Below are positions 1 to 64,000 of a stretch of DNA of 64,000 nucleotides, one piece after another. The stretch spans positions 1 to 64,000 of the forward strand of contig NZ_LRTV01000010.1 of the NCBI RefSeq assembly GCF_003408845.1, read 5' to 3'. The notes below the pieces were generated by a model that was given only the letters and a program-made list of their open reading frames with translations, ran no database searches and was not told the DNA's origin. This stretch comes from Gardnerella massiliensis. GTDB taxonomy: Bacteria > Actinomycetota > Actinomycetes > Actinomycetales > Bifidobacteriaceae. Positions within the stretch are counted from its first letter, which is position 1; each line of letters opens with the position of its first letter. A program made the position numbers and the translations under genes.

Positions 1-59
1 GGTCGTCAGCGCTCACAAAACACAACCAAATTCCCAATGGGCAGTCACACTATTCTGTC

Positions 60-215
60 CTGCCTTCGTCAATCGAGACGAAGGCAGACCTCGCTTGCGT
101 TGAAAGCACCCCGTGCTTTCAACCTTGAGCAAGCTCGGCGCTCCGAGTTGCTTTCGCGCGCTAAATCGCAGCGCTCAAGCAGGTCGTCGCGCTCGTTTTT
201 GTGGACTTAATGGCT
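60..215 (-). repeat. Palindromic intergenic element, copy 1
   Basis: Seen directly: a perfect 11-bp stem at 60-70/77-87 (CTGCCTTCGTC, loop AATCGA), then an outer stem GCTTGC/GCAAGC at 93-98/129-134 enclosing an 11-bp stem GTTGAAAGCAC/GTGCTTTCAAC (99-109/113-123), then a GC-rich imperfect hairpin to about 180. The reverse complement matches two further copies near 38.33 and 38.56 kb, with compensatory changes in the stems. No gene is recognisable in positions 1-234; the end of an upstream gene such as rpmF may lie outside the window. Confidence 0.75.
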
Positions 216-234
216 GGTAAGTAGGGGGACTATA

Positions 235-1164
235 ATGGTAGGCGCTATGAACAATCAGAAGAATCAGAACAATCAGAACGGCCAAACCAGCCAAACCAGC
301 CAAACCAGCCAAACCAGCCAGCACCTCCAGAACAATCACCGTACCCAAAGCATCCAAGCCGCTCAACAAACTCACCAGAACCTCCACAACTCGCGCGAGC
401 AGCATGACGCGAGCGGAGTGTTGAGACTAGACAATAACGAAGTTCGTCCGGGGGATCCAACGCAGGAGCTTCTAAGCGCTTTAGGAACCAGCATTTCGCC
501 GGATTTGCTAGTGGAGGCGCTTACGCATCGTTCGTTCTCGCACGAGCATCCAGGCACTCACAACTATGAGCGCCTCGAGTTCTTAGGCGACGCCGTTTTG
601 GAACTCGTTTCCACGGAAACGCTATTTTCCGCGCATCCAGATATGACTGAAGGCCAGCTGGCAAAGATGCGAGCTAAGGCTGTGTCCGAGTGGGCGCTTT
701 CCGCAGTCGCGCGCGAAAAACTTCACGTTGGGCCGTATATTCTGCTTGGTCGTGGCGAAATGGAGCAGGGCGGCAGCAATAAAGATTCTATTTTGTGCGA
801 TATCGTAGAGGCTTTAATTGGCGCAACTTTTGTGGAACATGGTATTGATGAGGCGCGCCGAGTGGTACATCGCTTAATTGACGATACTTTGGCGGAGGTG
901 CTTACGGAAGGTCCGGCTCTCGATTGGAAGACTTCGCTGACTGTTAAGGCGCACGACATGGGCTTGGAAGATCCAGAGTATCGTATGTCGGTTTCTGGGC
1001 CGGAGTATGCGCCTGTTTTTGAGGCGCGGGCAGTGTTGGCGCACGATACTGGTGACGAAGTGCTGGGGTCGGGTAGTGGTTCAAGTAAGCGAAAGGCGCA
1101 GCTTGCTGCGGCTGAGCAGGCTTGGCATGTGCTTGATTCGCGCGCTGGTAAGAAGCGTTCGTAA
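235..1164 (+). CDS. rnc: Ribonuclease III
   Basis: Endoribonuclease that cuts double-stranded RNA in rRNA maturation and mRNA turnover; cytoplasmic. The RNase III signature ERLEFLGDAVLELV is at residues 112-125, the second acidic cluster (DIVEALIGA) near 190, and a C-terminal double-stranded RNA binding domain covers about 225-300. At 309 aa it is long for the family because of an N-terminal extension of about 70 residues rich in N, Q, S and T. That extension contains four perfect 9-bp repeats (282-317, encoding TSQ-type triplets) that could change in number without a frameshift. A G-rich Shine-Dalgarno (GTAGGGGG) supports the ATG at 235; the ATG at 247 is an alternative. Confidence 0.93.
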   Translation: MVGAMNNQKNQNNQNGQTSQTSQTSQTSQHLQNNHRTQSIQAAQQTHQNLHNSREQHDASGVLRLDNNEVRPGDPTQELLSALGTSISPDLLVEALTHRSFSHEHPGTHNYERLEFLGDAVLELVSTETLFSAHPDMTEGQLAKMRAKAVSEWALSAVAREKLHVGPYILLGRGEMEQGGSNKDSILCDIVEALIGATFVEHGIDEARRVVHRLIDDTLAEVLTEGPALDWKTSLTVKAHDMGLEDPEYRMSVSGPEYAPVFEARAVLAHDTGDEVLGSGSGSSKRKAQLAAAEQAWHVLDSRAGKKRS

Positions 1165-1269
1165 AGCGTTCGTAAGAATCGTTCGTTGCGCTTTACTTTA
1201 GTTTAATTCCACGAGAGTTAATTCCACGAGAGTTAATTCCTTGGTTGATTTTGCTTGCAATAGGCGTAT

Positions 1270-1298
1270 TTGCGTGTCAATTATGAGTATGAGATAAT
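1270..1298 (+). promoter_or_regulatory. Candidate sigma-70 promoter for the ABC-2 transporter
   Basis: TTGCGT (1270-1275) and GATAAT (1293-1298) are separated by 17 bp, about 80 bp before the ATPase gene. Just upstream (about 1206-1236) a short direct repeat, AATTCCACGAGAGTT, occurs nearly twice. Matched by eye only. Confidence 0.4.
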
Positions 1299-1375
1299 GG
1301 TGCTCTGTGCATAAACCGCTGTTGCGTAGCAATGTGGCGCAATTTGCGTGTTTATCTGTATATTGCGAGGTTTCT

Positions 1376-2251
1376 ATGGTAGATTCTGTTCCGGTTTTTG
1401 GTGCAAACACTTATTCGAGTGATGCTAGTGATAGTAGCGCGGAAGTTCCAGCGGTGTCTATTCGCGGATTCGTTAAGACTTTCGGTAAAAAAGTTGCTGT
1501 AGATAATCTTTCGCTAGACATTCCAGCAGGCTCTTTCTATGGATTGGTAGGCCCGAATGGTGCCGGCAAAACCACCACGATTAAAATGCTTACGGGCTTG
1601 CTTATGCCGGATGCTGGCTCGGCTTCGATTTTTGGCAACGATGTTTGGAGTGACGTAAATAGCGCTAAGCGAGCAATCGGTTTAATGCCTCAAGCGGACG
1701 AGATTTTTAAGACGATTACCGGCCTTCAGCTTTTAACTTACGCTGGCATGCTTCGCGATATGAGCCGCGCGGAATCCGTAAAGCGCGCGAACGACTTGCT
1801 TTCTGCTTTCGACTTAACAGAAGCTGCAAACACTATGGTTTCGGACTATTCAACTGGTATGACTAAGAAGATTTGCCTTGCAACAGCTATGATTCACAGC
1901 CCTCGCGTGCTCGTGCTCGATGAGCCTTTTGAGGCAGTGGACCCTGTTTCTAGCGCAAATTTGAAGGATATTCTCGCCGAGTATGTTTCTACTGGCGGCA
2001 CTGTGATTATTTCTTCGCACGTTATGGAATTGGTTGAAAAAATGTGCTCGCACGTGGCGATTATTAACGAAGGTCATGTTGCAGCTTCTGGCACTCTTGC
2101 GGAAGTTGCTCAGGGCAAGGATCTTGAAGATCGCTTTATGGAGCTTGTTGGCGGACGTCACGCTGCTGCGCGTATCGACTGGCTTAACGGCGGTAAGTCT
2201 GATAACGCTCCTACTGCTCCTAGCACCGATTATGCCAATTTCAACGCTTAA
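1376..2251 (+). CDS. ABC-2 type transporter ATP-binding protein
   Basis: ATPase subunit of an export or drug-type ABC transporter, about 291 aa. Walker A is GPNGAGKTTT near residue 60 and Walker B is VLVLDEP. The signature motif is degenerate: STGMTKK where LSGGQ or LSGGM is usual. The D-loop and H-loop (VIISSH) are present. The ATG at 1376 is chosen over an upstream in-frame ATG (1307) because homology begins after it and GCGAGG lies at the right distance. The membrane partner follows 15 bp downstream, so the two are very probably one operon. The substrate cannot be told from sequence. Confidence 0.85.
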   Translation: MVDSVPVFGANTYSSDASDSSAEVPAVSIRGFVKTFGKKVAVDNLSLDIPAGSFYGLVGPNGAGKTTTIKMLTGLLMPDAGSASIFGNDVWSDVNSAKRAIGLMPQADEIFKTITGLQLLTYAGMLRDMSRAESVKRANDLLSAFDLTEAANTMVSDYSTGMTKKICLATAMIHSPRVLVLDEPFEAVDPVSSANLKDILAEYVSTGGTVIISSHVMELVEKMCSHVAIINEGHVAASGTLAEVAQGKDLEDRFMELVGGRHAAARIDWLNGGKSDNAPTAPSTDYANFNA

Positions 2252-2266
2252 AAAAGGAGAGCCGTA

Positions 2267-3919
2267 ATGTCTATGATTGTTACCATGGTTCGCCTTCGCT
2301 GGGCGCTTACTTTTTCCGTTATGCGAAAGTCGACGTGGCAAAAAATTGGCTTTGGTATAGTCATTGTTTTTGGACTTGCGATTATATGCGCTCTTGGTTT
2401 TGCAGGCTGGGAAGCAGGAAAGTATCTTAATCCAGGAATGCTTGCAGATACTAAAGATTGGCAGGAATTCCAATTGATTCCAATAATGGTTGCGTCGATT
2501 GTGTCAATTTTTACGCTGTTTATAAACCTGTTTATGTTAGGCAGCGACACAACGCTAAAATCGCGTAGCTTTGCGCTTTACGGCATTCCTTGCGTAAAGC
2601 AGCAGGCTGGTATGCTTCTTGGCTCTCTTTTTGGAGCGCTTTCTGTAAGCTGCACAATCGCGCTTGCTTTGTGGTCTTTAGCGTACAGAAACTTTGGAAT
2701 TGTGCCAGTTTTAGCAAGCGTAATTGCGGCTCCGCTTTACGTTGCAACAATCGTGTCTTTAAGCAAAATGCTTATTGAGCTTTTGGACACTATTTTAATA
2801 AACAAGCGTTCAAGAAACATTTTTTACTTTGCTATTTTCGTAGTGTACATGATTTTTGTTTCGTCAATGAACACTCATAGCAGCACGCCAAATGGAGTTT
2901 GGTTTGGCTCAAGTTTCTGCGCTGTGTCCGCTTTTACACCATTAAGTGCGGCTATGGCTTTGCCGCTTGACGCTATTAATGGCAACTATCTTGCGCTTGT
3001 TATTCGCTTCCTTATTTGCGTTGTAACAATTGCTGCTTGCTTTGCAATCTCCGTGTTCTGCGCAAAATTAGAGCCAAAGCTACTGCGCGGTGAGCAAAAA
3101 ACAGTTGTTAAAACTAAAGGAATTGGCTTATTTGCAGCAGTTCCAGACAACACAGTTGGTGCGATTATTGCGCGAATTATTAGCGTTATGAGAAGAGATA
3201 TGCGTCAACTATTTTTGCTTCTTACGCCGCTTTTTATTCTGATAGTTGCAGGAGGAACTAGTTTTAATGCTAAAGGATTTGGTTCTATAGCACAGGACAT
3301 AGGCGTTTCTAGTTGGCTTATGTATTCTGGTTTGCTTATGGGCATGGTTGTTGGGAACAATATTGCATACGATGGCACAGCTTTTACTATGCACGCGATT
3401 ATTGGCGTAAAAGGTTTGTATGATCGCTTAGCGCACGCAATAGTTTGGTCCGTGATTTGCGCTGTGTACTTTGCAATTCTTGGAATAGGGGTTTACGCTT
3501 TCCTTTTCTTTGTAGCAAATGTTCATCAAAATATGAATGCAGTTATGTTCCAAACTCTTTCTCCAATCGGAGTAGCTTTTGCGACCATAGGCATAGGCTT
3601 AATTTCTTCGTGCATTGCAATGTACCCTGTAGCGTCAATCGAAAAGCCATTTTCTAGGCCGCAAGGTTCTGCAGGCGCTAGATCCTTTGCTCCAATAGGT
3701 TTTTCGCTTCTTTCTGCAGTATGCATGATTCCGTCTATTGCTGCGGCTATTGCGTTTATGATCCTTAACACGAATCTTTTGTGGATTGCAAGCATTTTGT
3801 TTGTAGTAAACGGCTTGATTGTGCTGGTTGTTGGCGTAATTCTTGGTGGCAAAGTAATGGATAAGCGCATGATTCGCATTGTAGAAAACTTGCGCAGATT
3901 CGCGTCGATTACTGCGTAA
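2267..3919 (+). CDS. ABC-2 type transporter permease
   Basis: Integral membrane protein of 550 aa with roughly a dozen hydrophobic segments spread over its whole length; partner of the ATPase immediately upstream. A strong AAAAGGAG site precedes the ATG. There is no ATP-binding motif. The length and two-half layout suggest a permease that works as a single chain with the upstream ATPase. The function is inferred from position and topology; no specific family or substrate is recognised. Its codon usage is more A/T-rich than that of neighbouring housekeeping genes. Confidence 0.75.
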   Translation: MSMIVTMVRLRWALTFSVMRKSTWQKIGFGIVIVFGLAIICALGFAGWEAGKYLNPGMLADTKDWQEFQLIPIMVASIVSIFTLFINLFMLGSDTTLKSRSFALYGIPCVKQQAGMLLGSLFGALSVSCTIALALWSLAYRNFGIVPVLASVIAAPLYVATIVSLSKMLIELLDTILINKRSRNIFYFAIFVVYMIFVSSMNTHSSTPNGVWFGSSFCAVSAFTPLSAAMALPLDAINGNYLALVIRFLICVVTIAACFAISVFCAKLEPKLLRGEQKTVVKTKGIGLFAAVPDNTVGAIIARIISVMRRDMRQLFLLLTPLFILIVAGGTSFNAKGFGSIAQDIGVSSWLMYSGLLMGMVVGNNIAYDGTAFTMHAIIGVKGLYDRLAHAIVWSVICAVYFAILGIGVYAFLFFVANVHQNMNAVMFQTLSPIGVAFATIGIGLISSCIAMYPVASIEKPFSRPQGSAGARSFAPIGFSLLSAVCMIPSIAAAIAFMILNTNLLWIASILFVVNGLIVLVVGVILGGKVMDKRMIRIVENLRRFASITA

Positions 3920-4051
3920 TTTGCGCATTTACCAAGCTACTTCTGAACGAATTGCAATATAAGCCATACGTTTTGTTACAAGTGCAGGATATAGTTAGTC
4001 GAGGCTGTAGTAAGGCATAATGGTGGCAAATCAGGTGAAAGTAGTGCTCGC

Positions 4052-5896
4052 ATGAACGATAAGAAAGGGTTCAGGAAAAATTCTGATCGTACTCGTAAAG
4101 TGAGCACTTTCTCTGATATTGAGCCAATCGACGGCACATATCCACCGATTGCGAACCAAACCACGGATCTAAGCGCGAATCAAAGCGCAAATCAAACGAT
4201 GGACGCTACTCAACCTGCTCCACAAAAAGATACCCCTCTTGATTCTAAAGTCGTATCCGCAAATACTAGCAATACTTCGTCTTCCAAACCATCCACAATT
4301 GAAACGCTCTCACGTTCGTGTGAAAAATATGCCTCCATGCTTTGCAATGGAAAGTACCCCTCACGTTGGAGGCTTCCGATTATTGGCATTTCGGCACTGC
4401 TTTGCATAGCAATAATTGTTTCGTATTGCATGCTCGACTTGTTGGATATACTTCCCGGGCCTTTAACGCTACGTCCGCAAGAATCAGCTTTATCGGTTGC
4501 GCCAATCCGACAAATTAAAGAGGTACCAACGCTTGCTCAGCCTGTAGGCTACGGTAAAAAAATTAGCAACCAGAAAGCGAATAAACTGGTAAAAGATTTA
4601 TTATCAGACCCCTCAGTCGGCAATGATACTTCCGCTGTTATTATGGACGCGCGCGGACAGATTGTTGCCGAACGTTTTGCGCGCACACCTCGAGAACCTG
4701 CTTCTACGCTCAAAACGCTCACTGCCGCCGTTGCTTCCCGCACGCTCGACATGGGCGCAACGCTTGATACTCAAGTGTTTATGCTACCTACGAAAACTAA
4801 CGCACCAAAGACAGCTTCTCGTCGCGCTCAACTAGTACTTCGCGGAAGTGGAGACATGCTACTGGGTGTTGGCGAAAACGACATTCACCACGTAAACGGT
4901 CGCGCCGGTTTAGCAACGTTAGCAAACAGGACAGCAGAGGTGCTCGCTCTCGATAAGATTCACGAAGTGACGTTAGCAGTAGACGATTCTCTTTTTGGCG
5001 CAAAGCGTGAGCCTTCGCTAGTCTACGAAACGGACGACGAGCATCGCTTCTATGCGAAAACGTCGTCAGTGGCAATCGATTGCGCTCGCCAACGCGATAT
5101 CGTCGCGCAAGGAGTGGATGCTGACGCTGGATCGGATTTCCCGCTTTCTGATCCGAATCCTGCAGCAAGCGTGGGACGCGTGTTTGCGCAATTGTTGCGT
5201 AACAAGGGTATTCAAGTTCACGCCGCAAGCCTTAGCAATCTTACTAAATCTGCAAAAACTAAAGGTAACCAGTCCGCTACTTCCTCAGCACCCGCGTCTG
5301 ATTCCGAAATACCGGTGAGTTTCACGCAATCTCTGATTGTCGCTAATTCCCAGCTGATTGCGAAAGTATCGTCTGCGCCTCTGAACGAAATCATGGGTTA
5401 CATGCTTCGACTTTCCGACAACACTTTGGCGGAGGAATTTGGCCGTTTAACAGCGTTGGCAGCGCATAAGTCTAACGATCCTGAGGGAGGAGTAAAAGCG
5501 GTTGAAGAAGGCTTGCATAAGCTCCATATAGACACGCGCGGGCTTCACATGTCGGATTGTTCTGGATTGTCGCCGAAATCGTCCATTCGTGCGCTCACCC
5601 TTGCTCAAGTGCAATTACTGAACGTTGCTCGCAACAGTGGAGGTTCGGCAGCAGCTCAAGGATTGTCACTTCCAGGGTTAGTTGGCAGCACGAGGAGACG
5701 TTTAGTAGATCCTTCCGCTAAGGGATTGTTGCGCGTAAAAACTGGTTCGCTTTCAAATGTCACTTCTATGTCAGGTAATGTTTCTCGCCGCGGCGGAGGC
5801 GTGCTTACATTCGCTGTTATTGTGAACAATCCTAACAATGGTTGGGGTGCTTCTGTGGCCATTAATAAGTTTATGGCGGAATTGCCAAATTTGTGA
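4052..5896 (+). CDS. dacB: D-alanyl-D-alanine carboxypeptidase / PBP4 family (peptidase S13)
   Basis: Penicillin-binding protein that trims or cuts peptidoglycan cross-links outside the membrane. All three active-site motifs are visible: STLK (SxxK) near residue 217, SDN (in LSDNTLAEE) near 455, and KTG (VKTGSLSNV) near 561. The first 105 residues are Ser/Thr/Asn/Gln-rich and predicted cytoplasmic, followed by a single membrane anchor at about 108-132, a layout common in actinobacterial S13 enzymes. A Ser/Ala-rich insertion occurs near residues 405-420. It is followed by tilS and hpt, the usual actinobacterial order dacB-tilS-hpt-ftsH. Confidence 0.9.
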   Translation: MNDKKGFRKNSDRTRKVSTFSDIEPIDGTYPPIANQTTDLSANQSANQTMDATQPAPQKDTPLDSKVVSANTSNTSSSKPSTIETLSRSCEKYASMLCNGKYPSRWRLPIIGISALLCIAIIVSYCMLDLLDILPGPLTLRPQESALSVAPIRQIKEVPTLAQPVGYGKKISNQKANKLVKDLLSDPSVGNDTSAVIMDARGQIVAERFARTPREPASTLKTLTAAVASRTLDMGATLDTQVFMLPTKTNAPKTASRRAQLVLRGSGDMLLGVGENDIHHVNGRAGLATLANRTAEVLALDKIHEVTLAVDDSLFGAKREPSLVYETDDEHRFYAKTSSVAIDCARQRDIVAQGVDADAGSDFPLSDPNPAASVGRVFAQLLRNKGIQVHAASLSNLTKSAKTKGNQSATSSAPASDSEIPVSFTQSLIVANSQLIAKVSSAPLNEIMGYMLRLSDNTLAEEFGRLTALAAHKSNDPEGGVKAVEEGLHKLHIDTRGLHMSDCSGLSPKSSIRALTLAQVQLLNVARNSGGSAAAQGLSLPGLVGSTRRRLVDPSAKGLLRVKTGSLSNVTSMSGNVSRRGGGVLTFAVIVNNPNNGWGASVAINKFMAELPNL

Positions 5897-5954
5897 CTCG
5901 CATTGCCCAAAAGCAAGCCTGTGATCTACTCCGATTCGCGCTACACTAGAACCC

Positions 5955-7073
5955 ATGGTGTATTCGTCTCGCATGCGCGCTGGTATTGGAGCGGTAAAAC
6001 GCTGTTTTGACTCGCTTTCACTTAGCGCACAACACACTTGTTTTACTCAGCATGGTCAGCATTCTCCGGCACCCGATGCTCCGTTAGTGTTGGTGGCGTG
6101 CTCCGGAGGTAGGGATTCGCTTGCGTTGACTGCGCTGGCGGCCATCGTGTGTGCCAGCAGAGGGCTTCGCTGTGGTGTAGTAATTGTTGATCACCATATT
6201 CAGGCCGGTTCCACTCAAGTTGCTTGTGAGGCTGCGAAAAACTGTGTGAAAGTTGGTGTGGAGGCGTCGAACGTTACTGTAGTGTCGGTAAAGGTGACGG
6301 ATTCCGGAAAAGGCGAGGAGTCTGCGGCCCGCGATGCCAGGTATCAAGCCATTATTGATGTTGCCAAACGCGAGGAAGCTGCTGTGGTTTTGTTAGCTCA
6401 CACGGCAAACGATCAGGCAGAAACAGTGCTTATAGGCTTAAAAGATTCCGCAGGATTAGAAGCGGTTGCAGGCATGAAAACCGTGACACAACGCCAAAAT
6501 GTACGTTTTGCGCGTCCGCTTATTGAGCTAACTCGTAAAGATACCACCGGAATTTGCGAAGATTTAGGAATTGCGTGGTGGGATGATCCAACCAACGGTG
6601 ACACGCTTTCTCAAGATTTACAACTTGGGGATGAGTATCCGTTACGTTCGCGTATTCGACACACGCTTATGCCGTATATTTCGCGCTTTTTACAAGCAAA
6701 TATGGTTACGTTACTTTCGCGAGGTGCGAAACTTGCGCAAGACGATCTCGATTATATAAATACTCAAGTCGATACGGTATTGCCAAACGTAATGCGCGTT
6801 GACGAAAGTTCACACAGCATAACGTTAGAAAGTGAACGGTTGGCACAGTATCATCCGGCGATTCGCAGACGCATCATAGCCAGAGCTTTAACAGCACTAT
6901 CTTTGCGTTTTTCCGCAAGTCATATACAGGCAATTGACGAGCTTTGCGTAAATTGGCACGGTCAAAAGCCTTTAGCGTTGCCAGATTGTTACCAAGCCGC
7001 CCGACATCATAGGAATATCGTCATTCGTTTATGCAAAGATAGTGAACATGCAAGTTGCAGATATACGAGATGA
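5955..7073 (+). CDS. tilS: tRNA(Ile)-lysidine synthase
   Basis: Adds lysine to C34 of the tRNA-Ile that reads AUA, using ATP. The PP-loop is ACSGGRDSLAL at about residues 48-58 (SGGxDS-type). A later conserved stretch, HTANDQAETVL, gives further TilS character. At 372 aa it matches the compact actinobacterial forms. Its 3' end overlaps the start of hpt by about 26 bp, so the two are translationally linked, as in many Gram-positive bacteria. Confidence 0.9.
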   Translation: MVYSSRMRAGIGAVKRCFDSLSLSAQHTCFTQHGQHSPAPDAPLVLVACSGGRDSLALTALAAIVCASRGLRCGVVIVDHHIQAGSTQVACEAAKNCVKVGVEASNVTVVSVKVTDSGKGEESAARDARYQAIIDVAKREEAAVVLLAHTANDQAETVLIGLKDSAGLEAVAGMKTVTQRQNVRFARPLIELTRKDTTGICEDLGIAWWDDPTNGDTLSQDLQLGDEYPLRSRIRHTLMPYISRFLQANMVTLLSRGAKLAQDDLDYINTQVDTVLPNVMRVDESSHSITLESERLAQYHPAIRRRIIARALTALSLRFSASHIQAIDELCVNWHGQKPLALPDCYQAARHHRNIVIRLCKDSEHASCRYTR

Positions 7074-7602
7074 CATCGACTATGAATTAATCAGCCACGA
7101 AGAGCTTATGAAGCGTATTCGTGAGGTTGCTAAGCAGGTGAGTGAAGATTACAAAAATCGTAATACTTTACTGGTTGCAGTGTTAAAAGGCGCTGTAAAC
7201 ACGCTCGCCATTTTTTCGCAAGAACTCAGTATTCAAGCTCCTATGGATTTTATGAGCTTGTCAAGCTACGGTAGCGGAACGAAAACAAGCGGACAAATCA
7301 CCGTTCGTGAAGACTTAAGTACCGATGTGCGCGGCCGTGACGTGCTTATTGTGGAAGATATTGTTGACTCAGGTCGCACTTTGGCTTGGTTAGTAAACGA
7401 GTTGAAGAGCCGTGGTGCCGCGAGCGTTAAAGTTTTTGCGTTGCTCAGTAAGCCTGCTCGTCGCGAAGTTGAAGTAACTATCGACTACTCAGGTTTTGAA
7501 ATTCCTGACGCTTTTGTCGTTGGCTTTGGTATGGATTACGACGAGCGTTACCGCAATTTGGATAGTATTGCGGTGCTGAAGCCATCTGTGTATGGCGCTT
7601 GA
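7048..7602 (+). CDS. hpt: Hypoxanthine (guanine) phosphoribosyltransferase
   Basis: Purine salvage enzyme that joins hypoxanthine or guanine to PRPP. The PRPP-binding motif LIVEDIVDSGRTL is at about residues 104-116, and a flexible-loop Ser-Tyr pair (SLSSYGSGT) lies near 70. The ATG at 7048 is preferred because the protein then starts MQVADI, as in relatives; an in-frame GTG at 7042 is an alternative. It overlaps the end of tilS. At 184 aa it has normal family length. Confidence 0.9.
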   Translation: MQVADIRDDIDYELISHEELMKRIREVAKQVSEDYKNRNTLLVAVLKGAVNTLAIFSQELSIQAPMDFMSLSSYGSGTKTSGQITVREDLSTDVRGRDVLIVEDIVDSGRTLAWLVNELKSRGAASVKVFALLSKPARREVEVTIDYSGFEIPDAFVVGFGMDYDERYRNLDSIAVLKPSVYGA

Positions 7603-7625
7603 TTTTTATTGACGACACTTTACGC

Positions 7626-7713
7626 AACGTATATACAAAAACGTTCTATGCGTAACGTTGTATAAAAACGTTCTGTACGTAACGTTGTATAAAAACGTTA
7701 TAGACAAAACGTT
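7626..7713 (+). repeat. Phased array of AACGTT palindromes upstream of ftsH
   Basis: The palindrome AACGTT begins at 7640, 7654, 7667, 7681, 7694 and 7708, with a one-base variant (AACGTA) at 7626. Spacings are 14, 14, 13, 14, 13 and 14 bp. The sites belong to a 27-bp tandem repeat containing TTGTATAAAAACG. It fills most of the hpt-ftsH gap and could be a repeated operator or simply a tandem expansion. Confidence 0.7.
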
Positions 7714-7757
7714 ATATCCAAATTTTATGTGAGGAGTTTGAAAGGAGCCTTACTTAT

Positions 7758-9938
7758 ATGGGCGCTTCTCCTATGACACCACGAGGTCCAATGGGTGGCG
7801 GCAACGGAAATAATGGAAACAATCCATTTTTAAATCCGCGTAATCCGCGTAATCCACGTAATCCACGTAATAATAACGGTAAGCAAAATAACAACCACAA
7901 TGCCAACAATGGTGGCCGTCGTTCGTTCTGGCAGTCGCCTTGGACGTGGATTGTGCTGTTGGTGCTGCTGTCGGTTGCCGGATTCCAAATGTTTGCTCAC
8001 AACGGTGCGCAAACTATCGATACTCAAGACGGCATAGCTTTGGTGCGTTCTAACGCTGCCAACTATGTAGAGATTATCGACAATAAGCAACTGGTGAAGC
8101 TTACGTTAGATAAGCCGTTTAAGAAATTTGATAAACGGGATAAGCAGAAGCGCGATTACGGTAAGGAAGTGCAGTTCTACTACACGCTTTCTCAGGGTAA
8201 GTCGATTATTCACGACGTCGAGACCGTTAAGCCAAGCAATGGTTGGAACGTAAGTATGCAATCTTCCAGCATACTTTCTTACCTCATAACTTCCATGCTG
8301 CCGATTTTGATTCTGCTTGGACTGCTGTGGTTTATGTTTGGGCGTATGGCTGGCTCTGCTGGAGGCGGATTGCTGGGCATGAGCGGCGGTCGTGGCCGCG
8401 GTAAGCTGCTTGAAGGACAAACTCCTAAGACTAAGTTTGCCGACGTTGCTGGCGAGCAGGCTGCTGTTGAAGAAGTTGAAGAAATTAAGGACTTCTTGAA
8501 GGATCCTTCGCGCTACAAGGCTTTAGGTGCGCGTATTCCTCGCGGCGTACTGTTGTACGGCCCTCCAGGAACCGGTAAGACGCTTCTTGCGCGTGCTATT
8601 GCAGGCGAAGCAGGCGTGCCGTTCTATGCGATGGCTGGTTCTGACTTTGTGGAGATGTTCGTTGGTCTTGGTGCTTCTCGCGTGCGTGAGCTGTTCGACG
8701 AAGCAAAGAAGAACGCTCCTGCAATTATCTTTATTGATGAGATTGATGCAGTAGGTCGTCGTCGCGGAAGCGGTATGAACGGTGGCCATGACGAGCGTGA
8801 GCAGACACTGAATCAGCTGCTGGTGGAGATGGATGGTTTTGACAACGATACGAATTTGATTATTATCGCTGCCACGAACCGCCCAGATGTGCTTGATTCC
8901 GCGTTACTTCGCCCAGGTCGATTTGACCGTCAGGTTGCTGTTGAAGCTCCAGACTTGGAAGGCCGTGAGGCAATTTTGAAGGTTCACGCTAAGGGCAAGC
9001 CTTTTGTTCCGGACGTCGACCTTCACATGGTTGCTGTTCGCACGCCTGGTTTTACTGGCGCTGATTTGGCCAACGTTCTTAACGAAGCTGCTCTGCTTTG
9101 CGCTCGCTCTGGCGCGCAATACATTGATAATCGTGCCATTGATGAGGCTATTGATCGCGTTCAGGCTGGTCCGCGCAAGAAGTCTAAGGGTATGGCGTTG
9201 GATGAGTTGCGCAACACTGCTTACCATGAGGGTGGTCACGCTTTGGTTGCGGCTGCTTTGCATCACACGGATCCGGTGACTAAGGTGACGATTTTGCCGC
9301 GCGGCCGTGCGCTTGGTTACACTGCCGTTATGCCGACAACGGATCGTTACTCTCAGTCTCGCAACGAGCTTCTCGATCAGATGGCTTACGCTATGGGCGG
9401 TCGTACTGCTGAGGAAATCGTATTCCACGATCCAACAACCGGCGCTTCTAACGATATTGAAAAGGCGACGGCAATTGCTCGTAAGATGGTGGTTGAGTTT
9501 GGTTTCTCCGCTAAGCTTGGTGCTGTTAAGTGGATGGATGCTGACGAGGATTCTGGTTCGCTCGATTCGTTGCAGCCGCGCAAGTTCTCAAACCGTACGG
9601 CTGAAGTGATTGATGACGAAGTGCATAAGCTGATTGAAACTGCTCATACTGAAGCATGGGAGATTATTAACAATAATCGCGATGTGCTTGACGAGTTGGT
9701 TCGTCAGTTGCTTGCAAAAGAAACGTTGAACGAGAAGGAACTTAAGGAAATCTTTAGTAAGATTCGTAAAGCTCCTGAACGTACGCTGTGGTTGTCTGAC
9801 GAGCGTCGTCCGGATTCGGATGTTCCGCCGGTTCAGATTCCAGAAAATCTGAAGCACAACGAAAATTCTGCAAGTTCTGAAGAAAGCAATTCTGTAGGAA
9901 GTAATTCTGAAGAAACGAGTTCTGAAAAATCTGAGTAG
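7758..9938 (+). CDS. ftsH: ATP-dependent zinc metalloprotease FtsH
   Basis: Membrane-anchored AAA+ protease that degrades misfolded membrane proteins and selected regulators. Two membrane segments (about 56-76 and 175-195) flank the extracytoplasmic domain. Walker A GPPGTGKT is near 268, Walker [16 protein letters not shown] near 325, and the zinc-binding HEGGH near 490. The N-terminus (about residues 25-50) holds an Asn/Pro/Arg tandem repeat coded by 9-bp units (7838-7873). The C-terminal 30 residues are Ser/Glu-rich. Start chosen at the ATG after GAAAGGAG. A strong terminator follows. Confidence 0.96.
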
Positions 9939-9990
9939 AAAATTCGTAAGAAGGCGTTGTAAAAAAGCCTTGTATTAATGAATTTCCGGT

Positions 9991-10029
9991 AAGCGCTGAT
10001 AACAGTATTGTTATCGGCGCTTATTTTTT
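9991..10029 (+). terminator. Rho-independent terminator after ftsH
   Basis: Stem AAGCGCTGATAACA (9991-10004) pairs with TGTTATCGGCGCTT (10009-10022) across a GTAT loop, with one G-T pair, followed by a run of T. Confidence 0.9.
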
Positions 10030-10208
10030 TGATTTGTAGGATTATTTTTACGGAAGTTTACGTATTATTGCCATATTGCGAGTACAATGTATCGAAATAT
10101 AAATAATTGAAGATTACCGTACAACAAATATTATGCTTACAAGGTGCTTCGTATGTCAGTAGACTGGTAACATATCGATTCACTGATGAGGGGGGAGATG
10201 AGAAGATT

Positions 10209-11387
10209 ATGGACACAATAAGTTTGATGGGCATTCGTCCGAGAGGCAATGAGATAGTAATCGGCGTATACCGTTACTTATATATTGACGCTGTTTTACA
10301 GTTAGATTTGCATACGGCGGCGCGGGGAGTGGAAGAAAACGCTGTTGATATTCCGCAGATTTCCGACCGTCTTGCCTCTGTTTTGACTCAGTGCGGAGAA
10401 AATAGCGAGCTTCAGGAGAAGCCTTCTATTGCGTTGGAAGTTATTGCGAAAGCTGCGTCTGATGCTGCAATGCGTACGTGGCAGGTTCGCGAAGCCGATA
10501 TTACCGTTCACGCTTCGATGAGAAGTGAATACTACGATTTGCAGAGCACAGTTGACGATGTTTCTGTTACTATGCACAGCTACGCTACCAACGATTTTGA
10601 GGTAAAAAGTAGTGCTATACCTGAGTCGATTGCCACTGTTGCTGCGCGACTTGGGCAGATGGAGGTAGATGATTTTGACGATAGTCCAGATGCGCAGGTG
10701 CGTCGTTCAATTATTGAAAAAGTAGAAGAGGAAGCTCGTAATAAAGATGCTGCGAACGCTGCCGCAGCTGCTGCTTCCGGATCGGATGATGCTAATCAAT
10801 CGGAAAACGACACGCCGCACGGCACTGACATCGTTAAAAAAGAAAAACTTTCGCCATTGTATGGTATATGTCCTGTTCCTATGCAAACGAGTGCGGTAAT
10901 TTCACTGCGCGGCGAAGCGAATCGAGCTACGCGTTCTGCTATGCTGAGAACAGTTGCACTGCTCGAGCAGGATCGAAATTCGCAGGTCGACGGCGTATCG
11001 GCATTGTATATTGCTAATAGGCTTGAAGGAGATATTTTTTCTGCGGTTTTGGTGTTGTCAACGAGTGCTGACGATTATGAGTTACTTCGCCTTGTCCGCG
11101 CTGTAAATTCTTTACACAAGGATATAGTGAACGTACACATATTAGGCACTCGCTCGTATGGTGCTTCCGCTTTAGAAACTAAAACGTTGAGTGACAAACT
11201 TGCCTCTCAGCGAACTGTGGACATTGTTCTAGCAGACCCTACGGCAGATGAACTGATACCGTGGATGCAGATAGAGCCTGATGCGGCGTTGGATGGTGAT
11301 CCAATTTCGTACTCGTTGGCGTTTTCTGCCGATGCTCAATGCGTTGGTTTATACTCAGATCAATGGCTTATGGGGGATGATTACTGA
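10209..11387 (+). CDS. Decayed FolB-FolK-like protein (dihydroneopterin aldolase / HPPK remnant)
   Basis: About 392 aa. Residues 1-120 follow the outline of dihydroneopterin aldolase (MDTISLMGIR start, a short beta-strand pattern, an LEVIAKAASDAAM helix), but the active-site Glu and Lys regions are not conserved. A charged, Ala-rich linker follows. Residues 220-385 follow the outline of FolK/HPPK (VDGVSALYIANR, a late VDIVLADP and MQIEPDAAL), without the GSN nucleotide motif or the Arg-rich catalytic loop. The reading frame is intact over the whole length. In related actinobacteria ftsH-folE-folP-folB/K-DUF3180 is a common order; here folE and folP are absent and this gene appears catalytically dead. 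The ATG at 10209 follows GGGGGGAG. The family assignment rests mainly on position and weak pattern. Confidence 0.6.
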   Translation: MDTISLMGIRPRGNEIVIGVYRYLYIDAVLQLDLHTAARGVEENAVDIPQISDRLASVLTQCGENSELQEKPSIALEVIAKAASDAAMRTWQVREADITVHASMRSEYYDLQSTVDDVSVTMHSYATNDFEVKSSAIPESIATVAARLGQMEVDDFDDSPDAQVRRSIIEKVEEEARNKDAANAAAAAASGSDDANQSENDTPHGTDIVKKEKLSPLYGICPVPMQTSAVISLRGEANRATRSAMLRTVALLEQDRNSQVDGVSALYIANRLEGDIFSAVLVLSTSADDYELLRLVRAVNSLHKDIVNVHILGTRSYGASALETKTLSDKLASQRTVDIVLADPTADELIPWMQIEPDAALDGDPISYSLAFSADAQCVGLYSDQWLMGDDY

Positions 11388-11890
11388 TGAAAGCGTATCG
11401 CACACCTTGGTGGTACTTGGTACTAGGTTTGCTATTCGGCTTCGTATTGGGTGCATTTTTGGTATCTTCTACGGAATCGAGCGCTATGTCGCTGGCTGGA
11501 GCACCGTGGGTTGTAGTAGCAATCATGGTGGTTTTTGGCATAGTGACTTTTGTTATGTCTTGGCAAACGCATCAGAGTGTTGTCTCAAAGTCTAAAAATA
11601 AAAAGCGTACCAATCCGCAATTTGCTGTTGCGGCGCTAATGTTGTCCAAATCTTTGGGGATGGCTGGAGCTATTTTATCCGGCTGGTATGTAGGACAATT
11701 GCTAATGAGTTTGCCACACAGCGAAATAATTTTGTATGCTTCAGTTATTCGCGAATGTGCTATTGCGGGTTTGATTTGCTTTGTAGATATGTGCTTGGGT
11801 ATTTTAGGCGAGTGGTTGTGCCAATTACCTCCTGAAGATGGTCCTGAAGCTACGTCAGCAAAATCCTCCAAAACGACGGCATTCTGCTGA
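11387..11890 (+). CDS. DUF3180 family membrane protein
   Basis: Small membrane protein of 167 aa with four hydrophobic segments (about 8-28, 37-57, 84-104 and 115-140). In actinobacteria DUF3180 proteins characteristically follow folK, which matches this position and supports the FolK origin of the upstream gene. The start overlaps the upstream stop by one base (TGATG), so translation is coupled. Its role is unknown; retention here without folate genes suggests a function outside folate synthesis. Confidence 0.7.
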   Translation: MKAYRTPWWYLVLGLLFGFVLGAFLVSSTESSAMSLAGAPWVVVAIMVVFGIVTFVMSWQTHQSVVSKSKNKKRTNPQFAVAALMLSKSLGMAGAILSGWYVGQLLMSLPHSEIILYASVIRECAIAGLICFVDMCLGILGEWLCQLPPEDGPEATSAKSSKTTAFC

Positions 11891-12282
11891 AATCCTGCTG
11901 AAATTCTGCTTAAATCTTAAGTACGCGTATTTCTGTAGCCTTTGTTTTCTCTGCGCTACTATTTTTTGTTAACGCTTGTTAGCGTTTCTATGCCGGTTAG
12001 AATCTGTTATCGTTTGTTTTTTTGTGTGTTTTGCGTGCGGAGATTGCTGCGAGGTTGCAGCGATGTAATGTATTTGCCGCATGAGAGAATAGTTCCCGGT
12101 ACTTTTGCTGCTTTTGCTAACGATTTTCCTCTATGACACGCGTAGTGTGCACGTAGTTTTTTGTATGGCGTATGAAGCGTGTGAAACTTGCGCACCAAGC
12201 CAAGGCACAGTGTCAAGGTTAAGTTTTCGCAAAGCCGCAGCAAACGCTGGAATTCCAACGTTATTAAGGATGGTATATTACT
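11891..12282. other. Gene-free gap before ettA
   Basis: About 390 bp with no convincing gene. It is T-rich near 11930-12020. Some short dyads occur but none with a terminator T-run. It probably carries the ettA promoter and a leader; TAAGGA at 12265-12270 is the likely Shine-Dalgarno. Confidence 0.4.
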
Positions 12283-13959
12283 TTGGCTGAATTTATTTAT
12301 CAAATGATTAAGGCGCGTAAGTCGTATGGGGACAGGGTGATTCTCGACGACGTTACCTTAAGCTTCCTTCCAGGCGCAAAAATTGGCGTGGTTGGCCCTA
12401 ATGGTATGGGTAAGTCGACGTTGCTGAAAATTATGGCAGGTTTGGAAAACGTTTCAAACGGTGAAGCTTCTCTTACTCCTGGCTATACGGTAGGTATTTT
12501 GCAGCAGGAGCCGCCGTTGGATGAAACCAAGACGGTTGGCGAAAATATTAAGATGGCTTTTGGTGAGATTGCCCAAAAAGTGGCGCGTTTTAACCAAATT
12601 GGCGAAGAAATGGCCAATCCGGACGCCGATTTTGACGCTCTGATGGAAGAAATGGGCAAGCTGCAGACGGAAATTGATGCGGCGAACGGTTGGGATTTGG
12701 ATTCTCAGCTCGAGCAGGCAATGGACGCTTTGCAATGCCCAGATCCGGATTCTCCTGTTTCTGTGTGCTCTGGTGGTGAGAGGCGTCGAGTGGCGTTGTG
12801 CAAGCTCCTGCTTGAGGCCCCAGATTTGCTGCTTTTGGACGAGCCTACTAACCATTTGGACGCGGAGTCTATTTTGTGGTTGGAACAGTTCCTGCACAAG
12901 TATGAAGGCGCTGTTATTGCCGTAACCCACGACCGCTACTTTATGGACAACGTAGCTGAGTGGATTTGCGAAGTTGATCGTGGTCAGCTTTATCCATACA
13001 AGGGCAACTATTCCACGTACTTGGAAACCAAGGCTAAGCGTATGGAAATCCAGGGTGCCAAGGATGCCAAGCTTGCCAAGCGCTTAAAGAACGAGTTGGA
13101 TTGGGTGCGTAGCTCGCCGAAGGCTCGTCAGGCAAAGAACAAGGCGCGTTTGGAACGCTACGATCAGATGGAGCAGGAAGCACGTAATTCCAAGAAGCTC
13201 GATTTTTCCGAGATTCAGATTCCGGCTGGTCCACGTTTGGGCTCGCAAGTTTTGGAAGCCAAGCATATTCACAAGGCTTTTGGCGACCGTGTGCTCATCG
13301 ACGACTTGTCGTTTACCTTGCCGCGTAACGGTATTGTTGGTGTGATTGGTCCGAACGGCGTTGGTAAGTCTACGCTGTTTAAGACGATTGTGGGCTTGGA
13401 ACCGCTTTCTGGCGGCGAGCTTATTGTGGGCGACACGGTGAAGATTTCTTACGTAGATCAGAATCGCGCTGGCTTGGATCCTAATAAAAACTTGTGGGAA
13501 GCTGTTTCAGGAGGCCTTGATTTTATTGAGGTTGCTGGCGTTGAGATTCCTACTCGCGCTTACGTTGCTAGCTTCGGTTTCAAGGGTTCGGATCAGCAAA
13601 AGCTGACGGGCGTACTTTCCGGCGGTGAGCGCAACCGTTTGAACTTGGCTTTGACGCTTAAGCAGGGTGGCAACTTGCTGCTTCTCGATGAGCCTACGAA
13701 CGATTTGGACGTTGAAACTTTGGAAAGTTTGGAGAATGCTTTAATCGAATTCCCGGGTTGCGCTGTGGTTGTTTCGCACGATCGTTGGTTCCTTGATCGC
13801 GTTGCCACGCATATTCTTGCTTGGGAAGGCGACGACGAGAATCCTGCAAAATGGTATTGGTTTGAGGGTAACTTCCAAGCGTACGAGGAAAACAAGATTG
13901 CGCGCTTGGGTGAGGAAGCTGCTCGACCACATCGTTTGCACCGTAAGCTCACGCGATAA
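12283..13959 (+). CDS. ettA: Energy-dependent translational throttle protein EttA (ABC-F)
   Basis: Soluble ABC-F ATPase that binds the ribosomal E site and gates entry into elongation according to ATP/ADP state. It has two ATP-binding domains: Walker A GPNGMGKST near residue 38 and GPNGVGKST near 355; signatures CSGGERRR and LSGGERNR; Walker B LLLLDEPT in both. The 558-aa length is almost that of E. coli EttA (555 aa). The start is a TTG (12283) giving MAEFIYQM, supported by TAAGGA 12 bp upstream. It has no membrane segments, so it is not a transporter. Confidence 0.93.
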   Translation: MAEFIYQMIKARKSYGDRVILDDVTLSFLPGAKIGVVGPNGMGKSTLLKIMAGLENVSNGEASLTPGYTVGILQQEPPLDETKTVGENIKMAFGEIAQKVARFNQIGEEMANPDADFDALMEEMGKLQTEIDAANGWDLDSQLEQAMDALQCPDPDSPVSVCSGGERRRVALCKLLLEAPDLLLLDEPTNHLDAESILWLEQFLHKYEGAVIAVTHDRYFMDNVAEWICEVDRGQLYPYKGNYSTYLETKAKRMEIQGAKDAKLAKRLKNELDWVRSSPKARQAKNKARLERYDQMEQEARNSKKLDFSEIQIPAGPRLGSQVLEAKHIHKAFGDRVLIDDLSFTLPRNGIVGVIGPNGVGKSTLFKTIVGLEPLSGGELIVGDTVKISYVDQNRAGLDPNKNLWEAVSGGLDFIEVAGVEIPTRAYVASFGFKGSDQQKLTGVLSGGERNRLNLALTLKQGGNLLLLDEPTNDLDVETLESLENALIEFPGCAVVVSHDRWFLDRVATHILAWEGDDENPAKWYWFEGNFQAYEENKIARLGEEAARPHRLHRKLTR

Positions 13960-14041
13960 TTTGTAGGTAAGTTGACCTCGTTGCTACTTTGATACGTTGC
14001 TACGCTGTTAGTTAGTTACTTAGCTACTTAGCTACTTTGTT

Positions 14042-14083
14042 AAGTCGTAACGAAAAAGTCGTAACGAAAAAGTCGCAACGAGG
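14042..14083 (+). repeat. 14-bp tandem repeat upstream of the FemAB gene
   Basis: AAGTCGTAACGAAA occurs three times in tandem at 14042, 14056 and 14070 (the third with a C for T). Just upstream, TTAGCTAC-type units repeat around 14015-14036. Confidence 0.75.
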
Positions 14084-14143
14084 CCGTGCAAACCGCATCT
14101 AATAGCGCTACAATCTCATTCGGACTGAAATCAAGGAGAATAT

Positions 14144-15142
14144 ATGCCTATACTCGATAAAAATGATGCTGCCAAAGTTTTGGAATACGAGGAATTTGTA
14201 AAAAATTCTCCATTCGGCAACGCAATGCAAGATATGCGGTGGGCGCAAGTAAAGAACAATTGGATTAGTGAATACGTTTACCTCGAGAAGGATGGCAAGA
14301 TTACGGCTGCAATGTCGATTCTTGGCATTAAAGCCGTAGACGACAAAATGTTTCTTTACGCTCCGCACGGTCCTGTGAGCGACTTTTACGATATTGAAAC
14401 TACGAAAAAGCTTATTGAAGAAGCTAAGCCGCTTGTCGAAAAGTACCATGCGTTCCTGTTAAGAATGGATCCGTGCGTTCAGAACGACCAGGATCTCGTT
14501 AAAAAGTATAGGGACGAAGGTTTTACTTTCAGAAGCGACGGGGAACCGTTACATTCGTTCTCAAACCCACGTTACGAGATGATGCTCAGTCTTGAGGGTA
14601 AAACAACTGACGACCTGCTTGCTGGTTTTAGCGTTATGACAAGAAGGCATATCAGGGCTTCTCTTAAAGCCGGTGTGACTTCGCGTTATGGGCGCTCGCA
14701 GGAAGATATTGACACGTTCTATGAGCTTACAGAAATTATGGCGCATAGGCACGGTATTACGTATCGTCCTAAGGAGTATTTCGAGCGCATGCTCGCAGCC
14801 TATCCGGAAATGCGAATTTACAGCACTGAATATGAAGGAAAGACTATTGCCAGCATGATTGGTTTGCCTTATAACGGCGAACTTTGGTACATGTATGGTG
14901 CCACCGCAACTATGCAGGGCAAAGTAAGCCCGGGCTATCTTTCTATTTGGGATCTCATTCAGTGGGGTCATGAAACCGGTATGAAGTATTTCAATATGGG
15001 CGGCGTTTTCTCGCTGGATGTGAGCGACGGATTGTACTTCTTTAAGTACGGTTTCTGCAAGGCGAACGATCCGTTTGTGTGGATTGGTGAGTTAGACGTG
15101 GTAACTGACGAGGCTGCGTACGCTAAGTTCATTAATAGGTGA
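14144..15142 (+). CDS. FemAB/MurM-type peptidoglycan bridge aminoacyltransferase
   Basis: Probably transfers an amino acid from aminoacyl-tRNA to the lysine or ornithine side chain of the cell-wall precursor, building the interpeptide bridge. At 332 aa it has the two GNAT-like subdomains of the family: an N-terminal half (QDMRWAQVK, LYAPHGPV) and a second half with MMLSLEGKTTDDLLAGFS and the typical end GGVFSLDVSDGLYFFKYGF. AAGGAG precedes the ATG. It is a single gene, terminated by a strong hairpin shared with the convergent ABC-F gene. Which amino acid is added cannot be read from the sequence. Confidence 0.8.
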   Translation: MPILDKNDAAKVLEYEEFVKNSPFGNAMQDMRWAQVKNNWISEYVYLEKDGKITAAMSILGIKAVDDKMFLYAPHGPVSDFYDIETTKKLIEEAKPLVEKYHAFLLRMDPCVQNDQDLVKKYRDEGFTFRSDGEPLHSFSNPRYEMMLSLEGKTTDDLLAGFSVMTRRHIRASLKAGVTSRYGRSQEDIDTFYELTEIMAHRHGITYRPKEYFERMLAAYPEMRIYSTEYEGKTIASMIGLPYNGELWYMYGATATMQGKVSPGYLSIWDLIQWGHETGMKYFNMGGVFSLDVSDGLYFFKYGFCKANDPFVWIGELDVVTDEAAYAKFINR

Positions 15143-15185
15143 TTAGTTAGTTTTACGTACGTTTGTGTGCGTACGTTTGTGCAAT

Positions 15186-15220
15186 AAAGGGGCTTGAGAT
15201 GGTGTCTCAGGCCCCTTTTG
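15186..15220 (+). terminator. Terminator between convergent genes
   Basis: AAAGGGGCTTGAGA pairs with TCTCAGGCCCCTTTT around a short loop. It ends in TTTTG on the plus strand and may also stop minus-strand transcripts. Confidence 0.85.
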
Positions 15221-15257
15221 TATTGCTATCAACCAAAGTCGCGTGTAGGAGTTGATA

Positions 15258-17396
15258 TTATTCGATTTGTTCGGAAAGCTGCATCCACTCTTCTTCTAAC
15301 GCATCCGCTTCCGCAGTATTCTTTTGCAAATCTTCATTAAGAGCCTGCAAGCCTACGAAATCGCTCGGATCGTGTGCGGCCATGCTCGATTCGATTGCTG
15401 CTTTCTGCTCCTCAAGTTTTGCTAGCTTTCGCTCTATTGCAGCCACGCGCCTAGTTGCTTCATGGTATGCTTTGCCGGTTAATTTTGGTTCGCTGCTCGC
15501 GGCTTGCGCAGCGTCGTTTTGAGAGTCGCTATCCTGCGTTTGCGCTTGGTTTTGTGCCTGCGTTTTGTTTTGTGTTTGCGCTGCACCGAGCTTATTTTCG
15601 TGTTCGCGTTGCAAGCGTTCTACAATTTGCAAATATTCGTCAACTCCTCCCGGAAGGTGGCGAATATTGCCGTCAATCAGCGCAAACTGCTGATCGGTTA
15701 CGCGCTCGAGTAAGTAGCGATCGTGGGAAACCACAATCAACGTTCCTGGCCACGTATCGAGCAGGTCTTCCATAACCGCAAGCATATCGGTGTCAAGATC
15801 GTTTCCCGGCTCGTCCATAATGAGCACGTTCGGTTCATCGAGAAGAATCAGCAGCAGTTGCATGCGTCGCTTTTGTCCACCGGAAAGATCGGCAATCGGC
15901 GTCATAAGTTGCTCAGGTCTGAACCCAAGCCGTTCCATGAGTTGGCCAGGAGTTACTTCCTTACCGTCGATAATGTAACTTGGCTTGTAACGGCTCAGCA
16001 CTTCCTTGACTTTATATTTTCCAAGCTTTTCAAGCTCTTCCAAACGTTGCGAAAGTACGGCAAATTTAACCGTTTTTCCAATATTTACGTGTCCTAACGT
16101 AGGTTTGAGTGATCCGTCAATAATGCTTAACAGTGTCGATTTGCCAGCTCCGTTTGCTCCCACGATTCCGAAGCGATCGCCAGGGCCTATAAGCCATGTT
16201 GCGTTGTCGAGAATCATGCGGCCGGTAATCGTTTTTTGTTCGGCTGCTGAAGTTTCCTGATTGTTATCGTCGAGTGTGGTTGAATCGTTGTCGACGGCAA
16301 TGGTGACGCTTCCTACGTGCGTTGGTTGCGCAAAAGTAGATTCGACAATATCGATTTTTTGTAAAGCCTTCGTTGCGTTTGCGTTTTCTGTTGCGTTTGC
16401 GTTTTCTGTTGCGTTTGCGTTTTCTGTTGCGTTTGCGTTTTCTGTCGCAGTTACGCTACTTTCTGCAATATCGGGATCGATACTAGCCAACTGTTGATTA
16501 TTCTCAAAAATTTGCGTTACGTTAATTAAATCAACAACTTGCTTACCCAAACGTGACGTCGCCATTTTTTTCAACTCAAGCGTATTTCGCAACGGCGGCA
16601 CATCCGCAATCAATTCGCGCGCCTGCTTCACATGGAATTTCTGCTTGGTGGAACGTGCTCTGGCTCCTCGAGAAAGCCACGCTAATTCCTTGCGGGCAAG
16701 GTTGCGCCGGCGTTCTTCGCGCACGTCGGCCTGGCGGTCGCGTTCTACGCGTTGCATCATATATGCGCTGTATCCGCCCTCAAACGGATCAATGGTGCCG
16801 TCGTGCACTTCCCACATTGACGTACAAACCTCATCCAGGAACCAGCGGTCGTGGGTCACAATCAGCAACGCGCCTTGCCCATCCTGCCAGCGGTGCATAA
16901 GGTGTTCAGCTAGCCAATGAATAGTTACCACGTCCAGGTGGTTGGTAGGTTCGTCCAAGGCGAGAATATCCCAATCGTGCAGCAGCAGCCTTGCCAAGTC
17001 GGCGCGTCTACGTTGACCTCCGGAAAGTGTGCCTACGCGAGCTTCCAGGTTGATTCCACCAAGCAGTGCTTCTACAATTTCGCGCGATTGCGGATCTGCC
17101 GCCCACTCGTAGTCTTCGCGATTTTCCAAAGCCGCTTCACGGACGGTTGCGTTGTCGTCCAAAGGATCGCGTTGATCGAGTATGCCAAACGTAAGCCCTC
17201 CACGTTTGGTGACGCGTCCTGAATCTGGTTTCATACGTCCAGATAGCAGGTGAAGTAGTGTTGATTTTCCGTCACCGTTGCGTCCCACAATTCCTATACG
17301 GTCGCCTTCAAAAACGCCGATGGTTACGTCAGCAAAAATCGTTTTGGTAGCAAATTCTAACGAAACTCGTTCTAGTCCCAAATCATACGTAGGCAT
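15258..17396 (-). CDS. ABC-F family ATPase (Uup-like)
   Basis: Soluble duplicated ATPase of the ribosome-associated ABC-F group, about 712 aa. Walker A motifs are GRNGDGKST near residue 38 and GANGAGKST near 420; signatures LSGGQRRR and LSGGQKRR; the last about 75 residues are a charged coiled-coil as in Uup. The linker between the two domains contains ENANAT four times in a row (18-bp DNA repeat, about 16371-16445), an unstable in-frame minisatellite, and a Gln-rich tract precedes the coiled-coil. The start at 17396 (MPTYDLG) is preferred over an upstream hydrophobic extension read from repeats. Roles in ribosome rescue or antibiotic protection are possible but unproven. Confidence 0.88.
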   Translation of the reverse strand: MPTYDLGLERVSLEFATKTIFADVTIGVFEGDRIGIVGRNGDGKSTLLHLLSGRMKPDSGRVTKRGGLTFGILDQRDPLDDNATVREAALENREDYEWAADPQSREIVEALLGGINLEARVGTLSGGQRRRADLARLLLHDWDILALDEPTNHLDVVTIHWLAEHLMHRWQDGQGALLIVTHDRWFLDEVCTSMWEVHDGTIDPFEGGYSAYMMQRVERDRQADVREERRRNLARKELAWLSRGARARSTKQKFHVKQARELIADVPPLRNTLELKKMATSRLGKQVVDLINVTQIFENNQQLASIDPDIAESSVTATENANATENANATENANATENANATKALQKIDIVESTFAQPTHVGSVTIAVDNDSTTLDDNNQETSAAEQKTITGRMILDNATWLIGPGDRFGIVGANGAGKSTLLSIIDGSLKPTLGHVNIGKTVKFAVLSQRLEELEKLGKYKVKEVLSRYKPSYIIDGKEVTPGQLMERLGFRPEQLMTPIADLSGGQKRRMQLLLILLDEPNVLIMDEPGNDLDTDMLAVMEDLLDTWPGTLIVVSHDRYLLERVTDQQFALIDGNIRHLPGGVDEYLQIVERLQREHENKLGAAQTQNKTQAQNQAQTQDSDSQNDAAQAASSEPKLTGKAYHEATRRVAAIERKLAKLEEQKAAIESSMAAHDPSDFVGLQALNEDLQKNTAEADALEEEWMQLSEQIE

Positions 17397-17471
17397 AATG
17401 CACCAATATAGCTGTAGAGTCCTACGAAAAGGGTGCAGGCAAGTAAAGTGGTCGAGTAAAGTGACGTAAGT

Positions 17472-17535
17472 AAGTTGCAAATAAAGTAACGAATAAAGTT
17501 GCAAATAAAGTAACGAATAAAGTGACAAGTAACGT
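17472..17535 (+). repeat. 24-bp tandem repeat between the ABC-F gene and rph
   Basis: The unit AAGTTGCAAATAAAGTAACG plus four bases begins at 17472 and 17496, with a diverged third copy at 17520. It lies in the divergent promoter region. Confidence 0.7.
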
Positions 17536-17576
17536 GGCAAATAGAAGATAAACGCCACGTGCTAAATTGGTGGATT

Positions 17577-18338
17577 ATGGCTCAAATTAAGGATATGTTG
17601 TCGTCGAAAGAAATAATTCGTGCGGATGGACGTGCTGTTAACCAATTGAGACCAGTGCGTATAACGCGTAAATTTACTGACGTTCCGGAAGGATCAGTGC
17701 TTATTGAGTGCGGGAATACGCGCGTTATGTGCACAGCAACATTTACTGTTGGGGTTCCGCGTTGGAGGAGAGACTCGGGCTTGGGTTGGGTTACAGCAGA
17801 ATATTCGATGCTTCCTCGAGCCACTGCAGAGCGCACTAATCGCGAGTCGGTGAGTGGAAAAATAGGTGGTCGTACGCACGAAATTAGCCGTCTTATTGGC
17901 CGTTGCTTGCGTGGCGTGGTTGATATGAAAGCCATGGGTGAATGCCAGATTCAGATTGATTGTGACGTGTTGCAGGCAGATGGTGGCACTCGCACCGCTT
18001 CGGTAACTGGAGCTTATGTGGCATTGGTTGACGCACTTAATTGGGCTGAGCGTAATGGTCACATTCGTTCCGCGGCCAACGTGCTGAAGGATTCTGTTTC
18101 TGCGGTTTCGGTAGGCGTTATCAATGGAACTCCTATGCTTGATTTGCCGTATGTGGAAGATAGTCAGGCAATGACCGATATGAACGTGGCTATGACTGGT
18201 TCTGGTGAGTTTATTGAAATTCAGGGCACGGCTGAGCATCGTCCGTTTAATCGTGACGAATTAAATACGTTGCTCGATTTGGCGACGCAAGGAAATCGTG
18301 CATTACAAGCTGCCCAACGTGAGGCGTTATCAAAGTAG
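17577..18338 (+). CDS. rph: Ribonuclease PH
   Basis: Phosphate-dependent 3' to 5' exoribonuclease that trims tRNA 3' ends. It starts with the family-typical [13 protein letters not shown] (residues 15-27) and contains [15 protein letters not shown] near 135 and a C-terminal GTAEHRPF block. The ATG at 17577 (253 aa) is preferred because GGTGG lies just upstream. It is followed by rdgB, the usual rph-rdgB pairing in actinobacteria. Confidence 0.94.
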
Positions 18339-18450
18339 CGTTTGGTTCGGCGATTGCGCGGTGCGTGATTGCGCGGTGCGTGATTTCGCAAAGCATACAC
18401 ATAATTAAACAGACATTATAAGGAATATTAAGAGTTGAAGGAGAACGGGC

Positions 18451-19137
18451 GTGAAACTTGTTGTGGCTACACATAATGAGGGAAAACTCGTTGAAATTAA
18501 GCGCATCTTATCGGAGCAGTTAGAGCATTTAGCAGATCGTTTTGAATTAGTTACTGCGGGATCGCTTGGGTTGCCGGATCCTGTGGAAACTGGCGTAACC
18601 TTTGAGCAGAATGCCTTGATTAAGGCGCGCGACGTTGCTGCAAGAACGGGATTGCCTGCTATCGCCGACGACTCGGGCCTTATTGTCGATGTTTTAGGGG
18701 CTGCTCCGGGAGTGCTGTCGGCGCGATGGAGTGGTGTACATGGCGATGACCGCGCAAATAATGAACTGTTGCTTCGTCAGCTTGCGGACATTCCTGACCA
18801 ATTCCGCACTGCGCGTTTTCGTTGTGCTGCGGCTCTTGCTATTCCGGATTCTTGCAGTGAAGTGCCGCTAAGTAGTGCTATGTCTCACGAGCGTGGTTTT
18901 GAAACAGTTCGAGTTGGGGAAATGATTGGTCGCTTAATACGTGAGGAGCGTGGCAAGAACGGCTTTGGTTACGATCCGCTGTTTGTGCCTGATGAGCAGC
19001 CGATTCGTGACGGGGTTCGTATGGAAGGTTTGACGAGTGCGGAGCTTACGCAGGAAGAAAAAAATGCAATTTCTCACCGTGGGCATGCTTTGCGCGCTTT
19101 GATGCCGGAATTTAGAGCGTTATTTATTGCAGAATAA
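18451..19137 (+). CDS. rdgB: XTP/dITP diphosphatase (non-canonical purine NTP pyrophosphatase)
   Basis: House-cleaning enzyme that removes ITP, dITP and XTP. HAM1-family motifs are present: THNEGKLVEIKRI near residue 5, ADDSGLIVDVLGAAPG at about 71-86, and GFGYDPLFVPDE near 170. It starts at GTG 18451 behind GAAGGAG. At 228 aa it is slightly longer than the usual 200 because of a Ser-rich insertion near 130-150. Confidence 0.93.
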   Translation: MKLVVATHNEGKLVEIKRILSEQLEHLADRFELVTAGSLGLPDPVETGVTFEQNALIKARDVAARTGLPAIADDSGLIVDVLGAAPGVLSARWSGVHGDDRANNELLLRQLADIPDQFRTARFRCAAALAIPDSCSEVPLSSAMSHERGFETVRVGEMIGRLIREERGKNGFGYDPLFVPDEQPIRDGVRMEGLTSAELTQEEKNAISHRGHALRALMPEFRALFIAE

Positions 19138-19163
19138 TAGTGGAATAATAGTGGAAATTTTTG

Positions 19164-19244
19164 TGCGCGAGATGGGACTTGAACCCACACGTCGTAAGAC
19201 ACAGGAACCTAAATCCTGCGCGTCTACCATTCCGCCACTCGCGC
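19164..19244 (-). tRNA. tRNA-Leu (anticodon UAG)
   Basis: Read on the minus strand: acceptor stem GCGCGAG/CTCGCGC, D-arm GGCGGAATGGTAGACGC, anticodon stem CAGGA/TCCTG with loop TTTAGGT (anticodon TAG), a long variable arm typical of class II tRNA, and T-arm GGGTTCAAGTCCC. CCA is not encoded. Length 81. Confidence 0.95.
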
Positions 19245-19315
19245 ATCAACCTGGAAAAACCAACCGAGCGCGTACGCACAAACAAGAAGCATTGATGCGC
19301 CCGAATGGGCCAGAG

Positions 19316-19388
19316 AGCCACTTGACAGAATCGAACTGTCGACCTTCTCATTACGAGTGAGACGCTCTACCGACTGAGCTAAAGTGGC
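19316..19388 (-). tRNA. tRNA-Thr (anticodon CGU)
   Basis: On the minus strand: acceptor GCCACTT/AAGTGGC, D-arm GCTCAGTCGGTAGAGC, anticodon stem TCTCA/TGAGA with loop CTCGTAA (anticodon CGT, reads ACG), T-arm GACAGTTCGATTCTGTC, discriminator T. It lies 5' of tRNA-Leu and is probably co-transcribed with it. Confidence 0.95.
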
Positions 19389-19430
19389 AAGTTGCCCGAG
19401 AAGCATTCGCGACTCGCGCACAAATCAAAT

Positions 19431-19460
19431 ACTATATAGCATATTTTTATATTTGTCCAA
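19431..19460 (-). promoter_or_regulatory. Candidate promoter of the tRNA-Thr/tRNA-Leu pair
   Basis: On the minus strand TTGGAC (19460-19455) is followed 18 bp later by TATAGT (19436-19431), about 43 bp upstream of tRNA-Thr. Confidence 0.5.
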
Positions 19461-19490
19461 TTGGGCGCGCCGTGCCGCGCTGACTGCACC

Positions 19491-19676
19491 AGTGTCTCAA
19501 AACGACCAAAATGAGACACTAGCGCAGAACACCAACTGCACGCGGGTCCGAAGAACGGGATTAAGAGACACTAGCGCAGAACACCAACTGCACGCGGGTC
19601 CGAAGAACGGGATTAAGAGACACTAGCGCAGAACACCAACTGCACCAGTGTCTCAAAACGACCAAAATTAGACACT
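19491..19676. repeat. Tandem 52-bp repeats bounded by hairpins
   Basis: GAGACACTAGCGCAGAACAC starts at 19513, 19565 and 19617, an exact 52-bp period; the first two units are identical (with TGCACGCGGGTCC). The block is bounded by hairpins AGTGTCTCA/TGAGACACT (19491-19520) and AGTGTCTCA/TTAGACACT (19647-19676), each with a CGACCAAAA-type loop. It lies between the tRNA promoter and pgi. No protein-coding gene is supported here (19389-19927). Confidence 0.85.
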
Positions 19677-19927
19677 CACGCAGCGCGCTGACTGCACCAG
19701 TGTCCCAAAGACCTCCAAACGTTAGATGTGTTGCGCGCGTTTGGAACGACGCGCTAAACAAGATGCAACATAGACTATAAGATTTTATGCGCGAACCATC
19801 AGTATTATTGTGTTCGTTTTTATGTTAAGCTTCGCGTGTTTCTGTCTGCTTTTGTGAGTATCTTGTGAAGTGGATGATAGCGACAATTGCTGTCGCATCA
19901 GTTGAAGAAATGAAAGGACCAAAACAA

Positions 19928-21622
19928 ATGGCCATCAATCCGCCAGTTGACGCCGTAAAGACCCCAGAATGGGCTGCATTGCAGAAGCATTACGACGAGT
20001 TACAGTCTGAAGGCGTTTGCCTGAAGAAGTGGTTTGCAGAGGATGCAAACCGTGTGGATAAGTTGAGCTTCGAAGCTGGAGATCTCCACTTCGATCTTTC
20101 TAAGAATTTGATTAAGCCAGAAACGCTGAAGCTTTTTGCTGACCTTGCTAAGGCTGTAAAGCTTGACGAGCGCACCAAGGCAATGTACACCGGCGTGCAC
20201 ATTAACAATACCGAAGATCGTGCAGTGTTGCACACCGCTTTGCGTCGCCCAGCAGAGGATGCTGGTAAGTTCATGGTTGACGGTCAAGACACCGTTGCCG
20301 ACGTGCGTGAAGTGTTGGGTCGTATTTACGATTTTGCTAACGAAGTTCGCTCCGGCGCCTGGAAGGGCGTTACTGGCAAGAACATCAAGACCGTTGTGAA
20401 CATTGGTATCGGTGGTTCCGACTTGGGCCCGGTCATGGTTTACGAAGCCTTGAAGCCATACGCTGACGCTGGCATTAGCGCTCGCTACGTTTCTAACATT
20501 GATCCAAACGACATGGCCGAAAAGACCAAGGATTTGGATCCAGAAACCACGCTGTTCATCATCGTTTCCAAGACTTTCACCACTTTGGAAACCTTGACCA
20601 ACGCTCGTACCGCTCGCACCTGGTTGCTTAACAAGCTTCAGGAATCCGGCGCTATCGACGGCTCCGACGCAAAGAAGGCTGAAGCTGTTGCTAAGCACTT
20701 CGTGGCTGTTTCCACCAACCTCGAAAAGGTTGAAGAGTTCGGCATCAACCCAACCAACGCCTTTGGCTTCTGGAACTGGGTTGGCGGTCGTTACTCTGTG
20801 GATTCCGCTGTTGGTACTTCTTTGGCTGTGGTTCTCGGCCCAGAGCGTTTCGAAGAGTTCTTGCACGGCTTCCACGCAATCGATACTTACTTTGCTGAAA
20901 CCCCGTTCGAGAAGAACGTTGTGGTGCTTCTCGGTATGCTCAACGTTTGGTACCGCAACTTCTACAAGGTTGCTTCCCACGCTGTGCTTCCTTACGACCA
21001 GTACTTGCACCGCTTCCCAGCTTATTTGCAGCAGCTCACCATGGAATCCAACGGTAAGTCTGTGCGCTGGGACGGCACTCCTGTAACCAGCGAAACCGGC
21101 GAAATCTTCTGGGGCGAGCCAGGCACTAACGGCCAGCACGCTTTCTACCAGTTGATTCACCAGGGCACCCAGCTTATTCCAGCTGATTTCATCGCCTTTG
21201 TGAACACGCCAAATCCTACTAAGGATGGCGACCAGGATGTGCACGAGCTCTTCTTGGGCAACTATCTTGCACAGACTAAGGCTCTTGCTTTCGGTAAGAC
21301 TGCTGACGAAGTTCGCGCTGAAGGCACTCCAGAGGAGATTGTGCCAGCTCGCGTATTCGAGGGCAACCGTCCAACCACTTCCATCTTCGGCGATGCTTTG
21401 ACCCCATTCAGCTTGGGCGAGCTTATTGCTCTCTACGAGCACATCACCTTCGTTGAAGGCACTGTGTGGGGCTTGGATTCCTACGATCAGTGGGGTGTGG
21501 AACTTGGCAAGCAGCTTGCAAAGCAGATTACTCCTGCAATCTCTAAGGATGACGATGCTTTGGCAGCTCAGGATGCTTCTACCCAGAGCTTGATCCGCTT
21601 CTATCGCGCTCATCGCAAGTAA
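19928..21622 (+). CDS. pgi: Glucose-6-phosphate isomerase
   Basis: Interconverts glucose-6-phosphate and fructose-6-phosphate; in bifidobacteria this feeds the fructose-6-phosphate phosphoketolase shunt. Family motifs: [11 protein letters not shown] near residue 157, [14 protein letters not shown] near 213, and [12 protein letters not shown] near 282. The start at ATG 19928 (564 aa) follows GAAAGGACC; an upstream in-frame GTG at 19865 lacks a ribosome site. Codon usage is strongly biased (CGC/GGC/AAG-rich), consistent with high expression. Confidence 0.96.
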
Positions 21623-21660
21623 TTGCGTAGTAGTTTTATTTAGCGATTGCTGATTTATAG

Positions 21661-21696
21661 GCCTCTTGGCGTTAATTCGTCAAGAGGCTTTTTGTT
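21661..21696 (+). terminator. Terminator after pgi
   Basis: GCCTCTTG (21661-21668) pairs with CAAGAGGC (21681-21688), followed by TTTTTG. Confidence 0.85.
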
Positions 21697-21697
21697 T

Positions 21698-21940
21698 TGA
21701 ACATTTTCGGGAGTTTTTTCTCCGGCGTTTGTTGCTGTTTTGGTGGTTTTTTGGAACATTTGCGGGAGAATTTCCTGGTTTTGTTGTTGTTTTGGTGGTT
21801 TTGTGGAACATTTGCGGGAAAAACTCCGGCGTTTGTTGTTGTTTTGGCCGTGTTGTGGAACATTTGCGGGAAAAACTCCGGCGTTTGTTGTTGTTTTGGC
21901 CGTGTTGTGGAACATTCTCCGGAAAATCTCGCCGGCTTTT
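21698..21940 (+). repeat. Dispersed 52-bp repeat, array A
   Basis: GGAACATTTGC-type unit starts are at 21698 (degenerate), 21753, 21805, 21857 and 21909, spaced 55, 52, 52 and 52 bp. Each unit carries a short CCGG hairpin (for example CGGGAGTTTTTTCTCCGG), then GTTTGTTGTTGTTTTGG and a T-rich tail. The family recurs near 38.5, 38.7, 43.0 and 51.4 kb. Confidence 0.92.
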
Positions 21941-21945
21941 GTAGC

Positions 21946-21974
21946 TTGACACGGTATCTGCGATATTTTATAAT
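21946..21974 (+). promoter_or_regulatory. Perfect consensus sigma-70 promoter
   Basis: TTGACA (21946-21951), a 17-bp spacer, and TATAAT (21969-21974). It directly precedes a consensus Shine-Dalgarno and a small ORF. Confidence 0.8.
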
Positions 21975-22002
21975 TAGCACGAACTTAAGGAGGTGATTCG
22001 CC

Positions 22003-22149
22003 GTGAAACATGACAGTAAAAGCCATAATTCTAGTACTCGTACTGATGAAGGCTCCGACACTATTGGCAGTAGTAGTTCGGACGTTCCTCCTGAATATAT
22101 GAAGCCGGCAATCACCAAAGTTAGGTTACAAAACTTGCGAAATATATAA
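22003..22149 (+). CDS. Small hydrophilic protein of unknown function, 48 aa
   Basis: A short ORF starting GTG at 22003 and ending TAA at 22149. AAGGAGGTGAT at 21987-21997 is a full match to the complement of the 16S rRNA 3' end, with the GGAGG core 9 bases from the start; a perfect promoter lies at 21946-21974. The predicted protein begins MKHDSKSHNSST, is rich in Ser, Thr, Asp and Lys, contains SDVPPEYMKP, and has no membrane segment or Cys. I do not recognise a family. It is transcribed toward, but separated by 327 bp of AT-rich DNA from, the transporter genes. The expression signals make it a better candidate than its size suggests. Confidence 0.55.
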   Translation: MKHDSKSHNSSTRTDEGSDTIGSSSSDVPPEYMKPAITKVRLQNLRNI

Positions 22150-22476
22150 CTTGCGAAATATATAACTTACAGAGTTAAAAACGTGAGTTCTAGTTATTTG
22201 TGCCTGTAACGTAATCAATGGTGATACGGCTACACAAGAATTATGCAAAATTACGCAAAGAAATTACGCAAGAAATTACAAAATAATTACGCAAAGAAAT
22301 TACGCAAAATAATTACGCAAAAATTACAAAATCTAAATAGAAATCCGCAAAGAATCTAAATAGATATCTGCGTAATAAATAACATAACAAATCGTAATAA
22401 GCAACGTAATAAATAAATAGAAATAAACACAATAGACGAAGGCGAACTCACTTATTGCCTATTCGAGGATTTTATT
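22150..22476 (+). other. AT-rich gap with short repeats
   Basis: No gene seen. It holds repeated AATTACGCAAAG-like units (22245-22330) and a duplicated AACTTGCGAAATATAT (22131-22163). It may include the promoter of the downstream permease. Confidence 0.4.
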
Positions 22477-24225
22477 ATGACCATATTTACGACGTCGCGC
22501 AAGGAAAGCGCAGCAACGCAGGTTGACGAGAACACTCGATTCTTGTCAGACATTCTTGTGTGCATTGGCATTATAGCCGTTTTTGGCGTTACTGCTTTCC
22601 TCATCCAGCGCATTAATCAGCCGATTGGCCCAAGCGGTATTCCTTCCCAAGTGTCTACCGATTTAATTAATTTGCCATATTACACATTGCGTTCAGTGTT
22701 CCGCATGCTGATTGCTTTGGTGGCTTCTCTTATTTTCACCATTATTTACGGCTCACTTGCAGCGCGCAGCCGTCGCCTTGGGAAAGTACTTATTCCGCTT
22801 CTCGACATTCTGCAGTCGGTGCCAATCTTGGGCTTCCTTTCGGCAACGGTTACCATTTGGTTGGTGCTGTTCCCGGGTTCCATGCTTGGTGTTGAAGCAG
22901 CTTCGATTTTTGCTATTTTCACCAGCCAGGCGTGGAATATGACCTTCTCATTCCACCGTTCGCTACTGAGTGAACCAAAAGAGCTTGATGAGGCGGTTCG
23001 TAGCCTTCAGCTTACGCATTGGCAGCGTTTCTGGGTATTGGATATGCCAAACGCGATGATTCCGCTGCTGTGGAACTGCATGATGTCCGTTGGCGGTGGT
23101 TGGTTCTTCCTGACCGCTTCGGAAATGATTTCTGTTAACAATCATACGTACGCGCTTCCTGGCATTGGAAGCTTCGTAGCGCAGTCTGCTGCCGAAAATA
23201 AGCTTGGCCACATTTGGTGGGCTATTGTGGCGATGGTACTTGTGGTTCTCGCACTTGATTTCTTCTTGTGGAAGCCACTTACGGCTTGGGCTGAGCGTTT
23301 TCGTATTACGCAAAGTGCTTCAGATAATGAGCGTCACAGTGCTATTTTGACGTTGATTCGCCATTCCCACGCGGACGAAGTTATTAGTAAGCTGTTTTTG
23401 CCTATTCGAGAATGGCTTGAGAAAATTACGCGTCCGTTTGGGCGTACTGGTTCTAAGTGGCCGCACAAGGCTTCGCAACGCAAGCTTGGGGATATGGCAT
23501 TTAATGTGCTGATGTTCCTGATTATTGCAACTGGAGCCGCGCACATGATTTATTTTGTTGCCACCACTGCTGGGTTGCAAGAGTTTGCTAAGGCTGGTTT
23601 GCTTGGTGGAATTACGTTTGTGCGCGTGGCTTTATTGATTTTGGTAAGCTCGCTTATTTGGGTTCCGGTTGGCGTGTTAATTGGCATGAATCCAAAGATT
23701 TCGCGCATTATGCAGCCGATTGTACAGATTCTCGCAAGCTTCCCAGCAAACTTTATTTTCCCGTTTGCTATGATGTGGTTCTTGGCTTGGCATATTGATT
23801 TAGGCTGGGGCAGTATTATTTTGATGGCACTTGGTACGCAATGGTACATTTTGTTTAATGTTATTGCTGGAGCAAGTGCTATTCCAGATGATCTTCGCGA
23901 GATGACACGCAGCTTCCGTTTAGGACGTACTTTGCGTTGGAAGACACTTATTTTGCCGTCTATTTTCGGATCGTGGTGCACCGGTGGTATTACCGCTGCA
24001 GGCGGCGCGTGGAACGCTTCTATTGTTTCCGAAATTGTGGAATATGGCAAGAATCGTATGGCAACTTCCGGCTTGGGAGCGTATATAACGAACGCTACTA
24101 CCGTTGGTGATTCTGCGCGTACTTTAGTCGGTGTGACAGTGATGAGTTTGATTGTGGTGTTAAGCAATCGTTTGTTCTGGTCACCTTTGCAGCGTATTTC
24201 TGAGAGGCGTTACGTGTTGAATTAG
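22477..24225 (+). CDS. NitT/TauT-type ABC transporter permease, two permease domains fused
   Basis: 582-aa membrane protein with two binding-protein-dependent permease domains in one chain: residues about 30-275 and 300-575, each with around six hydrophobic segments and an EAA-like loop (SLQLTHWQRFWVLDMPNAM and SFRLGRTLRWKTLILPS). The partner ATPase follows. No substrate-binding protein gene is nearby, so the substrate is not evident. Relatives in bifidobacteria are annotated only generically as ABC permease. Confidence 0.82.
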   Translation: MTIFTTSRKESAATQVDENTRFLSDILVCIGIIAVFGVTAFLIQRINQPIGPSGIPSQVSTDLINLPYYTLRSVFRMLIALVASLIFTIIYGSLAARSRRLGKVLIPLLDILQSVPILGFLSATVTIWLVLFPGSMLGVEAASIFAIFTSQAWNMTFSFHRSLLSEPKELDEAVRSLQLTHWQRFWVLDMPNAMIPLLWNCMMSVGGGWFFLTASEMISVNNHTYALPGIGSFVAQSAAENKLGHIWWAIVAMVLVVLALDFFLWKPLTAWAERFRITQSASDNERHSAILTLIRHSHADEVISKLFLPIREWLEKITRPFGRTGSKWPHKASQRKLGDMAFNVLMFLIIATGAAHMIYFVATTAGLQEFAKAGLLGGITFVRVALLILVSSLIWVPVGVLIGMNPKISRIMQPIVQILASFPANFIFPFAMMWFLAWHIDLGWGSIILMALGTQWYILFNVIAGASAIPDDLREMTRSFRLGRTLRWKTLILPSIFGSWCTGGITAAGGAWNASIVSEIVEYGKNRMATSGLGAYITNATTVGDSARTLVGVTVMSLIVVLSNRLFWSPLQRISERRYVLN

Positions 24226-24417
24226 CATTTCGCAATATGCGTTGCAAAATGTTTCACGCGACGTTTCACAAAGAATCGTAAGACGTAAGAAAAACGCAAA
24301 ACGCAAAAACGCAAAAGCGCAAAAGCGCAAAACTTGAAAACACAAAACTTGAAAATGCAAATAAAAATGTAAGAAAATCACACGAAATTTTCTTATAAAA
24401 CAGATTGGCAAAAAATT

Positions 24418-25929
24418 ATGACTACTTTGAACAATGCTGCGGCAACTAAGCCATCATCAATCACCGGCGACATCATTGACGCTAAGCACATCAGCCAAAG
24501 CTTCACTTCCGACAGCGGTACCACTCAGCACGTGCTGCACGATATCTCCTTCACCCTGAGAGAAGGCGAAATTGTGGCAATTCTCGGTCGTTCTGGTGCC
24601 GGCAAATCAACCTTCCTTCGCACAATGGCAGGTCTCGTGCAACCAACGGAAGGCACAGTCACCTATCGTGGGCGAGAGCTTACAGGACCAAACCCAGGGG
24701 TGGCAATCGTGTTCCAAACCTTCGCGTTAATGCCGTGGCTTACTGTGCAAGACAATGTGGAACTTGGTTTGCGCGCTCGCGGAGTTAGCAAAGAGAAGCG
24801 TACTGAGCTTGCGCTCGCTGCAATTGACGCAATCGGTTTGGACGGCTTTGAAACCGCTTATCCGAAGGAGCTTTCCGGCGGTATGCGTCAGCGCGTTGGT
24901 ATTGCGCGCGCGTTGGTGCTTCGTCCGGATGCGCTGTTCATGGATGAGCCGTTCTCCGCGCTCGATGTGCTTACTGCAGAAAACTTGCGTCAAGAAGTGC
25001 TTAAGTTGTGGTCGAGCGAGGAGCGCGATATTAAGTCGGTGCTTATTGTGACGCACAATATTGAAGAAGCGGTACAGATGGCTGATCGCGTGGTTGTTTT
25101 GGGTTCGCATCCGGGTCACTTGATTGCGGACGTTAAGGTTGATTTGCCGCGTCCTCGAGATAAGCACAGTGCAGAATTTGAAGCAATGGTCGATAATTTG
25201 TATGCGATTCTCACCGGTTCCGCACCTGATATCACGTCGGAACAAGACAATACTGAAGTTGCAGCTAATCAGGATCAAACGCAGGTTGCAGACGCTGAGG
25301 ATGCTGAAGATACTGAGGCTGCTGCAATTGCAGATCTGCTTATTCAGCATCATCATGAGGATGAAACTGAAGCTAGTGCAGAAGATCAGGATGAGCCTAG
25401 CGATAGTAAGCAGGAGCCTGTGTCAGTACATTTGCTCCCGAACGCAACTCCAGGTGGTATGGCTGGTTTGCTCGACGTAATTTCAGAATATCCAGACGGT
25501 ATCGATTTGGCTGATTTAGCAGCTGATCTTTCCTTCGAAATTGATGATTTGTTCCCGTTGGTTGATGCCGGTCGCATGCTCAATCTTGTTACTGCTGAAA
25601 ACGGTCATATTGCTATTACTTCTGCGGGCGAGGAATGGCATAACGCTGATATTTTGCACAGTAAGCAGGTGTTTGCTCGTCTTTCCTTGGAACACGCGCC
25701 TTTGGTGCACGCTATTGACCAGGCTTTGAGCCGTAATCGTAATGGTAAGCTTCGTGGCGAATTGATTTTGGATTTGCTTCGCAGTAAGCATACGGATGCG
25801 CTTGCGCGTCAGCAGTTTGATATTGCGATTAGCTGGGGTCGTTACGGCGAGTTATTTGATTACGACGCGGACGATGACGAGTTGACACGCACGGTGGAAA
25901 CTGCTCCGCTTGATGGCGTGTCGCGCTGA
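24418..25929 (+). CDS. NitT/TauT-type ABC transporter ATPase with AAA-associated C-terminal domain
   Basis: 503 aa. Residues 1-265 are a standard importer ATPase: Walker A GRSGAGKST near 58, signature LSGGMRQRVGIARAL near 153, Walker B ALFMDEPFSALD near 175, H-loop VTHN. Then comes an acidic linker (about 275-335, rich in Glu, Asp, Gln and His), and residues 340-500 resemble the AAA-associated C-terminal domain found on nitrate/taurine-like ATPases. The 24226-24417 gap is A-rich with repeated CGCAAAA units. It works with the fused permease upstream; the C-terminal domain may sense substrate or state. Confidence 0.85.
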   Translation: MTTLNNAAATKPSSITGDIIDAKHISQSFTSDSGTTQHVLHDISFTLREGEIVAILGRSGAGKSTFLRTMAGLVQPTEGTVTYRGRELTGPNPGVAIVFQTFALMPWLTVQDNVELGLRARGVSKEKRTELALAAIDAIGLDGFETAYPKELSGGMRQRVGIARALVLRPDALFMDEPFSALDVLTAENLRQEVLKLWSSEERDIKSVLIVTHNIEEAVQMADRVVVLGSHPGHLIADVKVDLPRPRDKHSAEFEAMVDNLYAILTGSAPDITSEQDNTEVAANQDQTQVADAEDAEDTEAAAIADLLIQHHHEDETEASAEDQDEPSDSKQEPVSVHLLPNATPGGMAGLLDVISEYPDGIDLADLAADLSFEIDDLFPLVDAGRMLNLVTAENGHIAITSAGEEWHNADILHSKQVFARLSLEHAPLVHAIDQALSRNRNGKLRGELILDLLRSKHTDALARQQFDIAISWGRYGELFDYDADDDELTRTVETAPLDGVSR

Positions 25930-26092
25930 ATTTGTGTGGATGTGCTAGTAGCTAAACCTTCGTTGTAAGCGTCCGTTACAAGCGATAGTTTGCAAGCGGT
26001 GGTTACCGGCAGGAAGCGGTAGTAATAACGCCAAAATGTCCATTACACTGCATAAATTTATTGCTTGTATGCTTTCGATAAAAGGATGCCGC

Positions 26093-26134
26093 ATGGTTCT
26101 TTTGTCTCTAAGGTCTAGTCGCTTCTTGTTGTGA
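26093..26134 (+). CDS. Candidate leader peptide upstream of rplS (13 aa)
   Basis: A 13-codon ORF (MVLLSLRSSRFLL) with AAAGGATG at a proper distance, ending 19 bp before a strong hairpin and about 106 bp before rplS. Leader ORF plus hairpin could be an attenuator. The evidence is only arrangement, and translation is unproven. The rest of 25930-26240 has no gene. Confidence 0.3.
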   Translation: MVLLSLRSSRFLL

Positions 26135-26153
26135 GATTGCGCGGATCGGAAGC

Positions 26154-26175
26154 CCCAAAAAGCAGACTTTTTGGG
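26154..26175 (+). promoter_or_regulatory. Hairpin in rplS leader
   Basis: CCCAAAAAG (26154-26162) pairs perfectly with CTTTTTGGG (26167-26175) over a CAGA loop. No T-run follows, so it is more likely a leader structure than a simple terminator. Confidence 0.55.
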
Positions 26176-26240
26176 AACGAATACGCTAGGTTTATCTAGC
26201 TAACTTTTCGTCGATATGCGGCGGCGATGGAGGAATAATT

Positions 26241-26609
26241 ATGGTGAATGCTGTAGAAGCATTTGATGCTAAGCATCTTAAGGCTGCTGAGGAAATCCCA
26301 GCTTTCCGTCCTGGCGACACTGTTGATGTCAACGTGAAGATTCAGGAAGGTAACAACACTCGTATCCAGACCTTCACCGGCGTGGTGATTGCTCGTAAGG
26401 GTGCTGGCGTGCGCGAGACTTTCGTTGTGCGTAAGGTGAGCTTCGGCACTGGTGTTGAGCGTCGTTTCCCACTTCATTCCCCAGCTATCGATTCGATTAA
26501 GCTGGTTCGTAGCGGTCGCGTTCGTCGCGCCAAGCTTTATTACCTTCGCGCTTTGCGCGGTAAGGCTGCTCGTATTGCCGAGCGTCGCGATAACAGCGCT
26601 GCTAAGTAA
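26241..26609 (+). CDS. rplS: 50S ribosomal protein L19
   Basis: Large-subunit protein at the interface with 30S. It is 122 aa and carries the typical [34 protein letters not shown] and [18 protein letters not shown] blocks. GGAGG precedes the ATG. It leads a run of lepB and rnhB, the common actinobacterial order rplS-lepB-rnhB. Confidence 0.97.
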
Positions 26610-26638
26610 TTATAAATTTAGGGTGAAGGATTTTATGT

Positions 26639-27433
26639 ATGGCATCTCGTGGCACGCAATTAAGCGATAATCATATCGTTACCGTGGCGGGTCATGGTGT
26701 CGATCCTTCCCCCGTTCCGCCAGAGCCTCCGGAGGGTTATATACCTTCCGGCTCTGGTAGTTCAGGCAAGAAGTCTGGCGGTAATCGTTTTGCACACGCA
26801 CGCAAAAGGGAGGGTGAGCATTTTTCTTGGAAAGATTTGCTCACATGGTTTGGTATCCCTGTGCTTCTGGTGTTGTTTGTGCGCATATTTTTGCTTGGAG
26901 CGTATACTATTCCTTCCGGCTCTATGCTTGATACGATTCACATCGGTGACTATGTGATTACGTCGAAACTCACTCCGCGTATTTTCCCGTTGCATCGTGG
27001 CGACGTTGTGGTTTTTGAGGATCCTGCTCATTGGTTAAGCGGCGAATCTACTTCTGGTGCCACCTCTGGTAACGATTTGATTAAGCGTCTTATTGGATTG
27101 CCAGGAGATACGGTTGAGTGCAATGGTCCAGGGGAGCCTATTGTAGTTAATGGTGTGCCGGTTCACGAATCCGCTTATATTCGTCCGGGTGTGGACCCAA
27201 GTTCTTTCCCATTTAAGGTGAAGGTTACTGAGGGGCACGTGTTTGTACTTGGTGATAATCGTGCTAATTCTGCCGATTCTCGCTATCATCGCAACGATGG
27301 CGACGATGGCTTGGTGCCAATTTCTAAAATTGAGGGCGTGGCGGTATTCCGCACATGGCCATTTGATCGCATAGGATTATTAGACGATCATCACGACGCT
27401 TTTGACAGTGTTCCTGATCGTCCTGCTAAGTAG
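26639..27433 (+). CDS. lepB: Signal peptidase I
   Basis: Membrane serine protease that removes signal peptides from secreted proteins. An N-terminal tail rich in Pro, Gly and Ser (about 60 aa) is followed by one membrane segment (about 68-90). The catalytic Ser is in IPSGSM near residue 97 and the catalytic Lys in LIKRLIGLPGD near 143. The conserved GDNRANSADSRYH is near 203. GAAGGA precedes the ATG at 26639. 264 aa. Confidence 0.95.
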   Translation: MASRGTQLSDNHIVTVAGHGVDPSPVPPEPPEGYIPSGSGSSGKKSGGNRFAHARKREGEHFSWKDLLTWFGIPVLLVLFVRIFLLGAYTIPSGSMLDTIHIGDYVITSKLTPRIFPLHRGDVVVFEDPAHWLSGESTSGATSGNDLIKRLIGLPGDTVECNGPGEPIVVNGVPVHESAYIRPGVDPSSFPFKVKVTEGHVFVLGDNRANSADSRYHRNDGDDGLVPISKIEGVAVFRTWPFDRIGLLDDHHDAFDSVPDRPAK

Positions 27434-27441
27434 TAGCAATT

Positions 27442-28158
27442 ATGCAATCCCAGCTTCATAATATTCCAACTGTGCCGTCTTGTCTGCATGAGCAAAACCT
27501 TCTCAATCAAGGCTACAACTGGGTGATTGGACTTGACGAAGTCGGACGTGGCTCGTTGGCAGGGCCAGTAATGGTTGGTGCAGCGATTATTGGACAGAGC
27601 CAAGTTGAAGCGAAAACTATGCCTGAAGGTTTAGCTGATTCCAAACTTCTTACGGAACATCGCCGAAAAGCATTGTATGAGCCTTTGCAATCTTGGTGTT
27701 CTGCTTGGGCGGTTGGTTCGTGCACGAATAAAGAAATTGACGAGTGGGGGATAAGTTATGCTCTCGGCGTGGCGGCTTTGAAAGCAATTGCGTCAGCGCA
27801 GGAGCAGCTTGCTAAACGTTACGTCAACGATCCAATAGCAGGGCAGCGATTTGCGGCTATTTTGGACGGTCCTTGTGACTATATTGACAACGTAGCTAAT
27901 ACCTTTGATGCTCCAGACGTTCCTTTCGCTGTGAAAGTGAATACTTTAGTGAAGGCGGATCGGCAGTGTGCGAGTGTGGCTGCTGCGGCTGTTCTTGCGA
28001 AAGTAACTAGAGATGAACTTATGGTTTCGCTTGCGAACAAACCTGAGTATGCGCCTTACGATTGGGCACACAACAAAGGTTACGGTTCCTTAGCGCATCG
28101 TAACGCAATTAAAGAAAACGGACCGAGTGATTTGCACAGATTGTCCTGGCATTTGTAA
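27442..28158 (+). CDS. rnhB: Ribonuclease HII
   Basis: Cuts RNA in RNA-DNA hybrids and single ribonucleotides in DNA. The N-terminal motif GLDEVGRGSLAGPV (about 30-43) holds the first Asp-Glu metal ligands; a later acidic residue is in ILDGPCDYID and KVNTLVKADRQCASVAAA follows. 238 aa. It starts 9 bp after the lepB stop, so it belongs to the same operon. Confidence 0.95.
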   Translation: MQSQLHNIPTVPSCLHEQNLLNQGYNWVIGLDEVGRGSLAGPVMVGAAIIGQSQVEAKTMPEGLADSKLLTEHRRKALYEPLQSWCSAWAVGSCTNKEIDEWGISYALGVAALKAIASAQEQLAKRYVNDPIAGQRFAAILDGPCDYIDNVANTFDAPDVPFAVKVNTLVKADRQCASVAAAAVLAKVTRDELMVSLANKPEYAPYDWAHNKGYGSLAHRNAIKENGPSDLHRLSWHL

Positions 28159-28187
28159 TTAGAAGTTACTTTTTTTTTGGAAGTAAT

Positions 28188-28211
28188 TTTCTTTACAGCG
28201 GTGTAAAGAAA
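28188..28211. promoter_or_regulatory. Perfect palindrome upstream of the LacI gene
   Basis: TTTCTTTACA, GCGG, TGTAAAGAAA: 10-bp arms, 77 bp before the regulator start. No T-run follows on either side that would make it a clear terminator. It is a candidate operator for autoregulation. A near-identical palindrome occurs at 51488-51511. Confidence 0.55.
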
Positions 28212-28287
28212 GTGTCGTTTGCATACAAAAAGTTGCTAAAAATGGTAAATTATGCAGTACAAAGTTATTGTTAGCGGGGGTTCGGGT

Positions 28288-29391
28288 ATGGCGAAAAGCG
28301 AAGCAAAACGCGCGTCGATGATTGACGTTGCGCGAGCTGCTGGAGTAAGTCACCAAACGGTTTCACGAGTGATTAACAATTCTCCGGACGTTTCTGCAGA
28401 AACTCGCGTGCGTGTGCTGCGTATTATCGAAAAATTAGGATACCATCCCAGCAATTACGCAAGGGCTTTAGCAACTCAACAATCTCGTACGCTAGGGCTT
28501 ATTGTTGGGGCTGCATCGCGTTGGTCGCAAAGTATTATTGCCCCTATTGAAGCCCAGGCCAAAGCTTGTGGAATGTTCCTCTCATTAAGCATGGTGAACG
28601 AAACGTTGTGTGAACAAAGCGACATTCGCGCACTTACTGAAAGTTTTGAAGAACAAAATGTAGACGGCATCGTTATAGATGCGCCAACGGACGCTATTTT
28701 TACTGCGCTTTGTCGCACTAATATGGTTAAGCCATGCGTTTGTGTCACCTCAACGCACGGTTCTTTAAGCGCACACGAAGGCATGAATATACTTAAGCGT
28801 CACAGCAACATTGAATATTCTGTTATTGGCATAAACCAGTGGCGTGCTATGAACGATATTGTGTCGCTGATTGCACAATACGGACATCGCAATGCCTTAT
28901 ATGTTGCTGGACCTGCTCAATGGCGCGGTTCTGCAACCCGTCTTGTTGCGTGGAGATCGCTTTCTGCAACGCAAGGAATACATTCGCATATTGTGCAATG
29001 CACTTCTTGGAAATCTTCGGAAAGTTACGCGCGAATGAATCATATGCTTGAAAAATTTGGTGTGGATGGCGCTGCCATACCGAGCGTCGTAGTAACCTCA
29101 AGCGACGAGCAGGCGGTGGGCGTGATGCGCTCGTTGTATGAGCATGGTTTGAAGATTCCTAACGATGTCAGCGTTGTGGGATTTGGCAATGTGCCTTCGA
29201 TGGGGGATCTATTTCCTCCGCTTACTACCGTCAGTCCGGATGTGCAACAGTTGGGGTCCCTGGCTGTTCGTGAGGTGCTTCGTTTAATAAATCATGGTCC
29301 GGAACCCGCGTTTCCAGATATGGCTCGCGGTGTTGGTCAAATACCGGCGAATGTGAATCTTCGTTCTTCGCTTGCAGCGGTGTTGAGATAG
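28288..29391 (+). CDS. LacI-family transcriptional regulator
   Basis: DNA-binding repressor with a sugar-binding-protein-like sensor domain, about 367 aa. The helix-turn-helix MIDVARAAGVSHQTVSRVIN is at residues 10-29, followed by the hinge region; the C-terminal part has the VPSVVVTSSDEQAVG and VSVVGFGNVPSMGDLFPPLTTVSPD blocks. The ATG at 28288 follows GGGGG, while an in-frame ATG at 28252 is a poorer start. No sugar genes are next to it; the next gene is a degenerate ABC protein. The ligand is unknown. Confidence 0.88.
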   Translation: MAKSEAKRASMIDVARAAGVSHQTVSRVINNSPDVSAETRVRVLRIIEKLGYHPSNYARALATQQSRTLGLIVGAASRWSQSIIAPIEAQAKACGMFLSLSMVNETLCEQSDIRALTESFEEQNVDGIVIDAPTDAIFTALCRTNMVKPCVCVTSTHGSLSAHEGMNILKRHSNIEYSVIGINQWRAMNDIVSLIAQYGHRNALYVAGPAQWRGSATRLVAWRSLSATQGIHSHIVQCTSWKSSESYARMNHMLEKFGVDGAAIPSVVVTSSDEQAVGVMRSLYEHGLKIPNDVSVVGFGNVPSMGDLFPPLTTVSPDVQQLGSLAVREVLRLINHGPEPAFPDMARGVGQIPANVNLRSSLAAVLR

Positions 29392-29571
29392 CGTGAAAAC
29401 GGCTTAAAATCAGCCAAATTATGCGGTTGCCGGCGTGTTGATGGTGCGTGCGCAGCGTAATCTTGAAGGGTAGTCTTGGAGGCTATAAGGGGAATTTACT
29501 GTTAAGCAAATCTGAGATATACCAGTTGACCAAAGAAGTACGAAATAAGGATTAAGGAAAAGGATCAGGAG

Positions 29572-32130
29572 ATGATAAATCGCTGTTTTGCGTTCGTACC
29601 AGGTATTAAGCACTTAGTTGCTTTAAGGGCGACGTGTCTTGCGATTTCTTCTCTTATGAACATCGCGTTTGTGTACATTTGCGTAGGCATGCTTTCGCCG
29701 GTGTTGCGACCAGTGCGCTCGGTAGGAACTTCGTTGATGAATTCGGTGGAATTTACCTCCTACATCATTGCCTTAGTAGCTGTTATTGTGTTTAAGTACG
29801 CGGCTTTTCATACTTCATGTACCATTGCGACCGATATTGAGTCGCGTGTGGCTATGCGATTGCGGCCTAAGATGTTGCACGCTTTGCTGTCCTTGCGTTC
29901 TGCGGGAATTGAAGAACCTCAAGAGCTTGCTTCGCTTTCTGTTAACGATGATATTAATGCGTTGCAACGTTTTATTGGCGTACTTGTGCCGCAGATTGTA
30001 GCTTCTGTGCCTATTCCGGTGGTTATTGCAGCCGTGCTGTTTACTGTTAATCCGTTGATTGCTGGAATTTGTGCAGTTTCTTCTATATTTAGTGTTATTT
30101 CGTTACTGTTGGTGCTGCTGTTACGTTCGGTTGTATGGCGTTGTGTCAGCGCGTGGTGCGCATACGCCATATCTTGTGTGGCTATTGTGGCTACGGTTTG
30201 GTTGTCTTCGGTAAAAGGCGTTGGGCTTGCTGCAGCGTTGTTAACTATGCCACTGCTTATGTTGAGCGTGCAGCCGATTCGAGAAGTTGGTAAGCACCTC
30301 CACGTCGTTCAGCATGCGGTTCACGGCATGCACCATGTTGAGTCGTTGCTGCAGACGGTGAGCGCATCGTCGGCACCAATATCCTTTAGTGATGATGGCG
30401 CTACGCTCTCTCTGCCGGATGGTGCTACGGATATTGCGCTACGAATGCGTTGCGATATTGCGGATGAGCATGCTGGTAAAGACAATGAGAGACTGCGCAT
30501 ATCAATGATTGCGCGTTCTGGTGAGTTGCAGATAGTTCCAAGTCAGTATCAGTCAGTAATGCGCATAAATATTCTTTCCGGATGTGGATTTAATAAGACC
30601 GCTGATGTGCTGCTTTCTTATAACGATCGTTACGGAGTACACGAGGACGATATTGCTCCTTTTGTTGTGTCGGACGCTTTCGACGCAACTGAACACTCAT
30701 CTTATCTGACTCTTCACGACGCAACTGTGGGGGCATTGGCGGATGTCGTTACTGTAGTGAGTGAAAGAAGCCACTTATTTGCAACTACGCTGCGTGAAAA
30801 CCTGCTACTTGCGTCTCCTACGGCTACTACTACCGCAATGTGGGATGCGTTGAGAGCGGCTCGCGTAGATGGCGTTGTGTACGCAGATTATGACGGTTTA
30901 GATATGCCAATTGACCGTCTGCTTCACAATCCTGACGCGACGTACAATGCTGAAGATATTGCTCGCCGTATTATTCTTGCAAGAGCCTTACTTCGTCACA
31001 CTCCCGTCTACATTTTCGATTACGCTGCGCAAACAATAAGTGAGTCTGAAGCTGCAGTGCTTACTCGAGTTTTGAGACGTTTAGCGCGTTCGGCAACGGT
31101 TATTGCATTAATGCCGAATGATGTCGGAGTTGATTCTCATGATGCGAGGATTACAGTAGAAGCGTATAAGCGTATTGCTCACGAAACTATGCGAGGTACT
31201 ACAGCAGCCAAGGAATCTGTTTCTGAAGTTGTTCAACGGGATGGCAGTCGAGTACCTGCTGAAAAAATGTTAGCTTCTGCGCGCGTTGAACGCCCTGTAA
31301 GTGCTATGGCAACGGTAGTTGCTTCTACTTCCCAAGAGCACACTGTTTCGCGTCTCAAACGTGCGTTTTTTGCCATTATCTCTATGGTGGTAACCGCAAT
31401 TAGTGTTGCTGCAACCGTATGTATTCCAGTAGCTATGGTGGCTGCAATGTTTGCCGTTGCCGGAAGACCTATTTTTGGTTTTGTTATGCAACAATGTGTA
31501 CTGGTTGCAGTGGCTTGCATGTTCGTTCGTGCTTTTACGCTGGTACTGTTGTTTGCTGGGGTCGATATGCACCACGAGCATTTGCATAAAGCCCACATAA
31601 GTATGAATGTTGGCATGGTTTGTGCAGTTTTGCCATTACTGGTGGTGCTGTACTTCCTGGATGTTGATTTGTCGTATGTTGCAATAGTTTCTTGCGTACT
31701 TTTGGTGTTTGTGCTTCCTCGTTACCTTCTTATGCGATCGCGGCATATTGTGCAAAAAGTTCGCGTTGAACAGCATGAGGTCGAGTGTGAAGTAAGTGAT
31801 ATCGAGCTTGGAATTGATGAGGTACTTGCCTTCCGACAAGGTGAACATTGCGTAAAACACATGGTTGCTTCCATGAAGAAAGTGTCACAGCAGAATATGC
31901 GATTGTCGCGTAAAATTGGCGGAATCTCAGCCTTCGTGCTGGTGTTGTCATTGGTGAGTATTGCTACTTCGGCATTGTTGGTTGCTCATACTATTCATCC
32001 AGTGCCGACGAATATTCCTGCTTGGAATACGGTGTATGCTGTTATGGCCATGGTGCTGTTGGTGAGTATGATTCAGCAGGTATCCGGTGTGGTGTTGCAG
32101 CGCATACCTTCTATGGTGAAGGTTAAGTGA
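29572..32130 (+). CDS. Degenerate ABC exporter-like membrane protein (no Walker A)
   Basis: 852 aa laid out as membrane domain (about 1-250), a central soluble stretch (about 265-555), and a second membrane domain (about 590-850). The centre still shows traces of an exporter ATPase: SERSHLFATTLRENLLLA (Q-loop area), then IILARALLRHTPVYIFDYAAQTIS where LSGGQ-x-ARALL-x-ILDEATSALD is expected. There is no GxxGxGKS/T Walker A, no LSGG signature, and Asp-Tyr replaces the catalytic Asp-Glu, so ATP hydrolysis is unlikely. A second ATPase domain is missing. The frame is open throughout with a good ribosome site (CAGGAG), so the protein may still be made. The layout recalls CydDC-like fused exporters. 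Confidence 0.7.
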   Translation: MINRCFAFVPGIKHLVALRATCLAISSLMNIAFVYICVGMLSPVLRPVRSVGTSLMNSVEFTSYIIALVAVIVFKYAAFHTSCTIATDIESRVAMRLRPKMLHALLSLRSAGIEEPQELASLSVNDDINALQRFIGVLVPQIVASVPIPVVIAAVLFTVNPLIAGICAVSSIFSVISLLLVLLLRSVVWRCVSAWCAYAISCVAIVATVWLSSVKGVGLAAALLTMPLLMLSVQPIREVGKHLHVVQHAVHGMHHVESLLQTVSASSAPISFSDDGATLSLPDGATDIALRMRCDIADEHAGKDNERLRISMIARSGELQIVPSQYQSVMRINILSGCGFNKTADVLLSYNDRYGVHEDDIAPFVVSDAFDATEHSSYLTLHDATVGALADVVTVVSERSHLFATTLRENLLLASPTATTTAMWDALRAARVDGVVYADYDGLDMPIDRLLHNPDATYNAEDIARRIILARALLRHTPVYIFDYAAQTISESEAAVLTRVLRRLARSATVIALMPNDVGVDSHDARITVEAYKRIAHETMRGTTAAKESVSEVVQRDGSRVPAEKMLASARVERPVSAMATVVASTSQEHTVSRLKRAFFAIISMVVTAISVAATVCIPVAMVAAMFAVAGRPIFGFVMQQCVLVAVACMFVRAFTLVLLFAGVDMHHEHLHKAHISMNVGMVCAVLPLLVVLYFLDVDLSYVAIVSCVLLVFVLPRYLLMRSRHIVQKVRVEQHEVECEVSDIELGIDEVLAFRQGEHCVKHMVASMKKVSQQNMRLSRKIGGISAFVLVLSLVSIATSALLVAHTIHPVPTNIPAWNTVYAVMAMVLLVSMIQQVSGVVLQRIPSMVKVK

Positions 32131-32200
32131 TATTTGTTTAACAATGGTGAGCAAACGAAATTAAGCGGAAATGTTATTTACACGATACGTAGATTAGGTT

Positions 32201-32210
32201 GGGGGGGGGG
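32201..32210 (+). repeat. G10 homopolymer at the ribosome-binding site
   Basis: Ten G residues end 6 bases before the ATG at 32217, so the tract itself is the Shine-Dalgarno region. Such tracts are prone to slipped-strand length changes. Confidence 0.9.
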
Positions 32211-32216
32211 CTGAAT

Positions 32217-32984
32217 ATGCGTTATCGCTGTACCCGGTTGGGGCATAATCGAAGTAATCAGCGCGGAAGACGTCCGCATAATCGCAGTGTTGTTGCGCTA
32301 CTATGGCTTATTGCGTGCGCGGCTTTATGCGGGGTTATTATTGGTCTGCTACTTCCTAAAATCAACCATACGGCTGGCCAGATTACGGGAGAGTATGAGG
32401 CGAGCGGTGAGGCTGCTCGTATTTTGCAACATCTTAAAGTGGCTCGAGCACACCATGGCGGGTATGAGCGGCAAGTCTTTGGGTATCGTACTACTGACGA
32501 AGATGGCAACGGTTGTGATGTGAGAGAAGACGTATTAGCCCGAGATTTGAAGGATGTGCGATACAAGTATGCGGGATCCTGCCAGGTGAGTCTGGGGTTG
32601 TTACACGATCCTTATACGGGGCTTTTGATTCATTTTGTAAGGGGTCGTAAAACAAGTTCGCTAGTGCAAATTGATCACGTTGTTGCTTTACAAAACGCCT
32701 GGGAGTCGGGGGCTTGGAATTGGCGGCAAACTAAGCGTCTTAAATTTGGTAACGACATGCTTAATTTACTTGCTGTGCAGGGTGCTGCGAATCAAGAAAA
32801 AGGTTCCGCTTCAGCAGCATACTGGTTACCTTCAAACAAATCCTTTAGATGCGCGTATGTAGCTAGGCAGATTGCGGTGAAATATAAGTATGGTTTGTCG
32901 GTGACGCGCGAAGAAAAGCGAAGCATGGCTGCGGTTCTGCACGGCTGCAGAGCGCAAGCGTTACCTGATGAAGAAGCGCGGTAG
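32217..32984 (+). CDS. Secreted/membrane-anchored HNH nuclease (DUF1524/GmrSD C-terminal type)
   Basis: 255 aa. A basic N-terminus is followed by one hydrophobic segment (about 30-52), suggesting export or anchoring. The C-terminal nuclease core shows IDHVVALQNAWESGAW (His of the HNH fold), then FGNDMLNLLAV and NQEKGSASAAYWLPSN, the pattern of DUF1524 extracellular nucleases of actinobacteria. A likely role is cutting extracellular DNA for nutrition or competition; this is inference. A G10 tract overlaps its ribosome site, so expression may be phase-variable. An in-frame TTG (32199) would translate through the tract. Confidence 0.8.
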   Translation: MRYRCTRLGHNRSNQRGRRPHNRSVVALLWLIACAALCGVIIGLLLPKINHTAGQITGEYEASGEAARILQHLKVARAHHGGYERQVFGYRTTDEDGNGCDVREDVLARDLKDVRYKYAGSCQVSLGLLHDPYTGLLIHFVRGRKTSSLVQIDHVVALQNAWESGAWNWRQTKRLKFGNDMLNLLAVQGAANQEKGSASAAYWLPSNKSFRCAYVARQIAVKYKYGLSVTREEKRSMAAVLHGCRAQALPDEEAR

Positions 32985-32991
32985 CGTAAGA

Positions 32992-34593
32992 CTAATATTG
33001 ATGATGCGTGTGATCGTGCATAACGTCGTGATGCTCGGTTGCGTGTGGAATATGCAGTACCCGCATACGATCAATTGCTCTGCGGGCAAGATTATGCGCC
33101 GATCCAGTGCCTTCACCTTTTACTGCGACAATAACTAGTATTGCCATTACAGCGGTAATAAGCGCGCTGATGCGGAGCGTCCACTGTACGCCGAAAATAC
33201 TTGCTGCAACGTCTGCAGCGTGGCCTGAACCGGTGATGCTGTGGCGCCAAGTAGTGAGTACCGTCATGGTTACCACCAGCACTGGAGCACCTATAGCGCC
33301 CCATAACTGACGCATAGTATTGGTTACTGCGGAACCGTCACCAAGTTCGTCTTTGCGCAAGCAATTCAGCGACCAAGTGGTTATAGGCATCAGCAGAAAG
33401 CCCATGCCGATTTGACGCGTAAATTGCCAAATGGAAATCCACCAAATCCACGTATCCATATCGATAAGGCTCATCATTACTGTGCCAAACAGCAGGATAA
33501 TAGAGCCTGCCATAGCAACTGGTCGGACACCAAAACGATCGAGCATACGGCCGCCAAAATACTGGGAAATAGCCATGCCTAGCGCGCCCGGTAGCAGTAT
33601 CAGTCCGCTCATAGTGGCAGAAAAACCGCGATCAGACTGAATATACAACGGAATTAACACCATAATGGAACTGAACGCAAAAAACGTAAGGCAAGCGCAA
33701 ACTGTACCAACCATAAAGTAACGGTTCTTTAATACGCCCAAACCAAGCAGCGGAACTTTACCAAGTTTTTGATGACGGAGCTGACGAATCACGAACCAAG
33801 CGATACCAAAAGCACCAATCGTCATAGGTCCCCACGACAGTGGACTATTAATACCGCAGTCCTCAATATTGGTAAAACCAAACATTAATCCGCCAAAACC
33901 AATCACTGACAGTCCAACTGAGAAAAAGTCAGCATGTGCGTTAGGATCATGTTCGCCAAAGTTATGCAAGAATAATGTCGCTACAATAACGGAAATCACA
34001 CCGATAATAGTGAGCGAACAGAAAATAGAACGCCACCCGTTCATGTCGGTTTGTAAGCCGCCGATAGTAGGACCGATTGCCGGAGCAATACTCATAGCCA
34101 TACCGACACTGCCCATGGCCATGCCTCGTCGCGTCACCGGGTACACAGAAAATACAGTAATTTGTAGAACAGGCCACATTACGCCAGTGCCAATTGCTTC
34201 CAAAGTGCGTCCCAACAACGCCATCATAAAATCGCTACTCAACCAAGCCAAAACTGAGCCGAGCGTAAAAAGAACCATAGAAGTAATAACGATTTGGCGC
34301 GTAGAAAAACGTCTCGTAAGGAACGCCGTAAGCGGCACCATAATAGCCATAATCAGCTGAAAAATAGAAGTAAGCCATTGGCCGGTGGTGACGCTAATAC
34401 CAAATTCGTGAACGATAGTTGGCAGGGCAGCAGTGAGCTGAAGTTGCGCGAAATTGCCGATAAAGGTAATAAAAGTGAGAATAGCTAACGAAATAAGTGC
34501 AGGTCGTGTAAGTCGATTATTGCGATACGCTTCCTCTCCAGTCAGTGCGTGACTGAGATTATGACTGCTAGTAAGCCACGATACGTGTGTCAC
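32992..34593 (-). CDS. MFS multidrug exporter, DHA2 (EmrB/QacA-like) family
   Basis: 533-aa membrane protein with about 14 hydrophobic segments, as in the DHA2 group. Family features: the early TGQWLTSIFQLIMAIMVP segment (about residue 70) and motif C-like GPTIGGLQTDMNGWRSIF near 165. The GTG at 34593 is preferred because AAAGG lies 9-10 bases upstream; the ATG at 34602 directly abuts AAAGG. It is convergent with the HNH nuclease gene, 7 bp away. The substrate is unknown; the C-terminal tail is His-rich. Confidence 0.85.
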   Translation of the reverse strand: MTHVSWLTSSHNLSHALTGEEAYRNNRLTRPALISLAILTFITFIGNFAQLQLTAALPTIVHEFGISVTTGQWLTSIFQLIMAIMVPLTAFLTRRFSTRQIVITSMVLFTLGSVLAWLSSDFMMALLGRTLEAIGTGVMWPVLQITVFSVYPVTRRGMAMGSVGMAMSIAPAIGPTIGGLQTDMNGWRSIFCSLTIIGVISVIVATLFLHNFGEHDPNAHADFFSVGLSVIGFGGLMFGFTNIEDCGINSPLSWGPMTIGAFGIAWFVIRQLRHQKLGKVPLLGLGVLKNRYFMVGTVCACLTFFAFSSIMVLIPLYIQSDRGFSATMSGLILLPGALGMAISQYFGGRMLDRFGVRPVAMAGSIILLFGTVMMSLIDMDTWIWWISIWQFTRQIGMGFLLMPITTWSLNCLRKDELGDGSAVTNTMRQLWGAIGAPVLVVTMTVLTTWRHSITGSGHAADVAASIFGVQWTLRISALITAVMAILVIVAVKGEGTGSAHNLARRAIDRMRVLHIPHATEHHDVMHDHTHHQY

Positions 34594-34935
34594 AATAAAC
34601 ATCCTTTGCTATCGTTATTTTTTTCTTAATTGTAATGTGGCAATGCTTGTGCAGGGCTGCGTTACTAATGGGATTCTTGCCAATGCGAATCACTATTTAT
34701 CACTGTTTGCCACTGGTTGCCAATCACTGTTTATCACTATTCTTAATCACTGCCAACTTAGACAGCGGTCATTATATGCGCCGCTTTATATGCCGTTGCA
34801 ATCATACCAATAATACGCGCAACACAAAGCACGCCTATTCCGCGCAAATGTCGCGTTTGAAAAAGTAACGACAGTTGAAATAAGTCAACAGAAATAAATT
34901 GCGGACAGTTAACTTAGTAGTTCGGTAATAGTAGC
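34594..34935. other. Gap between the MFS gene and the Rpf-like gene
   Basis: No gene supported. It contains a cluster of TATCACT/AATCACTG-type short repeats (about 34688-34750) upstream of the MFS gene, which could be regulatory. Confidence 0.35.
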
Positions 34936-35925
34936 TCAGTAACTGCGGTAAGTGCGCCAATGATTGTAAGCGCCCTGGATGGAACCGTAGCGGCCGTTGC
35001 AGTAATTCCAGAACCAACGAAGCTGCGTTTGATAGTTGGTGGCCCAATCAGCGCCGGCAGAAGCCATTTTTCCACCCGGCAACGCCTGTGGCAAGCCATA
35101 AGCGCCAGAAGGATTCATAGCGTTTACGCGCCAACCTGACTCGTGCGTAATAATAAACACCGTAGCGCTAAAATCAGCCTCGCTGTAACCGTTGGAAATC
35201 AGCCAATCGTGCGCCCACTGCTGCATTTCGCCAGCAGGAACTGTGGTGCCAATAGAAGCTGCAAAACCATGTCCCGCAGAAGCGCCACCAGTACCAACAA
35301 GAATCACCTTATCTTTTGGCGCCTTTTTTACGTAAGAAGCGAAGATGTTAGAAGTAACAACCTTACCCTTAGCGCGTGTAACGATTTTCGCAGTTTCCAT
35401 AACGCCATTAACGCCTTCGGACTGTACTTTCTCAGTGCCCTTTGGCAAAGCGGCAGTTTCCTTCTTTACTACGTTAAAAGCGATTGAATCGTCGGCAGTT
35501 TCCAACTTTGCTCCCGCACGATTAATAGTGATAACCGTGGATTCGTCAACTTTAGCGGTTAATGAAGGAGATATCACATCGTGTGGTTCAAGCGTAATAT
35601 CGCCAGCTTCAAGCACAGACTTAACGTTGGTAAAATGAGTGCCCAAAACTGTGCGACGGTGGCCATTAATAACCACTGTTACATAGGATGTGCCGCTTTT
35701 ACGAAGCGCATCACGAAAAGCGCTACGGGAAACTTCCTGAGAAGTATCAGTAGCTGAATAAGCAGTAACAGGGGCCGCGTGCCCTTGCGTTGAAGTATAA
35801 AAATTGCGTGAGGCAAAGCCGAGCGTCACCAAAGCTAACACACCAACAACAACCATGCCAACCTTAGCCCACTGACGTGAACTCAGTGAACTTAATGTAG
35901 CAGTATGCTTACGGTGACTGGCCAT
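34936..35925 (-). CDS. RpfB-like secreted cell-wall hydrolase (DUF348-G5-transglycosylase)
   Basis: Surface enzyme expected to cleave peptidoglycan glycan strands, related to resuscitation-promoting factors. 329 aa: a membrane anchor or signal segment (about 18-40), DUF348-type repeats (YVTVVINGHRRTV; ITLEPHDVISPSL), a G5 domain (about 150-210, ending KKAPKDKVILVGT), and a C-terminal lysozyme-like domain with THESGWRVNAMNPSGAYGLPQ-type sequence carrying the likely catalytic Glu. AAGGAGG supports the ATG at 35925 rather than the longer frame. It lacks Rpf-specific cysteines, so it may be a plain transglycosylase. Confidence 0.85.
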   Translation of the reverse strand: MASHRKHTATLSSLSSRQWAKVGMVVVGVLALVTLGFASRNFYTSTQGHAAPVTAYSATDTSQEVSRSAFRDALRKSGTSYVTVVINGHRRTVLGTHFTNVKSVLEAGDITLEPHDVISPSLTAKVDESTVITINRAGAKLETADDSIAFNVVKKETAALPKGTEKVQSEGVNGVMETAKIVTRAKGKVVTSNIFASYVKKAPKDKVILVGTGGASAGHGFAASIGTTVPAGEMQQWAHDWLISNGYSEADFSATVFIITHESGWRVNAMNPSGAYGLPQALPGGKMASAGADWATNYQTQLRWFWNYCNGRYGSIQGAYNHWRTYRSY

Positions 35926-36164
35926 AGCCCTCCTTACTTCTTCAATGCAATCAGTCCGCAATCGCCTGCGAACTTTCCATAACCAAGGAGCGAATAGAGT
36001 CGCTCACTTATACAAAACCGTATTCGATTATAATCCGTGGTCTAGTCCACAAGAAAATAAGTAACCAAACCTACGAGAATCCTGCCTGTATAAAAGTTGT
36101 ATAAAAGTTATATAAAACCTACTTAAATAAGACCTATATAAATCTATATAAATCTATATAAAAG

Positions 36165-36512
36165 CTAGTTGTTTTCCGAATCTTCAGACGGCTCGTAAGC
36201 CTGAGCTTGCTCAACTAAATCTTCCAAATCAGAAGCAAGCAAGGATCCAGCCTGACGATAAATAACTTCACCGCGCTTAATTACCATAAGTGTTGGAACC
36301 GCTTGAATCTGCGCAGCTTCAGCAATCGTGGCGCACTCATCCACGTCAACCTTAACGAAAGGAATGTCAGGATACTTGTCGCTCACTTTTTCAAAAACAG
36401 GGCCAAATGCGCGGCACGGACCGCACCAAGTCGCCCAAAAATCGACTACGACAATCTCGTGCGTTGATGCAATTTGTTCAAAATTCTCTGAACTGGCGTG
36501 TATTGCTGCCAT
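36165..36512 (-). CDS. trxA: Thioredoxin
   Basis: Small cytoplasmic dithiol reductase of 115 aa. The active site WATWCGPC is at residues 27-34, the cis-Pro motif AVPTLMV at 71-77, and the Asp in VVDFWA is conserved. The start is placed at 36512, behind AAGGGGA, because the frame upstream encodes nothing thioredoxin-like. It is divergent from serS with about 125 bp between starts. The 35926-36164 gap is rich in repeated TATAAAAG/TATATAAA units. Confidence 0.93.
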   Translation of the reverse strand: MAAIHASSENFEQIASTHEIVVVDFWATWCGPCRAFGPVFEKVSDKYPDIPFVKVDVDECATIAEAAQIQAVPTLMVIKRGEVIYRQAGSLLASDLEDLVEQAQAYEPSEDSENN

Positions 36513-36636
36513 ATATTCCCCTTCATCGCGTGGATTTTTTATTCGTTCTATTATACCCTGCGGAGTGCATAAGTTTTGTACTTTGCGAATAGTTGTGCAC
36601 ATAAATCTGTCGCCTTGCGGCACTAGGCTAGGGTTC

Positions 36637-37923
36637 ATGCTTGATATCCAATTTATTCGTGAACATGCCGATGTAGTCAAGGAATCCCAGCGTAAGCGTG
36701 GCGAATCCGTTGAACTTGTCGATGAAGTCTTACGTAACGACGATTTGCGTCGTACCGCACTCAAAGCTTTTGAAGCTGCCCGTGCTGAGCAGAAAGCTAT
36801 TGGTAAGAAAGTTGCAACTGCTCCAGCCGAGGAGAAGGCTGCGCTTATCGCAGAAACTAAGGAACTCGCTTCGAAAGTAGCTGAGTACAAGGCTGAATCC
36901 GAAAAAGCTACTGCCGACTACACAACCGCAATGTGGAAGCTTTCCAACATCGTAGAAGATGAAGCTCCAGAAGGCGGCGAAGACGACTACGTTGTAGTTA
37001 AGAAAGTTGGGACTCCACGCGATTTTGCGGCCGAAGGTTTTGAGCCAAAGGATCATTTGACGCTTGGCACTGGCGTAGCTGGTATTGATATGCGTCGTGG
37101 TGTGAAAGTTGCCGGCTCTCGCTTCTACTTCTTGCGTGGCGCTGTGGCGCGCTTGCAAATCGCAATGCTTACTATGGCTGTAGATCAGGCGGAAGAGCAC
37201 GGATTTACTCTTGCAATTACGCCAACTTTGGTGCGTCCTGAAGTAATGCGTGGCACGGGCTTTTTGAACTCGCATGCTGACGAGATTTACCGTTTGCGTG
37301 AGCCAGACGACCAGTATTTGGTTGGTACTTCCGAAGTTGCTTTGGCGGGTATGCATGAGGATGAGATTCTTGACTTAAGTAACGGTGCTTTGCGTTACTG
37401 CGGTTGGTCTAGCTGCTATCGTCGCGAGGCTGGTGCTGCTGGTAAGGATACTTCCGGCATTATTCGCGTGCACCAGTTCGATAAGGTGGAAATGTTCGTG
37501 TACTGCAAGCAGGAAGATTCGCGCGCTGAGCATCAGAAGTTGCTCGGCATGGAGCAGGAAATGCTTGCGAAGGTGGAAGTGCCTTACCGCATTATTGATA
37601 CTGCTGCCGGCGATCTTGGTTCTTCTGCTGCGCGTAAGTTTGACTGCGAGGCTTGGGTGCCAACTCAGGGTCGCTACCGTGAGCTTACTTCTACTTCTAA
37701 CTGCACTGAGTATCAGGCTCGTCGTTTGAATGTGCGCGAGCGTTTGGACGATGGTGCTACGCGTGCAGTGAGCACATTGAATGGTACGTTGGCTACTACG
37801 CGCTGGCTTGTGGCTATTTTGGAGAACCATCAGCATGAGGATGGTTCGATTGATATTCCAAAGGCAATGCAGGCTTATATGGGCGGCAAGGAAGTTATTG
37901 AGCCGACTAAGTGGGAAGCGTGA
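36637..37923 (+). CDS. serS: Serine--tRNA ligase
   Basis: Charges tRNA-Ser; class II synthetase. 428 aa: an N-terminal coiled-coil arm (about 30-100, Lys/Glu/Ala-rich), then TSEVALAGMH, motif 2 GWSSCYRREAGAAG near 255, and motif 3 SNCTEYQARRLNVR near 350. The start is ATG 36637 (MLDIQFIRE, family-typical). Only AGGG precedes the ATG, so initiation may be from a very short leader. A tRNA-Ser gene lies 270 bp downstream. Confidence 0.96.
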   Translation: MLDIQFIREHADVVKESQRKRGESVELVDEVLRNDDLRRTALKAFEAARAEQKAIGKKVATAPAEEKAALIAETKELASKVAEYKAESEKATADYTTAMWKLSNIVEDEAPEGGEDDYVVVKKVGTPRDFAAEGFEPKDHLTLGTGVAGIDMRRGVKVAGSRFYFLRGAVARLQIAMLTMAVDQAEEHGFTLAITPTLVRPEVMRGTGFLNSHADEIYRLREPDDQYLVGTSEVALAGMHEDEILDLSNGALRYCGWSSCYRREAGAAGKDTSGIIRVHQFDKVEMFVYCKQEDSRAEHQKLLGMEQEMLAKVEVPYRIIDTAAGDLGSSAARKFDCEAWVPTQGRYRELTSTSNCTEYQARRLNVRERLDDGATRAVSTLNGTLATTRWLVAILENHQHEDGSIDIPKAMQAYMGGKEVIEPTKWEA

Positions 37924-38001
37924 GCTGACGCGGTTTGAGCTGTGGTTTGCTTCGCAGTTTGAACTGCGTTTGAACTGTGGTTGAACTGATTGTTCGTATT
38001 T

Positions 38002-38036
38002 GCGTGCGTAAGTTTTGTGCTTACGCACGTTTTTTA
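38002..38036 (+). terminator. Terminator after serS
   Basis: CGTGCGTAAG (38003-38012) pairs with CTTACGCACG (38020-38029), followed by TTTTTT. Confidence 0.9.
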
Positions 38037-38037
38037 T

Positions 38038-38130
38038 TTGTTGTGTTGGTTGTGTGTTTGTGGTGTGTGTTGGTTGTGTGTTGGTGAGGGCTGCGTTTGT
38101 GTGTTGCGTTGGTGGTGTGTGTTGCGTTCT
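38038..38130 (+). repeat. GT-rich low-complexity tract
   Basis: Nearly all bases are G or T on the plus strand, with repeated TTGGTTGTGTG and GTTGCGTTGGTGG-like units. No gene is visible. It sits between the serS terminator and tRNA-Ser. Confidence 0.7.
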
Positions 38131-38194
38131 ATGCGTGCTGATATGCTTAACCCCTGTGTGCTGAAGGCGATTTAATTGTTTTCGCGCGCAGACT

Positions 38195-38279
38195 GGATGG
38201 GTGTCCGAGCGGTCTAAGGAGACGGTCTTGAAAACCGTTGTAGGGAAACCTACCGCGAGTTCGAATCTCGCCTCATCCG
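38195..38279 (+). tRNA. tRNA-Ser (anticodon UGA)
   Basis: Acceptor GGATGGG/CTCATCC, anticodon stem ACGGT/ACCGT with loop CTTGAAA (TGA), a long variable arm (TGTAGGGAAACCTACC), T-arm GCGAGTTCGAATCTCGC, discriminator G. CCA is not encoded. Confidence 0.95.
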
Positions 38280-38289
38280 CGAATTAACC

Positions 38290-38327
38290 AAGCCTAAAGC
38301 ATATAAAAATTGCTTTAGGCTTTTTTA
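38290..38327 (+). terminator. Terminator after tRNA-Ser
   Basis: AAGCCTAAAGCA (38290-38301) pairs with TGCTTTAGGCTT, followed by T6. Confidence 0.9.
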
Positions 38328-38332
38328 ATTCG

Positions 38333-38410
38333 CCGAGCTTGCTCAGGTTGGAAGTCCGGGGGACTTCCAACGCAAGCTCGGTCTGCCTGCGTCTCGATTG
38401 ACGCAGGCAG
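38333..38410 (+). repeat. Palindromic intergenic element, copy 2
   Basis: Outer stem GCTTGC/GCAAGC (38337-38342/38372-38377), inner stem GTTGGAAGTCC/GGACTTCCAAC (38347-38357/38361-38371), and second hairpin CTGCCTGCGTC/GACGCAGGCAG (38383-38393/38400-38410, loop TCGATT). A partial duplicate of the second hairpin follows at 38435-38460. Compared with copy 1 (reverse-complemented), changes in the stems are compensatory. Confidence 0.85.
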
Positions 38411-38466
38411 GGCAGGTTAGTTTGGCTTTGTTTAAGCTCGGTCTGCCTGCGTCTCGATTGAGCATT

Positions 38467-38560
38467 GCCATTTTGTGGAACATTTGCCGGAGTTTTTTCT
38501 CCGGCGTTTGTTGTTGTTTTGGTTGGTTTTTGGAACATTTGCCGGAAAATTCCCGGAGTT
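38467..38560 (+). repeat. Dispersed 52-bp repeat, array B1
   Basis: Units start GGAAC at 38477 and 38532 (55 bp apart), with hairpin CCGGAG/CTCCGG and the GTTTGTTGTTGTTTTGG tail; a partial tail precedes the first unit. Confidence 0.9.
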
Positions 38561-38561
38561 T

Positions 38562-38663
38562 GCGCGACGACCTGCTTTCGCGCTTAAAGCGTAGCGCGCG
38601 AAGGCAACTCGGAGCGGAAACTCGCTTAAGTTGGAAGTCCGGGGGACTTCCAACGCGAGTTTC
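38562..38663 (+). repeat. Palindromic intergenic element, copy 3
   Basis: Starts GCGCGACGACCTGCTT as in copy 1 (reverse complement), then an imperfect GC-rich hairpin, GGCAACTCGGAGCG, an outer stem GAAACTCGC/GCGAGTTTC (38617-38625/38655-38663) and inner stem GTTGGAAGTCC/GGACTTCCAAC (38630-38640/38644-38654). The outer stem sequence differs wholly from copies 1 and 2 yet still pairs perfectly. It is flanked on both sides by the 52-bp repeat family. Confidence 0.85.
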
Positions 38664-38691
38664 GTAGCGAGCGCGTCGCAATCCGCGCGAG

Positions 38692-38776
38692 CGTTTTGGC
38701 CATTTTTTGGAACATTTGCGGGAGAATCTCCGGCGTTTGTTGTTGTTTTGGCCGTTTTTTGGAACATTTGCCGGGG
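38692..38776 (+). repeat. Dispersed 52-bp repeat, array B2
   Basis: A unit tail at 38692-38708, then unit starts at 38709 and 38761 (52 bp). It ends close to the mvaS stop, in the orientation opposite to that gene. Confidence 0.9.
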
Positions 38777-38794
38777 ATTTTACGTCGTTCGCTT

Positions 38795-40036
38795 TTAGCG
38801 CGCGGAGTAGTGGCGCTCTTGTGAGGCGATTGCGTCGAGGAAGAAGTGCGCACCTTCGCGGTGGGATGTGCTACTTACGAAATCTTCCGGAGCGTAAGGT
38901 GCGACGCTAGAAAACATCTCCTCGTAATCGGTAACGCTTAAGCGTTCGCGCGAATCGAGCATATCAGCGTGCTCCTTAGCAAACAGCGCGTTCTTAAATC
39001 CTGGAACAATAGTTGTACTAAATAACTCGCCAACAGCGCCGGAACCGTAAGAAAATAGCCCAATCCTATCGCCGTCTTTAAGCGGGGGAATGTTACTATT
39101 TTCGCAAGCGTTTTCATTCAACTCAAGTAGCGACAACAAACCCAAGTACAACGATCCCGTATAAATATTGCCAACGCGACGACTGTACTTAGTGCTGGTT
39201 TCGTAGCGAGAAAGCAAGCGCTCGCGCACGTCATCTGGGGTGTTATCGCAATCCATCGCGGCCTTAAGCGCCTTCAAACCCATTTTCGTATACGGCAAGT
39301 GGAAGCACATGGCTGCAAAATCGTTGAAATCGCAGCCGTTTTGAGCACAATATTTTTGCCACACGTCGCAGAAAAACTCTATGTACTGCTCGCTAGAAAA
39401 CTTACCGCGGGCGAGTGCAGTATCCTGGTATACCGGTCGCCAAAAGTCTTGAATATCAGCGGATTTTACAACGCTATCGTCATTGATCTTAAGAACGCTC
39501 GGATTCGCGCTTACCAGCATTGCCACGGCACCAGCGCCTTGCGTAACTTCGCCGGGAGTGTTAAGTCCGTAGCGCGCAATGTCTGCCGCAATCACCAGCA
39601 CTTGTGGCTGCGAATCGGCATGCGCTCGCACGTAGTCACATGCCATCATGAGTGCCGCGGTGCCGCCGTAGCAGGCTTCCTTCACTTCAGCGCAACGCAG
39701 CCATGGCGTGAGTTTTAGCAGACTTTGAACGTATAGCGCGCTGGATTTGCTGGCGTCCACGCCGCTTTCCGTGCCGACGATTAGCATTTTGAGGCGATTG
39801 CTGTCGATGTATGGCAGGAGGGGAAGTGCGGCTTCGGCTGCGAGGGTTACGATGTCTTGGTGATTCGGCGGCACTGCCTGCTGGCTTTGGCCGATGCCGA
39901 TGGTGAATTTGTTGGGGTCTATGCTGCGCGTGTGTGCAAGGTCGGTGAGGTCGAGGTAGCAGTGCGGGGTTGCGAAGTTGATGCGGTCGATGCCGACGGC
40001 GAGTGGGGAGGTTTTTGCGTTATTTGTAGTGTTCAT
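38795..40036 (-). CDS. mvaS: Hydroxymethylglutaryl-CoA synthase
   Basis: Condenses acetyl-CoA with acetoacetyl-CoA to HMG-CoA, the second step of the mevalonate route to isoprenoids. 413 aa. Catalytic residues are visible: Glu in VGTESGVD near residue 80, Cys in VKEACYGGTA near 112, and His in CFHLPYTKMG near 235. The ATG at 40036 is preferred; the frame extends to a TTG at 40045 inside a repeat. It is last in a minus-strand set thiolase-mvaA-mvaS that forms mevalonate from acetyl-CoA. Confidence 0.94.
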   Translation of the reverse strand: MNTTNNAKTSPLAVGIDRINFATPHCYLDLTDLAHTRSIDPNKFTIGIGQSQQAVPPNHQDIVTLAAEAALPLLPYIDSNRLKMLIVGTESGVDASKSSALYVQSLLKLTPWLRCAEVKEACYGGTAALMMACDYVRAHADSQPQVLVIAADIARYGLNTPGEVTQGAGAVAMLVSANPSVLKINDDSVVKSADIQDFWRPVYQDTALARGKFSSEQYIEFFCDVWQKYCAQNGCDFNDFAAMCFHLPYTKMGLKALKAAMDCDNTPDDVRERLLSRYETSTKYSRRVGNIYTGSLYLGLLSLLELNENACENSNIPPLKDGDRIGLFSYGSGAVGELFSTTIVPGFKNALFAKEHADMLDSRERLSVTDYEEMFSSVAPYAPEDFVSSTSHREGAHFFLDAIASQERHYSAR

Positions 40037-40150
40037 TTTTCTCAATTTTTTCTCAATTTTTTCTCAATTTTTTCTTAATTTCTTAATTTCTTATTCTTTA
40101 ATTTCTTGATTTCTTCTTAATTTCTTATTTTCTTCTTAATTTCTTATTTT
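40037..40150 (-). repeat. Purine-rich spacer repeats between mvaA and mvaS
   Basis: On the minus strand nearly all purine plus T: repeated AAGAAATT units, then AAATTGAGAAAA about three times (12-bp period) running into the mvaS start. It leaves mvaS without a strong single ribosome site and could tune the mvaA:mvaS ratio (inference). Confidence 0.7.
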
Positions 40151-41515
40151 TTAATTTTTATCTGATTCGCGCAATTGTTTAAGCAGTTGCGCAACTTTTT
40201 CAGTGGTGCGTTCTGCCGTGGTAAGTTGTAGAAGATTGTGCGCGATTTTTACAATTTCGTCGCCTTTGGCGCCGGCTGCGATTGCTAGATTTGACGCGTG
40301 TAGTTTCATGTGGCCAGCTTGTATGCCTGAGCTTGCGAGCGCGCGGAGAGCCGCAAGATTTTGTACGAGACCGAGGGCTGCAAGTGTGTTGCGAAAATCG
40401 TTCGCGTTTTTGTATTTTCCGATTTTGATTGCGAGTTGCGCCATTGGTAGCGATGAGATTGATCCGCCGACGATGCCGATTTGCAGGGGGATTTCGATAT
40501 GACCATGGAGTATGGTTTGTTCGTTTAAGACTTCAGTTTTCCACGTTGACAGTGGTAGGTAGCGACCGGAGCGAGCCGCCCACGCATGCGCTGCTGCTTC
40601 TAGCGCTCGCGTATCATTTCCTGACGCGAGCGCGGCCCCTGCAATACCGTTTAGGATGCCTTTGTTGTGCGTGGCGGCTCGCGCTGTGTCGCTGGCGGCT
40701 AGCGTGCTTAATGCCGCGATGCGGCTGGCGAGGCGCTTGCCCTCGCTTTCGCGTTCGTCTAAATTTTCCAGCCGCGTGGATGCTAGGGCTGCAGCGGGTA
40801 TGTGTATTTCGGCTGTGGTGGCAACGCGGCTGGTGTTGGTGAGGATGGCTGCAAGCGCCTCGACGCCGAGCCAGCTTTCCAGCTGGGCTTTGACGGCTTC
40901 GCCCATAGTGTTTACTGTGTTGGCGCCCATGGCGTCGCATGTGTCTACGTCAATCTCGAGTTTGGCGAAGCCGTTCAAAGCTACAGCGCGGCATTTTCGC
41001 GCGCCGCCGCCCCTTTTCATCATTGATGGGTGTGACTCGTTGGCAACGTGCAGCAGCTCTTCAACTTTTCCAGAATCTTCAACAATTTCGCGCAATTGCG
41101 CAGCTACGTTCCCGTCTGTGTTTTCAAAAGCAATTTGCGCAGTTGTTACGTATTGTGGTGAGTTTGCTACGATACAGCCTTCAATACTCATTGCGGCGAT
41201 TCTCGCTCCGTTGCATGCTGCCGCGATTACGGATGGCTCTTCCGTTGCGACGAGTACGTTTCGCGTTTCGCCGTTGATAATCAGCCCGCGTACAACGCCA
41301 ACCGGCAGCGTATACTTTCCAATCTGATGTTCAATCATATGATTTGCAACGTCTGCTGGTATTGTCGCGTCGGAACTTTCCGTAAGCTGCTTAAGCAAAA
41401 AAGTTGCGTCAGACTCGTCTATCGCACCCTCGTTTTGTAAAGTTTTTATGCGATTTTCTACGCTCAACTCACGAAAAGCAGTTTCACGAAAAGCAGTTTC
41501 ACGAAAAGCAGTCAT
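40151..41515 (-). CDS. mvaA: Hydroxymethylglutaryl-CoA reductase (class II)
   Basis: Reduces HMG-CoA to mevalonate. 454 aa. The conserved substrate segment VATEEPSVIAAACNGAR is near 90 and the cofactor-side DAMGANTVNTMGEAV near 205; a His/Lys-bearing region lies toward the C-terminus. GAGGTG supports the ATG at 41515. The N-terminus begins with TAFRE three times, encoded by a 15-bp tandem repeat (41465-41515), an unusual feature absent from typical enzymes. It lies 24 bp after the thiolase stop. Confidence 0.93.
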   Translation of the reverse strand: MTAFRETAFRETAFRELSVENRIKTLQNEGAIDESDATFLLKQLTESSDATIPADVANHMIEHQIGKYTLPVGVVRGLIINGETRNVLVATEEPSVIAAACNGARIAAMSIEGCIVANSPQYVTTAQIAFENTDGNVAAQLREIVEDSGKVEELLHVANESHPSMMKRGGGARKCRAVALNGFAKLEIDVDTCDAMGANTVNTMGEAVKAQLESWLGVEALAAILTNTSRVATTAEIHIPAAALASTRLENLDERESEGKRLASRIAALSTLAASDTARAATHNKGILNGIAGAALASGNDTRALEAAAHAWAARSGRYLPLSTWKTEVLNEQTILHGHIEIPLQIGIVGGSISSLPMAQLAIKIGKYKNANDFRNTLAALGLVQNLAALRALASSGIQAGHMKLHASNLAIAAGAKGDEIVKIAHNLLQLTTAERTTEKVAQLLKQLRESDKN

Positions 41516-41539
41516 CGAAATCACCTCATGATTTGTAGA

Positions 41540-42775
41540 CTACGAATGCTTCTGGTCGCTTTGCATTCTGACTTGGTTGTTTTGCATCCTAATCTGCATC
41601 GCCACGCCAATTCCGCCACCTACGCACAGCGCGGCAACGCCATTTCGCTGATTACGATCGCGTAGTGCGTATATAAGCGTCGTTAAAATTCTCGCTCCGC
41701 TGGCTCCCAGTGGGTGACCGAGTGCGATTGCGCCGCCTCGCACGTTGAGTTTTGCTTCGTCAATATGTAACTGTTCCGAAACGGCGATGCTCTGTGCGGC
41801 GAAAGCTTCGTTAATTTCAAATAAATCAATGCTGTCAACGTTACTTCCGGTAGCTTGCAGCATGCGTTCCATCACATGTTTTGGCGCGTATCCCATTAGG
41901 TCTGGGTCGATGCCGCCTTCTGCAAATCCTACGATTTTGGCGAGGTACTCGATTCCGTGCGCTTCCGCATAATCTTTGCTCATGAGCACGAGTGCTGCGG
42001 CTCCGTCGTTGATTCCGCTTGCGTTGCCTGCGGTTACGGTTGATTGATGTGAGCCGTTGACAGTGTCCGAAGCCGTGAACAGTGTGCGCAATTGTGCTAA
42101 ACGTTCCATGGACGTATCGGCGCGCGGATGTTCGTCTCGCGTTATTACTGTGCCATCTGCCAACGTAACTGGCGTAATTTCAGCTTCAAACTCGCCTTGT
42201 TGCCACGCTTTGACAGCTTTTTGGTGAGATTTAAGCGCAAAAATATCTTGTGCTTCGCGCGTAATATTAAATTTCGCTGCTACGTTTTCTGCGGTAACTC
42301 CCATTGCGTCATCGGTAAAAGCGTCGTTTAGACCGTCGCGCTGCAAGCCGTCAATAAGTGTAAAGTTTCCGTAGCGGTGTCCGTTAAATCGCGAGTTGGT
42401 TGCGTAAAATGGCACGTTGCTCATGCTTTCGGTGCCGCCTGCTACTACTACTTGCGCGTCGCCCATAACGATTGCGGCTTGTGCTAGTCGCACTGCTTTT
42501 AAGCCTGATCCGCACACTTCGTTAATAGTCATTGCGCAACTAGAAGTGTCTAATCCTGCTCGTAATGCGATTTGACGAGCCACGTTTTGACCGCTTCCCG
42601 CCTGCAGAACGTTACCAAAAATGGCTTGATCTACGTCATGTGCGTCGATTCCGGCGCGTTCGATTGCAGCTTTGGCTGCGATTGTTCCTAAATCAACTGA
42701 GGAAAGCGAAGATAAGCTGCCGCCGAACTTGCCAATAGGCGTGCGTGTAGCGCTTGCAATCACCACTTCAGTCAT
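41540..42775 (-). CDS. Acetyl-CoA C-acetyltransferase (thiolase)
   Basis: Joins two acetyl-CoA to acetoacetyl-CoA, the entry to the mevalonate pathway here. 411 aa. The nucleophilic Cys is in NEVCGSGLKAV near 86; the C-terminal motifs are GGAIALGHPLGASGARIL (His) near 345 and LCVGGGIGVA (Cys) near 378. The start at ATG 42775 follows TAGGTGG; a GTG 12 bp upstream is less likely. The tail has a duplicated RMQ-x motif (QIRMQNNQVRMQSDQ). First gene of the minus-strand mevalonate set. Confidence 0.94.
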   Translation of the reverse strand: MTEVVIASATRTPIGKFGGSLSSLSSVDLGTIAAKAAIERAGIDAHDVDQAIFGNVLQAGSGQNVARQIALRAGLDTSSCAMTINEVCGSGLKAVRLAQAAIVMGDAQVVVAGGTESMSNVPFYATNSRFNGHRYGNFTLIDGLQRDGLNDAFTDDAMGVTAENVAAKFNITREAQDIFALKSHQKAVKAWQQGEFEAEITPVTLADGTVITRDEHPRADTSMERLAQLRTLFTASDTVNGSHQSTVTAGNASGINDGAAALVLMSKDYAEAHGIEYLAKIVGFAEGGIDPDLMGYAPKHVMERMLQATGSNVDSIDLFEINEAFAAQSIAVSEQLHIDEAKLNVRGGAIALGHPLGASGARILTTLIYALRDRNQRNGVAALCVGGGIGVAMQIRMQNNQVRMQSDQKHS

Positions 42776-42937
42776 AAGTTTAGCCACCTAATAAATTGTT
42801 TGTTGCAATCATATTGCACCTATACCAACCGGACTACTTTATCGTACTTGAGCGCAAAAACGGTAATTGTGTGAAATTTTTCTCGTTTCTTTCACATTTG
42901 CACTTGCTTCAGCGAGTTTGTGGCGGCTTCGAAAGTT

Positions 42938-43082
42938 ACAACAAACGCTGGGAATTTTCCGGCAAATGTTTCATAAAACGTCCAAAACAGCAACAAACGC
43001 CGGAAAAATACACGGCAAATGTTCCAAAAAACCACCAAAACAGCAACATTTGCCGGAGAAAAATCTCCCGAAAATGTTCCTG
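42938..43082 (-). repeat. Dispersed 52-bp repeat, array C
   Basis: Minus-strand units whose GGAAC (or near) ends map to 43080, 43025 and 42972, spaced 55 and 53 bp, with CCGGAG-type hairpins and AACAAACGCCGG (reverse complement of the unit core). The rest of 42776-43512 holds the long-hairpin element but no supported gene. Confidence 0.88.
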
Positions 43083-43255
43083 TAGCTTTGCAGTATTGCT
43101 TCTGCTAACGGTGATTACTTGTTGATTAGTGGGCTTTAACAGTATTGCTCTGCTGACGTTGAGTATTATTGCCTAGAAGCCACTAGCATTCATGCTGCTG
43201 CGCACACTGCACCAGAAACTCCTACCACACCACAAAACACTAGCGGTTTTATCAG

Positions 43256-43497
43256 TAGTGAGGGGTGGGTGTTGCTTGGTCGAGCAATATAAAAGCGGAG
43301 CGATAGTAATAATCTTGTTGATGAATAACTGTTTCCGCAAAAAAGTAAGTAAAAAACTAAACTTAACTACCTGTCCACTAGTCCAAATGAGGTATAAGAG
43401 CGTAGCGCTGCGAGACAAGTAACCCCACCCCTCACAGCCACTCCAGAACCACAAAGGCCAAAACTCATAGACGAAACTCAAGAATATCGAAAATAAG
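43256..43497 (-). other. Long-hairpin element, copy 1 (candidate structured RNA)
   Basis: On the minus strand, 16 bp after the xpt stop, a block TTATTTTCGATATTCTTGA plus TCGTCTATGAGTTTTG (43496-43459) is shared with a copy after mltG. It is followed by a stem of about 20 bp: GTGAGGGGTGGG/CCCACCCCTCAC (43435-43424 with 43269-43258) extended by GTTACTTG/CAAGCAAC, with a loop of about 137 nt. No ORF fits. Confidence 0.65.
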
Positions 43498-43512
43498 CTA
43501 TACCATTCGCCG

Positions 43513-44094
43513 CTACTTACGGAACGTAATAGAGCCGTCGCTAGGGTCCATTGAGTCAACGATAGCCAGCGAATCCAAATCATACCCAGCTTCGCGAAGT
43601 GCGTCGCCGCCGCCCTGGAATCCTTTTTCAATCGCAATACCAATGCCGGCAACCGTAGCTCCCGCGTGGTGACAAATATCAATCAAACCTTGCAAAGCAT
43701 TACCATTAGCTAAAAAGTCGTCAATAATTAGCACGCGATCGTCGGCACTCAAATATTTACGCGATACGATTACCGGAAATTCACGTTGCTTTGTGAAAGA
43801 AAACACAGTAGAAACGTACTGGTCGCCATCGAGGTTAATAGACTGAGCTTTTTTCGCAAAAACTACCGGAACATTCCCAAAATGACGCGCTACTACGCAA
43901 GCAATGCCAATTCCAGAAGCCTCAATCGTAAGAATTTTATTAACGCCCGCTTCGCGAAAATGCTCAGCCCAAGCCGCACCCATGTTATCAAAAAGTGACA
44001 CATCGCACTGGTGGTTCAAAAAAGCGTCCACTTTCAAGACATTACCAGGCTTTACGATACCGTCTTGGCGGATGCGATCTTCCAATTCTTGCAC
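43513..44094 (-). CDS. xpt: Xanthine phosphoribosyltransferase
   Basis: Salvages xanthine to XMP using PRPP. 193 aa from GTG 44094, which matches the length and start of B. subtilis Xpt ([22 protein letters not shown]); AAAGGA lies upstream of it. The PRPP loop is [17 protein letters not shown] near 125-141. Upstream I see no purine-riboswitch pattern. The stop is followed within 16 bp by the long-hairpin element. Confidence 0.92.
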
Positions 44095-44298
44095 GATGAA
44101 TCTTCCTTTGCGTTGTTTAGCAGCCACGCGCCATGTGTAGCATAGTTATGGACGTTCAGTACGCTTAAGCATACCCTAGTCCGTGACACAATATCGTTAA
44201 AAAACGACGGCAGTATGTGGTAAACCTGATTAAATGTGCTAAATGCGCTTATAGGCAAAACGGGGGAGTTTTGTGGGGAGTGGTTACGGAGAGTGAAA

Positions 44299-47200
44299 AT
44301 GTGCGATTACGGGTATGTGAGTGATTTATTAGGTGATCCTGTGGATAATGCGGCGGGGTCTGCGAGTGCGCAAGCGAACGATAGTGAGGCTTACCAAAAT
44401 AGTGAGGCTTACCAAAGTAGTGAGGCTTACCAAAATAGCGGGGCTTACCAAAGTAGCGATGCTTACCAAAATAGTGAGGCTTACCAAAATAGCGGGGCTT
44501 ACCAAAGTGATGAAGACGTGTACGCAAATGCTGCGGATATAAACGATTACTCGAATTATGGATATGACGAATATGCCGACGCGTATGCGCAAGAATACGC
44601 GCCTTCAAGCGTTCCTACGGAAGGTTACGCTCCAGCGGAAGGTTACGTTCCAGAAGAAAATTCTAATCCAACTGCCGCTAATTCAGCTGCCGATTATCCA
44701 GACGTCACTTATCCAACTGTTTCCAGTCCACGAATCGTCGTCGACGCAAGCACTCTTATAGAGGGCCTCAATCCGCAACAATCTAAAGCGGTGCAGTACG
44801 ATGGCCCGGCGTTACTTATCGGCGCAGGTGCAGGCAGCGGCAAAACGCGAGTACTCACGCGCAGAATCGCTTGGATTTTAAGCCAAAAAGGTGCGTGGCC
44901 AAGCCAAATTCTCGCCATCACTTTTACTAACAAAGCCGCCGCAGAAATGCGTGAACGCCTTGCTAAGCTCATCGGCAGCGAAGCGAGTAGTATGTGGGTT
45001 TCGACTTTCCATTCTGCGTGCGTGAAAATACTTCGCAGGTCCGGCCAAAGCATTGGCTTAACCTCAGGATTTTCTATATACGACACCGCTGATTGCGAAC
45101 GTTTGATAAAAATTATTGCAACCGAGTTGAACGTAGATATTAAACGTTTTACGCCGCGCAGTATTTTGGGGAAGATTTCGGATTGCAAGAACAGTTTGAT
45201 TAGTTGGCGTGAGCAGTTGGATATGTATGCCAATGATTACAAGCCGGGAGTTTTGGGGCAACAGATTGCGCACGCAGGCAACGCTGATGCCGTGTATGCC
45301 ACGATTTACGCGGAATATCAGCATCGTTTAGCACAAGCGAACGCCGTTGACTTTGATGATTTAATTATGCGGACCGTGCAGCTTATGCGCGAAGCTCCGG
45401 AAGTTGCTAAATATTATCGCCACAAGTTCCGTTATATTCTGGTTGACGAGTATCAGGATACGAACCACGCGCAATACGAGCTTATTCGTGAGCTTGCTGG
45501 CGTTGACGTAAAGCAGAATAGTGCAAACGTTACGCAAAGTAGTACAAACGTTGCGCAACAACAGCGCACTGATTCACCTGCTTCAATCACCGTTGTTGGC
45601 GACTCCGACCAGTCAATTTACGCTTTCCGCGGCGCAGACATTCGCAATATTCAAGACTTTGAGAAGGATTTTCCAAACGCTACGACTATTATGCTGGAGC
45701 AAAATTATCGCTCTACTCAAACAATTTTGGACGCTGCAAACGCCGTTATTTCGCATAACCAAGGCCGCAAACCTAAAAAATTGTGGACGGCATTAGGTCA
45801 GGGCGCTCCAATTACCGGTTACGCTGCAGATAGTGCTCAGCAGGAAGCAGCTTGGGTTGCGCAGGAAATAGCGCGATTGGCTGGTGAGGAAGGTGTTGCG
45901 TATTCGGATATGGCAATTATGTACCGCGCTAATGCTCAGTCGCGTTCGCTGGAAGATGCTCTTATGAAAGCAGGTCTTCCGTACCAACTGGTTGGCGGCA
46001 CAAAGTTTTACGAACGTCGCGAAGTAAAAGATGCGCTCGCATACTTGCAGTCTATGGCAAATCCGGACGACGACGTGAATATGCGCCGAATTTTGAACGT
46101 GCCAAAGCGAGGTCTTGGCGCTCGAGCAGAAGCCTTGCTAACTCTTTACGCGCAAACGCAAGGAGTGAGCTTCTGGCAAGCTTTGGAACATTTGGAGTCA
46201 ATCGATGGCATGCCAACTCGCACAGCATCCAAGCTTAAAGAATTCCGCGAGCTTATGCACAATTTGATGACGTGCATGCAAGACAATGATTCAAAACCTT
46301 CGAAAGTTATTGACAGCATTTTGAAGGACAGCGGTTTGCTGGAAGATTTGCAGCGTTCGGAAGATCCGCAGGATGCTTCGCGCGTGGATAATTTGTCGCA
46401 GTTGCAGTCGGTTGCGGCAGAGTATGAGCAGAATACTCCGGATGCTAGCGTGGCTGGTTTCCTTGAAACGACGGCGCTTGTGGCGGATTCGGATCAATTG
46501 CCGGACGAAAGTGAGGACACTGGCAAGGTTACGTTGATGACGCTTCACACGGCTAAAGGCTTGGAATATCCGGTTGTGTTCCTAACTGGCATGGAGCAGG
46601 GCACTTTTCCGCATGCGCGTGCGTTGGAAGATGATGGCGAGCTTTGTGAGGAGCGCCGACTTGCTTACGTTGGTATTACGCGTGCAAAACAGCGTTTGTA
46701 TGTAACGCGTGCTGCTGTGCGTGCGCAGTGGGGGCAGGCTCAAGATATGCTTCCAAGTCAGTTTTTGGATGAAATTCCAGATAATTTAATTGATTGGAAG
46801 CGTAGGGAAGCTGACGTTGAGCGTTTAGGTGTTTCTGGCATGCGTCGAGGCGATTCCGATTTTGGCGGCGATTCCGATTTTGGTGGCGATTTTGGCGGCT
46901 GGGATGACGACTATAGTGACGCTTTTAGTGACAAAACAACGTTTGGAGGAAGTGCTTACGGTTCCGGCAAATCCTACGGAAAAAGCAAGTCCTACGGTTC
47001 TAAGTCGCATAGTTCTTCTTACGGAAGTTCTTACGGATCTTCTTACGGCAGTTCCTACGGTTCTTCGCGTGGTAGTTCCTACGGTTCTCGTTCGAAATGG
47101 TCTAAGTCAAGCGCTGTAACAACACGCAAAACCACTGCGCGATCTGCCACAAAACCACTGGCAAAATCAGGTTCCATGTCCGCAATTGCCTCATCTTCCG

Positions 47201-47403
47201 CATCTTCCAAAGCGGTGGATAAAGACAACAATCTCAATATTCAAGACTTCCAAATCGGCGACAAAATTACGCACGATACTTACGGTTTGGGCACTATTGT
47301 TGCCACGCAAGACAAAGGTCGCAACTCTATTATTACCGTTGATTTTGGTTCTGACGGTGTAAAACGACTTATGCTGCGTGTAGCTCCTATAGAGAAACTA
47401 TGA
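44299..47403 (+). CDS. pcrA: UvrD/PcrA-type ATP-dependent DNA helicase with repetitive tails
   Basis: Superfamily 1A 3' to 5' helicase for repair and replication-conflict resolution. 1034 aa. Walker A GAGAGSGKTRVL near residue 175, motif II VDEYQDTN near 385, SDQSIYAFRGAD, and TLMTLHTAKGLEYPVVFLTG near 750. The last about 50 residues (GDKITHDTYGLGTIVATQD) match the Tudor-like RNA-polymerase-binding end of PcrA. Unusual: the N-terminus has seven 6-residue repeats (EAYQNS/GAYQSS type, 18-bp DNA units 44386-44511), and residues about 895-950 are SSYG repeats. GGAGAG supports the ATG at 44299. Confidence 0.93.
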   Translation: MCDYGYVSDLLGDPVDNAAGSASAQANDSEAYQNSEAYQSSEAYQNSGAYQSSDAYQNSEAYQNSGAYQSDEDVYANAADINDYSNYGYDEYADAYAQEYAPSSVPTEGYAPAEGYVPEENSNPTAANSAADYPDVTYPTVSSPRIVVDASTLIEGLNPQQSKAVQYDGPALLIGAGAGSGKTRVLTRRIAWILSQKGAWPSQILAITFTNKAAAEMRERLAKLIGSEASSMWVSTFHSACVKILRRSGQSIGLTSGFSIYDTADCERLIKIIATELNVDIKRFTPRSILGKISDCKNSLISWREQLDMYANDYKPGVLGQQIAHAGNADAVYATIYAEYQHRLAQANAVDFDDLIMRTVQLMREAPEVAKYYRHKFRYILVDEYQDTNHAQYELIRELAGVDVKQNSANVTQSSTNVAQQQRTDSPASITVVGDSDQSIYAFRGADIRNIQDFEKDFPNATTIMLEQNYRSTQTILDAANAVISHNQGRKPKKLWTALGQGAPITGYAADSAQQEAAWVAQEIARLAGEEGVAYSDMAIMYRANAQSRSLEDALMKAGLPYQLVGGTKFYERREVKDALAYLQSMANPDDDVNMRRILNVPKRGLGARAEALLTLYAQTQGVSFWQALEHLESIDGMPTRTASKLKEFRELMHNLMTCMQDNDSKPSKVIDSILKDSGLLEDLQRSEDPQDASRVDNLSQLQSVAAEYEQNTPDASVAGFLETTALVADSDQLPDESEDTGKVTLMTLHTAKGLEYPVVFLTGMEQGTFPHARALEDDGELCEERRLAYVGITRAKQRLYVTRAAVRAQWGQAQDMLPSQFLDEIPDNLIDWKRREADVERLGVSGMRRGDSDFGGDSDFGGDFGGWDDDYSDAFSDKTTFGGSAYGSGKSYGKSKSYGSKSHSSSYGSSYGSSYGSSYGSSRGSSYGSRSKWSKSSAVTTRKTTARSATKPLAKSGSMSAIASSSASSKAVDKDNNLNIQDFQIGDKITHDTYGLGTIVATQDKGRNSIITVDFGSDGVKRLMLRVAPIEKL
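44386..44511 (+). repeat. 18-bp tandem repeat inside pcrA
   Basis: Seven consecutive units of GAGGCTTACCAAAATAGT and close variants, all in frame. Confidence 0.92.
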
Positions 47404-47818
47404 AATTTTGTTTTACGTAGCTTACTTTACGTAACTCACTTTTTTGTAGCTTACTTTACGTAGCTTGTTTTACGTAGCTTTAGCAACAGCGACTATTGGT
47501 AATAATGTCATAATTAGCGCTGTAATTATATACACGAAAACAAAATATTCAAGACTTGTTTTCTCTTAAACTATACGAAAAAATGTAAAAGTAAACGAAA
47601 ATATAACTTCAAAACATTAATAGTTGAGGGGAACTATTGCGGGCGCTTGGGTGCGGGTGCTTGATTGTGAATATTGGAAAGTTATCGATTTTCGTACACG
47701 CAAAATAAAGATGTAACGAAGGCGTGGTGCTCGCAAACGTGAGTGCCGTAAGGCGTGTGACATTAAAGACAATGTGACACTGAAAGATTAATAACATACA
47801 TGTAATGAGGTTATTATT
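47404..47818. other. Gap between pcrA and the DUF4418 gene
   Basis: No gene supported. It begins with several TTTACGTAGCTTAC-like units (47411-47482). A small hairpin, AATAGTT/AACTATT, is at 47619-47638. The promoter of the downstream operon probably lies in its last 100 bp. Confidence 0.4.
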
Positions 47819-48268
47819 ATGAAGAATAAATTATTCGCATCAATTCCAGCTATTATTTTCGGCGCGTTGATTGCTATTGCGCCATTAACGTTTGCGAAAC
47901 CATGCGCAACCGGAGGAATGGGCAAAGGCGGAAGTATGCACAAAATGCCTATGATGATGCAGCCTATGGCCTGCTACTATACGGGCCGTGCAGCTATTGG
48001 AATTGGCGTAGTTATTGCAGTTCTTGGCATTATTGCGCTGTTCGTTAAAGAACAGATTCGCGCCGGCTTGAACATTGCTGTAATTGTGAACGCTTTGCTT
48101 ATGCTTTCTGTCACAACATTCCTTATTGGCGTATGCAAAAGTCCTATGATGCACTGCGCGTCGGTTATGCGTCCAACGTTGATTGTGTTTTCCGCGCTGG
48201 CATTGGTGTTCGCAGCTGTTTCCGTGTATCTCGACACCAAGTCTTCTTGCGAGTGTGCAGCTAAGTAA
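47819..48268 (+). CDS. DUF4418 family membrane protein
   Basis: 149 aa with four hydrophobic segments (about 7-26, 58-80, 86-106 and 120-140). Between the first and second is a loop rich in Met, Cys, His and Gly (CATGGMGKGG, MHKMPMMMQPMAC), and a second MMHC pair lies near residue 118. DUF4418 proteins are found next to FtsX-type permeases and their ATPases, as here. The Met/His/Cys loop suggests metal contact, but this is inference. Confidence 0.75.
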   Translation: MKNKLFASIPAIIFGALIAIAPLTFAKPCATGGMGKGGSMHKMPMMMQPMACYYTGRAAIGIGVVIAVLGIIALFVKEQIRAGLNIAVIVNALLMLSVTTFLIGVCKSPMMHCASVMRPTLIVFSALALVFAAVSVYLDTKSSCECAAK

Positions 48269-48332
48269 TAACGAAGCTAAGTAATAACGCAATTAATTAA
48301 ACAAATATAGAAAATTTTAGTAAGTATTTACT

Positions 48333-49544
48333 ATGCGCACTATTACATTGAAGCGATTGCCGCTGGAGAATATTAAACGCAAACCTTTACGCACTTGCGC
48401 ACTTATAGTGGTAGCTGCATGCTTGTCTGCAATATTTTTTGGCGGCTCGCTTCTTTCCATGAATCTTGCGCAAGGTTTAAACAGTATGCGCGCCCGAATG
48501 GGAGCCGACATTATGGTTATCCCAAACGGCACGCATACTAAAGCCGAGGCGCTTCTAACAAACGGTGGATCAAGTACTTTCTATTTCACCAACGATATTG
48601 AGAATTTAGTGAGACGTTCGCCGGGCGTTCAAAAAGCTAGCGCTCAAACCTATATTTCCTCACTTTCTGCAGGATGCTGCGCTGAAAAGCTGCAAATAAT
48701 CGGTTTTGACCCGGATTCAGACTTTGTTATTGGTCCTTGGATTTATTCGCAGCACAAAAAAACTCTACAAAAAGGCGAGATGATTGCTGGAGCAAACGTA
48801 CTCGTTTCCTACATGCATACGGTTCGTCTTTTTGGACATCAGTGGCCCGTAGTTGCGCAGCTTGCAAAAACCGGTACAAGCATTGACAATTCAGTATTCG
48901 TGCGTCGCGAAAGCGTGCCGCAAGTAGTCGAGTACTCTACAAAAGTGCACCACACCGCCATTCCTAAAGAGTACGCAAAAAAAGCAATTTCTGCGGTTTT
49001 AGTAAAAGTGAGCAAAGGTTACAGTGCTAAACAAGTTGCGGAAAATATTCGCAAAACAACCGGGATACCTAGCATAGGTATTGTATTCCCAGGTGGCGTT
49101 ACGGCTACAACTCAAGCTAATCTTGGCGTATTTACGCGCACGCTAACTTTTGTAATTGCGGTGTTCTGGATCGTGGGGCTGCTGGTTTTGATTGCGGTTT
49201 TTGCAACCTCAGTAAACGAACGCAAAAAAGAGTTCGCATCTTTGCGCATATTAGGCGCAACTAGAAAAGTGCTGTTAGGAATAGTCGTTCGAGAATCCGC
49301 AACGCTCGGTTTTGTAGGCGGGGTGATTGGAGTTGCTTCGGCAAGTCTCATACTTTTCCCTTATAGTTCGCTTATTGCGCAACAATTGCAGCTTCCGTAT
49401 TTGGAAGTGACGGCACTGCCTGTAATAGCGCTAATGCTGGCAAGCGTGCTGCTTGCGCTTGTTGCAGTTATTGTAGCTTCCGCGCTCACAACATTGCGCA
49501 TTGCAACTACAGAAACGTATTTAACTTTACGAGCTGGGGAATGA
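48333..49544 (+). CDS. ABC transporter permease, FtsX/MacB-like
   Basis: 403 aa: one membrane segment near the N-terminus (about 22-45), a large extracytoplasmic region (about 50-270), and three C-terminal membrane segments (about 275-300, 325-350, 365-390), the FtsX/MacB plan. Near 305 the cytoplasmic loop reads NERKKEFASLRILGATRKVLL, the typical contact with the ATPase. The stop overlaps the ATPase start by 4 bp. The extracytoplasmic part has a CC pair (SAGCCAEK). Confidence 0.85.
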   Translation: MRTITLKRLPLENIKRKPLRTCALIVVAACLSAIFFGGSLLSMNLAQGLNSMRARMGADIMVIPNGTHTKAEALLTNGGSSTFYFTNDIENLVRRSPGVQKASAQTYISSLSAGCCAEKLQIIGFDPDSDFVIGPWIYSQHKKTLQKGEMIAGANVLVSYMHTVRLFGHQWPVVAQLAKTGTSIDNSVFVRRESVPQVVEYSTKVHHTAIPKEYAKKAISAVLVKVSKGYSAKQVAENIRKTTGIPSIGIVFPGGVTATTQANLGVFTRTLTFVIAVFWIVGLLVLIAVFATSVNERKKEFASLRILGATRKVLLGIVVRESATLGFVGGVIGVASASLILFPYSSLIAQQLQLPYLEVTALPVIALMLASVLLALVAVIVASALTTLRIATTETYLTLRAGE

Positions 49545-50338
49545 ATAGCATGTGCGAAAAATCGGTATCAAATAGCGCAAAGTCGCATTTTGAAGTGCTT
49601 AAATTACGCAATGTAACTCGAGAATTTGTGCGCAGAAAGCACAGATTTGCCGCAGTCAACAACGTAACTTTCTCACTAAACAGTGGCGATTTCGTTGCGA
49701 TTGTAGGAAAATCCGGAAACGGAAAATCTACTTTACTAAATCTGATTGCCGGATTACTTAAGCCAACTCACGGAAGCGTAACGGTTTTAGACAATGAGAT
49801 TTCCGCGCCTGAATTTAGTGATGTGGAAATTTCGAAGTTGCGCGCGAAAAATATAGGTTTTGTAACGCAATCGCAAACCTTATTGCCAAATATTACCGTT
49901 TACGACAACATCCTTTTGCCGGTTGAGATTGCGAAAAGCGACGAAATATCGCAAAAAAGTGGCGAGCGTAAAGGTGAGAATGCTGGCGGTGAGAATGCCG
50001 AAGGTGAGAATGCTGGCGGCAAAGATTACTATTCGGATCGCGCGCTTAATTTTTGTAAACGCCTGAATATTGAAGATTTACTGTGGTGCTACCCAAAGGA
50101 GCTTTCCGGAGGCGAAATGCGACGCGTAATGATTGTGCGCGCACTGATCAATAATCCGCAGTTGCTTATTCTCGACGAGCCTACGGGAGATTTGGATTCC
50201 GAGCATACACACATAGTGTTAGAAATGTTGCGCGAGGCTGCAAATAGCGGTGCGGCTGTGCTTATGGTAACGCACGATTCTGAGGCTGCAAGTTGCGCGG
50301 ACTGCACCTACACGATGGACTTCGGATCTCTCCGCTAA
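49541..50338 (+). CDS. ABC transporter ATPase, LolD/MacB-like
   Basis: 265 aa. Walker A GKSGNGKST near 54, Q-loop FVTQSQTLLP near 108, signature LSGGEMRRVMIVRAL near 189, Walker B LLILDEPTGDLD near 209, H-loop VTHDSEAA. Between the Q-loop and signature an insertion of about 20 residues holds GEN-AGG/AEG repeats from a short DNA repeat (about 49975-50022). It overlaps the permease stop. With the permease and DUF4418 it forms one three-gene operon; the substrate is unknown. Confidence 0.87.
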   Translation: MNSMCEKSVSNSAKSHFEVLKLRNVTREFVRRKHRFAAVNNVTFSLNSGDFVAIVGKSGNGKSTLLNLIAGLLKPTHGSVTVLDNEISAPEFSDVEISKLRAKNIGFVTQSQTLLPNITVYDNILLPVEIAKSDEISQKSGERKGENAGGENAEGENAGGKDYYSDRALNFCKRLNIEDLLWCYPKELSGGEMRRVMIVRALINNPQLLILDEPTGDLDSEHTHIVLEMLREAANSGAAVLMVTHDSEAASCADCTYTMDFGSLR

Positions 50339-50595
50339 TTTATTCTTACTGGTGTGTAGAATCAGAAACGATGCCTATTTTGTGTAGGTATCATCTGGAG
50401 CCTTAGCCCATCAGTGGGTCGGCGCGCGGGAATTATGGCGTTATTTCAACGTTTTACTACTTGCGCGTTCGTGTGTTAGCACGAAGAAGCACTGGAGAGG
50501 CCGGCTCAGCGTGAGTAATTTTTAGGCGATTTTACGATCGAATAAAAACTTGGCTCGCGTTCCGTTCAGATAACGACAGAATTAAAGGATTAGTT
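50339..50595 (+). promoter_or_regulatory. Leader region of rpsD
   Basis: About 255 bp without a gene. It contains a small hairpin TTCGTG/CACGAA (50468-50473/50480-50485) and a GC-rich stretch around 50410-50430. A leader binding S4 for autoregulation is plausible but not demonstrated. Confidence 0.35.
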
Positions 50596-51222
50596 ATGAC
50601 TAACATTCAGCGTTCTCGCCGTCAGGTGCGTCTTTCTCGCGCCCTCGGCATCGCTTTGACCCCAAAGGCTCAGCGTATCTTCGAGAAGCGCCCATATGCT
50701 CCAGGTGAGCACGGCCGCACTCGTCGTCGCACCGAGTCCGATTACGCAGTACGTCTTCGCGAGAAGCAGCGTCTTCGCGCTCAGTACGGCATCTCCGAGA
50801 AGCAGCTTCGTGCTGCTTATGAGAAGGGTACGCACACTGCAGGCCAGACCGGTGACGCAATGCTCACCGATTTGGAAACTCGTCTTGATGCTTTGGTTTT
50901 GCGCGCAGGCTTTGCTCGCACCACCGCCCAGGCTCGTCAGTTTGTTGTACATCGTCATATTTTGGTTGATGGCAATCTTGTTGATCGCCCATCTTACCGT
51001 GTCAAGCCAGGCCAGACCATTCAGGTTCGTGCCAAGAGCCAGACCATGGTTCCATTCCAGATGGCTGCAGAAGGCGTTCATCGCGACGTTTTGCCAGCAG
51101 TTCCTGGTTATCTCGATGTGAATCTTGCCTCTTTGAAGGCTACTTTGACTCGTAAGCCGGAAGTCGATCAGATTCCAGTTGAAGTCAACATTCAGTACGT
51201 CGTCGAATACTACGCTCGTTAA
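50596..51222 (+). CDS. rpsD: 30S ribosomal protein S4
   Basis: Primary 16S rRNA-binding protein of the small subunit. 208 aa. It begins MTNIQRSRRQVRLSRALGI and has the APGEHGRTR block and an S4 RNA-binding domain at about 97-160 (LETRLDALVLRAGFARTTAQ, ARQFVVHRHILVDG). It is a stand-alone rpsD of the actinobacterial type, without zinc cysteines. Leads toward the DUF948-alaS cluster. Confidence 0.97.
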   Translation: MTNIQRSRRQVRLSRALGIALTPKAQRIFEKRPYAPGEHGRTRRRTESDYAVRLREKQRLRAQYGISEKQLRAAYEKGTHTAGQTGDAMLTDLETRLDALVLRAGFARTTAQARQFVVHRHILVDGNLVDRPSYRVKPGQTIQVRAKSQTMVPFQMAAEGVHRDVLPAVPGYLDVNLASLKATLTRKPEVDQIPVEVNIQYVVEYYAR

Positions 51223-51253
51223 TTCGCCGATTTAATTCTTAAGGACATACCGC

Positions 51254-51296
51254 TTGACCCCTGTTGCGCATTTGCGTGGCAGGGGTCAATGCGTTT
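51254..51296 (+). terminator. Probable terminator after rpsD
   Basis: TTGACCCCTG (51254-51263) pairs with CAGGGGTCAA (51280-51289); TGCGTTTT follows, so the T-run is weak. Confidence 0.7.
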
Positions 51297-51299
51297 TAT

Positions 51300-51549
51300 G
51301 GAACATTTGCCGGAGTTTTTTCTCCGGGGTTTGTAGCTGTTTTGGCCAATTTGTGGAACATTTGCGGGATAATCTCCGGTGTTTGTTGCTGAATTTGCGT
51401 AATTATGGAACATTTGCGGGATAATCTCCGGTGTTTGTTGCTGTTTTGGCCGTTTTTTGGAACATTTGCCGGGGATAGTTCCGACGGTTTCTTTACAAGG
51501 CTGTAAAGGAATTGTCGGTTTGGCACTGATATGAAACATTTGCCGGAAA
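51300..51549 (+). repeat. Dispersed 52-bp repeat, array D
   Basis: Unit starts at 51300, 51355, 51407 and 51459 (55, 52, 52 bp), plus an isolated half unit (GAAACATTTGCCGGAAAC) near 51533. The palindrome at 51488-51511 separates the last full unit from the half unit. Confidence 0.92.
51488..51511. promoter_or_regulatory. Palindrome matching the one upstream of the LacI gene
   Basis: TTTCTTTACA, AGGC, TGTAAAGGAA, with an outer CCGAC/GTCGG pair (51481-51485/51514-51518). Same arms as 28188-28211 apart from one base. It lies 78 bp before the phosphatase gene. Confidence 0.5.
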
Positions 51550-51588
51550 CCTGCACGGCTATGTACCGCGTAGTGCAATAATGGAATT

Positions 51589-52263
51589 ATGTTGCTGCAT
51601 CTTTATTTAGTGCGTCATGGACAGACGCTATTTAATCGCTACAATCGCTTGCAAGGCTGGTCAAATTCGCCGCTTACGGAAAAAGGTTTGAGGGATGCCG
51701 ACAGAGCTGCAAAAAAGCTAGAAAATATTACTTTTGCTGCAGCTTACTGTTCGGACACTACGCGTGCGCAAATCACGGCTCAGCGTATTCTTGACGCAAA
51801 CGAGGCCGCTGGTAACGTGCGTCCGAATTTAGTTAGTGATATGCATTTTCGCGAGCAATGCTACGGCTATTTTGAAGGCCAAGATATGCAAATGGCTTGG
51901 TGGGCTGCGGGAGCGCCGCACGGAGCGAATACTTATAACGAAATTGTGGAAAAGTTTGGGTTGGCAGCAACTCGCGACATGCTTAAAGAAGCGGATCCTT
52001 TCCACGATGCCGAGTCGGATATTGAATATTGGACTCGCGTAGAAGGCGGTTTTGCGTTGATTGCTGCTAATTCTTCACTTAACGACGGAGATAATGTGTT
52101 GCAAATTTCGCACGGAAATACGCTTTTGAGTATTATGCACCGTTTTGCGCCTGCCGGCTACGATTTAAGCGAGCGCCCAGCGAACGGAAGCGTAACTAGA
52201 CTCGATTTTGACACTGCTCAGCCTATTGATCAGGCTATTACTATTCAAGGCTACAATGAGTAG
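51589..52263 (+). CDS. Histidine phosphatase family protein (phosphoglycerate mutase-like)
   Basis: 224 aa, cytoplasmic. The phosphohistidine motif LVRHGQTLFNR is at about residues 7-17 and the second catalytic His is in ISHGNTLLS near 165. The LQGWSNSPLTEKG segment is typical of the PhoE/GpmB branch. It is more likely a broad-specificity phosphatase than a glycolytic mutase, because cofactor-dependent mutases have a longer core. ATG at 51589; the ribosome site is weak. Confidence 0.85.
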   Translation: MLLHLYLVRHGQTLFNRYNRLQGWSNSPLTEKGLRDADRAAKKLENITFAAAYCSDTTRAQITAQRILDANEAAGNVRPNLVSDMHFREQCYGYFEGQDMQMAWWAAGAPHGANTYNEIVEKFGLAATRDMLKEADPFHDAESDIEYWTRVEGGFALIAANSSLNDGDNVLQISHGNTLLSIMHRFAPAGYDLSERPANGSVTRLDFDTAQPIDQAITIQGYNE

Positions 52264-52411
52264 ATTTTGCTTTTACTTGCTTAAGTTATATGCGTCTTTA
52301 CCGTTCGTTAGTCTTAAGTCATTGCAAAGGGTTGAGCATGTAGTCTGATTTGCTGTGTTAGCTTTTGACGCGGTGAGATCTTAAGCAAATGTGGTATAGA
52401 AAGAGGTTACG

Positions 52412-52846
52412 ATGAGCGTTGGAGACATAGCCGCTCTTATTGCTGCAATCTCGTTTGCAGTTCTTTCGGGCTTTTTGATTTATCCGTTATTCCGGTTGGG
52501 TAGGTTGTTTGATCAGATTGCGGAAACGGTTAGAAAGTCAGGAGAGCATGCGTTGCCTGCAATCGACGAGTCGGTGACGACTATTAAGCAGGTGAATAAG
52601 ACGTTAGAAGACGTGAATGCGGTTTCTGATGCCACACGCACAACGGTTACGAATATTGGTGCTCTTACCGATTTGTATGGTGCTTTCCTCGGTAAGCCGA
52701 TTGTTAAGATTGCTGCCGCAGGCTACGCTCTTAAAGATACGCTTGCTTCTTTCTTCAACAAGCCAACAGTACCAACAGACGCGTCTAGCGTTGGCCGTCA
52801 TGCTGCAAAAGAATCTTACGATAATTCTGCGAGCAAGGAGGCGTGA
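52412..52846 (+). CDS. DUF948 family protein
   Basis: 144 aa with one N-terminal membrane segment (about 6-28) and a helical, probably coiled-coil remainder (ETVRKSGEHALPAIDESVTTIKQ) resembling small membrane-tethered DUF948 proteins. In actinobacteria it sits between rpsD and alaS, as here. AAAGAGG precedes the ATG. Its function is unknown. It overlaps the next gene by one base. Confidence 0.82.
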   Translation: MSVGDIAALIAAISFAVLSGFLIYPLFRLGRLFDQIAETVRKSGEHALPAIDESVTTIKQVNKTLEDVNAVSDATRTTVTNIGALTDLYGAFLGKPIVKIAAAGYALKDTLASFFNKPTVPTDASSVGRHAAKESYDNSASKEA

Positions 52847-53079
52847 TGTTTAAGCGTTTATTCTGGATGTGCGTTGGCATTGTTGTTGGTGTACTTGCGG
52901 TGACGAAGGCTCGTGCCTACGTGAAAGCGAAAGTTCCGTCTTCTGCGCGTAAGTTTTTGTTCGATCAAGATCCTGAAAATATTACCGTGCGCACTGTAAT
53001 CGGCTTGTTGAAGGATTTTAATACGAGTCGTAAGACGCACGAGAAAGAACTTAATGCTCGTTACGCGCGTCGGCAATGA
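52846..53079 (+). CDS. Small membrane protein, DUF6167-like, upstream of alaS
   Basis: 77 aa: one N-terminal hydrophobic segment (FKRLFWMCVGIVVGVLAV) and a basic tail (KTHEKELNARYARRQ). It is placed like the DUF6167 proteins found between DUF948 and alaS in actinobacteria; sequence resemblance is only to the general pattern. AAGGAGG lies directly upstream; the ATG at 52846 overlaps the previous stop (GTGATG). Confidence 0.7.
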   Translation: MFKRLFWMCVGIVVGVLAVTKARAYVKAKVPSSARKFLFDQDPENITVRTVIGLLKDFNTSRKTHEKELNARYARRQ

Positions 53080-53113
53080 GAAGCACCCATATACTAATTT
53101 CGTATACTAACAT

Positions 53114-53148
53114 CGCGCTACGTAAGTCGTACTTCTTTACGCAGCGCG
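53114..53148 (+). terminator. Hairpin after the DUF6167-like gene
   Basis: CGCGCTACGTAA (53114-53125) pairs with TTACGCAGCGCG (53137-53148) with one mismatch; the following sequence is TTGAAATTTT, so termination is uncertain. The rest of 53080-53361 shows no gene. Confidence 0.45.
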
Positions 53149-53361
53149 TTGAAATTTTACTTAAGTAACATTGCCAATTTTACTTATTCGCCGCTTAATT
53201 TTTAGTTAAGTTAAGTGGTGAAGTACTATATTGAATGTTTGCATGATTGCGTCGCGCATCATGCGGCACGATATTGCGCAACTGTTGCCGCACGCTTGTT
53301 ATGGCTGTTGGCAGCCGTTCAACGTGAGTCTTGCTAACAATTACACAAGGAGTTCGTACGT

Positions 53362-56046
53362 ATGCGCACAGCAGAAATTGCAAAGCGTTATCTTGACTAT
53401 TTTGCTAAGAATGGTCATATGGTCGTTCCTTCGGCTTCTCTTATTTCGCCGAACCCGACGACATTGTTTACTATCGCCGGCATGGTGCCGTTTATTCCTT
53501 ACTTGCTTGGTGAGCAGACGCCTCCTTCGCGTCGTATGGCATCGAATCAGAAGTGCGTGCGTACGCTCGATATCGACGAAGTTGGTAAAACCACTCGTCA
53601 CGGTACCTTCTTCCAAATGGTTGGTAACTTTAGTTTTGGTGACTATTTTAAGGAAGAAGCAATTCATTACGCTTGGGAGCTTTTAACCACTCCGCAAGAC
53701 AAGGGCGGCTACGGTTTTGACCCTGAAAAGCTTTGGGTTACTACTTACACTGACGACGATGAGGCTCGTGCGATTTGGAAGAACGAAGGCTTCGACCCAG
53801 AGCACATGCAAGTGTTCGGTATGGAAGATAACTTCTGGACTACCGGCGGCCCTGGTCCTGGCGGCCCATGCTCCGAAATTTACGTGGATCGCGGTCCGGA
53901 ATATGGTCGCGACGGTGGTCCTGCTGCGGACGAATCCCGCTTTATTGAGATTTGGGATTTGGTTTTTGAAAACTACCAGGTAGATAACGTCAAATCTAAG
54001 ACTGATTTGCATATTGCTGGCGAACTCGATCAGAAGAATATTGATACCGGCGCTGGTTTGGAGCGTTTGGCTTACCTTATGCAGGGTAAGGAAAATATTT
54101 ATGAAACTGACGAAGTTTACCCTGTTATTGAAGCTGCAGAAAAGCTCAGTGGCGTAAAGTATGGCGATAATAACGATGCTGACGTGCGTTTCCGCGTTGT
54201 TGCTGACCACGTGCGTTCTGCTTTGATGATTATGAGCGATGGCGTGCGCCCAAGTAATGTTGGCCGTGGCTATGTGCTCCGTCGTTTGCTTCGTAGAACT
54301 GTTCGCGCAATGCGTATGCTCGGTGTGCAGGATCCGGTTTTGCCAACCTTGTTCCCAGTATCTAAGGCTGCTATGGAACCAAGCTATCCGGAGCTTAACG
54401 ATACTTTCCATGAGGTGAGTGAAGCTGCTTACGGTGAGGAAGACGCTTTCCGCAGGACTCTTGAAAAGGGTACGACTATTCTCGACTTGGCTGTTGAAAA
54501 AGCTAAGAAAGAGCACACGGACGACCCTATGGTTGGTGGCGCAGACGCGTTTACTTTGCACGATACTTACGGCTTCCCAATCGAGTTGACTCTTGAGATG
54601 GCAGCCGAGCAGGGCGTTAAGGTCGATGAAGCTAAGTTCCGCGAGCTTATGAGCGAGCAGAAGGGCCGCGCTCGCGCTGACGCTTTGAAGAAGCGTCACA
54701 ACGTGGACGTGAGCGTTTACGACGATATTAAGAAGGCTCTTGAAAAGCCAATCGACTTCCTTGGCTACACTGACTTCTCCAGCCGTTCCAACGTTTTGGC
54801 AATTGTTGAAGCAGGTAAGGGTTCTGTTAAAAGCGTTACCGCTCCTGCAAACGTTGAGGTTATTCTCGATCGCACGCCATTCTACGCTGAGCGCGGTGGT
54901 CAGATTGCTGACCAGGGTGAGATTATTTCTGACGACGGCGCAATTTTGGAAGTTGACGACGTGCAGCGTCCAATTAAGGATTTGATTGTGCACAGCTGCC
55001 GACTTACTGAAGGTACACTTAGCGTTGGTGCTCCTGTGAACACGAATATTGATCAGGTTCGCCGTGCTGCTTTGGCACGTTCTCACACCGCCACCCACAC
55101 GCTTCACAAGGCTTTGCGCGAAGAGCTTGGTCCTCAGGCAACTCAGCGCGGTTCTGTGGTTGATCCAGACCGTTTGCGCTTCGACTTCCAGTGGCCAAAG
55201 GCTGTTGATAAGGATGCACTTTCTCGCGTGGAAGCTCGCGTAAACGAGCGTATTCGCGACGACTTGCAGGTAGTTCCTAAGGAAATGCCAATCGACGACG
55301 CTTTTAAGCTTGGAGCAATGCACTTGTTCGGCGAAAAGTACGGCGACGTTGTGCGCGTGGTTGAAATCGGCGACGGCTGGAGCCGCGAGCTTTGCGGTGG
55401 CACTCACGCTAAGAGCACCGGAAAGATTGGTATGGTCACCATTCTTTCGGAGTCTTCTATTGGCTCTGGTGTGCGCCGTATTGACGCACTGTGCGGCGAG
55501 GCAGCGTACGAGTATGGCGCTCGCGAACACACGTTGGTTGCTCAGCTTGCAGACATGGTTAACGCTCGCCCAGACGAGTTGGCTGAACGTTTGGAATCTT
55601 TGCTTAACAAGATGAAGGATTCTGACCGTAAGCTCGCTGCAGTCTATGAGTCTCAGCTTGCTAATTCCGTGCCAGCTTTGATTGAGGCTGCTAAGTCTGC
55701 TGCCGGAAGCATTAAGTTGGCTATTAAGAACGTTGGTAACTTCGGTTCGTTCGAAACGCTCCGTAAGACAGTGCTCGACGTGCGTGCTCGCTTAGGTGAG
55801 GATGCTCCTGCAGTAGTAGTGTTGTGCGGCGTAAACGAGGATGATAAGCCGATGGTTGCTGTGGCCACAAACGAGGCTGCGCGCGGACTTGGAGCTAAGG
55901 CTGGCGACTTGGTTCGCACTGCTTCTAAGGTTCTCGGCGGCGGTGGCGGCGGCAAGCCGGACTTCGCTCAGGGCGGCGGCACAGACGCTTCTACGATTGA
56001 TGAAGCTCTCGAAGCTGTGAAAGCGCAAGTGGCTGAGCTCGCCTAG
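53362..56046 (+). CDS. alaS: Alanine--tRNA ligase
   Basis: Charges tRNA-Ala. 894 aa: class II catalytic core (about 1-240, with [10 protein letters not shown] and [18 protein letters not shown]), a tRNA-recognition part, the editing domain with [14 protein letters not shown] (HxxxH, near 575) and [10 protein letters not shown] (near 678), and a C-terminal domain ending in [21 protein letters not shown] precedes the ATG. Placed before ruvX and mltG, the standard actinobacterial order. Confidence 0.97.
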
Positions 56047-56106
56047 TGCGTAGCTATCCGCTTAAAACAAAACGATATAATCTTTACCAAAAGCAGCACG
56101 AAATTC

Positions 56107-56592
56107 ATGGTGTGGTTAGGTATTGATTTAGGTGATGCCAGGGTCGGACTTGCACTTTCCGACCCTGAGCTTACTTTTGCGCATCCGGTTGGGAATGTGC
56201 AAGTTTTTGGTGATTCTTTTAGAGCTATTGACGACGTGATGGATCTTATTGAAAAAGAGAAGGTTCGTCGCGTTGTAATTGGCTTGCCGTTGCAACTCGA
56301 CGGATCTGAAGGGAAATCTGCAAAAAAAGCGCGTCGTTGGGGCAAAAATTTAGCTAAACGCATTGAGTCAGCAAAAAATGAAGGTGACTGGCTGCTTTCT
56401 TACGTGCCTGATATTGTTTGGAAGGATGAGCGTTTGACTACGGTAAGTGCTCACCGTCAGTTGTTGCAGGCTGATTTTTCTTCCAAACAGCATCGTCCAA
56501 TGGTAGATCAGCAGTCGGCGGTGCTTATTTTGCAGTCTGCGCTTGATGCGAACCATTGCGAAGCACATTGTTGCAGCGCGAATTGTGCGTAA
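56107..56592 (+). CDS. ruvX: Putative pre-16S rRNA nuclease / Holliday junction resolvase YqgF
   Basis: RNase H-fold nuclease involved in 16S rRNA 5'-end processing. 161 aa. GIDLGDARVGLALSDP near residue 5 carries the first Asp; IGLPLQLDGSEGKSAKKAR and KDERLTTVSAHR supply the other conserved blocks. A short Cys/His-rich tail (HCEAHCCSANC) at the very C-terminus is unusual for the family and could bind metal. Confidence 0.92.
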   Translation: MVWLGIDLGDARVGLALSDPELTFAHPVGNVQVFGDSFRAIDDVMDLIEKEKVRRVVIGLPLQLDGSEGKSAKKARRWGKNLAKRIESAKNEGDWLLSYVPDIVWKDERLTTVSAHRQLLQADFSSKQHRPMVDQQSAVLILQSALDANHCEAHCCSANCA

Positions 56593-56657
56593 AAGCATGC
56601 GCAGTTGCGCGTGTAATAAAATATTGGTAGAGGCCAAGACTATAAGAGGAGCGTTAC

Positions 56658-57860
56658 GTGTCTGAAAGTTTTGACGATTTCTTTGAACATCATGCTCAAT
56701 GGACTGAGCACGACGGTTCCACTTCCCACACTACTTCGCAATCTTCTGCAGACTCATCGAATCACTCTTCTAATGGCGTAAGTTCACGACGTAAAGCTAA
56801 GGCTCGTCTTAAGGCGAAGCGTCGCAAACGTCGTTCAATGATAGTTTTGACGATACTACTCGTATTTGTTGTGTGCGTTATTGGTTACGCCGGTAGCAGC
56901 ATGGTGCAATCGTTGCGTTCGTCTAACGATTCTACGGCAGTGGCTGATTGGTCAGGACCTGGTTTTGGTTCCGTTGAATTTACGGTTGATACTGGTGAAG
57001 GTGCTATGGCAGTCGGCTCGAAACTTGTAAAAGCCGGAATAGTAAAATCGCAAGCCGCTTTTACGTCTGCTGTTGCCGCCAATAATAAAATCCTGTATCC
57101 AGGAGTGTATGTGCTTAAAAAGCACATGGCTGCTATTGACGTCGTAGATATTCTTTCTGATCAAACCAAGGCTGGAGGCTTCCTTGAAGTTCGTGCGGGA
57201 GATTACGCTTTGGACGTTTTGCAAAAAGCTTCGGAACTTTCTGGCATAAGTTTGGACAATTTTAAAACCGTTCTTTCCACAGGCGCCTCGGGAATATTGC
57301 CTCCGGAAGCGCACGGCAATATTGAGGGATGGTTTGAACCAGGCGTTTACAATGTGAAATCAATGAAAAGTGCGGAAGCTATTCTTTCAGCTATGGTGAA
57401 AAAACGCATTGCTAAACTGGACACTCTTGGTATTCCTCAAGGTGAGAATCGCGAAAAAGCACTGATTATCGCTTCTATTGCCGAAGCAGAAGTGAACAAT
57501 CGCGAATATTACGGCAAAGTGGTGCGCGTAGTACTGAATCGTCTTGCAAAAGATATGCCATTGGGAATGGATTCGACAGTGGGCTATGGTGCTGGAGTTA
57601 AGCCTATAAAGCTTACGCAAGCGATGCTCGACGACGCGAATAATCCGTACAACACTCGTATTCACAAGGGCTTAACGCCTACGCCTATTGGCATCGCGGG
57701 AGACAATGCGCTTTTGGCAGCTAACAAGCCTAAAAATGGCCCATGGTTGTACTTTGTGACTACCAATTTGAAGACTGGCGAAACAAAGTTTACGGACAAT
57801 GAGCAGGAGTTTATGAAGTTCCGTGACGAGTACAAGCGCAACAATCCCGAAGGAAACTAA
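56658..57860 (+). CDS. mltG: Endolytic murein transglycosylase
   Basis: Cuts nascent glycan strands at the membrane and sets strand length. 400 aa: a Ser/Thr/His-rich cytoplasmic tail with a very basic stretch (RRKAKARLKAKRRKRR), one membrane segment (about 61-80), a LysM-like part, and the YceG core with the catalytic Glu in IASIAEAE near 275 and GMDSTVGYG near 308. GTG start behind AGAGGAG. It is followed immediately by the second long-hairpin element where aroE is expected in related genomes. Confidence 0.93.
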   Translation: MSESFDDFFEHHAQWTEHDGSTSHTTSQSSADSSNHSSNGVSSRRKAKARLKAKRRKRRSMIVLTILLVFVVCVIGYAGSSMVQSLRSSNDSTAVADWSGPGFGSVEFTVDTGEGAMAVGSKLVKAGIVKSQAAFTSAVAANNKILYPGVYVLKKHMAAIDVVDILSDQTKAGGFLEVRAGDYALDVLQKASELSGISLDNFKTVLSTGASGILPPEAHGNIEGWFEPGVYNVKSMKSAEAILSAMVKKRIAKLDTLGIPQGENREKALIIASIAEAEVNNREYYGKVVRVVLNRLAKDMPLGMDSTVGYGAGVKPIKLTQAMLDDANNPYNTRIHKGLTPTPIGIAGDNALLAANKPKNGPWLYFVTTNLKTGETKFTDNEQEFMKFRDEYKRNNPEGN

Positions 57861-57867
57861 ACTAAGA

Positions 57868-58069
57868 TTATTTTCGATATTCTTGATTATCGTCTATGAG
57901 TTTTGTGGGATTCCTTTTTGCTGTGGCGCGAGTTTTGGGGGATTTCTCTCCTCGCACGTCCCGTCCTTCGTCGCTCTGGTTGTTAAAGGTTTTTATGTCT
58001 GCTTCGTTCTTAATGAATGTTGCTTCCTCAGTCCTCTTTTAGTGCTCGTAGAGAAATCCCCCTAAACTC
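57868..58069 (+). other. Long-hairpin element, copy 2 (candidate structured RNA)
   Basis: Seven bases after the mltG stop: leader block TTATTTTCGATATTCTTGA (57868-57886) and TCGTCTATGAGTTTTG (57890-57905), then 28-base arms at 57930-57957 and 58042-58069 that pair at 24 positions (core GGGGGATTTCTCT perfect) around an 84-nt loop. The leader is shared with copy 1 near 43.5 kb; the arm sequences are not. Confidence 0.7.
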
Positions 58070-58104
58070 TGCGTGCCAATCGTTAATAACCATGTTTTAT
58101 CGCC

Positions 58105-58188
58105 GAGATTTTTCGATTTTTCTTCTTCGCTCGACTTGTCAGTAGCCTACGGCTCTGACGTCCGTCTTCGCTCAGTGCAAAAAATCTC
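58105..58188 (+). other. Second extended hairpin downstream of mltG
   Basis: GAGATTTTT (58105-58113) pairs with AAAAATCTC (ending 58188); inside, GTCAG-T-AGCC/GGCT-C-TGAC forms a nested hairpin (58138-58159). Both flanks carry CTTCGCTC. It may belong to the same structured region as 57868-58069. No gene is present in 57861-58317. Confidence 0.5.
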
Positions 58189-58317
58189 AAATCTCACCAC
58201 ACTAATATCCACGCGGATGAATGACGGTGTAACTAAGCTGTCAAATAAAATCTAACTTTTAACCACATACATGTAGTTATGTTGCAAAAGTTTTATGAGT
58301 TTTCGTAATCTGCTTTA

Positions 58318-58824
58318 ATGAAGCAATTAATTATTACGATAATATCTGCGTTGCCAACGCTTGTGTGCTCAGTTTCAGTTTGCGTAACAGACATAAAAAG
58401 TCGCGTAGTTCCAAGACTTTGGATTATTGTTGCGATATTTGTTCAGTCTTTAGCGAATCTTATATATTCCATCATTTTGTTTGGAAATATTAGTTTGCTT
58501 ATTTTTGGCTGGATTTTTTGCGTATTTGTTTTTGCAATTTATTGGATTATGCTAAAAATCGCACCGCAAAATTCCCTTGGATTCGGTGATGTTACAAGTG
58601 CGGCAATGATTGCGCAAGCATTAATATTATTCGGTTTCGACTGCCTGATTTACTGGTTTGCTTTAGTCGGAATAGTTGGTTTAGTTTGGCTTTTATTATG
58701 GAAGATTTACTGCAAAATCTTCTCAGCAACCAACGCATCAATACCATTCGTACCAATCGAAGCAATATCTGCCATACTTGCAGCATTGCTGTCAATAACA
58801 ACCCGCTCAATACTTAGTAGTTAG
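58318..58824 (+). CDS. Prepilin peptidase-like membrane protease (A24)
   Basis: 168 aa, five to six hydrophobic segments. The two catalytic Asp of the GxGD aspartic protease family are visible: CVTDIKSRVVP near residue 24 and GFGDVT near 92. It is small, like TadV or archaeal-type processing peptidases, and lacks the N-terminal zinc/methylase domain. No pilin genes are in the window. In several actinobacteria a prepilin peptidase gene also lies just before aroC. The codon usage is AT-rich and the ribosome site weak. Confidence 0.78.
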   Translation: MKQLIITIISALPTLVCSVSVCVTDIKSRVVPRLWIIVAIFVQSLANLIYSIILFGNISLLIFGWIFCVFVFAIYWIMLKIAPQNSLGFGDVTSAAMIAQALILFGFDCLIYWFALVGIVGLVWLLLWKIYCKIFSATNASIPFVPIEAISAILAALLSITTRSILSS

Positions 58825-58890
58825 TCAATACTTAGTAGTTAGTAGAGTAGAGTACTTAGGCGCGTAAATTACGTAAGAATGGAGAATGGC

Positions 58891-60078
58891 ATGCTCAGGT
58901 GGCAAACGGCAGGGGAATCGCACGGTGAAGCGTTAGTGGCAATGATAGAAGGTTTGCCAGCTGGTGTGCATGTTACGAGTGACGACGTGGTTGCGGCTCT
59001 TGCGCGTCGTCGCCTTGGCTACGGTCGCGGCGCTCGCATGAAGTTTGAACAAGACAAGGTGCGTTTGCTTACTGGAGTGCGTCACGGCGTAACGCTTGGT
59101 TCTCCTATTGCTGTGGAAATTGCGAATACTGAGTGGCCAAAGTGGACGGAAGTTATGAGCGCAGATCCTTTGGATCATGAGCTGCCAGAAGAAGGTCGCA
59201 ATGCTGCGCTTTCTAGGCCGCGTCCGGGGCATGCAGATTTAACTGGCATGCGAAAGTATGGTTTTGATGATGCGCGCGAGGTTTTGGAACGTTCAAGTGC
59301 CAGGGAAACGGCTTCGAGAGTTGCTTTAGGTGCGATTGCAGATAAGTTTTTGCAGCAGGCGCTGGGTGTGCGCACTGTTGCGCATGTTGTTGGAATCGGC
59401 GGCGTATATGCTAACAAAAGTTTAGATTTACCAACACCTGACGATGTTTCGGCTTTGGATGCTTCACCAGTGCGCACTCTCGATAAAGATGCCGAAGCGC
59501 GCATGATGGCTCGTATTGACGAAGCAAAGGCGAATGCGGATACGCTCGGTGGTGTGGTGGAAGTGCTCGCGTATGGTATGCCAGCAGGCGTTGGAACATA
59601 CGTGGAATCAGACCGTCGCCTGGATGCAGCGCTTGCTAGTGCGCTTATGGGAATCCAAGCTATTAAAGGCGTGGAAATTGGCGACGGATTTTTAGAGGCA
59701 GATCGCCCTGGATCGGCTGCGCACGACGAAATCGTAACCGACGAAAACGGCAAAATTACGCGTCTTACTAACCGTGCCGGGGGTATTGAAGGCGGCATGT
59801 CAAATGGCGAAATCATACGCGTGCGTGCTGCAATGAAACCAATTCCTTCCATTCCGCGCGCATTACGCACTGTTGACGTACTCACCGGCGAAGCTGCTCA
59901 AGCAATCAACCAGCGTTCTGATTTCACGGCTGTTCCCGCAGCTTCCGTAGTTGCAGAAGCAATGGTGAGACTTACTTTGGCAAAGTACGCTTTAGAAAAG
60001 TTTGGGGGAGATTCGCTAGAAGAAACGCGTCGCAACGCCGAATCTTACGTAACTTCCTGGCCGGAGTATATGCAGTGA
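58891..60078 (+). CDS. aroC: Chorismate synthase
   Basis: Last step of the shikimate pathway: EPSP to chorismate, using reduced FMN. 395 aa. It begins [21 protein letters not shown], and holds [15 protein letters not shown] (phosphate contacts), [16 protein letters not shown] near 113, and [21 protein letters not shown] near 310. GGAGAATGGC supports the ATG at 58891 rather than 58879. It overlaps the start of the aroK-aroB fusion by 4 bp. Confidence 0.96.
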
Positions 60079-61751
60079 GCGGGAAAGTCATGCCTTTAGC
60101 CGTTATTATCGGCATGCCAGCAGCTGGAAAAACTAGAGTCGGCCGCGAAGTAGCGCATCTTATGGACGTTCCATTCCTCGACACGGACGCCATAATTGAA
60201 GACGAGATCGATATGCCGATTACCCAATATTTTGAACAATATGGGCAAGAAACATTCCGGGATGTAGAAGCGCGTATTGTGCGCGAAACAATCTTAGGAA
60301 GCCGAGCTGTACGCGGTATTGTTTCCCTGGGTGGTGGCGCTCCCATACGCAAGGAAACGCAGGAAGTTTTAAAAACATACGAATGCTTAGGTGGGCGTGT
60401 AATTTACTTGCAAGCAAGCCCTAAAGAAGCTATTGAGCGCGCAAGTTGGAACAATAATCGACCAATGCTTATCGGGGATGACGCGGAAAAACGGTGGATG
60501 GCACTATATGAACAACGCAATCCTATTTTTTGTGCGATTGCCAATATTCACATGCCAACTCGAGGATCTACGCCAATTATGGCGGCAGAAAAATTAAGGA
60601 GCATGATTATGCAACGCATAGTGCATGTAACTGGCGAAAGTATTGAACCGTACGACGTACGCATTGGTGACGCAGCTATGCAACTGTTGCCGCAAATGCT
60701 TGGAAATAAGCCGGTTCGTGTGGCGCTAATCCATACACAGCCGGTGCAACGTCACAGCGACAAAGCGCGCGCAATTTTGCGTCAAGCAGGTTACGAAGTT
60801 TTCGATATGCTAGTGCCAGACGCTGAGGCCGGCAAAACTATTCAGGTTGCTACCGGATTGTGGACGAGACTTGGAGAAGCTGGGTTCACGCGCTCTGACG
60901 CGATTGTAGGCTTGGGTGGCGGCGCTGCAACGGATGTGGCCGGTTTCGTCGCAGCAACGTGGATGCGCGGAATTCGTTACGTGAATTGCCCCACTTCGCT
61001 GCTCGCTATGGTGGACGCTTCTACAGGCGGGAAAACTGGTATTAATACTGAGATTGGCAAAAATCTGGTTGGCAGTTTTTACACTCCGGCGGGTGTGCTA
61101 GCGGATACTTCGACGTTGGCGACTTTGCCAAATGACATTCTTATTGAAGGCTTGGGAGAGGTTGCAAAATCTGGGTTTATTCGCGACGGCGAAATTTTGA
61201 AAATTCTTAGCGACTCCAATAACGCTAAGCTTTTGCGCGAATTTAACGGGGCGCAATTAGAGTGCAATGAGACGCTTCACGAACTATTGGTAGAGCTGAT
61301 TGAGCGTACGGTTCGTGTGAAAGCGTATCACGTGTCGAAAGATTTGAAAGAACAGGGTTTGCGCGAATTTTTGAACTACGGGCATACGCTTGGGCATGCG
61401 ATTGAACAGATTGAACACTTCCGCTGGCGTCACGGGAACGCTGTGGCAGTTGGCATGGTTTTTGCGGCGGAACTTGCGCAAATTTTGGGATATTTGGATG
61501 CTGAAGATGTTGACTACCATCGTTCACTTTTGGATTCGCTTGGGTTGCCAACGTCTTGGAACGCAAGTGCTACTTGCGGAAACGTAGAAAACGCTTGGCA
61601 GCGCGTGCTCGATCTTATGCATCGCGATAAAAAAGCGCGCGGTAACATGCTACGTTTCGTAATTTTGGATGGTATTTCAAATCCTATTCATCTTGACAAT
61701 CCGCCTATTGAAGCAGTTAAAGAAGCGTTTGAGCGAGTTTATAAAAAATAA
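60075..61751 (+). CDS. aroK-aroB: Bifunctional shikimate kinase / 3-dehydroquinate synthase
   Basis: One 558-aa chain with two shikimate-pathway enzymes. Residues 1-170 are shikimate kinase: Walker [12 protein letters not shown] near 13, DTDAIIE near 36, and SLGGGAPIR near 80. Residues 185-558 are dehydroquinate synthase: [21 protein letters not shown] near 276, GGKTGIN, and the metal-binding region with [10 protein letters not shown] and HGNAVAVGM. The fusion is characteristic of bifidobacteria. GTG at 60075 follows GGAG; an ATG at 60090 is an alternative. Confidence 0.95.
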
Positions 61752-61770
61752 TTAATCTTGTGAGGAAATT

Positions 61771-62229
61771 ATGGAAAATCAACAACCGAAAAAAGTGCTT
61801 GTAGTTAACGGACCGAATTTAGGTCGACTTGGCGTGCGTCAGCCAGATGTGTACGGTAGCGAAAATTTTGAAACTTTGTGCGAATATTGCCAAAAGTGGG
61901 GGGCGGAGCTTGGTTTCAAAGTAGAAGTGCGCCAAAGTGACGACGAAGCGCAAATGGTTCACTGGATGCACGAAGCTGCCGATACGCATACTCCGGTTGT
62001 TATGAACCCTGCCGCTTTTACGCACTACAGTTATGCGCTCGCGGACGCAGCTCACATGGTTTTGGACGCTGGTGTGCCGCTAATGGAAGTGCATATTTCT
62101 AATCCTGCTGCGCGCGACGCTTTTCGTAAAATAAGCGTAATTAGTCCTGTTGCAACTGGCACTATTACCGGCATGGGATTGTATGGTTACAAGCTTGCTT
62201 TAGAGGCTGTTGCGCATATTGTGCAGTAG
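61771..62229 (+). CDS. aroQ: 3-dehydroquinate dehydratase, type II
   Basis: Third step of the shikimate pathway. 152 aa. VNGPNLGRLGVRQPDVYG near residue 12 contains the catalytic Arg/Tyr loop (GRLG replaces the usual NLLG or NMLG); MNPAAFTHYSYAL and EVHISNPAARDAFR are the substrate-binding blocks. GTGAGGAAAT precedes the ATG. It is co-directional with aroC and aroK-aroB; no shikimate dehydrogenase gene is visible in the window. Confidence 0.94.
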   Translation: MENQQPKKVLVVNGPNLGRLGVRQPDVYGSENFETLCEYCQKWGAELGFKVEVRQSDDEAQMVHWMHEAADTHTPVVMNPAAFTHYSYALADAAHMVLDAGVPLMEVHISNPAARDAFRKISVISPVATGTITGMGLYGYKLALEAVAHIVQ

Positions 62230-62257
62230 AGTAGGGCTTGCGCGTGTAGATTAGAAG

Positions 62258-62325
62258 TTACGCAATTCGTAAGGTTACGCAATTCGTAAGGTTACGAAAT
62301 ACGTAAGGTTACGAAATACGTAAAG
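62258..62325. repeat. 17-bp palindromic tandem repeat upstream of pyrG
   Basis: TTACGCAATTCGTAAGG at 62258 and 62275, then TTACGAAATACGTAAGG at 62292 and a near copy at 62309. Every unit keeps the inverted arms TTACG/CGTAA. Confidence 0.8.
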
Positions 62326-62409
62326 TATTAAAATTGCGAAATCTTAAAAATCGCGAAATCTCACAAAATCAACACCCAGCGTCGAGGCTCGAAGATACTA
62401 TGGAGTTCC

Positions 62410-64000
62410 ATGGTTAGAAGCAAACATGGTAACTCTCAGGAGCATATTACAAAGCATATTTTTGTCACTGGTGGCGTAGTTTCGTCCCTAGGAAAAGGCC
62501 TTACAGCATCTTCGTTAGGCCGACTTTTACGCAGTCGCGGACTGCACGTATTGCAGCAAAAACTCGATCCTTATATCAACGTAGATCCGGGAACTATGAA
62601 TCCGTTCCAGCACGGTGAAGTCTACGTTACAGAAGATGGTGCAGAAACAGATCTCGACATTGGTCATTACGAGCGATTCCTCGATGTTTTCTTAAGTCAG
62701 AAAGCAAATGTTACAACTGGTCAGATTTATCAGTCGGTGCTTCGTAAGGAGCGCGCTGGCGAGTATTTGGGTCAGTGTGTGCAGGTTATTCCGCATATTA
62801 CCGGCGAAATTAAGTCGCGTATGCGCGCGCAGGCTTCCGACGATGTTGACGTTATTATTACGGAAATTGGCGGCACTGTTGGCGATATTGAATCCCAGCC
62901 GTTCCTTGAGGCGGCTCGCGAAGTTCGTCGCGATTTGGGTCCTGAAAACTGCATGTTTGTGCACGTTTCTTTGGTGCCTTATATCGCAGCAGCTCACGAA
63001 TTGAAAACTAAGCCAACTCAGCATTCCGTAATGATGCTTCGTCAGCTTGGTATTTCTCCAGACGCGCTCGTTTTGCGTTCGGATCGTCCGCTTAACCAGA
63101 GCATTAAAGACAAGATTTCGCTTATGTGCGATGTTGATGCTGAAGGTGTGGTGAACTGCGTTGACGCCCCAAGCATTTACGATGTGCCGAAGATTTTGTT
63201 CAATGAAGGTTTGGACGCTTACGTTGTGCGCGAGCTTGAGCTTCCGTTCCACGATGTTGATTGGGACGAGTGGGAAGATTTGCTTGAGCGCGTGCATCAT
63301 CCAAAGCATGAGCTGAATATTGCGATCGTTGGTAAGTATATTGATTTGCCAGATGCGTACCTTTCCGTTACCGAGGCTATTAAGGCTGGCGGTTTTGCTA
63401 ACTGGGCTAAGGTGAACGTGCGCTGGGTTGCTGCCGACAGGTGCGAAACGCAAGAAGGTGCGGCCGCGGCTCTCGACCAAATGGACGGCATGGTTATTCC
63501 AGGCGGCTTTGGTATTCGCGGTATTGAAGGTAAGATTGGCGCTTTGCGTTATGCTCGCGAGCACGGTTTGCCAACGCTTGGTCTTTGCCTTGGCTTGCAG
63601 TCTATGGTTATTGAGTACGCTCGTCACGTGCTTGGGCTTGAGGATGCTAATTCCACAGAGTTCGAGAAGGATTGTGGCGATCCAGTAATCGCAACTATGG
63701 AGGAGCAGAAGGATATTGTGGCCGGTAAGGGAGATATGGGTCACACAATGCGACTTGGCTCTTACCCTGCAACGCTTGAGGAAGGCTCTATTGTTGCTGA
63801 GCTTTATGGCTCTACGCATGTTACTGAGCGTCACCGTCACCGTTACGAGGTGAACGTGGCTTATAAGGATCGTTTGCGTGAAGCCGGCTTGCGTATTAGC
63901 GGCCAAAGCCCGGATGGTAATTTGACTGAGTTTGTGGAACTTCCAAAGGATATTCACCCATTCTATGTGGCAACTCAGGCTCATCCAGAGTTTAAGTCTC
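62410..64000 (+). CDS. pyrG: CTP synthase (3' end beyond window)
   Basis: Makes CTP from UTP and glutamine. Open from ATG 62410 to the window edge, 530 codons, so probably only about 20-30 residues are missing. The synthetase domain begins [21 protein letters not shown], with [13 protein letters not shown] near 152. The glutaminase domain has [11 protein letters not shown], the nucleophile in [10 protein letters not shown] near 395, and ends at the window edge within QAHPEFKS, close to the catalytic His-Glu. It has an N-terminal extension of about 10 residues. Confidence 0.96.

Follow-up and report, generated by a model that had tools for sequence, protein, structure and literature searches.

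Does a homopolymeric tract that itself forms a ribosome-binding site make the gene behind it switchable? The question is raised by a stretch of Gardnerella massiliensis DNA of 64,000 nucleotides (hereinafter the window), located on contig C10 (one of 13) of a draft assembly totaling 1.62 Mb, in which ten G residues stand just before the start of a nuclease gene. The original prediction was that phase variation is likely at this locus. We instead favor, with moderate confidence, an account in which an inherited G5–6 Shine–Dalgarno (SD) has grown here into a slippery G10 tract that tunes translation of the nuclease slightly rather than turning it ON and OFF. The features on which the argument turns are:

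29572..32130, + strand: gene for a CydC/CydD-like transporter of 852 aa (matches far below family cut-offs)
32184..32226, + strand: candidate leader hairpin (apical loop holding the tract, basal stem holding the ATG; RNAalifold, five genomes)
32199..32201, + strand: in-frame TTG, candidate alternative start (frame relation not conserved across leaders)
32201..32210, + strand: G10 homopolymer constituting the SD region (from the sequence; four sister leaders have G5–G6 at the equivalent place)
32211..32216, + strand: spacer CTGAAT between the G10 tract and the ATG (sister spacers have 7 bases, the first being A)
32217..32984, + strand: nuclease ORF of 255 aa with an intact frame (ATG at 32217, TAG at 32982–32984)

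A Shine–Dalgarno Region Formed by a Long G Tract

As originally described, the ten Gs end 6 bp before the ATG. The TTG at 32199 runs into the tract, its G being the first of the ten. That the tract is the SD region is borne out by this position and by GGATCACCTCCTTTCT, which occurs twice in the genome and is taken as the 16S 3′ end; since it carries the putative anti-SD CCTCC, the tract can pair with it. The tract is the sole G/C run longer than six in the window, where GGGGGGGG has three overlapping matches as against 0.18 expected in shuffles, with none of 100 shuffles reaching three. Its length is not due to chance and falls in the range of about eight or more that characterizes slippage-prone tracts. 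The G+C content is 47.7% for the window, 44.3% for the pooled loci of the same genome and 39.5–45.9% for the sister loci. Among the A/T runs of the window, the longest is a T9 at 28170–28178, 5′ of a gene for a LacI-type regulator (28252).

Across the genome, there are 28 G/C runs of exactly six, none of seven, one of eight, three of nine, nine of ten and six of eleven (overlapping counts on both strands: 124 for G6, 77 for G7, 58 for G8 and 39 for G9). The G10 tract of the nuclease leader is hence one of 19 runs of eight or more, 18 of them at 9–11; these form a distinct class, set off by the gap at seven and with its mode at 10–11. Six other Gardnerella genomes have 13–24 runs of seven or more each, with mean lengths of 8.9–10.5. 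As 13 of the 19 runs adjoin a contig end (7) or an N stretch (6), some of the latter possibly being masks rather than assembly gaps, the lengths of those 13 are minima; the nuclease-leader tract is read through, with no contig end or N beside it, and its length rests on the single draft assembly. Seven contig ends coincide exactly with G/C tracts of 9–11 (the ends of C2 and C4, both ends of C8, the end of C10 at 74994 and the starts of C11 and C13), and the draft assembly seems to be broken at its slippery tracts.

The slippage-prone class as such is already published for Gardnerella: the tract sections of Garcia et al. (2024; PMC11287997) report a median of 20 G/C tracts per genome across 91 Gardnerella genomes, about 70% of tracts lying upstream of a gene among the sequenced strains, and a length variation of 9 versus 10 established by Sanger sequencing for one gene with a GA module. 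By analogy with this class, slippage is likely at the nuclease tract too. The nuclease tract is a further case of a known kind, in an unusual position.

The Nuclease and Its Neighborhood

The product of the gene is probably a membrane-anchored, extracytoplasmic β-β-α-metal (HNH, GmrSD_C) nuclease. Its sole Pfam match above the respective cut-off is GmrSD_C (PF07510; E = 1e-19, 71.2 bits versus a cut-off of 23). A DH...N...N signature is the core motif of the GmrSD_C/HNH nuclease domain. We aligned the window protein with 25 of the 33 other translations, giving 26 sequences that range from Gardnerella to Glycomyces and include one Saccharibacteria genome (L039, L043, L048, L051, L054, L069, L073 and L082 were dropped for redundancy or over-long starts). 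In this alignment the catalytic candidates H154, N179 and N192 are the same in every row and D153 in nearly every one, which together with the Pfam match upholds the DUF1524-type HNH core that had been recognized from the sequence. Four cysteines of the C-terminal domain (C100, C122, C212 and C244) are likewise conserved.

The AF2 model (pLDDT 86.6) displays a single long N-terminal helix at residues 21–49, preceded by a basic N-terminus. Its hydrophobic sequence suggests that this helix is the one membrane segment claimed earlier: the single helix is there in the model, and its membrane nature would follow from hydrophobicity. As expected for an inside-to-outside anchor, a basic N-terminus, the helix and a cysteine-bearing C-terminal domain follow one another, which points to an extracytoplasmic location of the putative DNase. 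The best fold match of the model is Endonuclease I (VIA-align Z 10.3, rmsd 3.2 over 138 residues), as against a Z of about 5 for Cas9 HNH domains; the Foldseek E-value for the Endonuclease I match is weak at 0.04. A sequence search of the PDB returned a best E of 0.87, at chance level, for another protein, and NCBIfam holds no family matching the nuclease at E = 0.01. PADLOC, with the protein alone scanned, gave no match at E up to 1. We also considered a role in anti-phage defense or GmrSD type IV restriction and rejected it, there being no PADLOC match and no Pfam partner domain above its cut-off. A literature search combining DUF1524 with the present topic found no paper.

The nuclease gene is present in 60 of 61 genomes of the genus (E of 0.001 or better), the missing genome being 82% complete, and this distribution suggests a function that is core to the genus. 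Among the named relatives, the closest eight comprise six Gardnerella (PSS_7772B, greenwoodii 00703Dmash, swidsinskii GS 9838-1, 1500E, piotii UGent 18.01 and GED7760B) and the Bifidobacteriaceae bacteria NR021 and NR047. Relatives of the nuclease also occur in Saccharibacteria genomes (L071, L083, L084, L085 and L089; 40–59% identity over the best segment), and these sequence similarities may be a sign of exchange with hosts among the actinobacteria.

Upstream, the CydC/CydD-like protein gives no Pfam hit to an ABC ATPase domain at E-values up to 1 and is, going by its sequence, possibly a degenerate fused transporter. No terminator-like site is found in 32131–32216, and this gene and the nuclease are possibly co-transcribed as an operon. 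A promoter spacing switch was rejected: two sigma-70-like sites were found in 31900–33100 versus 1.8 expected, neither of them between the genes.

A Short Tract in the Sister Leaders and a Long One in a Single Lineage

We compared the locus in 12 Gardnerella genomes (G000, G009, G014, G022, G031, G044, G046, G075, G090, G109, G110 and G111), taking one genome per species, such that a difference of G10 versus G5–6 represents divergence between species and not strain variation. In five of the 12 the nuclease is preceded by an intergenic leader; in the other seven the nuclease start overlaps or almost meets the end of the upstream frame. While the tract is G10 in the window, it is G6 in PSS_7772B and G5 in swidsinskii, NR021 and NR047, with an A coming next in all four sisters (spacers ACTGAAC, ACTGAGC, ACTAAAT and AGTGAAT) and an ATGCGT start common to all five leaders. 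A G-run SD is thus shared by the five-leader group and the long tract is not, the latter being found in one of the five leaders and one of the 12 genomes. Since four sister leaders have G5–6 at that place, the long tract looks like a derived state.

We propose that a short G5–6 SD, common to one group of Gardnerella, would have expanded to G10 in the present lineage. As the sister spacers start with A, an A-to-G change at the 3′ edge of the tract probably joined the run; this change probably came first, with slippage then lengthening the run. The G10 length should gain and lose Gs within a population, and such changes would most likely tune translation a little by offering more upstream pairing registers and by altering the folding of the leader. 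We expect a small graded effect rather than an ON/OFF one because slippage moves only the 5′ edge of the tract, while the 3′ edge keeps its distance of six bases to the ATG.

The strongest competitor, to which we give a little less than an even chance, is neutral expansion, whereby above about seven Gs slippage drives runs to 10–11 and the SD tolerates them, resulting in variability without function. It overlaps with the account that we favor and differs on whether the variability matters. The empty seven-G class of the genome is as compatible with a mutational threshold as with selection, a G5 run also precedes the ATG of another ORF in the window, and the long tract is limited to one lineage, all of which speak for a neutral origin. 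Against it stands the fact that an SD is a functional site, which makes some effect on expression likely.

Other Tracts and the Case for a Switch

True ON/OFF phase variation, with tract length strongly switching translation of the nuclease, draws support from the company that the tract keeps, as several of the 19 tracts of the genome lie beside surface-protein genes. Among 18 proteins encoded beside the other tracts (leaving out the neighbors in L100 and L116), Pfam identifies surface-protein domains in seven (G5/DUF285, Rib types, FIVAR and pilin; one of them, L110, below its cut-off) and no family in three. The remaining eight are a GT2 glycosyltransferase, a GH31 enzyme, an ATPase, a DUF4037/TPR protein, MTHFR, a tRNA synthetase, a nucleotidyltransferase and NusG. 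Precedents exist in the passages on leader tracts for Mycobacterium tuberculosis espR, where a leader homopolymer controls translation (PMC11898584), and for Helicobacter pylori tlpB, where a leader G-repeat gradually controls expression via an sRNA (PMC8295292).

The pilin gene, taken as a control, offers the contrast that weighs against a switch. It was detected in 11 of the 12 Gardnerella genomes at E = 1e-60, the twelfth giving no match, and a G9–G11 tract lies about 250–330 bases upstream of it in the window's own genome and in eight of 10 other species, the remaining two having N there. At the pilin locus a long tract is hence kept at the orthologous place in related species, unlike at the nuclease leader. 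Moreover, slippage leaves the spacing of the tract's 3′ edge to the ATG unchanged and the reading frame of the main start unaffected. Of the original claim of phase variation, the slippage-prone length class, the SD position and the probably extracytoplasmic nuclease survive; the switch fares worse, given the long tract in a single leader and the fixed 3′ edge. We consider a simple ON/OFF switch unlikely, and rank it below both a graded and a neutral effect.

Tract position sets the nuclease leader apart. Of the eight tracts measured (L101, L103, L105, L106, L107, L109, L110 and L113), seven lie about 126–271 bases upstream of the respective gene, and the eighth, the C tract of the glycosyltransferase, ends 13 bases before its ATG. 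No second G tract forms the SD of a gene among the listed ORFs of 90 aa or more near tracts in this genome. The GT2 glycosyltransferase gene is found in three of the 12 genomes (E = 1e-60) at no less than 98% identity, with C11, C8 and C13 before the ATG (L148, L149 and L150; the C11 is a minimum, as N adjoins it). Here the tract length changes while the gene barely does, which is natural length variation within the tract class, and we regard this C tract as a strong candidate for variable expression near a ribosome-binding site.

A search across the genus, covering 112 genomes, for G8 or longer at SD distance from an ATG returned 220 loci versus 90 in a reversed control; in the 12 Gardnerella genomes the figures are 23 versus 14 (p = 0.09), and in the window's own genome 2 versus 2. 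The reverse-strand match in the latter is taken as the C2 end tract and opens only an 11-codon frame. In a sample of 30 such loci, one per genome, only seven lead into an ORF of at least 100 aa; two of these seven were searched against Pfam and both matched, one being LacI-type (L134) and the other FHA-type (L141). With G10 in L134 and G9 in L141 at SD distance, SD-embedded tracts recur in other genomes of the genus.

Ribosome Pairing, the TTG Start and the Leader Hairpin

Between the 20 bases before the ATG and the last 13 letters of GGATCACCTCCTTTCT, the predicted anti-SD pairing is −15.7 kcal/mol for the window and −9.0 to −12.2 kcal/mol for the sisters. These values speak for the account of slight tuning that we favor. 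Counting against it, the long tract, by its stronger predicted pairing, could itself raise or lower expression. A larger effect on expression is also possible because one extra G altered translation in the espR leader, as described for that tract in PMC11898584.

The proposal that slippage shifts the frame of an upstream TTG start did not hold up as the main mechanism, and we reject the TTG as a frame switch: it is in frame in only two of the five leaders (the window and PSS_7772B) and out of frame in swidsinskii and NR047, and NR021 has no TTG joined to the tract. Counting against this rejection, five to eight codons ahead of the ATG form a short frame that is open in all five leaders, because the SD and spacer read GGL-S/N-M or close to it.

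RNA hairpin control, with the tract as the loop of a start-codon hairpin that acts as a translational sensor or sRNA target and tract length as the tuner, appears quite improbable to us. RNAalifold yields one 14-pair hairpin across the five leaders, in which 91.4% of 70 cells are paired, as compared to 24–54% when slid, and two pairs are changed on both sides. On 43 nt the z-scores of the four sisters are −2.60, −3.49, −4.07 and −3.22. However, the window itself reaches only −1.65 on 43 nt and −0.14 on 90 nt (sisters −2.43, −1.31, −2.87 and −0.97), NR047 adopts a different register on 43 nt and a different fold on 90 nt, and shuffles equal the observed covariation in 36, the double changes in 72 and the percentage paired in 58 of 500 cases. 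Moreover, the structure was drawn from the same five sequences on which it was tested, two of which look closely related. As the covariation is not clearly beyond shuffles, the hairpin is suggestive, a lead and not a result. A further elaboration, in which the SD homopolymer in the hairpin loop would serve as a translational rheostat, each slip slightly resetting the amount of surface nuclease such that a clonal population holds a DNase gradient, is a long shot.

Should the lengths vary and change expression, a DNA-degrading surface enzyme would count among the functions that vary in this bacterium, whose biofilm is important in bacterial vaginosis, and translation would be tuned by an SD that consists of the slippery tract itself. 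Otherwise, the locus is a useful example of a G-rich SD turning into a slippery tract by drift.

Comparison with Known Systems

A search for literature combining phase variation with the ribosome-binding site or untranslated region found no paper covering all of these together. The nearest relatives of the nuclease tract are those of Gardnerella in PMC11287997, which are of the same genus and the same class of eight or more. These lie mostly upstream of genes, and no SD-embedded tract is described in the tract sections of that paper, whose main text contains neither "HNH" nor "nuclease". The pilus tracts of the related Bifidobacterium breve, as presented in the tract-related parts of PMC9187656, are comparable at G10–11 and have measured slippage, but they lie inside the coding frame and act ON/OFF by frameshift.

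Two leader tracts come closer in placement. According to the account of the repeat in PMC8295292, H. pylori tlpB has a variable G-repeat in its mRNA leader with a graded length effect, but acts through the RepG sRNA and has its ribosome binding site marked apart from the repeat. M. tuberculosis espR likewise has a leader tract in which one extra G alters translation, but, in the portion of PMC11898584 that maps it, the tract sits at the leader's 5′ end and apart from the predicted SD. With regard to the protein, the Endonuclease I (Vvn/EndA) family has the same extracytoplasmic nuclease fold by the structural match given above (VIA-align Z 10.3), from which the window protein differs by its low identity (12–17% over the best six rows) and by its added N-terminal helix.
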